DNA from: an uncultured Pelagibacteraceae bacterium
GTDB lineage: Bacteria; Pseudomonadota; Alphaproteobacteria; Pelagibacterales; Pelagibacteraceae
NCBI GenBank assembly: GCA_902582345.1
Contig: CACHRU010000009.1
Span: 1 to 32,449 of the forward strand
Length of the DNA: 32,449 nucleotides
Reading direction: 5' to 3'
The stretch's first letter is position 1. The number at the start of each line of letters is the position of its first letter. Shown here piece by piece: positions 1-32,449 of this stretch. A model generated the notes under the pieces. That model searched no databases. It saw only the letters and a list, made by a program, of their open reading frames with translations, and was not told the DNA's origin. The position numbers were made by a program, and so were the translations under genes.

Positions 1-786
1 TGAAGAATGGTTTTTAGACTCAATAGAATATTTCCCATTTTTATCGATTAATTCATTCGCAGCAACATCTAGACAAATTACAAGGTCTTTTCCAGGAGCA
101 AATTTTGATTTTTCAATAGCATCGACAATTAATTCGAGCGCTTCTTCATTAGTATTTATAGACGGAGCAAACCCTCCCTCATCACCAACATTAGTAAGCA
201 TTTTTTTTGATTTTAATATTTTTTTTAGATTTTGAATAACGAGATAACATTTTTCAATTGCATCCATAAAGTTTTTCGCGGAGTCAGGTCGGATCATAAA
301 TTCTTGAATATTTAAATCATTATCTGCGTGAGCTCCTCCATTAATAATATTCATTAAAGGTATAGGCAAAGAAAATCTTTTACCTAAATTTTTAAAAAGT
401 GAGACGTTAGAAGATTTAGCTGCAGATTTTGAGTTTGCCAATGACACTGCAAGTGTTGCATTAGCTCCAAGATTTTTTTTATTTTTACTTCCGTCTAAAT
501 TCAATAATATTTTATCGATTTGAGATTGATCATTTGGATCTAATCCTAATAATGCTGGTTTAATTTTCTTATTTATATTTTCGACAGCATTATTTACACT
601 TTTTCCTAAAAAACTTGTTTCATTATTATCTCTAAGTTCGTAAGCTTCAAAAGCTCCAGTTGACGCGCCCGATGGAGATATTGCTGAAGCTGAAACATTA
701 TTTTCTAAAAAAACTTCAGCTTCTACAGTTGGGTTTCCTCTACTATCAAAAACTTGACGAGCTTTAACGTTAATTATTTTTGGCAT
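1..786 (-). CDS. eno: enolase, partial (C-terminal part outside window)
   Basis: Enolase interconverts 2-phosphoglycerate and phosphoenolpyruvate in the cytoplasm and also belongs to the RNA degradosome in many bacteria. Reading the minus strand from the ATG at 784-786 gives an open frame of 262 codons to the window edge. It begins MPKIINVKARQVFDSRGNP and carries the family signatures SGASTGAFEA, GGAHADNDLNIQEFM, NVGDEGGFAP (with the catalytic Glu) and LDVAANE (with a magnesium-ligand Asp). A full enolase has about 430 residues, so the last 40% is missing. The ATG follows the kdsA stop codon directly (TAAATG), so the two are almost certainly cotranscribed and translationally coupled. Identity is very secure. 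Confidence 0.97.
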   Translation of the reverse strand, partial: MPKIINVKARQVFDSRGNPTVEAEVFLENNVSASAISPSGASTGAFEAYELRDNNETSFLGKSVNNAVENINKKIKPALLGLDPNDQSQIDKILLNLDGSKNKKNLGANATLAVSLANSKSAAKSSNVSLFKNLGKRFSLPIPLMNIINGGAHADNDLNIQEFMIRPDSAKNFMDAIEKCYLVIQNLKKILKSKKMLTNVGDEGGFAPSINTNEEALELIVDAIEKSKFAPGKDLVICLDVAANELIDKNGKYSIESKNHSS

Positions 787-3242
<2,456 letters not shown>

Positions 3243-3273
3243 TTATACTTTATATTTTTGTTAAAAAAAAGAT

Positions 3274-3576
3274 TTATTTAGAGGATTCTGGGATTTGTGG
3301 TAAGCCGGTGTCTTTCTCTTCTTCCATTTCTAATACTGACTGTGTTTCACGGATTTCATCTCTTGAAATAGCTACTAAAACAATACTAGATATAATAAAT
3401 AATGCAGCAAGTATTGAAGTTGTTTTTGTTAAAAAATTGCCCGCGCTTCTTGATGACGTGAAATTATCTTGTGAAACACCCAAACCTAAGGCACCACCTT
3501 CAGACCTCTGTAACAATATTACGATAATCATGACGATTGCCAAAAATATATTTATTCCGATTAAAATATTTTCCAT
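3274..3576 (-). CDS. secG: protein translocase subunit SecG
   Basis: SecG is the small auxiliary subunit of the SecYEG protein-export channel in the inner membrane. The 100-residue product has two hydrophobic segments (about residues 3-21 and 53-69). They are separated by the family's conserved loop, which reads LLQRSEGGALGLGVSQ here, followed by an acidic, low-complexity tail. Size, topology and loop motif all fit SecG. It sits between tpiA and pyrG, the usual alphaproteobacterial order, five bases after the tpiA stop. Identity is secure despite the weak overall conservation of the family. Confidence 0.92.
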   Translation of the reverse strand: MENILIGINIFLAIVMIIVILLQRSEGGALGLGVSQDNFTSSRSAGNFLTKTTSILAALFIISSIVLVAISRDEIRETQSVLEMEEEKDTGLPQIPESSK

Positions 3577-3581
3577 AAATG

Positions 3582-4325
3582 TTATCTATAGTAATTCTTT
3601 ATTATATCAATGAATTTTTTAGAGGATTTAGATGCACCTCCAATTAAAAATCCGTCAATTTCCTTATTTTGTTTAAAAATATAAACGTTATTTGCATCCA
3701 CGGAACCTCCATAAAGAACAGGGGGAGCTTTTTTGCCAAAAATAGTTTTAAGTAATTTTTTTATATAACCAATAGTTCTTTGCAACTCTCTTGGGTTTGG
3801 AATTTCTCCTGTACCTATCGACCATATTGGCTCATAAGCTATAATAATATTATTTTTGTCTAATTTTTTATCTAAAACTTTTGAGATTTGTTTTTTTAAG
3901 ATAATTAAAGTTTTTTTCTTTTTTTTTTCTAATTTATTTTCACCTATACAAAAAACTATCTTTAAATTATTTTTTAAAGCAGATTTTACTTTTTCTTTTA
4001 AAATCTTATCATTATCACCTTCTGCTCTGTTATCGGAGTGCCCTATCAATGTATATTTTGCTCCAACATTTTTAATCATATAAGAACTTACTGCTCCTGT
4101 GTCAGAAGAGTATCGATCTTTTTGGAAGCAGTTTTGGGCCCCAATTAATATTTTTTTATTTTTAAAAATTTTTGAAAAATTCTCAATTAGGGTATATGGT
4201 GGAGTAATAATTACTTTATATTTTTTACCATTTTTGTCTTTTGTATAAAAATAATTAATTTTATTAAGTATATTTACAGATTTTGGCACCCCAAACATTT
4301 TCCAATTTCCAATAAAGTATTTCAT
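3582..4325 (-). CDS. tpiA: triose-phosphate isomerase
   Basis: TpiA interconverts dihydroxyacetone phosphate and glyceraldehyde 3-phosphate. The 247-residue product is full length. It shows GNWKM near the N-terminus (substrate Asn and Lys), the catalytic His in IGHSDNR, the conserved Cys in FCIGE, the catalytic Glu in AYEPIWSIGTG (loop 6), and the phosphate-binding loop YGGSV plus GFLIGGAS. One oddity is that the nearly invariant GHSERR segment reads GHSDNR, so the Glu following His-Ser is replaced by Asp. It is the first gene of the leftward run to eno and diverges from the ppiD-trp operon. Confidence 0.96.
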   Translation of the reverse strand: MKYFIGNWKMFGVPKSVNILNKINYFYTKDKNGKKYKVIITPPYTLIENFSKIFKNKKILIGAQNCFQKDRYSSDTGAVSSYMIKNVGAKYTLIGHSDNRAEGDNDKILKEKVKSALKNNLKIVFCIGENKLEKKKKKTLIILKKQISKVLDKKLDKNNIIIAYEPIWSIGTGEIPNPRELQRTIGYIKKLLKTIFGKKAPPVLYGGSVDANNVYIFKQNKEIDGFLIGGASKSSKKFIDIIKNYYR

Positions 4326-4394
4326 CTAGTTTGCCTTAATCCAAAATTTAATTTATAGGTTGTAATATAAAAGAACTCTTAATAAAGTATAAAA
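4326..4394. promoter_or_regulatory. divergent intergenic region, tpiA / ppiD
   Basis: This 69-base spacer separates the starts of tpiA (minus) and ppiD (plus), so promoters for both directions should lie in or near it. For the plus strand, TTGCCT (4331-4336) and TATAGG (4354-4359) are 17 bases apart, a modest match to a sigma-70 promoter. No convincing pair was found for the minus strand. No purine-rich ribosome-binding site is evident before the ppiD ATG. Confidence 0.35.
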
Positions 4395-5852
4395 ATGCTA
4401 ACATCAATAGGTAAAATATCAAAATCAGTACTGCTAAAAATTTTAGTAGGAATAATTATACTTCCTTTTATTTTTTGGGGTATGGGTGATGTCTTTAGAG
4501 GAGGTAATCAAAATATTTTAGCAACAATTGACTCGGATAAAGTAACAACCCAAGAATTTTTTAATTATTTAAACAAACTTAATCTAAGCGAAAATGATTT
4601 GAAAAACATAAATAAAACAAATTTAGTAGATCAAATTTTATCTGAATATATTGGAAAAAAAATTATATCTTTGGAAGTTAATGATTTAGGAATAAAACTC
4701 ACGGACAAAGCATTAAAAGATATTATAGTAAACGATGAAACTTTTTTTAAAGATGGAAAATTTTCAAGAACAGAATATGAATTTTTCCTTATAAAGAATT
4801 CTCTTTCTGCTCCATTCTTTGAAAAAAATCTAGCCGAGCAAGAGAAAAAAAGGCAGCTTTTGAGTTTCTTGTCTGAAGGTTTTCCGATACCAACTTATTA
4901 TGTTTATGAAGAATTCAAAAAAGAAAATCAGATTAAAGATATTCAATATTTAGATTTGAGTTCAATTTATAAAAAAGAAGACGTTAAAATCGATGAAATT
5001 AAAAAAATATATTCTGAAAATAAAAGTTTTTTTACAGATAGGTTTAAAAAAATTTCTTATTCTGAACTCACACCTAATATTTTAATTGGCAAAAGTGATT
5101 TTGACAAAAGTTTTTTTGAAAAAATAAATGACATTGAAAATAACGCATTGGACGGTATCTCAATGCAAAATATTTCACAAAAATATAATTTACAAATAGA
5201 AGAAACTGAACTTCTTAATAAAAAACAGCTTAACACAGTGGGGAAAAAAAACGAAAAAATTAAAAAAAAGTTATTTGATAAATTTTTTCTTATTAAAAAT
5301 ATCAAACAACCAGAATTAATTAATCACGACCAAAAATATTATCTTGTAGAAATTACTTCAATAGATGAAAAACAAAAAAATTTAGAAGATCCAGATGTAA
5401 GTGATGTTATTAAAAGTCAAATAGTTCTTGAAAAGAAAATAAATAATAATAGTAAATTAGCAAAAGAAATTGCTTTAGGAAATTTCAAAAAAGAAGATAT
5501 GAGAAAAATAGCAAATGAAAACAATATCAATATTCAGAATACAAGAATTAACGGTTTAAAAGAAGATCACAAAGTCTTTAACAAAGATATTTTAAAAAGA
5601 ATTTTAGAAACTGAAGATGGTGAATTTAATGTTGTGACTGATGGTTTGATGGCAAAAAATTTTATTATTTTTTCAGAAAAAAGTGAGGCTTCAAAGATTG
5701 ATAAAAAATCCGCTGATTATGAAAAATATTCATCACTAGCGAAATTAAATTTTGCAAGGAATTTCTATGGAATTTATGATAATGGTGTAAATAAAAAATA
5801 CAATGTTGAAGTTAATAATAAAGCATTGATTCGAGTTAAAAATTCTTTTTAA
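4395..5852 (+). CDS. PpiD/SurA-type periplasmic folding factor (SurA_N family)
   Basis: The 485-residue product resembles PpiD, an inner-membrane-anchored periplasmic chaperone related to SurA. An N-terminal basic stretch and one membrane helix (about residues 15-30, ending FWGMGDVFRG) precede a SurA_N-like helical domain (about 35-190), which begins with the typical IDSDKVTTQEFFNY segment. The middle part (about 200-350), where PpiD carries its parvulin isomerase domain, is poorly conserved and I see no clear parvulin signature, so chaperone activity is better supported than isomerase activity. It shares one base with trpE (TAATG), so it probably leads the trp transcript. This arrangement next to tpiA is common in alphaproteobacteria. 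Confidence 0.8.
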   Translation: MLTSIGKISKSVLLKILVGIIILPFIFWGMGDVFRGGNQNILATIDSDKVTTQEFFNYLNKLNLSENDLKNINKTNLVDQILSEYIGKKIISLEVNDLGIKLTDKALKDIIVNDETFFKDGKFSRTEYEFFLIKNSLSAPFFEKNLAEQEKKRQLLSFLSEGFPIPTYYVYEEFKKENQIKDIQYLDLSSIYKKEDVKIDEIKKIYSENKSFFTDRFKKISYSELTPNILIGKSDFDKSFFEKINDIENNALDGISMQNISQKYNLQIEETELLNKKQLNTVGKKNEKIKKKLFDKFFLIKNIKQPELINHDQKYYLVEITSIDEKQKNLEDPDVSDVIKSQIVLEKKINNNSKLAKEIALGNFKKEDMRKIANENNINIQNTRINGLKEDHKVFNKDILKRILETEDGEFNVVTDGLMAKNFIIFSEKSEASKIDKKSADYEKYSSLAKLNFARNFYGIYDNGVNKKYNVEVNNKALIRVKNSF

Positions 5853-7309
5853 TGAAATTAAATATTAGCCTAAAAGACTTTAAAAAATTTCATAAAGCAA
5901 AAAAAAATCAAATTATATATTTTTCTAAAAAATTTAATGATTATTCAAAACTAGAAAATTTATATAAGTTACTTCTAGCGAATAAAAATAGTTTTATATT
6001 TGAGTCTGTCGAAAAAGGTAAAATTCGCGGTAGATATACTATAATCGGATTAAATCCAGATAAATCTTGGGATATCAATAAGAAGAAAATAAAAATTAAC
6101 AATGATGGTAAGGTCCGGTTTTTAAAATCTAACCCTTTATCATTTTTAAATAATTTGATTAATAAATTTAATATGAAAATACCTTCTAAAATACCTTTTA
6201 TGTCTTCAATGCTTGTGGGTTATTTTTCTTATGATTGCATTAGATACTTGGAAAAAATACCTGATAACTGTAAGGACGATCTTAAAATACCAGAAGTAAG
6301 ATTATTGAGACCAAAAACTCTGATAATCTATGATAATTTAAGCAAAAAAATATTTTATGTAGAAAATATTTTTGCTGACAGAAAAATAAATGATTATTTT
6401 GAAGAATACATAGCGATTAAAAAAAGATTTGAAGATTTCGAATTTTTACAAAATATATATTTACCCAAAATTTTTACATACAAGAAAAATACGCATAAAA
6501 TTCGATCTAATATTTCTAAGAATAAATTTAAATCAATGGTTAAATCCGCAAAAAAATATATTACCAAAGGAGATATTTTTCAGGTAGTTCTAAGTCAAAG
6601 ATTTGAAAGAAAATTTTTAAAACAACCGCTTGAGATATATAACCATTTAAGAAAATTTAATCCTTCACCTTTTATGTTTTATTTTAATTTCGATGATTTT
6701 AAAGTATTAGGAAGTAGTCCTGAAATATTAGTAAGATTAAGAAAAAATAAAATTACTATAAGACCAATAGCTGGTACAAGACCTAGAGGAAAAAATAAGA
6801 AACAGGATTTTAAATATGCGAAAGATTTAATAAAAGATAAAAAAGAACTTGCTGAACATTTGATGTTATTAGATCTTGGAAGAAACGATGTTGGTAAGGT
6901 TTCAAAAGTAAATTCAGTGGTGGTAACAGAAAAATTCAAAATTGAAAAATATTCTCACGTAATGCATATTGTTTCTAATGTGGAAGGAGAATTTAATAAG
7001 AAAAAAACAATTATAGAGTCTCTTCTTTCAGGTTTTCCTGCAGGAACAGTAAGCGGAGCACCCAAAATTAGAGCGATGGAAATTATTGATGAGCTGGAAA
7101 AAAATAAAAGAAAACTTTACGCAGGTGGGATAGGATATTTTACTCCAAACAAAGAATTTGATACTTGCATAGCATTAAGAACGGCTTTGATCAAAAATAA
7201 CAAATTTTATGTTCAAGCAGGTGCCGGAATTGTAGCTGATAGCAAGCCAAATAAAGAGTACACCGAAACAATAAATAAAGCGAAAGCTTTAATGAGAGCG
7301 GTGGACTAA
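5852..7309 (+). CDS. trpE: anthranilate synthase component I
   Basis: TrpE converts chorismate and ammonia to anthranilate, the committed step of tryptophan synthesis, using ammonia from TrpG. The 485-residue product has the chorismate-binding core LGSSPEILVRL, RPIAGTRPRG, HLMLLDLGRNDVG, FPAGTVSGAPK, YAGGIGYF and AGAGIVADS. Near residue 50 the segment FIFESVEKGKIRGRYTIIG corresponds to the N-terminal tryptophan-binding feedback site of the family, suggesting the enzyme is feedback inhibited. It starts on the last base of the ppiD stop codon and is followed directly by trpG. No leader peptide or attenuator is visible in front of it, since the upstream gene leaves no room. Confidence 0.97.
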   Translation: MKLNISLKDFKKFHKAKKNQIIYFSKKFNDYSKLENLYKLLLANKNSFIFESVEKGKIRGRYTIIGLNPDKSWDINKKKIKINNDGKVRFLKSNPLSFLNNLINKFNMKIPSKIPFMSSMLVGYFSYDCIRYLEKIPDNCKDDLKIPEVRLLRPKTLIIYDNLSKKIFYVENIFADRKINDYFEEYIAIKKRFEDFEFLQNIYLPKIFTYKKNTHKIRSNISKNKFKSMVKSAKKYITKGDIFQVVLSQRFERKFLKQPLEIYNHLRKFNPSPFMFYFNFDDFKVLGSSPEILVRLRKNKITIRPIAGTRPRGKNKKQDFKYAKDLIKDKKELAEHLMLLDLGRNDVGKVSKVNSVVVTEKFKIEKYSHVMHIVSNVEGEFNKKKTIIESLLSGFPAGTVSGAPKIRAMEIIDELEKNKRKLYAGGIGYFTPNKEFDTCIALRTALIKNNKFYVQAGAGIVADSKPNKEYTETINKAKALMRAVD

Positions 7310-7876
7310 ATGAAAATTCTATTAATTGATAATTATGATAGTTTTACCTACAATTTATATCATTATATTTCAAGATATAAAAAAAATGTAGATGTATTTA
7401 GGAATGACAAAATAAATTCTAAGTTTATTTTAAAAAATAAATACAAAAAAATTGTAATATCACCTGGGCCTGGTAATCCAAATCAAGCAGGTAATTGTTT
7501 AAAAATTGTACATGACTTGTACAAGAAAATCCCAATATTAGGAGTTTGCCTTGGTCATCAAATTATTGGTCAAGTTTTTGGAGGTAAGATTATAAATGCA
7601 AAAAATCTTATGCATGGAAAGACAAGTAAAATAATACATTCAAGAATTGGCTTATTTAGGAATATCAAGAATAATTTTGAAGCTACTAGGTACCATAGTT
7701 TGGTTGTTGATAGGAAAAAATTTCCAAAAAATCTAATTATAACTGCTGAGACTAAAAATAAGACAATTATGGGCTTAATGCACAAACAATACGACATTCA
7801 TGGCTTTCAATTTCACCCGGAGAGTATTAGTACTCTAGAAGGAATGAAGTTAATAAAAAATTTTATATATAACTAA
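7310..7876 (+). CDS. trpG: anthranilate synthase component II (glutamine amidotransferase)
   Basis: TrpG hydrolyses glutamine and channels ammonia to TrpE. At 188 residues it is a stand-alone class I amidotransferase. Visible are LLIDNYDSFTYNL at the N-terminus, the oxyanion segment SPGPGNP, the nucleophilic Cys80 in GVCLGHQ, and the catalytic His169 and Glu171 in FQFHPES. Similar proteins (PabA) can serve both tryptophan and folate synthesis. The position between trpE and trpD argues for a tryptophan role, but dual use is possible. It starts immediately after the trpE stop codon. Confidence 0.95.
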   Translation: MKILLIDNYDSFTYNLYHYISRYKKNVDVFRNDKINSKFILKNKYKKIVISPGPGNPNQAGNCLKIVHDLYKKIPILGVCLGHQIIGQVFGGKIINAKNLMHGKTSKIIHSRIGLFRNIKNNFEATRYHSLVVDRKKFPKNLIITAETKNKTIMGLMHKQYDIHGFQFHPESISTLEGMKLIKNFIYN

Positions 7877-8872
7877 ATGTTTAATTTTTTAGAAAAATTA
7901 AAAAAAGGTCAGAACCTTTCTCTTGATGAAAGTAAAGCTCTTTTTAGCGAGCTGATGGAAGGAAAATATAATGAAAATTCAATTATAGAAATATTAGAAT
8001 GCTTATTAAAAAAGGGTGAAACAAAAGATGAGTTAGCTGGTGGAATTTTTGTTTTAAGAAAAAAGGCTTCTAAAGTAAAAACTGATGAAAATACTATTGA
8101 TACTTGTGGAACTGGAGGGGATGGCCAAAACACATTAAACATATCAACCGCTTCAGCAATAGTATTAGCAAGTATGGGAGTTAAAGTAGCCAAACACGGT
8201 AATAAAGCGGTTTCTTCAAATTGTGGTTCGGCAGATGTATTGGAGGCTTTAAATGTCAATATTAACCTAAAACCTGATGAGGTCGAGGAAAGTATAAAAA
8301 AATTTAATTTTGCCTTTATGTTTGCCCCTAATTATCATTCAGCAATGAAACATGTTGGGCCCGCTAGAAAAAAAATTGGAAAAAAAACAATTTTTAATTT
8401 AATTGGACCCTTAAGTAACCCCGCCCAAGTAAAAAGACAAGTAATAGGAGTATTTGATAAAAAATGGATGATACCTTTTGCTGAAGCTCTGAATGAAAAT
8501 GGTGTTATTCACGCATACATCGTTCATGGTGATGATGGTATGGATGAAATCTCTCCTTTTGCCAAAACAAAAGTGGTTGAGCTTAAAAATGGAATAATAA
8601 AAGAATTTATAATTGATCCAAAAATTTTAGGTATAAATTCATTAAATAAAGAAAATTTGAAAGGTAAAAATGCAGAATATAATTCCGAAAAAATTATTGA
8701 AATCTATAAAGGAAAAATAAATGAATTTTCTCATTCTGTAGCTCTAAATGCCGCTGCGGGATTAATTGTTTCAGGCAAAGAAAGTGATTATAAAGTATCT
8801 TACGAAAAAGCAAAAGAATATTTAAATTCAGGTAAAGTATTTGAATATTTAAATAAAATACAATCAAATTGA
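7877..8872 (+). CDS. trpD: anthranilate phosphoribosyltransferase
   Basis: TrpD transfers phosphoribose from PRPP to anthranilate. The 331-residue product has the family's glycine-rich PRPP loop in DTCGTGGDGQNTLNIST, the KHGNKAVSSNCGSADVLEALN block, and GPARKKIGKKTIFNLIGPLSNP, with the metal-binding region around HGDDGMDEIS. It starts directly after the trpG stop codon, and its TGA overlaps the trpC start (TGATG). Identity is secure. Confidence 0.97.
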   Translation: MFNFLEKLKKGQNLSLDESKALFSELMEGKYNENSIIEILECLLKKGETKDELAGGIFVLRKKASKVKTDENTIDTCGTGGDGQNTLNISTASAIVLASMGVKVAKHGNKAVSSNCGSADVLEALNVNINLKPDEVEESIKKFNFAFMFAPNYHSAMKHVGPARKKIGKKTIFNLIGPLSNPAQVKRQVIGVFDKKWMIPFAEALNENGVIHAYIVHGDDGMDEISPFAKTKVVELKNGIIKEFIIDPKILGINSLNKENLKGKNAEYNSEKIIEIYKGKINEFSHSVALNAAAGLIVSGKESDYKVSYEKAKEYLNSGKVFEYLNKIQSN

Positions 8873-9663
8873 TGACAAATATTCTAAAAAAAATTATAAG
8901 CGAAAAAAAACAATCTTTAAAATTAGTTAAAAAAGAAAATTCTTTAGATTTTCTAGAAAAGAATATTAAAAATCAAAATTTTTTAAATTTTAAAGAAACT
9001 ATTAAAAAAAATAAAGGTGTTTCTTTAATAACAGAAATTAAAAAAGCGAGTCCCTCTGCCGGTTTACTCATTGAAAATTTTAATCATTTGGATATAGCTA
9101 AAATGTATATTGATAATGGTGCTACTTGTCTTTCAGTATTGACAGAAGAAAAACATTTTCAAGGTAATTTGGAACATATTCAAGACATAAAAAGAAAGTT
9201 CAAAATACCTGTTCTTGCAAAAGATTTTTTCATAGATCCTTACCAAATAACTTTAGCTAAAAGCTATGGGTGTGATTGTGTATTAATTATTATTGCAGCT
9301 TTAGATGTAAGCCAAGCTGATGAAATATATTCTGAAGCTTTAAAGCATGATTTATCTGTAATAGTAGAAGTTCATGATCTTAAAGAAGCTGAATTAGCCT
9401 TAAAATATGAACAAGCTTTAATTGGAGTAAATAATAGAAATTTAAAAACTTTAGATATTTCAATAAACAATACAATTTCAATTTTTGAAGTGATTAAAGA
9501 TCATAAAGGACCTCTTTTATCTGAAAGCGGGATTAAAAATGAAAAAGATGCACGCTATATTTACGAAAAAACTGGAATTAAAAATTTTCTTATTGGAGAA
9601 TCACTTTTGAAATCTGACAAACCAGGTGATTTAATGAAAAGATTATTTCAAATAACTCAATAA
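8872..9663 (+). CDS. trpC: indole-3-glycerol phosphate synthase
   Basis: TrpC closes the indole ring to make indole-3-glycerol phosphate. The 263-residue product is a single-domain (beta/alpha)8 barrel without a TrpF fusion. It shows LITEIKKASPSAG (catalytic Lys), PVLAKDFFIDPYQI, the Glu in VIVEVHDLKEA, GVNNRNLKTL and LLSESGIKN. I chose the ATG at 8872, which gives a TGATG junction with trpD. A TTG one codon earlier is also open but is less likely. The trpF, trpB and trpA genes that complete the pathway are not in this window. Confidence 0.95.
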   Translation: MTNILKKIISEKKQSLKLVKKENSLDFLEKNIKNQNFLNFKETIKKNKGVSLITEIKKASPSAGLLIENFNHLDIAKMYIDNGATCLSVLTEEKHFQGNLEHIQDIKRKFKIPVLAKDFFIDPYQITLAKSYGCDCVLIIIAALDVSQADEIYSEALKHDLSVIVEVHDLKEAELALKYEQALIGVNNRNLKTLDISINNTISIFEVIKDHKGPLLSESGIKNEKDARYIYEKTGIKNFLIGESLLKSDKPGDLMKRLFQITQ

Positions 9664-9696
9664 AATTAAGCCTTATTTTAAGTTGTAATTTAAAAA

Positions 9697-9711
9697 GAAC
9701 TTTTATAGAAC
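9697..9711 (+). promoter_or_regulatory. LexA-binding site (SOS box), GAAC-N7-GAAC
   Basis: The sequence GAACTTTTATAGAAC is an exact match to the direct-repeat SOS operator of alphaproteobacteria (GAAC-N7-GAAC, or GTTC-N7-GTTC on the other strand). It lies 22 bases before the chosen lexA start. It overlaps the likely -10 region of a promoter whose -35 may be TTGTAA at 9683-9688, so bound LexA would block its own transcription. Confidence 0.85.
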
Positions 9712-9733
9712 ATAAATGTACGAGGTTTGTTCT

Positions 9734-10408
9734 ATGCTAACAAAAAAACAAAAAAACTTATTAATTTTTATAAATAAAAAAATTAGATCTACTGGGATCT
9801 CTCCATCTTATGAAGAGATGAAAAATTCGCTCAACCTCAAGTCGAAATCTGGAATTCATAGATTGATTAGCGCTTTAGAAGAAAGAGGTTTTGTTAAACG
9901 TTTAGCTCATAAAGCGAGAGCTTTAGAGGTTGTTAAACTTCCAGAAAACGCAAGTGCCAATGATATATTTAATTCTTTCACACCAAGTATAATAAAAGGT
10001 GGTTTAGATAAATCAAAAAACGGTTCTTCAAAAGTTTCTGTCCTAGGAAGTATTGCAGCAGGTACGCCTATAGAAGCTATACAACAAGAAGTTGATAAAG
10101 TTGCTCTTCCAGAAGATTTACAAAAAAATGGCGAATATTTTGGTTTAAAAGTAAAAGGTGACTCTATGATTGAAGCCGGAATAAATGATGGTGATACAGT
10201 AATTATAAAAAAAACATCTACAGCTGACACAGGGCAAATTGCTGTAGTGCTAATAGATGAACAAGAAGCTACCCTTAAGAGAATAAGAAAAAAAGGTAAT
10301 ACAATTGCTTTAGAAGCTGCTAACAAAAAATACGATACTAAAATATACGCTTCTAATAGAATAAAAATCCAAGGAAGATTAATTTCTTTATATAGAAACT
10401 TTCACTAA
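9734..10408 (+). CDS. lexA: LexA repressor, SOS regulator
   Basis: LexA represses DNA-damage genes and cleaves itself when RecA filaments form. From the chosen start the product has 224 residues: an N-terminal winged helix-turn-helix (about 1-65, opening MLTKKQKNLLIFI) and a C-terminal S24 peptidase domain. The peptidase domain has the Ala109-Gly110 cleavage site in GSIAAGTP, catalytic Ser144 in GDSMIEAG and Lys182 in ATLKRI. An in-frame ATG at 9716 would add six residues. I prefer 9734 because GAGG at 9722-9725 is spaced eight bases before it and because family members begin MLT. An SOS box just upstream indicates autoregulation. gltX follows after 19 bases. Confidence 0.96.
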   Translation: MLTKKQKNLLIFINKKIRSTGISPSYEEMKNSLNLKSKSGIHRLISALEERGFVKRLAHKARALEVVKLPENASANDIFNSFTPSIIKGGLDKSKNGSSKVSVLGSIAAGTPIEAIQQEVDKVALPEDLQKNGEYFGLKVKGDSMIEAGINDGDTVIIKKTSTADTGQIAVVLIDEQEATLKRIRKKGNTIALEAANKKYDTKIYASNRIKIQGRLISLYRNFH

Positions 10409-10427
10409 AATAGTCTAAAAATACTAA

Positions 10428-11819
10428 ATGTCTTTTAATTGTAGGTTTGCTCCATCCCCTACTGGACCTCTTCATATTGGAGGTGTCAGAACAGCTTTAT
10501 TTAATTGGCTTCTTGCAAAAAAAAATAAAGGAAAATTCTTTTTAAGAATAGAAGATACCGATAAAGAAAGATCTAAAGATGAGTTTAAAAAACAAATTAT
10601 TTCATCACTAGCATGGTTAGGTATTGAGCATGATGGTGAGGAATATATTCAATCAAAAAATATTAAAAAACATATAACAATAGCCGAAGAACTTCTTAAA
10701 AAAGGATTTGCATATAAATGTTATTGTTCTGAACAGGAAATTAATGAACAAAAAGAAAAATGCAAAAAACAAGGTATACCCTATGTTTATAATAGAAAAT
10801 GGAGAGAAGCAAAAGAACTTAACGTCCCAAAAGATGTACAACCCGTAATTAGATTTAAAAGTAAAATTTCAGGAAATACGATTATAAAAGATTTGGTTCA
10901 AGGTGAAAGAAATATTTCAAATTCTACAATTGAAGATTTTATTATTTTAAGAAAAGATAAATCTCCTACTTATCAATTATCAGCTACAGTGGATGATCAT
11001 GAAATGAAGATTTCTCATGTGATAAGAGGAGATGATCATATGATTAACTCCTTTAAACAAAAACAAATTTACGATGCAATGGGATGGAAAGTGCCTGAGT
11101 TTGCGCATATTCCTTTAATTCATAGTGAACAGGGAAAAAAATTATCTAAAAGAGATAATGCATCTACGTTAGAAGATTACATAAAAATAGGAATTTTATC
11201 AGATGCCTTAAGAAATTATTTGCTAAGATTAGGATGGTCCCACAAAGACAAAGAAATTTTTACAAAACAAGAAAGTATTGATTTGTTTGATTTGAATGGA
11301 GTAGGTAAATCTCCATCAAAACTTGATCTATCGAGAATTTATTCAATTAATGAAACTTACATCAAGACGATAGATGAAAAAGAATTATTTAATTATTTAA
11401 AAGATTATGCATCAAAATATAAAAAACCGCTTAATCAAGTAAAAGAAAAAGCCATTTCAAAATCATTAAGTTTTTTAAAAAATAAGGCTAAAACATTAGA
11501 AGATATATGGAAAAACTCACAATATATCCTAAATGATAAAGTAGAAATAAATGCAGATGATAGGAAGTTATTGAATGATGATGCAAAAAAAATAATCAAA
11601 GATTTTATTGCAAATTATGAAAAAACTGACAATCTTTCTAAAGAAACATTAGAGCCGATAATTAAGTCTTTAATTGAAAATCATAAAACAAATTTTAAAG
11701 GAGTGGGACAACCTTTGAGGATAGCTTTGGTGGGTACACGATTTGGCCCTGGCATATATGATGTTATCAAGTCTTTGGACAAATTAATTGTTTTAGAAAG
11801 ACTTAAAAAAATAATATAA
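10428..11819 (+). CDS. gltX: glutamyl-tRNA synthetase
   Basis: GltX charges tRNA with glutamate. The 463-residue product is a class Ic synthetase. It has the HIGH-type motif HIGG at residues 16-19, the KMSKS-type motif KLSKR at 238-242, LRIEDTDKERS, the tRNA-acceptor and ATP-site block VIRGDDHMINSFKQ, and a C-terminal anticodon-binding domain ending in VGTRFGPGIYDVIKSL. Many alphaproteobacteria lack GlnRS and use GltX for tRNA-Gln followed by amidation; nothing here settles which applies. It ends the rightward run. The 125 bases to the next, convergent gene hold no feature I could identify and no clear terminator hairpin. Confidence 0.97.
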   Translation: MSFNCRFAPSPTGPLHIGGVRTALFNWLLAKKNKGKFFLRIEDTDKERSKDEFKKQIISSLAWLGIEHDGEEYIQSKNIKKHITIAEELLKKGFAYKCYCSEQEINEQKEKCKKQGIPYVYNRKWREAKELNVPKDVQPVIRFKSKISGNTIIKDLVQGERNISNSTIEDFIILRKDKSPTYQLSATVDDHEMKISHVIRGDDHMINSFKQKQIYDAMGWKVPEFAHIPLIHSEQGKKLSKRDNASTLEDYIKIGILSDALRNYLLRLGWSHKDKEIFTKQESIDLFDLNGVGKSPSKLDLSRIYSINETYIKTIDEKELFNYLKDYASKYKKPLNQVKEKAISKSLSFLKNKAKTLEDIWKNSQYILNDKVEINADDRKLLNDDAKKIIKDFIANYEKTDNLSKETLEPIIKSLIENHKTNFKGVGQPLRIALVGTRFGPGIYDVIKSLDKLIVLERLKKII

Positions 11820-11944
11820 TTAAATAAAATGAAACAATTGAAAATTAATCCCAAATTAAAATCATCAATTTTTTTTTCATCATGTTCTTCTTCTAATTCT
11901 TTTTTCTATTTTTAAACCTGTTATAATTTTAAAATTTTATCTAT

Positions 11945-12766
11945 CTATAAAAATTTACTTCCAGCATTAATATAATTACAATTTTGACAATACTTATTTA
12001 TTGCAGGTATTTCTTTTCCTTCCATTAACTTTTTCATCTCAATAATTTTATCTTCTATGTGACTTGAGTCTGTATCATAAGGAATCAAATCACAGGTAAA
12101 TTCTAATTTATTTTTAAATTCTTCTTTTTCTTTTGTTGCATTATAAACTACAAAATAACCTCTTTTTTGAACCTCAAAACCATTTTTTTCGAATAAATAT
12201 TTATAAAAGTCTAACTGAAGCTTATATCCTTCGTGATAAACATCCTCTAAATATCCTTCCAATTTTTTTTCCTTACTCTTGCTTTGCGCTTTGTAATCAA
12301 CTACTATTAATTCTTTGGTATTAAGATTTTGCCATACGTCATCTATCCCGCCAGCTAATTTTAAGTTTAACTTTGGATGAATATATTCGACTCCCTGATT
12401 TCTAGAATTTTGCCATTTTTCAATATCCTTGTGTTTAAAAGGCACTGCATTTAATTTATATTTTTCCATTATAGGATGAGGTGTTTGTTTCGCTCTATGA
12501 TAGTCAAATTCTTTTTTACAAAGATCATCAACTGTATTGTTCAATGTAAATGGAATACTATCCAAATACTTTAAGCCTTCAACTTGATCTAAATAAAAAC
12601 ATCTTTTGCAAGTTAAAAAATCAGAGAATTTTGATCTACTCAGTCTAAATGGTTTTAATTTTTTATTATACTTAAATATTCTCCATAATTGACTTTTCTC
12701 TCTAGATTTTAAGCCATCAGTTTCCTTGAGTTTTTTAGTTTCTTTATCTCTATTTATAAAAATCAT
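11945..12766 (-). CDS. PD-(D/E)XK nuclease superfamily protein, RecB/Cas4-like
   Basis: The 273-residue product has the layout of a RecB/Cas4-type nuclease. A conserved segment LSRSKFSDFLTCKRCFYLD carries Cys53 and Cys56. The acidic motif GGIDDVW (Asp142/143) is followed by IVVDYKAQ (Asp157, Lys159), giving the D...D-x-K core, and QLDFY (Gln184...Tyr188) matches the QxxxY motif. A C-terminal pair, Cys260 and Cys263 (YCQNC), completes four cysteines that could bind an iron-sulfur cluster as in Cas4 and AddB. There is no CRISPR array or other cas gene nearby, so a Cas4 role is not supported. It follows the 61-aa gene after two bases. Substrate and pathway are unknown. Confidence 0.75.
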   Translation of the reverse strand: MIFINRDKETKKLKETDGLKSREKSQLWRIFKYNKKLKPFRLSRSKFSDFLTCKRCFYLDQVEGLKYLDSIPFTLNNTVDDLCKKEFDYHRAKQTPHPIMEKYKLNAVPFKHKDIEKWQNSRNQGVEYIHPKLNLKLAGGIDDVWQNLNTKELIVVDYKAQSKSKEKKLEGYLEDVYHEGYKLQLDFYKYLFEKNGFEVQKRGYFVVYNATKEKEEFKNKLEFTCDLIPYDTDSSHIEDKIIEMKKLMEGKEIPAINKYCQNCNYINAGSKFL

Positions 12767-12768
12767 AA

Positions 12769-12954
12769 TTAATCTTTTTTGAATAGATTAATTATCTTGT
12801 TGTCAGACTTCAATGAATTTAATTGAAGTTCAAGTATATCAATTTTCTTTTCTAATCTCACAAGTCTTTGTTTTGTCTTGATATAATCTGTAACGAAAAG
12901 ATCACCTTCAGAGAGTGATTTTTGTCTGAGTAAGTAAAAGTCAGTAGATTTCAT
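12769..12954 (-). CDS. small coiled-coil protein, function unknown
   Basis: I do not recognise this 61-residue protein. It is highly charged and has no membrane segment. Residues about 25-50 (KTKQRLVRLEKKIDILELQLNSLK in overlapping heptads) look like a coiled coil, so it may oligomerise or bind a partner. A strong ribosome-binding site, AAGGAGG on the minus strand at 12959-12965, sits four bases before the ATG and fixes the start. That is notable in a window where few genes have one. It is the first gene of a two-gene unit with the PD-(D/E)XK nuclease-like gene two bases downstream, which suggests the two act together. Confidence 0.6.
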   Translation of the reverse strand: MKSTDFYLLRQKSLSEGDLFVTDYIKTKQRLVRLEKKIDILELQLNSLKSDNKIINLFKKD

Positions 12955-12958
12955 ATAG

Positions 12959-12980
12959 CCTCCTTGTTGGGTTTCAACAA
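12959..12980 (-). promoter_or_regulatory. inverted repeat touching the ribosome-binding site of the 61-aa gene
   Basis: On the minus strand a perfect 6-bp stem, TTGTTG (12980-12975) and CAACAA (12969-12964), with a 5-base loop, ends inside the AAGGAGG ribosome-binding site (12965-12959). If it folds in the mRNA it would hide two bases of the site, a possible translational control element. It may equally be an operator. Folding is not tested. Confidence 0.4.
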
Positions 12981-12999
12981 ACTAATATTACTTTAGACT

Positions 13000-13027
13000 A
13001 ATATAAGCATTAATTTTATATTTTCAA
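13000..13027 (-). promoter_or_regulatory. candidate promoter for the 61-aa / nuclease unit
   Basis: On the minus strand TTGAAA (13027-13022) and TATATT (13005-13000) are separated by 16 bases, with TGC just before the -10, about 45 bases before the 61-aa start. In AT-rich DNA such matches arise easily, so this is only a candidate. Confidence 0.35.
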
Positions 13028-13054
13028 GCTATCAATTATTTTTTATCTTCATAA

Positions 13055-13083
13055 TTGCGTTTAATCGAATTGTTAATTATATT
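13055..13083 (+). promoter_or_regulatory. candidate promoter placing the DUF1476 mRNA start at its ATG
   Basis: TTGCGT (13055-13060) and TATATT (13078-13083) are exactly 17 bases apart. The ATG of the DUF1476 gene begins seven bases after the -10, which is where transcription would start, and no ribosome-binding site is present. This implies a leaderless mRNA. Confidence 0.45.
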
Positions 13084-13089
13084 GTTACT

Positions 13090-13404
13090 ATGAGTTCTTT
13101 TGATGATAGAAAAAAATCATTTGAAAAAAAATTTGCTAACGAGCAAGAGTTGCAATTTAAGATAACAGGTAGAAGAAATAAGTATTTTGGTGAATGGGCA
13201 GCTGAAAAACTCAACAAAAAAGACCAGGAAATTGAAACCTATATTAATGAGGTTATGAGAGCTGATTTAAAAGCACCTGGTGATATGGATCTTATTGAAA
13301 AAGTTCAAAAAGATTTAGATACTTTAGACAATAAGATTTCCATAGATGAAATTAAGTCCAAACTAGATGAATGCTTTGAAAAGGCAAAAAAAGATTTTTA
13401 TTAA
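13090..13404 (+). CDS. DUF1476 protein, F1-ATPase inhibitor zeta subunit family
   Basis: The 104-residue product matches the alphaproteobacterial DUF1476 family throughout: MSSFDDRKKSFEKKFANEQE at the start, then FKITGRRNKYFGEWAAEKL, ADLKAPGDMDLIEKVQKDLD and the acidic C-terminal helix. In Paracoccus denitrificans the family member is the zeta subunit, which inhibits ATP hydrolysis by the F1 part of ATP synthase, chiefly through its N-terminal region. By homology this one should limit wasteful ATP hydrolysis when the membrane is de-energised. It is a single-gene unit transcribed toward a convergent operon, whose last stop codon begins only one base beyond its own. ATP synthase genes are not in the window. 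Confidence 0.88.
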   Translation: MSSFDDRKKSFEKKFANEQELQFKITGRRNKYFGEWAAEKLNKKDQEIETYINEVMRADLKAPGDMDLIEKVQKDLDTLDNKISIDEIKSKLDECFEKAKKDFY

Positions 13405-13405
13405 A

Positions 13406-14299
13406 TTATCTAAACTTAGTTATAAAGCTTCTAAAAAGTAATAATAAAAACAAAAGTGAAACTATTTGGAAAAAAATACTTGTTAATATATAAAAATTTT
13501 TTTTAATATTTGAAGATTGTAGTTCACTTATCTTTTCATTCAATTTTTCTAACAAATCATCCGATTCTAATATAAATAATTCACTTAATTCGTCCATAAT
13601 TTCCATGTCGTTTTCAATTTTTTTTAATAAAAGCATTTTATACTTATAAACGTCATACCATTCTCTCATGCTGAATTCTTTTATCGCTTTCTCTCTATAT
13701 TTTTTCAGTTCAGAATAGGTTTTGTCTCTCCAATGATGTTCAAAACCAAGTAACTTTGTGTAAATAATAATGTTTTTATCAAAAAATTTATCTCTATCTT
13801 TTTTAAAAGGATTGAAATCGGCTTGAAATAAGTAAGGTAACGAGGGGTATTTATCTTTTCCTATTTTGTTAAATATTTCCTCATTAATAAGGTGTAGTTG
13901 TGCATATTGAGACCTAATCTCTATTGTCATGTCTGTAACTTCTATAATCTCTTTCATCATCATTCTCCCTAAATCTTGAGCATTTACTTCAGCACTTTTT
14001 CTGTTTAAAAAATTATATGTGTCAACCTCATTTAAAATATAAGATTTTATAAGCAAGTTTCTTCTTAATAAAATTGGAGTAAAATTTAGTCCGCCACCCA
14101 TTGAAATACTATCCAAAGTCTCGCTTATTGTTTCATATTTAGACAAACTATTATTTATATTTTGGTATTCTATATTTAAATTTCTAATCTTATCTTCGGT
14201 CCTAATAACCATTTGATCAAAACCAAAAGATAAAATTGTAGAAAAAGCTACAAAGAAAATTAAAATTAAAGATTTTCTGTTTAGTGTGCCACGCCTCAT
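13406..14299 (-). CDS. two-helix membrane protein with helical extracytoplasmic domain, function unknown
   Basis: I do not recognise this 297-residue protein. It has one membrane helix near the N-terminus (about residues 10-27) and one near the C-terminus (about 269-289). Between them lie some 240 mostly charged, helix-prone residues that should face the periplasm. The layout resembles the sensing half of a chemoreceptor or sensor kinase, but no HAMP, kinase or signalling domain follows the second helix. It is the last gene of the PrsW operon; its start overlaps the previous gene by four bases (ATGA). That gene encodes a protein of the same size and layout, so the two may form a pair or complex. 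Confidence 0.6.
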   Translation of the reverse strand: MRRGTLNRKSLILIFFVAFSTILSFGFDQMVIRTEDKIRNLNIEYQNINNSLSKYETISETLDSISMGGGLNFTPILLRRNLLIKSYILNEVDTYNFLNRKSAEVNAQDLGRMMMKEIIEVTDMTIEIRSQYAQLHLINEEIFNKIGKDKYPSLPYLFQADFNPFKKDRDKFFDKNIIIYTKLLGFEHHWRDKTYSELKKYREKAIKEFSMREWYDVYKYKMLLLKKIENDMEIMDELSELFILESDDLLEKLNEKISELQSSNIKKNFYILTSIFFQIVSLLFLLLLFRSFITKFR

Positions 14300-15198
14300 A
14301 GTTTTTTTCCTCTTTTCAAAGCAATTTTTACTGATGAGATTTCAAAAAATTGAATTATGATAAAGACTAATAATTGTAAAAGAAAAGCTAGTAAAATTAT
14401 ATTTTTCTCTTTATTTGAGAGATCAATTATCTCTTCATTAATTATTTTTAAATTTTCATCTACGGTAATTAAGCTCCCGTTAAAATATCTTAAAAGATAT
14501 TCAAAAAGAGTTTCTAAATCTTCCCATAAATTAATTGTCTCATTATACACTTCCTCAAATTGACCTTGATCTTTAAGATATTTCAATCTACTTTTATTGC
14601 TGATTGAAGATTTTATCTCTTCACCTAAATCTCTGAAAGATCTTTGATAAATGATGCTTTCTAATTCTATTGGATTAAGTTTTTCTAGGGAAATAAAAGT
14701 TTTTTTAATATTTTCAGCTATATTTTTTAAATTTTTGATTTCTTCATCAGTAAAAACATCATATTCAAATAAAAAATTATATTCGGATTCGGTAAATACC
14801 GAAACAAATTCTGACATCATTTTTTCATCACGAACCATGTCGTATAATGCGTAAGTCTGTAAATCATTTGGAGATGAAACCGCTTTTCCAAATTGATTAA
14901 GCCTTAAAAACTCCAGATTTTGTTCAAAAGACCCCTCTAAATTTTTATATTGTCTAATTTTATTTTTATAATCTATTACCATTTTAGTATATTTTTCAGA
15001 TAAGGATTTTGCTCTTGAATTTTCGAGATGTTCGAATTCTAAATTGCTTACTTTGTTTTCAATATAAATTGATATAGATGCAGCTGTTAGTGCAAAAATG
15101 GACAAAAATATTCCGATATTTATTATGAAGATTGCTCTTTTTGAATTCTTCGCAATCGCAAAGTAATTCATTAATATAGATAACTTTAAAAGTTTCAT
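14296..15198 (-). CDS. two-helix membrane protein with helical extracytoplasmic domain, function unknown
   Basis: I do not recognise this 300-residue protein. Membrane helices lie at about residues 21-46 and 267-288, with a long, acidic, coiled-coil-like region between them. After the second helix only about 12 basic residues remain, so there is no cytoplasmic output domain. Size and topology mirror the downstream 297-residue protein, although I see no clear sequence match between them by eye. A second in-frame ATG nine codons in (MNYFAIAKNSK) is an alternative start. It begins ten bases after the PrsW stop codon and is coupled to the next gene by an ATGA overlap, so it is plausibly a partner or substrate of the protease. 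Confidence 0.6.
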   Translation of the reverse strand: MKLLKLSILMNYFAIAKNSKRAIFIINIGIFLSIFALTAASISIYIENKVSNLEFEHLENSRAKSLSEKYTKMVIDYKNKIRQYKNLEGSFEQNLEFLRLNQFGKAVSSPNDLQTYALYDMVRDEKMMSEFVSVFTESEYNFLFEYDVFTDEEIKNLKNIAENIKKTFISLEKLNPIELESIIYQRSFRDLGEEIKSSISNKSRLKYLKDQGQFEEVYNETINLWEDLETLFEYLLRYFNGSLITVDENLKIINEEIIDLSNKEKNIILLAFLLQLLVFIIIQFFEISSVKIALKRGKKL

Positions 15199-15208
15199 AA
15201 TTCAAATC

Positions 15209-16021
15209 TTATAAACTTATTAAAAAATTTAATATTAAATAAAAACTTAATACAATTATTGAGGCTAATGAAAAATCTTTTACAGTAATATTGTAATATC
15301 TTACACTAAACATGGTTTTATTATGTTGATTTCGCTTAAAATTTCTAAAAATATAAATTGATCTAAAAAAAAATATAAATGCAGTTATGTATGCTATTTG
15401 TTCACTAATGATATCACTGGAAATACTATAATTCCATAATCCATGTATGCCTACCGGAACCGCTAAAGCTAATATAAGATTGTAAAAATTATATTTTTTT
15501 TCAAATAAAGTTTGAGATATTAAAAAACCCATCATAATTCCACACAATGCATGTACTGGAACGGCAGAAAACGCTCTATAGATCGCTACATAAATTGAGG
15601 GGTCATAAACTATCTTTCCAGACTCATTAATATAGAACAGAACATAATCTATATTTTCCCAAGCAGCGAAACCTAGAGATGCAGCCACTCCATAAACTAA
15701 ACCATCCATGGGTTCATCGAACGCTGTTTTTCGAGTGCAATAGAAAACTATTATCATCATTTTAAATATTTCCTCTAGAAATGCAGCTCTAATGAAGCTA
15801 TCAAAAAAAAGGTAAGTTTCACCAGTTAAATTTTTTTCTGAAAATCTATCGAAATCTACTATAAATAGATCTAGAGCGATGGTTATAGCTGCACCAAAAA
15901 TAAAAGTTTTTATTACTATTTCTTTAGGCTCAGGAAATGCATCTTGTTTAAATACATATAATAAAATTATTATCGCGGGTAGTATTGCAGCTAGAATATA
16001 AAAAAAATTAGAGATTAACAT
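15209..16021 (-). CDS. PrsW-family intramembrane glutamic protease
   Basis: The 270-residue product is a polytopic membrane protein with about seven or eight hydrophobic segments. It carries the PrsW family motifs in order: FPEPKE near residue 29, the paired Glu83-Glu84 with Lys87 in FLEEIFKM, DEPMDGLVYGVAASLGFAAWEN (Glu122, Asn123), PVHALCGIMMG (His157) and HGLWNY (His193). In Bacillus, PrsW performs site-1 cleavage of the anti-sigma factor RsiW. The family belongs with CAAX-type glutamic proteases. No sigma/anti-sigma pair lies here, so the substrate is unknown; the two bitopic-like proteins downstream are candidates. Its ATG shares one base with the stop of the DUF2167 gene. Confidence 0.85.
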   Translation of the reverse strand: MLISNFFYILAAILPAIIILLYVFKQDAFPEPKEIVIKTFIFGAAITIALDLFIVDFDRFSEKNLTGETYLFFDSFIRAAFLEEIFKMMIIVFYCTRKTAFDEPMDGLVYGVAASLGFAAWENIDYVLFYINESGKIVYDPSIYVAIYRAFSAVPVHALCGIMMGFLISQTLFEKKYNFYNLILALAVPVGIHGLWNYSISSDIISEQIAYITAFIFFFRSIYIFRNFKRNQHNKTMFSVRYYNITVKDFSLASIIVLSFYLILNFLISL

Positions 16022-16968
16022 TAATCTTTGTCTAATTTTCTTCTTTTATTTTTTTTCCTTGAGCTAGAACTCTTTTTGCTTTTTTCCCCCTGCATAAAAC
16101 CGAAAGCAGCTATAGGTGCTAGCAATATCCACCAAAATTTTGCAAGTAGTGGCAAAAGTTTCGCAAAAAAACCAGTTTTAGCAATAACTTTTGCTCCAAG
16201 TGATCCTGCGACTAAACTACCTACACCTACGGCAGCAATTTTATCTCCTGACTTATAATCTGTATGTTTGTAACCATCAGAAAAAATTACACCATTTACA
16301 AAATCTTTAGAATATTCAGATTCCTCTTTAAAATTACTTTGATTATTTAGTGTTACAACGTAAGTGGTCTCGATGTAACCTTTTTTTCCAAGGATAAAAT
16401 TTTTAGACTCTAAAGTTTTATTACCATCATTCCAGAATACCTTGTATGAATAACTTACTGATCTATTTTTTTGGTTCAATTCAGGATCGAATACCCACTC
16501 AAAGTCCGTAGCATAATCGAGATTATTTTCTTTATAATATGATTCATTGGATTTAGAAATTTGCTTAAGATCATTTAATAAGTCTTTTGGTTTAACATTT
16601 TTCCAATCATCTAATTTTACGTAACCATTTTCGACATAATAAGTATAAATTGAATAATTTTCCCCTTGTAGAAAAAAAATAATATCGGGGCTTGCAGCTT
16701 TACCAAATTTCCACCAATAAAATTGATTAATTTCTTTATAGCCTTTTAAGTAATACTCACTATCATAAACTTGAATTTTTGCGTTTGCCTCTGGAATTTC
16801 AGTGCTGTGATTTTTGCCGTTAGTATAATTATACCAAGTAAGTGTTAGTAGTTTTTCTCTTAATTCATCTTTATTTGTAATTTTTTTTTTTTATAAAGCA
16901 TGAAGGGTTGTTAAAAAAAGAAAAAGATAAATAAGTAAAAATGAAAAAATTTTATATAATTTTTTCAT
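16021..16968 (-). pseudogene. DUF2167 membrane protein, interrupted by an in-frame stop codon
   Basis: From the ATG at 16966-16968 the frame reads a signal peptide (MKKLYKIFSFLLIYLFLFLT, ending LHAL). It then meets TAA at 16891-16893 and resumes in the same frame for 289 codons to the TAA at 16021-16023. The resumed part matches the DUF2167 family from end to end: the block YYVENGYVKLDDW, the segment FILGKKGYIETTYVV, SGDKIAAVGVGSLVAGSLGAK, then a C-terminal membrane helix with WWILLAPIAAFGF and a basic tail. The stop directly abuts a run of twelve A on the coding strand. No ATG or GTG follows in frame; a TTG at 16479 could only give a 152-residue C-terminal piece. It is either a recent nonsense mutation or a base-call error. 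The family's role is unknown. Confidence 0.65.
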
Positions 16969-16974
16969 TAAACT

Positions 16975-17145
16975 TTATTTATTTTTATTACCAATATTTA
17001 ACAAAAAACCACCTAAAAGCCCTATTGCAATCGGAGAAAATCTTGAAATCTCAGGAGGCAAAAAAGGTGTAAGGTTTATGCCCATATAAGATAGACCAAA
17101 GTCAGCGATTGCAAACACTATTAAAATGATACCTATAATTTGCAT
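16975..17145 (-). CDS. 56-residue membrane protein, two predicted helices
   Basis: This short frame encodes MQIIGIILIVFAIADFGLSY and continues to a second hydrophobic stretch around IAIGLLGGFLLNIG, ending GNKNK. It has two membrane helices joined by a proline-containing loop (NLTPFLPPEIS). I do not recognise the family. It is believable because its composition is that of a real small membrane protein, it ends six bases before the DUF2167 ATG, and a good promoter lies right in front of it (17151-17179). There is no ribosome-binding site; the mRNA appears to start at or next to its ATG. It would be the first gene of the PrsW operon. Confidence 0.55.
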   Translation of the reverse strand: MQIIGIILIVFAIADFGLSYMGINLTPFLPPEISRFSPIAIGLLGGFLLNIGNKNK

Positions 17146-17150
17146 GAATC

Positions 17151-17179
17151 ATTTTAAAAAAATAGTTCAAGATTTTCAA
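17151..17179 (-). promoter_or_regulatory. candidate promoter of the PrsW operon
   Basis: On the minus strand TTGAAA (17179-17174) and TAAAAT (17156-17151) are separated by 17 bases, each 5 of 6 to the sigma-70 consensus. The ATG of the 56-residue gene begins six bases after the -10, so transcription would start at or within a base of the ATG. Confidence 0.5.
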
Positions 17180-17338
17180 TACATTAGTTATCACTTAATC
17201 TAGGTGTTTAAATTAATATGTCTATCTGAGGTTGTTATTTGGGTCATACTTGAACCCTCTGCTCAAGAATTTTAATAATATTGCTATGTTTTAATTCTCT
17301 ATAATTCTTCTTAAATCTTAATATCATTTTCAACGAAT
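17180..17338. other. spacer after lpxB with overlapping inverted repeats
   Basis: No gene of credible length was found in this part of the 193-base spacer. A patch richer in G and C than its surroundings (about 17228-17267) contains two overlapping inverted repeats. One is GGGTCA / TGAACCC (17241-17246 and 17251-17257, one bulge). The other is CTTGA / TCAAG (17249-17253 and 17263-17267). They cannot form together. It could be an lpxB terminator, though no T run follows on the minus strand, or a small structured RNA. Confidence 0.3.
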
Positions 17339-18469
17339 TCAAAGTGAATTTTTTAGTATATCTGAAACTAAATCGGTTGGTAAGTTCTTTGTCTTAAAGT
17401 TTTCTAAAACTTTTTCAGTATTAGATATTTGTTTTTTTATTTTATTTGGATCTTCTAAAAAACTCGAAACAAACTTAAAAATTTCTTTTGGGTTACATTT
17501 TGATTGTAACAACTCCGGTATTATCATTTGACCAGCAGCTATATTAAAAATATTTGCATATTTTACTTTTACAAGAGCTTTCAAAATTAAATAATTAATA
17601 AAATTTATCTTATAAATTATTATGGATGGTATTTTTCTAGAGCTTATCTCAAGTGATATTGTTCCTGATTTTGCTACAGCAAAAATTGATTTTTTTAAAA
17701 CATGATTTTTTATTTTTTCATCTGATATGACTTCAAAATTACTTAAATCAGATTTCATTAAAAAATTTTTTATAGTGATCTTTTGTTTCTCGGTTGAATG
17801 AAAAACATAGATGAAATCAGAATATTTTTTATTCATTAATTTAATAAAGTCAATAAGTATAGGCATAAGAGTATTTACTTCTGAAGATCTACTACCTGGA
17901 AATATTGATATAATAGCTTTGTTTTTTTCTATTAATTGATTCAAATCTAATTTTGTTTTATCGTCTTCTTCAAGGAGTGGATGTCCAACAAATTCACAAG
18001 GAATGCCCTCTTTTTCAAAATATTTTTTCTCAAACTTAAATAACAATAAAATATAATCTATAAATTTTTTAATTTTTTTTGTTCTTCCTTCTCTCCAGAT
18101 CCATACTTGTGGAGCTACAAAATGGATAGTCTTAATATTTGGATTTTTGCTTTTTACTATTTTTGCCACTCGTAACGTAAAATCTGGACTATCAACTGAA
18201 AACAAAATATCAGGCTTAAATTCAATTATCTTACCAGCAGTTTCATTAATTTTTTTTTTAATTTTTAAGATATTCATAATTACTTTTGTAAAACCAAGAT
18301 ATGTAACTTCTTCTAGTTCAAATATAGATTTTATACCTAGTTTTTTAAGATGTTCTCCACCTAGACATTCATAGCTAATGTTTGGTTCAATAGATTTTAA
18401 TTTTGAAATTACCCTTGCCGCAAGTTTATCTCCTGATGGCTCTCCAGTTAAAATGAATATTTTTTTCAT
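17339..18469 (-). CDS. lpxB: lipid-A-disaccharide synthase
   Basis: LpxB joins UDP-2,3-diacylglucosamine and lipid X into the disaccharide core of lipid A at the inner-membrane surface. From the chosen ATG the product has 376 residues. It opens MKKIFILTGEPSGDKLAARV, with the glycosyltransferase family 19 signature GEPSGD at 9-14. Further blocks are YECLGGEHLKKLG, DFTLRVAKIVK, VAPQVWIWREGR, FEKKYFEKEGIPCEFVGHPL, IFPGSRSSEV and AKSGTISLE. A TTG twelve codons upstream would extend the frame, but 18469 gives the family's normal N-terminus and an ATGA overlap with msrA. It is the last gene of the long rpsB-to-lpxB run. Confidence 0.95.
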   Translation of the reverse strand: MKKIFILTGEPSGDKLAARVISKLKSIEPNISYECLGGEHLKKLGIKSIFELEEVTYLGFTKVIMNILKIKKKINETAGKIIEFKPDILFSVDSPDFTLRVAKIVKSKNPNIKTIHFVAPQVWIWREGRTKKIKKFIDYILLLFKFEKKYFEKEGIPCEFVGHPLLEEDDKTKLDLNQLIEKNKAIISIFPGSRSSEVNTLMPILIDFIKLMNKKYSDFIYVFHSTEKQKITIKNFLMKSDLSNFEVISDEKIKNHVLKKSIFAVAKSGTISLEISSRKIPSIIIYKINFINYLILKALVKVKYANIFNIAAGQMIIPELLQSKCNPKEIFKFVSSFLEDPNKIKKQISNTEKVLENFKTKNLPTDLVSDILKNSL

Positions 18470-19038
18470 CCCCAAATTTTGTCTAAAATTTCCTCTCTTT
18501 GACAACCTTTTTTATACATTAAATATCTAATAAAATTTTTTTCATAGTAATCTTGATGATATGTTTCTGCCTCATAAAATTCTTTAAATTCCTTTACGAA
18601 TGTCACTACTTTTCTATTAAATTTATTTTCAATATTTTTTATTGAATTATTAATAACTTCTTTTTGTAAACTGTTTTTAAAAAAAATTACTGACTTATAA
18701 CTCTCACCTTTATCACAAAATTGACCTTCTGCATCAAATGGATCAATATTAATCCAATAAATTTCCAAAAGTTTTTTGAAGTTTGTAGAATTTGGATCAT
18801 AAGTAATTTCTAAAGTTTCATAATGCCCAGTATTGTTTTTTATGACATCTTTATATTTTGGATTTCTCACGTGACCACCAGAATATCCTGATACTGTTTT
18901 AATAACTCCCTCGACTTTATCAAATGACTCTTCCATACACCAAAAGCAACCTCCTGCAAAATAAACCTTTTGTGCATTTTTAGAATAAACATTTGTAGTA
19001 AATATAAAAAAAATTAAGCAAAAAAATATTTTTTTCAT
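18466..19038 (-). CDS. msrA: peptide-methionine (S)-S-oxide reductase, periplasmic MsrA
   Basis: MsrA reduces the S-form of methionine sulfoxide in proteins. The 190-residue product starts with a signal peptide (MKKIFFCLIFFIFTTNVYS) and then shows the catalytic motif GCFWCMEE with Cys31 as nucleophile. It continues with GVIKTVSGYSGG, NNTGHYETLEITYDP and YHQDYYEKN; a Cys in KKGCQRE near the C-terminus may act as resolving cysteine. The signal peptide places it in the periplasm, unlike the cytoplasmic E. coli enzyme. It overlaps the sugar dehydrogenase gene and lpxB by four bases each (ATGA), so it is fully embedded in the lipid A transcript. The link to lipid A synthesis, if any, is not apparent. 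Confidence 0.94.
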   Translation of the reverse strand: MKKIFFCLIFFIFTTNVYSKNAQKVYFAGGCFWCMEESFDKVEGVIKTVSGYSGGHVRNPKYKDVIKNNTGHYETLEITYDPNSTNFKKLLEIYWINIDPFDAEGQFCDKGESYKSVIFFKNSLQKEVINNSIKNIENKFNRKVVTFVKEFKEFYEAETYHQDYYEKNFIRYLMYKKGCQREEILDKIWG

Positions 19039-20096
19039 TTATACATTCTCCAAAGTTCTCCATTATCAGATAACATATAAATTTCCCCACTTTTTTTATT
19101 TAATTTTATATCTCTTATTCTACCAATATCCCCTTGAAAAATTATTTTTTCGCTAATAACTTTATGGTCTGAGAACTTTATTTTTCTTAATGATTGGTCT
19201 TTAAGGGAGGTAATTAAAGCATCTCCATTCCATTCTTTAAATTCTTCTCCTTTATATATAAGCATAGCGCTCACGGCTATTGATGGAACCCAATACTTGA
19301 TCGCTTTTGTAAAACCTGGTTTCCATTTTGGACCAATTTTTGTTCCTGAGTAATTTGTACCTCCCCACCCGAGAATCTTCCAACCATAATTTTCTCCATG
19401 TTTAGCTTCTCCAAACCAGTCTCCACCTTTTGCACCATGATTAGTTAAATAAATCTTTTCATCAAATGGTGACAAAGCAATACCTTGTGGATTTCTTACT
19501 CCAATTTGAAAAATTTCGGGAAGCCAATTTTTTTTATTAGTAAATTTTGGGTTATCATCTGGAAAAGTTCCATCTAAATTTAATCTTATTATGCTCCCCG
19601 GATGTTTTTGCGGATCTTGAGCAATCATGCCTTTGCCTCTTTCTCCAGCCGTCATAAAAATTTTATCATTTTTAATCACAAGTCTTGAACCGAAATGATA
19701 TCCAGATTTTATAGGTGGTTCCGCTCTAAATATATTTTTAAAATTTATTTTTTTATTGTCAAAAGTACCTTTCGCTAATGAAGTGCTAGAATACGAACGT
19801 CCTCTATTTTCAGAGTATGATATATAGACTTGTTTATTATGATACAAAACATCAAGCAAACCTCCCTGTCCATCTTCTAAAATTGATAAATTATGTTTTA
19901 TTCGAGACTTTGTTTTATTTTTTAAATTTATTAGTAATATATCTCCTGGTTTCTCATTTACTAAAATATTATTTTCATCAATGAAAGACATGCTCCAGGG
20001 TTTAGAAAATCCATCAAATATTTTTTCAAGTTTAATTTCTGTTGAATGAGAATGTGTTATTATGAAAAAAAAAAATAGTATAAATATTTTCTTCAT
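19035..20096 (-). CDS. PQQ-dependent sugar dehydrogenase family protein, periplasmic
   Basis: The 353-residue product has a signal peptide (MKKIFILFFFFIITHSHS) followed by a six-bladed beta-propeller of the soluble glucose/aldose sugar dehydrogenase family (YliI/Asd-like). Family segments include SKPWSMSFID, EDGQGGLLDV, the catalytic His in SGYHFGSRLV, MTAGERG, IGVRNPQGIALSP, NHGAKGGDWFGE and GENYGW. Such enzymes oxidise aldoses in the periplasm with pyrroloquinoline quinone. Whether this organism has PQQ cannot be told from the window, and some propeller homologues are not dehydrogenases. It is joined by ATGA overlaps to lpxI upstream and msrA downstream. Confidence 0.85.
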   Translation of the reverse strand: MKKIFILFFFFIITHSHSTEIKLEKIFDGFSKPWSMSFIDENNILVNEKPGDILLINLKNKTKSRIKHNLSILEDGQGGLLDVLYHNKQVYISYSENRGRSYSSTSLAKGTFDNKKINFKNIFRAEPPIKSGYHFGSRLVIKNDKIFMTAGERGKGMIAQDPQKHPGSIIRLNLDGTFPDDNPKFTNKKNWLPEIFQIGVRNPQGIALSPFDEKIYLTNHGAKGGDWFGEAKHGENYGWKILGWGGTNYSGTKIGPKWKPGFTKAIKYWVPSIAVSAMLIYKGEEFKEWNGDALITSLKDQSLRKIKFSDHKVISEKIIFQGDIGRIRDIKLNKKSGEIYMLSDNGELWRMYK

Positions 20097-20887
20097 TTTG
20101 ATAAAATAAACATTTTGTTCCTATTTGCAAAAGTTATACATTTTTTTTTATCTAAAAAAATATTTTGTTTATTTTTTACAACTATTCCTTTTATTCCTGC
20201 TGTTTTACATTGTTTAAATGTTTTTAATCCAACGGCAGGTAGATCAATTCGAAGATCCTGTTTTTTTTTGGGAAATTTTACTAACACTCCATTATCTGTT
20301 GTTTTGCTTTTTCTACAATTTTTTAACATTTGTTCTGTACCGCCTTTTCCCTCAATTCCTATAATTTTTCCATTTCTCGCAATGACACCTTGGCTAAAAT
20401 TATATTTTCCTAATTTATTTAATCTTAATATTGCATTTTTAATATTTACTTTATCTTTAGAATTTGGTTTTTTTGAGGTGTAAACACCTTTTTTTAAAGT
20501 CAATTCTGGATTTAAAAATAATGAGCTTAAAGTTTTAATCTTTTCTTTCTTCAAAATATTTATTATTTCTTTTAAAATGGCAGCATCTCCCAACTTTGAA
20601 CTTCTTAGAATTCTTGGCATATAATAAAAACCTTTCATATCAAGACGAAGTTTGGAAAATCTTGGTTTTTTTACTCTTCCAGCAAAAAGAACTCTTTTGC
20701 AATTGTTATTTTTAAGTATATTTATAATTTTGCCAAATTGTCCTAATGAAACCGCTCTAGAATTTTTATCATTTTTGAAAGATTTATTTTTACTTAAATC
20801 AATAATTATGTATTTAATTTTTTTTTTCCTAGCTGTCTTTAAAATTTCTTTCGGGAAGTTTGTTTCACCAAATATAAATCCGATCAT
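20093..20887 (-). CDS. lpxI: UDP-2,3-diacylglucosamine pyrophosphatase LpxI
   Basis: LpxI hydrolyses UDP-2,3-diacylglucosamine to lipid X, replacing LpxH in alphaproteobacteria. The 264-residue product shows an N-terminal Rossmann-like domain (MIGFIFGETNFPKEI; VSLGQFGKIINILK; RVLFAGRVKKP). The C-terminal catalytic domain (formerly DUF1009) has LGDAAILKEI near residue 100, QGVIARNGKIIGIEGKGGTE near 166-184, and IDLPAVGLKT. It lies between lpxA and the sugar dehydrogenase gene and shares one base with lpxA. In relatives it is normally followed directly by lpxB; here two genes intervene. Confidence 0.93.
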   Translation of the reverse strand: MIGFIFGETNFPKEILKTARKKKIKYIIIDLSKNKSFKNDKNSRAVSLGQFGKIINILKNNNCKRVLFAGRVKKPRFSKLRLDMKGFYYMPRILRSSKLGDAAILKEIINILKKEKIKTLSSLFLNPELTLKKGVYTSKKPNSKDKVNIKNAILRLNKLGKYNFSQGVIARNGKIIGIEGKGGTEQMLKNCRKSKTTDNGVLVKFPKKKQDLRIDLPAVGLKTFKQCKTAGIKGIVVKNKQNIFLDKKKCITFANRNKMFILSK

Positions 20888-21669
20888 TATTTATCTAATG
20901 GAGTACAAATGGGACGTTTTTTATCTTTTTCTATAAATTTAATTACTTCATCAACGAGTTTATTTTCTTTATATTGACCATTTATCTTAGTTAAATTTTC
21001 TTGTAAATTTTTTGAGGAAAAAATATCCTTATAAGCTTTATCAAGATCAATTATTTCCTGGTTTTTATATTTTTGTCTTCGTAATCCAATCAAATTGAGC
21101 CCTTGCAAAAAGTTTCTATTACCTATTGAGAGACCAAATGGTATTACGTCTTTTAAAACTCCAGTCATTCCTCCTATCATCGCTAGTCTTCCAATTCTTG
21201 TAAATTGTTGTACTGCAGAGTTGCCACCAATTACAACATGGTCTTCAATTGTTACATGACCTCCAAGTGGAACGTTATTTGCAATGATTACATTATTTCC
21301 AATTTTACAATCATGCGCTACATGTGAAGAGATCATAAACAAACAGTTGTTGCCAATAATAGTTTTTGATCCACCGCCTTGTGTCCCGGGATTGATAGTA
21401 ACGTATTCTCTTATTGTATTATATTCTCCAATTTCTAAGCTGTTCTTTTCTCCTTTAAACTTTAAATCTTGGGGTTGAGTGCCAACAGAAGCAAAAGGGA
21501 AAATTTTAGTACCTTTCCCAATTTTTGTATTTCCATCCAAATGAACATTTGAGATTAATTCCACACCATCTTCGACTGTAACTTGAGATCCGATGTAGCA
21601 AAAAGGACCAATTTTTACATTTGAAGATATCTTTGCTTTTGGATGTATTACGCTAGATTTATGTATCAT
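20887..21669 (-). CDS. lpxA: UDP-N-acetylglucosamine O-acyltransferase
   Basis: LpxA transfers a hydroxyacyl chain from ACP to UDP-GlcNAc, the first step of lipid A synthesis, in the cytoplasm. The 260-residue product consists of left-handed parallel beta-helix hexapeptide repeats (for example SNVKIGPFCYIGSQVTVEDG) with the catalytic His in SSHVAHDCKIGNN, GGHVTIEDHVVIGGNSAV, and a C-terminal helical domain. It has the usual family length, starts on the last base of the fabZ stop region, and ends on the first base of lpxI. Confidence 0.97.
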   Translation of the reverse strand: MIHKSSVIHPKAKISSNVKIGPFCYIGSQVTVEDGVELISNVHLDGNTKIGKGTKIFPFASVGTQPQDLKFKGEKNSLEIGEYNTIREYVTINPGTQGGGSKTIIGNNCLFMISSHVAHDCKIGNNVIIANNVPLGGHVTIEDHVVIGGNSAVQQFTRIGRLAMIGGMTGVLKDVIPFGLSIGNRNFLQGLNLIGLRRQKYKNQEIIDLDKAYKDIFSSKNLQENLTKINGQYKENKLVDEVIKFIEKDKKRPICTPLDK

Positions 21670-22121
21670 TATGTTCTATCAACAATTGTTGCTGACCATT
21701 CTGCATCAGCCATTCTTTTATTATTAACTTTTGCCGTACCTTTATATTTCCAAACTCTACCGTGTGATCGAATAGCCTCAATTTCTAAATGAAGTTCACA
21801 ATCTGGAATGACTGGATTTCTAAATCGGGCTTTATCGACACTCATTAAGTACACAAGTTTGTTTGCATACTCTTTTGGATCTATTCCATGTGCAGTTAAT
21901 GCAGCTGCGGCTTGACCAAACGCTTCTACAATTAAAACTCCTGGCATTACTGGTTGACCTGGAAAATGTCCTTGCACATAAAACCCATTTTTTTTAACGT
22001 ACATAATTGCAGTTGCAGATTTTAAAGGAACGATATTTATCAATTTATCTATTAAAAGCATAGGTTCCCTATGAGGAAGTAAACTCTCAATTTTTTTTCT
22101 ATCAATAGAATTTTTACTCAT
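21669..22121 (-). CDS. fabZ: 3-hydroxyacyl-ACP dehydratase
   Basis: FabZ dehydrates 3-hydroxyacyl-ACP in fatty acid elongation and competes with LpxA and LpxD for the same substrates, which explains its conserved place between them. The 150-residue hot-dog-fold product shows [13 protein letters not shown], the catalytic His in [12 protein letters not shown] followed by the catalytic Glu in [11 protein letters not shown], and [15 protein letters not shown]. Its start lies inside the end of lpxD (8-base overlap) and its end touches lpxA, so the three are translated from one message. Confidence 0.97.
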
Positions 22122-23079
22122 TATTTTTTTTTAAAAACTCCTTAATTGAAACTGCCGGATAACCCATAACCACTTGATTATCCGAGATATCTTTAACTAC
22201 TCCGCTACCGCCACCAATTTTTACATTATTTCCTATCTTCAGATGTCCAGAGACACCTGCTTGGCCTCCGATAGAAACATTATCACCAATTACTGCACTT
22301 CCTGCAAAACCAACTTGACCTGCAATCATACAATTTTTTCCAATTTTTACATTGTGTGCAATATGAACTTGATTGTCTATATAGGTATTTTTTCCGATAT
22401 ATGTATCATCTACTGAACCTCTATCGATGGTACAAGAAGAGGCTATTTCAACATGGTCATCAATAATTACTTTTCCAATATGTGGAAATTTAATATTTAT
22501 TTTTTGTGTCGGAATAAAACCAAAACCCTTTTGTCCAATTTTAGTGCCATCCTGAACAACAACAAAATTTTTCACTAAAGCATTTTTTATAACTACTTGT
22601 GATCCAATTATACAATTCATTCCAATCTCTACATTCTTTTCAATAATTGTGTTGCTTCCAATAATTGTGTTTTTACCTATTTTAACATTTTTTCCAATCA
22701 AAACATTATTACCAAATTTTACATGTTTAAATTTAGATTTAGTGGGTTTTTTTAATGAAGAATCAGGATAATCAATATCAGCTGAAGGGTATAAAAGTTT
22801 TAAAACTCTTGATAATTCAAATAAAACATTCTTAACTATTATAGCTTTGCATTGAGTAGGTAAATATTTTTTGAGTTTATCAGTTGTTAAACAGTAAGCT
22901 CCTTTAGTGTCTTTTAAATATTTGAGATATTTTAGAGAGTCGAAAAAGGTTAAATCATTTTTTTGTGCTTTTTCTAAACTTTTGATATCAAAAATTTTAT
23001 TTTTATCATTTGGAAAGCTTTTAAAAATTTTATTTATCTTTAGAGGCCCAATATTTCTAAAAAAAATGTTTTTAGACAT
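22114..23079 (-). CDS. lpxD: UDP-3-O-(3-hydroxyacyl)glucosamine N-acyltransferase
   Basis: LpxD adds the second hydroxyacyl chain to UDP-3-O-acylglucosamine. The 321-residue product has an N-terminal uridine-binding domain (about residues 1-100, including [20 protein letters not shown]) and a long hexapeptide-repeat beta-helix. The catalytic His is in [10 protein letters not shown], followed by [22 protein letters not shown] and [10 protein letters not shown] near the C-terminus. Slightly shorter than the E. coli protein (341), but all key segments are present. It starts five bases after the skp stop codon. Confidence 0.97.
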
Positions 23080-23084
23080 TTAGT

Positions 23085-23615
23085 TTAGCCTATTTTTAGA
23101 GATTTGATTTCCTTATTAAGAAGCTCTATTATTTTATCAGTTAAGTCTAAACTGGAATCACCAATAATAATATTTTTCTTATCTAATACTAGTCTTATCT
23201 TATTATCTTTCATATATTTTTCTAAAATTGGCTTTAAAGCTTTTAATAATTGATTTTTAGACCCGGCTCGCATTCTAGCTATTTCATCTAAAGACTTTTT
23301 TTTATCTTGTTGTAGACTGGAAAACTGCTTCCTTAATTCAACTACTTTTTTTTGATATTCATCTTTAGTGATAATCTTTTTTTTAGCTATTAATTCTTTT
23401 TCTTTATTTCTAAAATCTTCCTCTAATTTTTGGTATTTTTTTGAAGCTTTGTTTAGTTTATCCTTTAGAACTTTTTGAGCTCCCTTACCAGCTTGACTGG
23501 TATTTAAAACTTTTGAATAATTAATATAATAAATAGTATCTGAATATCCCTTTTGTGAAAATAGAGTTGAAAAAAGAAAAATAAATATAAAAATTTTAAA
23601 TAATTTTAATTTCAT
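23085..23615 (-). CDS. OmpH/Skp-family periplasmic chaperone
   Basis: The 176-residue product has a signal peptide (MKLKLFKIFIFIFLFSTLFS, cleavage probably near GYSD). A strongly charged helical region follows (about residues 45-115, rich in Lys, Glu and Gln) that should form the coiled-coil tentacles of Skp, plus a C-terminal beta segment (IRLVLDKKNIIIGDSSLDLTD). Skp-type chaperones hold unfolded outer-membrane proteins on the way to BamA. The position directly after bamA, sharing one base with it, and before lpxD is the standard location of skp. Sequence conservation in this family is low, so the call leans on architecture and context. Confidence 0.88.
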   Translation of the reverse strand: MKLKLFKIFIFIFLFSTLFSQKGYSDTIYYINYSKVLNTSQAGKGAQKVLKDKLNKASKKYQKLEEDFRNKEKELIAKKKIITKDEYQKKVVELRKQFSSLQQDKKKSLDEIARMRAGSKNQLLKALKPILEKYMKDNKIRLVLDKKNIIIGDSSLDLTDKIIELLNKEIKSLKIG

Positions 23616-25843
23616 TAAAAAGTTGTTCCAAGTCTAAAATTAAATCCTTGAGTTTCATCTGTTTCAGCTTTTGTAAGACTTTTAGCAAAAATAAATGTCA
23701 TTGGTCCTACAGGAGATAAAAAGTTTGCACTTAAACCAGTAGATGATCGGATTTTGTTACTATCATCAATTGATGAGTCATAGTCAACGCCAAAAACATT
23801 TCCAACATCAAAGAATGCAGTAACATCTGTTTTTGTTGCTTCAGGTAGAAGATTTGGCAAGTTTGTCTCAAGATTTAGAGAGTAAGCATAATTCCCTCCA
23901 ATATAATCATCTCCGTCTTTAGGGCCAATTTTACCAAAAGCAAAACCTCTTAATTTAGAGCTTGGTAAATTTAGTCTCTTACTTAGTTTTACATCTTCTA
24001 CATCATCTAGTGAATTAATTCCTGAAACAAAAAATTTAGCAGCACCTACTACATCTGGGCCAAAAGTTTGATATTGATTATACATTAGAGTATTTCTCAT
24101 GTAAGGACCATCAGCATAGACAGGTAAAGTTTGAGAAAATTTTATAACATTACCATCAGTTGGTTTAAAAGTTCTATTTCTTTTATCTCGCAATGCTCCA
24201 TAAGTGAATGCAAGATCAGTAGATGTACCCGCTTGTTTTTTTAATGCATTAGATGCGGTACTCTGTACCTCCAAATCATCGTATGTTAACTGAAGAGATG
24301 GTGTTAAGAAAACATCTGTGTATTGTTCGAATTTAGTTCCAATACTTGTTGCAAATATATTGTTTTTATAACCTGAGTCTGGTTTATCATTCGTTTGGCT
24401 CGATAAACCAAAAGTTAATTCATTTCCAGTAAGTTGGTAATTTGGATTTGTGACTTCAATGGCTCCCTTTAAACTATCAGCCCTAGCATCAATATAAGTA
24501 TTTAACTTAATACCTTCACCAAGATAATTATTTTCTCTTATATTAAATGCAAAAGAACCGCCGTCCGTTCCAATTCCAGCGCCCGCACTAATTTCACCGG
24601 TGGGCTTTTCTTCAACTTTGATTTTTATTCTTTTGGTATTTTTTATATCTCCTATTGAAATTTCTTTTTCTACTTTTGCAAAAATCCCTTTTGCATTTAA
24701 TTTTGCAATTGATTTATCAAGTTTTAATTTATTAAACGGGTCACCTTCATCAAGCAACAATTCTCCTCTAATTACTGCTTCATTCGTTACTGAGTTACCT
24801 TCTATTGTAATTCTTTCAACCAATTCTTTACTTCCTTCAAAAATATTTATCTTAATTTCAATACTTTCACCTTCAATAATTTCATTGACAGAATGTTCAA
24901 CAAATTGAAGGTCATTAGCATCAATTAATTCATCAACATCATCGAGTAATTTTTTTATTGAGAATGGGGAATAATATTTTCCAATTATTTTTTTGTATTT
25001 TTCATTTAAAGGAAAGAATACTTCTTTATCAAAAACTTGATCAATATTTGTCGTAATTTTTTTAATTCTGTATCTGTTACCGGCATTAATATTATAAGTT
25101 AATACAGTTTCATTATTTTCATTTATTTCAGCATTACTTGAGACTATCTGAACGTCATAATAACCAATAGATTTATAATAATTCTTTAATAGTCTTTTAT
25201 CCAACTCACTCCTCTCATCACTTAAAACTGTATTTTTTGTAATAAACTTCCAAAATGCATCTTCCTCAGAAGCTATTATATCTCGCAATCTTTTTTCTTT
25301 GACTTTTTTGTCTCCTATGAAATTTATTTTTGCAATTTTAGTTTTTTTATTTTTAATAATTTTGTATGTTAAATTAATTCTGTTCTCAGAAAACTCTTCA
25401 ACTATTGTATCTACTTCTGTAAAAATAAATCCAAGTGTTCCATATGCCTTTTTAATTTTATTTACATCATCGTTTAATTTGCTTTTAATAAACGACTCTT
25501 TTTCTTTAAGTTGTAATCTCTTTTTAATATCTTCTTGTATTTTTTTAGCTTTTTCTCCTTCAATAATAATTTCATTTATAATTGGGTACTCTTTAACATT
25601 TATTATCAATATATTATTCTTAATCTCTATTTTAATATCTTCAAAGAATTCAGTCTCATATAAATTCTTGAGAATCTTATCTAAATCATTAATTGAATAA
25701 TCTGAGCCTAAATTAATGTTTCCGTAAAGTTTAATGGTTTCTTTACTTACTCTTTTATTCCCTTTAGTTTCAATAACATTAACTATTTCAGCATTTAAAT
25801 GTGTAAAAAATAGTAGAACAAACAGATATAATAATTTCTTCAT
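23615..25843 (-). CDS. bamA: outer membrane protein assembly factor BamA
   Basis: BamA is the central beta-barrel of the machine that inserts outer-membrane proteins. The 742-residue product has a signal peptide (MKKLLYLFVLLFFTHLNA) and POTRA domains over about residues 20-400, the first opening with NVIETKGNKRVSKETI. An Omp85 barrel follows to the C-terminus, with the family segments GEISAGAGIGTDGGSFAF and NFLSPVGPMTFIFAKSL. It ends in Phe (RLGTTF) as outer-membrane barrels do. It overlaps dxr by four bases (ATGA). In most relatives the site-2 protease gene rseP lies between dxr and bamA; it is absent here. Confidence 0.97.
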   Translation of the reverse strand: MKKLLYLFVLLFFTHLNAEIVNVIETKGNKRVSKETIKLYGNINLGSDYSINDLDKILKNLYETEFFEDIKIEIKNNILIINVKEYPIINEIIIEGEKAKKIQEDIKKRLQLKEKESFIKSKLNDDVNKIKKAYGTLGFIFTEVDTIVEEFSENRINLTYKIIKNKKTKIAKINFIGDKKVKEKRLRDIIASEEDAFWKFITKNTVLSDERSELDKRLLKNYYKSIGYYDVQIVSSNAEINENNETVLTYNINAGNRYRIKKITTNIDQVFDKEVFFPLNEKYKKIIGKYYSPFSIKKLLDDVDELIDANDLQFVEHSVNEIIEGESIEIKINIFEGSKELVERITIEGNSVTNEAVIRGELLLDEGDPFNKLKLDKSIAKLNAKGIFAKVEKEISIGDIKNTKRIKIKVEEKPTGEISAGAGIGTDGGSFAFNIRENNYLGEGIKLNTYIDARADSLKGAIEVTNPNYQLTGNELTFGLSSQTNDKPDSGYKNNIFATSIGTKFEQYTDVFLTPSLQLTYDDLEVQSTASNALKKQAGTSTDLAFTYGALRDKRNRTFKPTDGNVIKFSQTLPVYADGPYMRNTLMYNQYQTFGPDVVGAAKFFVSGINSLDDVEDVKLSKRLNLPSSKLRGFAFGKIGPKDGDDYIGGNYAYSLNLETNLPNLLPEATKTDVTAFFDVGNVFGVDYDSSIDDSNKIRSSTGLSANFLSPVGPMTFIFAKSLTKAETDETQGFNFRLGTTF

Positions 25844-27006
25844 TTCTTACTCTCCGCTAAAATTTTTATAGTAGTTTTCCTTGCCCATGAATCAATTTTA
25901 AAAATTTCATTTAATTTTTTTGCTCTGTGTATAGCATATTTCTTGTAGTTTTTGTCTTTTAAAACCCTAAAAATAGACTTTGATATTGTATTAAAGCTTA
26001 TTTTTTTAAGTAAAAACTGATCAACTAATATTTCATTCGCCGCATTTATAATAATTGCAGTGGAAGGATACTTGTTCAATTTGGGTAACAATTTAATAAT
26101 AGGAAAATTCTTTTCTGGTACTTCAATAAAATTTAAATTTTGTAATTTACTATTAATGATTTTTTCTTTGAGATATTTTTTAATATCATTATCTTTTTCA
26201 TTTATTGCATTTGAGATAGGAACAATCATATCTGGTTGATGATACAAAAATTTAGTTATGCCACTTTTAAATTGCACAATTGCATGGACTAGTGATTGGG
26301 GGTGGATAATTATTTTAAATTTATTAAATGGAAAAGAGAACAGTTTTGAAGCTTCAATTAATTCTAAAATTTTATTCATCAAAGTTGCAGAGTCAATCGA
26401 AATTTTTTTTCCCATTGACCATTTGGGGTGTCTTAAAGCATGATGTAGTTTTACTTTATTCATTTTTTGTCTTGAAAAATTTAAAAAAGGTCCACCTGAA
26501 GCGGTTAGGTATATTTTATCAATTTCATCGTTTGGGATATCTTTAATAAGTTGAGCTATTGAAAAATGTTCAGAGTCTATAGGGACAATTATAGAGTTAT
26601 ATTTTTTAGCAGTTTTTTTAATTAAATTCCAACCACAAATGATTGCTTCTTTATTGGCGAGAAGAATTTTTTTACTGTTTTTAATAAATTGAATAGTTGG
26701 TTTTAAGCTTGCCAATCCAGGTATCGCAACTATTGTAAAATCATTTTTTTCTTTTATTTTATCATAATCAGAAACAATTTTAGTGTGTTTAAATTTATAA
26801 TTAATATTTAATCTTCTAAATACTTTTTTATCTGCCACCACATAATATTTTGGTTTAAATGTTCTGATTTGTTTTAAAATTTTTTTTAAATTAGAATTTG
26901 CTACTAAGGTATTAATTTTAAATAGTTTTTTTTCTTTCAAGATAATTTTTAACGATGTCTCACCTATAGATCCCGTAGAACCTAATATTGAAATTTTTTT
27001 TTTCAT
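25840..27006 (-). CDS. dxr: 1-deoxy-D-xylulose 5-phosphate reductoisomerase
   Basis: Dxr makes 2-C-methylerythritol 4-phosphate with NADPH, the committed step of the non-mevalonate isoprenoid pathway. The 388-residue product has the N-terminal nucleotide-binding GSTGSIGETSLKI, ANKEAIICGW, the metal-binding IDSEHFSIAQ, TASGGPF, RHPKWSMGKKISIDSATLMNK and HPQSLVHAIVQF. It overlaps cdsA by four bases and bamA by four bases. It supplies the isoprenoid precursors used by the nearby uppS product. Confidence 0.97.
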   Translation of the reverse strand: MKKKISILGSTGSIGETSLKIILKEKKLFKINTLVANSNLKKILKQIRTFKPKYYVVADKKVFRRLNINYKFKHTKIVSDYDKIKEKNDFTIVAIPGLASLKPTIQFIKNSKKILLANKEAIICGWNLIKKTAKKYNSIIVPIDSEHFSIAQLIKDIPNDEIDKIYLTASGGPFLNFSRQKMNKVKLHHALRHPKWSMGKKISIDSATLMNKILELIEASKLFSFPFNKFKIIIHPQSLVHAIVQFKSGITKFLYHQPDMIVPISNAINEKDNDIKKYLKEKIINSKLQNLNFIEVPEKNFPIIKLLPKLNKYPSTAIIINAANEILVDQFLLKKISFNTISKSIFRVLKDKNYKKYAIHRAKKLNEIFKIDSWARKTTIKILAESKK

Positions 27007-27650
27007 GACATAATATAAAAAGTTATTAATCCTGCTGGAAAACCTAAAATAATACTATCAACCCTATCAAGTATACCACCATGTCCTGGCAAAAAATTTC
27101 CAGTATCTTTTAATTTTGCTTTTCTTTTAAGTAGAGAAATAAAAACATCACCAAGTTGACAAAAAAGAGTTGTGATCAAAATAAAAGTTATCAAATTAAG
27201 GTTAAAATTAATTAATTCCAAAATAGAAAAAATAAATGAAACGAAAACTGGTAAGATAAAACATCCTATACTTCCAGCTATCGTTTTATTTGGACTTATT
27301 TTTGTTAATTTTGGTCCTTTGAAAATCTTTCCAAATACAAGACCGCCTATATCAGACAAGAAACATATAAGAATTAAAAAGAAAGAAAGTAATTTTGTAG
27401 ATAAACTTTGAGAAAGAGTAAATATCGTGAATGAAATAAGTGACACATAAATCAAAAAAATCAACGAAAAGAAAACTCTAAAATTAAATATATTTTTTAT
27501 CTTTTTAATTAAGTTAAAAAATTCAATAAACGAAATCACTGTGATTATAATTAAAAAATATAATAATAAATAATTATAAAGAAACATTAGAAAAAACAAA
27601 CAAACTAATATAACAGAAGTTATCAATCTTTTTTTAAATTCATAACTCAT
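27003..27650 (-). CDS. cdsA: phosphatidate cytidylyltransferase
   Basis: CdsA makes CDP-diacylglycerol from phosphatidate and CTP in the inner membrane. The 215-residue product is a polytopic membrane protein with about six hydrophobic segments. It has the family signature near the C-terminus, SLLKRKAKLKDTGNFLPGHG followed by GILDRVDS. It is shorter than the E. coli protein (285) and close to compact alphaproteobacterial versions; the N-terminal helices are reduced. It starts three bases after the uppS stop codon and its end overlaps dxr. Confidence 0.93.
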   Translation of the reverse strand: MSYEFKKRLITSVILVCLFFLMFLYNYLLLYFLIIITVISFIEFFNLIKKIKNIFNFRVFFSLIFLIYVSLISFTIFTLSQSLSTKLLSFFLILICFLSDIGGLVFGKIFKGPKLTKISPNKTIAGSIGCFILPVFVSFIFSILELINFNLNLITFILITTLFCQLGDVFISLLKRKAKLKDTGNFLPGHGGILDRVDSIILGFPAGLITFYIMS

Positions 27651-27653
27651 TTA

Positions 27654-28331
27654 TTAAATCCCTCCAAAGTTTCTTTTTATTCTTTTATATTTTAATACAA
27701 TCCTTTTCAAATCGTTTTTGTTAAAGTCTGGCCAAAGTTTATCTAAAAAATTTAGTTCGGTATATGCAAGTTGCCATAACATAAAATTACTTAACCTTTT
27801 CTTTCCCCCAGTTCTAATAAGAATATCTGGGTCAGGAAGATTTTGTGTATAAAGTTTATTATTAATTGATTTGATAGAAATTTTACTCTTACTATTTTTC
27901 AATTTATTAAAGCAGTCAATTAGCTCTGCACGTGACCCATAATTAATAGCTAAATTAACTAATATATTTTTATTTTTTTTTGTCTTTTGAACAGTCTTCT
28001 TTATGATTTTTCTTGTGTTTTTTGGAATATTAGAAATTTTGCCTAAAAAATTTATTTTTATTTTATTTTTCATTACGTCTTTCATCTCTCTCTCAAAATA
28101 AGTTTGTATTAATTTAAAAAGAAAATTTATTTCAGATTTTGGTCTTTTCCAATTTTCCGTGGAAAAAACATAAAAAGTGACAATTGGAATTTTTAATAAA
28201 ATAGAAGCTTTAACGATCTCTTGAACTACATTAACACCTTTGAGATGGCCATAATTTCTGCCTCTCCTTTTTTTAATACCCCACCTTCCATTACCATCCA
28301 TTATGAAGGCAATGTGTTTGAGACTATTCAT
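27654..28331 (-). CDS. uppS: di-trans,poly-cis-undecaprenyl-diphosphate synthase
   Basis: UppS builds the C55 undecaprenyl diphosphate carrier for cell-wall and polysaccharide synthesis from farnesyl and isopentenyl diphosphates. The 225-residue product shows the catalytic Asp in AFIMDGNGRWG, GHLKGV, TFYVFSTENWKRP, AINYGSRAELID, and the C-terminal DILIRTGGKKRLSNFMLWQL then YTELNF. It overlaps frr by four bases (ATGA). Size and motifs are typical of cis-prenyltransferases. Confidence 0.96.
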   Translation of the reverse strand: MNSLKHIAFIMDGNGRWGIKKRRGRNYGHLKGVNVVQEIVKASILLKIPIVTFYVFSTENWKRPKSEINFLFKLIQTYFEREMKDVMKNKIKINFLGKISNIPKNTRKIIKKTVQKTKKNKNILVNLAINYGSRAELIDCFNKLKNSKSKISIKSINNKLYTQNLPDPDILIRTGGKKRLSNFMLWQLAYTELNFLDKLWPDFNKNDLKRIVLKYKRIKRNFGGI

Positions 28332-28888
28332 ATACTCAGTATTTCTTTTTCTTTGTCTGCAACAATCTTCTCTATAACAACTACATTATCATCAGTAATC
28401 TTTTGTATTTTTTTTTCAAAATTTTTAGTTTCGTCTTCGCTTGCCTGTTTATCTTTTAAAAGTTTTTTTATATCTTCATTTGCCTCTCGCCTAATATTTC
28501 TTATTGAAACTTTACTTTTTTCACTCATATTTTTCAAAATTTTAGTGAGATCTTTTCTTCTTTCTTCGGTAAGATCTGGTATTCTTATCCTTAACAATTG
28601 CCCATCTATTTGCGGATTGACACCTAGATCAGATTTTTTAATCGCTGCATCAACTAATGTTACATTTGCTTGATCCCAAACCTGTATTGAGATTAATCTT
28701 GCCTCTGGAATACTTATTGTTGCTAACTGATTAATCGGCATTTGTTGGCCATAAACATCCACTCTTATATTGTCCAACATAGCTGAATTAGCTCTACCCG
28801 TTCTAAGTGTTGAGATATCTTTTTTAAGTGATTGTATTGTTTTATCCATCTTTGATGAATAATTTTTTTCATTAAATTGAGCGCTCAT
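28328..28888 (-). CDS. frr: ribosome recycling factor
   Basis: Frr, with EF-G, splits post-termination ribosomes. The 186-residue product is full length and shows the family segments MDKTIQSLKKDISTLRTGRA, LDNIRVDVYGQQMPINQLAT, SIQVWDQANV, RIRIPDLTEERRKDLTKILK and VSIRNIRREANEDIKKL. The ATG follows the tsf stop codon with no gap (TAAATG). In most bacteria pyrH lies between tsf and frr; here it does not. Confidence 0.97.
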   Translation of the reverse strand: MSAQFNEKNYSSKMDKTIQSLKKDISTLRTGRANSAMLDNIRVDVYGQQMPINQLATISIPEARLISIQVWDQANVTLVDAAIKKSDLGVNPQIDGQLLRIRIPDLTEERRKDLTKILKNMSEKSKVSIRNIRREANEDIKKLLKDKQASEDETKNFEKKIQKITDDNVVVIEKIVADKEKEILSI

Positions 28889-29752
28889 TTATACTCCTTC
28901 GCCAACTTTAAATCTAACGAAGTCTATAATTTTAATTTGAGAATTTACAGAACTTTCTTTCAAAATGTCAGAAACAGTTTTTTTAGGGTCCATAATCCAT
29001 GCTTGATTAATTAATGTATTATCCGCGATAAATTTGTTTATTTTCCCTTTTGAGATTTTTTCTATAATATCTCCTTTTTTTCCAGAATTAATTAATTCTT
29101 CTTTTATTATTTCTGTTTCTTTTTTAATTATATCTTTATCGAGATCTTTTCTATCGAGCGAGATAGGGTTGGATGCAGTGATATGCATACAAATCTTATT
29201 GCCTATATCCTTTTTATCCTCACTCACATTTGAAAGTTTTACGACAGATATAATCTTACCAATTTTTTTTTCAACTTGAGTATGAACGTAATAAAAATTT
29301 AATCCATCTTTATCATCAAAAAATTTTGCTCTCCTTATGAAAATCTTTTCACCAATTTTTGCAATAAGATCAACTAGTGCATCTTTTACCATAGAGCCAC
29401 TTTTCATTTTTGTCTCATTTAATTGATTTAGATCTCCTTTAACTTTAAAATTTAATTCTGAGATTTCTTTACAAAAAATAATAAAATCTTTATTTTTTGC
29501 AACAAAGTCAGTTTCACTATTTATTTCAATTAAAGAAATTTGATTTTTCTCTTCGTGAACTAAAACTAACCCTTCTGAAGCAGTTCTGTTCATTTTTTTT
29601 GATGCTTTAGCAATTCCTTTTTTTCTTAAAAAATCAATAGACTTTTCTAAATCGCCGTTATTTTCATCTATTGCTATTTTACAATCTTTAAACCCTACTC
29701 CGGTTAGTTCACGGAGTTTCTTAATATTTTGTAAAGTATCCTTATCTGACAT
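28889..29752 (-). CDS. tsf: translation elongation factor Ts
   Basis: EF-Ts recycles EF-Tu from its GDP form. The 287-residue product starts with a UBA-like domain (LQNIKKLRELTGVGFKDCKI, ALxxxxGD-like segment NNGDLEKSIDFLRKKG), followed by the core signature SETDFVAKNKDF and the dimerisation/EF-Tu-binding domains. It begins 17 bases after rpsB and is followed immediately by frr, so it depends on the rpsB promoter and leader. Confidence 0.97.
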   Translation of the reverse strand: MSDKDTLQNIKKLRELTGVGFKDCKIAIDENNGDLEKSIDFLRKKGIAKASKKMNRTASEGLVLVHEEKNQISLIEINSETDFVAKNKDFIIFCKEISELNFKVKGDLNQLNETKMKSGSMVKDALVDLIAKIGEKIFIRRAKFFDDKDGLNFYYVHTQVEKKIGKIISVVKLSNVSEDKKDIGNKICMHITASNPISLDRKDLDKDIIKKETEIIKEELINSGKKGDIIEKISKGKINKFIADNTLINQAWIMDPKKTVSDILKESSVNSQIKIIDFVRFKVGEGV

Positions 29753-29769
29753 TTTATTTTATTTATTTT

Positions 29770-30546
29770 TTATTTTTTTTCAGGAAGTTTTTTTTTTGTA
29801 GACAGCTTTTTTGAATTTTTTTTATCCTCATTTTTAGACTCATCATCTTTTTTCTTTGCTATATTTTTTTGTGCGTCTAAAATCGTGTTTTTTAACAAAT
29901 CACAGTACAAATTAATTGATCTGCGAGCATCATCATTTCCAGGGATTGGAAATTCAATATCTGTAGGATCTGAATTAGTATCTAAAATTGCAATAATTGG
30001 TATTTTTAATTTAATAGCTTCTTTAACTGCCAAAGACTCTATATTTGTATCGATTATGAAAATCATCTCAGGAACTTTTTTCATTTCAGCTATACCGCCT
30101 AATGACCTTCGAAGTTTATCTCTTTCTTTACCTAGCTTAAGTATTTCTTTTTTTGTAAAACCGATGTCATCTTTTGAAAGTTGATCTTCGAGTAGCTTCA
30201 TTCTTTTGATTGAATTTTGTATCGTGTTCCAATTAGTTAACATGCCTCCTAGCCATCTATAATTAACAAAATATTGATTTGTCTCTTTAGCCAAATCACT
30301 TACTTGTTCAGAGGCTTGCTTTTTAGTAGAAACTATCAAAATTTTTCCACCTGCAGCAATACATTTATGTATTTCAGATAACGCATTTTTTAAGAATACA
30401 ACTGTTTGTGTAAGATCTATAATGTGAATTGAATTCTTTTCTCCAAAAATATAGTTTTTCATTTTAGGATTCCATCTAAGTGTTTTGTGACCTAGGTGAA
30501 CCCCAGCTTCTAATAATTGTTTAATATTTATCTCAGGCACATTCAT
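29770..30546 (-). CDS. rpsB: 30S ribosomal protein S2
   Basis: S2 binds at the back of the small subunit and is needed for S1 docking. The 258-residue product shows LLEAGVHLGHKTLRWNPKMK, YIFGEKNSIHIIDLTQTV, the segment YRWLGGMLTNW, PEMIFIIDTN and PIPGNDDARRSI. A lysine-rich, charged tail of about 30 residues follows. It is the first gene of a fifteen-gene run to lpxB. A leader RNA of about 80-90 bases with hairpins and a potential pseudoknot near the start codon precedes it, so autoregulation by S2 is likely. Confidence 0.98.
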   Translation of the reverse strand: MNVPEINIKQLLEAGVHLGHKTLRWNPKMKNYIFGEKNSIHIIDLTQTVVFLKNALSEIHKCIAAGGKILIVSTKKQASEQVSDLAKETNQYFVNYRWLGGMLTNWNTIQNSIKRMKLLEDQLSKDDIGFTKKEILKLGKERDKLRRSLGGIAEMKKVPEMIFIIDTNIESLAVKEAIKLKIPIIAILDTNSDPTDIEFPIPGNDDARRSINLYCDLLKNTILDAQKNIAKKKDDESKNEDKKNSKKLSTKKKLPEKK

Positions 30547-30625
30547 TTTATTTTCCGGTTAATCCACCACAGCTTTACCTTTAAAGGACCGGTAAGGTGT
30601 TTAAACCTTAGATGCTGTGTGCGAA
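30547..30625 (-). ncRNA. rpsB leader RNA (ribosomal protein S2 cis-regulatory motif)
   Basis: This spacer is richer in G and C than the window. On the minus strand it holds, in order: CACAGC (30619-30614); a perfect hairpin UAAGGU/ACCUUA (30610-30605 with 30598-30593, 6-base loop); CCGGU (30592-30588); the self-complementary CCUUUAAAGG (30587-30578); GCUGUG (30073 offset not used; 30573-30568), which pairs with CACAGC; and ACCGG (30559-30555), which pairs with CCGGU, only eight bases before the start codon. The crossing pairs form a pseudoknot that would cover the ribosome entry site. A structured element before rpsB was reported in 'Cand. Pelagibacter ubique' (Meyer and colleagues, 2009); that this is the same motif is inferred from position and organism. 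Confidence 0.75.
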
Positions 30626-30634
30626 ATTTAACGT

Positions 30635-30663
30635 TTGATACATTTAAAACATAAAAAAATCAA
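30635..30663 (-). promoter_or_regulatory. candidate rpsB promoter
   Basis: On the minus strand TTGATT (30663-30658) and TATCAA (30640-30635) are separated by 17 bases. They lie directly after the dnaE stop codon and about ten bases before the first paired element of the rpsB leader. Transcription would begin near 30628. Confidence 0.5.
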
Positions 30664-30667
30664 GTTT

Positions 30668-32449
30668 TTAAAAGCTTATTTTTTTAACGTATTCTCTTGT
30701 TTTTATTGTATTTAGTGCGCTTAAATCGACTTTTCTAGTTTTTTCTAATTTAAAAATAAGATTTTTGTTATTATTATTTATTACTAAGTTTACTTCTGTT
30801 TCACCATTTAAATGTAGAATTTTCTCTAAGTCAACAGGGTCAAAGTTTGAATTTAATTCAATAAAAATTTTTTTATAAGCTTTTTTAATCATTTCATCTA
30901 AACTTAATATTTTTTTTAAGTTTACGCGTATCTTTTCGTTATCTTGACTAGCAATATCTTTTTGAAGGGTCATAACAAAAGAGTTTGCCTCTTTCAATTT
31001 TTCTCTATTATTTATTAAAATTTCAGAAAAAATGAAGAGTTCAAACTCTCCTGAATTATCACTGAATTTGATAATGGCAAATGGTGTTCCTTTAGAGCTT
31101 TTTTTTTCAACTATTGACATTATAGTTCCAGCTACAAGCGCTTCATTTTTTTCATTTTGAATAAAATCTTTATAAGAATTAATCTTCAGTTGAGAAAATA
31201 AATTTTGATATTCATTCAATGGATGATCTGAGATGTAAAATCCCAAAGATGAAAATTCTTCTATTAGCATCTCCTTTTTGGACCATTCGTCTTTCTTGTA
31301 ATTTAATTCAAAATTCTCTTCCTTTATATTGGGATTATCATTAAATAAATTAGTTTGATTGTTATTTCTATCTTCGTTAATTTTTTTTATACTTTGAATA
31401 ATTTTTGGTATGGATACAAAAAGTTTTTTTCTATTTATTTCCAAATTATCAAAAGCACCTGCTTTTACCAATCCTTCTAATTGAAGCTTATTCACATCCT
31501 TTTGGTCTACCCTTTTTATAAAATCATTTAAAGTTTTAAATTTCCCATTTTTTTCTCTCTCTTTTATAATGTTTGAAATAGCTTCAAAACCCACATTTTT
31601 AATTGCTCCTAATCCATAAAAAATTTTATTTTTTTCAGCTTTAAATTCTGCAAAACAGTGATTTATATCTGGTCTGATAACCTCAACTTTAAGCCTTTTT
31701 AATTCTTCAACAAACTCTCTTAATTTGCCTGTATTTGTAAGTTCTGTTGACATTGTGGCCGCTATGAAATCTTCTTTATAATAGGTTTTTAAATATGCAG
31801 TCTGATAGGCTATCAATGCATATGCGGCTGCGTGACTTTTGTTAAATCCGTATTCTGCGAAAGGCTCTATTTTTGTAAAAACATATTCAGCTACATCTTT
31901 TTTAATATTGTTATTTAAGGCTCCACTTACAAACCTCTCTTTTTGTTTTTCAAGTTCAGCCCTTTTCTTTTTACCCATAGCTCTTCTCAATATATCTGCT
32001 TCCCCTGCTGTAAAGCCTGCAAGTTTTTGGGCGATTTGCATCACTTGTTCCTGGTATATAATTATTCCATAGGTTGGTGATAAGATATCTTTTATTGTTT
32101 CGTGAATATAATCAGGTTTACGAATACCATTTTTACAATCATTATAAATTGGAATGTTGCTCATTGGTCCTGGTCTATACAAAGCTACTAATGCTATAAT
32201 ATCATCAAATCTATTTGGTTTCATTTGCCGTATAGCTTCACGCATACCTGTGCTTTCAAGTTGAAACAGACCTGTTGTTTCTCCTGTAGACAATAATTCA
32301 AATACTTTTTTATCGTCTAAATTTATTTTACTGATATCAAGTTTGATACTTTTTGACTCTAACATTTTAAGAGTTTTACTTATTACTGTAAGTGTTTTTA
32401 GTCCTAGTAAATCAAATTTTACTAATCCAGCATTCTCAGATGAATACAT
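30668..32449 (-). CDS. dnaE: DNA polymerase III alpha subunit, partial (N-terminal part outside window)
   Basis: DnaE is the replicative polymerase subunit. The visible 593 residues are the C-terminal half. The part begins just before the palm segment GLVKFDLLGLKTLT, whose Asp corresponds to the third catalytic Asp of E. coli DnaE (Asp555). It continues with STGETTGLFQLESTGMR, ALYRPGPM, YGIIIYQEQVMQIAQKLAGF, the fingers segment GFNKSHAAAYALIAYQTAYL, a helix-hairpin-helix region (about 280-345), and an OB-fold domain (EALVAGTIMSIVEKKSSKGT then FAIIKFSDNSGEFELFIF). A full protein has about 1,150 residues. The frame is open to the right edge, so the first Met in the window is internal. The gene ends five bases before the rpsB promoter candidate. 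Confidence 0.97.
   Translation of the reverse strand: MYSSENAGLVKFDLLGLKTLTVISKTLKMLESKSIKLDISKINLDDKKVFELLSTGETTGLFQLESTGMREAIRQMKPNRFDDIIALVALYRPGPMSNIPIYNDCKNGIRKPDYIHETIKDILSPTYGIIIYQEQVMQIAQKLAGFTAGEADILRRAMGKKKRAELEKQKERFVSGALNNNIKKDVAEYVFTKIEPFAEYGFNKSHAAAYALIAYQTAYLKTYYKEDFIAATMSTELTNTGKLREFVEELKRLKVEVIRPDINHCFAEFKAEKNKIFYGLGAIKNVGFEAISNIIKEREKNGKFKTLNDFIKRVDQKDVNKLQLEGLVKAGAFDNLEINRKKLFVSIPKIIQSIKKINEDRNNNQTNLFNDNPNIKEENFELNYKKDEWSKKEMLIEEFSSLGFYISDHPLNEYQNLFSQLKINSYKDFIQNEKNEALVAGTIMSIVEKKSSKGTPFAIIKFSDNSGEFELFIFSEILINNREKLKEANSFVMTLQKDIASQDNEKIRVNLKKILSLDEMIKKAYKKIFIELNSNFDPVDLEKILHLNGETEVNLVINNNNKNLIFKLEKTRKVDLSALNTIKTREYVKKISF

Follow-up and report, generated by a model that had tools for sequence, protein, structure and literature searches.

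The locus lies in a 32,449-nucleotide window, that is, the whole stretch of DNA that was analysed, and carries genes on one strand for a small two-helix membrane protein, a DUF2167 protein, a PrsW-family intramembrane protease and two proteins here named B and A (Table 1). The spacing described in the initial annotation, with gaps or overlaps of at most 10 bp throughout, was confirmed when the DUF2167 gene was measured from its ATG at 16968; B and A overlap by 4 bp, and 10 bp separate PrsW from B. The gene for ATPase inhibitor subunit zeta adjoins A in two further genomes (G222 and G268) as well.

Table 1. Features of the PrsW locus, in window coordinates
Feature	Position	Strand	Basis
ATPase inhibitor subunit zeta (PF07345), convergent neighbour, flank outside the module	13090..13404	+	Pfam
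Protein A, 297 aa	13406..14299	−	Confirmed ORF
Protein B, 300 aa	14296..15198	−	Confirmed ORF
PrsW-family intramembrane protease, 270 aa	15209..16021	−	PF13367; EExxK 83-87, FxxxEN from 118, His157, His193
DUF2167 gene, interrupted	16021..16968	−	In-frame TAA 16893-16891; domain frame 16021-16890
Small two-helix membrane protein, 56 aa	16975..17145	−	ORF

The initial annotation missed that the DUF2167 gene is interrupted by an in-frame stop. From its start codon, this gene runs through a 25-codon signal-peptide-like stretch into the TAA, downstream of which the DUF2167 domain continues in the same frame, with the first ATG, GTG or TTG appearing only at 16479; the near relative L001 has a Glu codon at the position of the stop. 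The frame matches PF09935 with an E-value of 4.2e-33 (115 bits against a Pfam cut-off of 25), as intact relatives also do above the cut-off, but in the copy studied here the stop separates the domain from the start codon. The intact genes of the locus are those of the small two-helix protein, PrsW, B and A. Relatives of the 56-aa protein neighbour DUF2167 or PrsW genes in other genomes, or genes of pentameric ligand-gated channels (pLGICs), the bacterial counterparts of nerve-receptor ion channels. The promoter candidate proposed ahead of the five genes proved no better than chance, since 34 sigma-70-like sites were counted in the region versus 29.1 ± 5.3 in shuffles of it.

Membership of the protease in its family

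PrsW (PF13367) is the site-1 protease of the Bacillus subtilis anti-sigma factor RsiW. The window protein matches PF13367 with an E-value of 1.7e-36 (126.1 bits against a curated cut-off of 23.5) and carries E83 E84 xx K87, F118 xxx E122, H157 and H193, which we take to be the catalytic motifs. EExxK was found in all 34 PrsW rows compared, while a search for FxxxEN missed four of the 34 rows and matched another place in three. With the NCBIfam PrsW equivalog (NF033739), however, the protein scored 119 bits against a cut-off of 225. Judged from these matches, it is a member of the family and not a proven equivalent of the Bacillus enzyme, from whose RsiW pathway the SAR11 PrsW genes also differ in their partners, namely A/B, DUF2167 or pLGIC genes.

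As far as tested, the data agree with the earlier view that the locus lies outside the known sigma-W/RsiW pathway. In the genome, which is 84.9% complete, a search at E 0.1 gave no match to Sigma70_r4_2, representing region 4 of ECF-type sigma factors and the only sigma domain searched; the same search produced matches in 14 of 14 controls (13 above the cut-off). Likewise, no anti-sigma factor domain was recognised by Pfam or NCBIfam among the eight window proteins scanned, in line with the statement that no such factor is nearby. One M50 site-2-type protease was matched in the genome (4.7e-67), on another contig.

Topology and conservation of proteins A and B

Proteins A and B share one layout: a first membrane helix (TM1), a middle part (about 240 residues in A), a second helix (TM2) and a short basic tail. 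The hydrophobic segments span residues 10-28 and 271-289 in A and 22-40 and 267-285 in B, and the tails following the second segment comprise 8 and 15 residues, respectively, in the window. Net charge is positive before TM1 in 19 of 20 A/B rows and, in the tail following TM2, in 18; the middle of A is probably helical and extracytoplasmic. No cytoplasmic output domain of the histidine kinase or chemoreceptor type was found in A or B, given their short tails and the absence of domain matches. The two-helix layout behind the description of both proteins as sensor-like stands, but the sensor label reflects topology only, no convincing domain having been recognised.

The profile searches suggested in the initial annotation for the two large proteins found no convincing known family: Pfam, NCBIfam, PADLOC, PHROGs and PDB sequence searches returned weak and scattered matches only. 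The weak Pfam matches among 11 A and 9 B proteins each occurred in one member, with best E-values of 0.0029 (B) and 0.0052 (A), and no Neur_chan ligand-binding or membrane domain was detected in these 20 proteins or by PDB profile searches. Single-sequence AlphaFold models of A and B were of low confidence (pLDDT 47.5 and 40.8).

Across nine genomes, identities of 0.50-0.56 in the membrane helices and 0.20-0.23 in the middle were obtained, indicating, at the level of aligned residues, that the helices are conserved and the part between them is divergent. Both A (D28, Q29, E35, R39, N268 and Q278) and B (N27, E47, E54, Q275, Q283 and E286) carry conserved polar residues within their helices or adjoining them. 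B is possibly a distant paralogue of A, a suggestion for which the sequence evidence is mixed: whole-profile comparison gave an E-value of 0.001 but a probability of 21%, and the N-terminal ends scored 19.0, above the highest of 100 column shuffles (14.6), whereas the C-terminal ends, at 12.9, stayed below theirs (19.2).

Distribution, gene order and pLGIC-type neighbours

Of 247 Pelagibacterales genomes, BLAST located A in 10 and B in exactly these, and an A profile matched 13, of which 12 were counted; G112, with a weak A match (E 6.8e-5) and no B seen nearby, was left outside the A/B set. For the A match in G229, the TAA that had been flagged is A's own stop, and the frame measures 297 aa. 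PrsW was found above the cut-off in 30 of the 247 genomes, four genomes with matches solely under it being uncounted. It co-occurs with A/B, and is nearby, in 10 of the 12 genomes counted (Fisher p 9e-9 for co-occurrence, relatedness not corrected). The remaining two contigs break off within B (G154) or where A begins (G262). Conversely, 20 of the 30 PrsW genomes have no A/B. Outside Pelagibacterales, A, searched with alignment A1, had no convincing relative among 219 other genomes of a class sample (one weak match contained seven stops), and B, searched with alignment A2, had no match among 218 other genomes of a phylum sample; some genomes belong to both samples, and at least two members of the window's own family are in that of the class. 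A mobile origin was considered and rejected, as no A or B relatives were found in viral contigs and none of A, which alone was searched there, in phage or plasmid records. Neither alignment A1 nor A2 includes G262 or the second A/B pair found in G251, and G154 and G056 are in A1 and not in A2 because the contig end cuts B.

PrsW-B-A stands on one strand in an operon-like arrangement in seven of the 10 A/B genomes with PrsW, and B-A lies within 1.2 kb of PrsW in nine; in G056, a 5.9-kb interval with unrelated genes separates PrsW from A. The full five-gene order is present in four of the 10 and is not the conserved unit. The coupling of PrsW with A/B, originally inferred from a single locus, recurs in other genomes, where the flanking genes fall into at least three different sets and the sequences are divergent. 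Distances in nine genomes correlate strongly between A and B (Mantel r = 0.957) and less between A and PrsW (0.52, p 0.008) or B and PrsW (0.48, p 0.017). These data identify A and B as constant genomic partners and PrsW, B and A as a recurrent gene unit, as read from the genomes compared, while the only moderate correlation of A/B with PrsW does not indicate a finely co-evolved enzyme-substrate pair. Overall, the initial annotation was partly confirmed in what it observed and partly supported in how it interpreted this.

In the window's lineage, the locus occupies a flexible, variable slot between gltX and lpxB (eight A/B-less genomes were searched for lpxB and seven retrieved, with gltX inside the retrieved stretch in four). 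According to the gene assignments, several related loci carry, in the position after PrsW, B-A or else a gene for a pLGIC-type channel, and this linkage of PrsW to channels had previously been overlooked. In 34 PrsW loci, pLGIC genes follow PrsW in the same-strand run in seven and precede it in two, and neither A/B nor pLGIC occurs in the retrieved stretch of nine, although G035 and G205, labelled as having none, have a PF02932 match outside that stretch, at a distance of about 8 kb from PrsW. The pLGIC family was defined as a BLAST single-linkage group of 20, of which four members were run against Pfam and others were found by PF02932; the calls in G011, G105, G109 and G253 rest on clustering and the local model.

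Clustering of PrsW by partner was tried as an explanation and rejected, since neither the A/B nor the pLGIC labels cluster on the 34-row PrsW tree, from which G103, with PrsW above the cut-off, is absent. The A/B-only label, covering nine rows and excluding G208, which carries both labels, requires eight changes versus a shuffled mean of 8.1. Groups starred on the tree mix A/B with pLGIC loci: the window with L001 and L002, both without A/B; G177 with G156b; G160 with G142 and G275; and G056 with G048, on long branches.

Possible roles of the PrsW-linked proteins

The replacement of A/B by pLGIC genes after PrsW suggests that PrsW serves exchangeable surface receptors. We tentatively propose, somewhat short of even confidence, that the locus represents one allele of an exchangeable cassette consisting of PrsW and a membrane receptor, in which A and B would form a heteromeric receptor-like complex. 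The parts of this proposal differ in strength: functional coupling of PrsW with A/B is very likely and a heteromer of A and B likely, a receptor-like role is plausible yet tentative, and A or B as a putative PrsW substrate is a more doubtful assignment. A and B would assemble through their membrane helices, with the conserved polar residues inside or adjoining them, and hold the variable helical domains in the periplasm, where these may sense or contact something; the co-produced PrsW would then process, activate or remove the complex through cleavage within a membrane helix or right beside it. As no cytoplasmic output domain is present, any signal would have to consist in the cleavage itself, in altered membrane conductance or in the action of a further partner. 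A bolder version, which we consider unlikely, would make A and B the two subunits of an undescribed class of bacterial envelope receptor or channel, functionally interchangeable with pLGICs, with PrsW as a dedicated protease processing or gating such receptors; SAR11 cells would then exchange their environmental receptors while keeping one common protease.

To our knowledge, PrsW has been characterised mainly in a Bacillus stress pathway, few of its partners are known, and little has been established about what ligand-gated channels do in the bacteria that carry them. Here, PrsW is repeatedly linked, genetically, to two unrelated kinds of membrane protein in very abundant ocean bacteria, which poses a single question for PrsW and for bacterial channels, namely whether the co-encoded partner is the substrate.

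Alternatively, A and B might constitute a membrane channel or transport complex standing in for a pLGIC, with PrsW acting in assembly or quality control and not in signalling. This appears unlikely, even though B-A and pLGIC genes (which in the ELIC, GLIC and DeCLIC types of prokaryotic pLGIC have known counterparts) share the place after PrsW and alternate on its tree, and the polar residues of the A/B helices would suit a channel. No PF02932 match occurs in the 12 A/B genomes (15 of 247 have one), an absence that favours this reading weakly because under one would be expected by chance; against it, the local model places a pLGIC-like gene about 3 kb away in the A/B genome G208. Moreover, no sequence relation of A and B, with two helices each, to pLGICs or any other channel family was found, and two helices with a fast-diverging middle suit many receptor or anchor proteins equally.

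A role in inter-strain conflict, in which a constant PrsW processing protease serves variable, swappable cargo, is improbable. PrsW has been proposed as an export and processing device for polymorphic toxins (PMC3482391), and the constant protease, exchanged and fast-diverging recombining cargo and flexible island recall such systems. In the part of that source dealing with PrsW, however, protease and toxin form a single fusion protein, whereas the window PrsW is free-standing with PF13367 only, its presumed cargo consists of separate two-span membrane proteins, and the scanned proteins showed no recognisable toxin or immunity domain. The least probable reading is an anti-phage membrane defence module in which pressure from phages drives the periplasmic parts to diversify; patchy presence, inter-genome exchange and rapid divergence of the exposed part would fit it, but none of A, B, PrsW, DUF2167 and the small protein had a PADLOC match up to E 1, and the viral, phage and plasmid searches described above speak against it.

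Finally, PrsW, A/B and pLGIC genes might share flexible islands without working together. Such islands also hold unrelated genes, so linkage alone is no proof of joint function, and both the variable gltX-lpxB slot and the partly uncoupled histories of PrsW and A/B accord with mere hitch-hiking. We nevertheless regard this as rather improbable, since the operon spacing of PrsW-B-A is kept in loci belonging to different PrsW clades and different flanking sets.

Gene layout and the interrupted DUF2167 gene

The initial annotation had described a five-gene run that includes a PrsW protease and DUF2167, and this was confirmed: five reading frames, all on the minus strand, span 13406-17145, and Pfam recognized both families. 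B and A, two-helix membrane proteins for which Pfam and NCBIfam gave nothing convincing, overlap by 4 bp, and the spacing between PrsW and B is 10 bp. The promoter candidate claimed for the run did not hold up, because the top promoter-like site 5′ of the five genes (17179-17151) is one of 34, compared with 29.1 ± 5.3 in shuffles of the region, and thus provides no evidence.

Reading frames of the five-gene run
Feature	Coordinates	Strand	Basis
A, 297 aa	13406-14299	minus	reading frame
B, 300 aa	14296-15198	minus	reading frame
PrsW, 270 aa	15209-16021	minus	reading frame; Pfam PF13367, 1.7e-36
DUF2167	16021-16890 (open frame); start codon 16968	minus	Pfam PF09935, 4.2e-33
Two-helix protein, 56 aa	16975-17145	minus	reading frame

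From its start codon, the DUF2167 frame encodes a signal-peptide-like stretch and then meets a same-frame TAA (16893-16891) immediately 5′ of a run of adenines, past which the domain frame has no ATG, GTG or TTG until 16479. A near relative (locus L001) has a glutamate codon at the position of this TAA. The TAA reflects either a dead DUF2167 gene in this cell or an erroneous base from assembly or amplification; the break does not affect PrsW, B or A. Among the open-licence papers searched, DUF2167 was found only in a Salmonella genome announcement, which is no proof of novelty.

Two neighbors were also observed. An ATPase inhibitor zeta gene is convergent with A, one base apart (13404-13406), as it is at 1-2 bases in the relatives G222 and G268, and a PD-(D/E)XK nuclease (PF12705, weak Cas4 similarity) at 11945-12766 sits at the edge of the island. 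Genomic islands of SAR11 are treated in PMC7318151 (in excerpt).

Recurrence of PrsW, B and A

In a sample of 247 Pelagibacterales genomes, taken from a larger group, PrsW was above the cut-off in 30 and DUF2167 was present in nine. BLAST found B and A in an identical set of 10 genomes, and the A-family profile A1 matched 13, of which 12 were counted after G112 was dropped for its weak A match. Ten of these 12 also have PrsW (Fisher p 9e-9, without correction for relatedness); the contigs of the remaining two, G154 and G262, break off within B or where A begins, at the end at which PrsW would be expected.

The check proposed earlier, whether the gene order recurs in other SAR11 genomes with independent flanks, came out positive for PrsW-B-A, which occurs on one strand with operon spacing in seven of the 10 A/B genomes having PrsW (the window, G222, G229, G268, G151, G160, and G251 via its second, divergent pair), but the complete five-gene order was found in only four (G222, G229, G268, and the window with its broken DUF2167). 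All five genes lie close together in six, namely these four plus G208 and G151. B-A is on the opposite strand, at most about 1.2 kb from PrsW, in G177 and G208, and PrsW and A are 5.9 kb apart in G056. The flanks differ: the four genomes with the five-gene order share the gltX-lpxB slot, G177 and G151 have a second set in common with G194, which is without A/B, and G208 has a third.

Outside Pelagibacterales, the class sample (219 other genomes) gave one weak A match bearing seven stops and no convincing relative, and the phylum sample (218 others) gave no match to B. No relative of A or B was found in viral contigs, nor of A in phage and plasmid records.

In G251, two A/B pairs follow each other directly (L039:5260-8513); the second (255 and 258 aa) has a divergent sequence and stands immediately behind PrsW. 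The small two-helix protein of the window belongs to an 18-member group in the fetched loci, with an NLTxF core, that recurs near DUF2167, PrsW or pentameric ligand-gated ion channel (pLGIC) type genes.

Exchange with pLGIC genes

Among six loci compared, the small protein, DUF2167 and PrsW of the window are closest to L001 (96, 89 and 87%), with L002 equally close for the small protein, and B and A are closest to G222 (83 and 82%), whose PrsW is only 58% alike. The fetched stretch of L001 contains no A/B; a pLGIC gene lies behind its PrsW, past a short opposite-strand gene. When 34 PrsW proteins were placed in a tree, the A/B-only label (nine rows) took 8 changes against a shuffled mean of 8.1, and starred groups contained both A/B and pLGIC rows.

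Two kinds of match underlie the pLGIC assignment, PF02932 (5e-8 with the L001 protein) and ELIC-type structures (about 1e-14); further members gave weaker PF02932 matches, two of them under its cut-off. A pLGIC gene stands in a same-strand run after PrsW in 7/34 loci and before it in 2/34. PF02932 matched in 15 of the 247 genomes (seven above cut-off), 10 of which have PrsW (Fisher p 3e-7, without correction for relatedness), in every case no more than about 8 kb away on one contig; the remaining five have no PrsW above the cut-off. The open-licence papers searched yielded only a work on spinal glycine receptors, judged unrelated, for PrsW with ligand-gated ion channels, and no paper for 'ligand-gated ion channel' together with SAR11, an absence that is no proof of novelty.

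The gltX-lpxB interval measures 0.9-3.1 kb in four of seven fetched genomes without A/B versus 5.5 kb in the window; tblastn found no cassette gene in the seven stretches, gltX being outside the stretch in three. Nucleases related to that of the window occur in this interval of four cassette-less genomes, facing the other way with respect to gltX.

In L083 (G142), L094 (G256) and L095 (G275), genes for PrsW, pLGIC-type channels and a flavin amine oxidase (PF01593, as checked for the protein of L094) form operon-like runs, and those of G142 and G275 additionally hold a DUF805-family protein. Activation of ELIC by primary amines is reported in PMC3119659 (in excerpt), so a testable guess is that the runs form an amine-sensing and amine-degrading unit.

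Proteins A and B and the possible role of PrsW

A and B each have two hydrophobic segments near the termini. Net charge is positive before the first segment in 19/20 rows and in the tail after the second in 18/20, which would place the long middle part outside the cytoplasm. Across nine genomes, the two helix regions of A have mean pairwise identities of 0.50 and 0.56 and its middle 0.23; for B the values are 0.53 and 0.52 versus 0.20. Invariant polar residues occur in or next to the helices. The N-terminal ends suggest that A and B may be paralogous, and the C-terminal ends do not. Single-sequence AlphaFold models of both are mostly helical, of low confidence, and prove nothing.

The classical PrsW pathway acts by freeing an ECF sigma factor. 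PMC3482391 (in excerpt) describes cleavage of RsiW by PrsW and proposes PrsW as a toxin-release protease. Sigma70_r4_2 has no match in this genome, which is 84.9% complete and does contain an M50 protease, in agreement with the initial view that this is not the known pathway. This result, and the EExxK motif and histidines that PrsW retains, are why we read PrsW as what would be a common processing or regulatory protease for a membrane receptor or channel that can be exchanged, in this case the A and B pair. We infer that A may bind B, that both may sense something, and that PrsW may cut them.

The distance matrices of A and B agree nearly fully (Mantel r 0.957, nine genomes), and that of PrsW correlates moderately with A (0.52) and B (0.48); in G151, G251 and G160, PrsW is 74-82% alike and A and B just 19-27%. 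This moderate correlation argues against a tightly co-evolved enzyme-substrate pair, but PrsW recognizing the conserved helices would still fit it.
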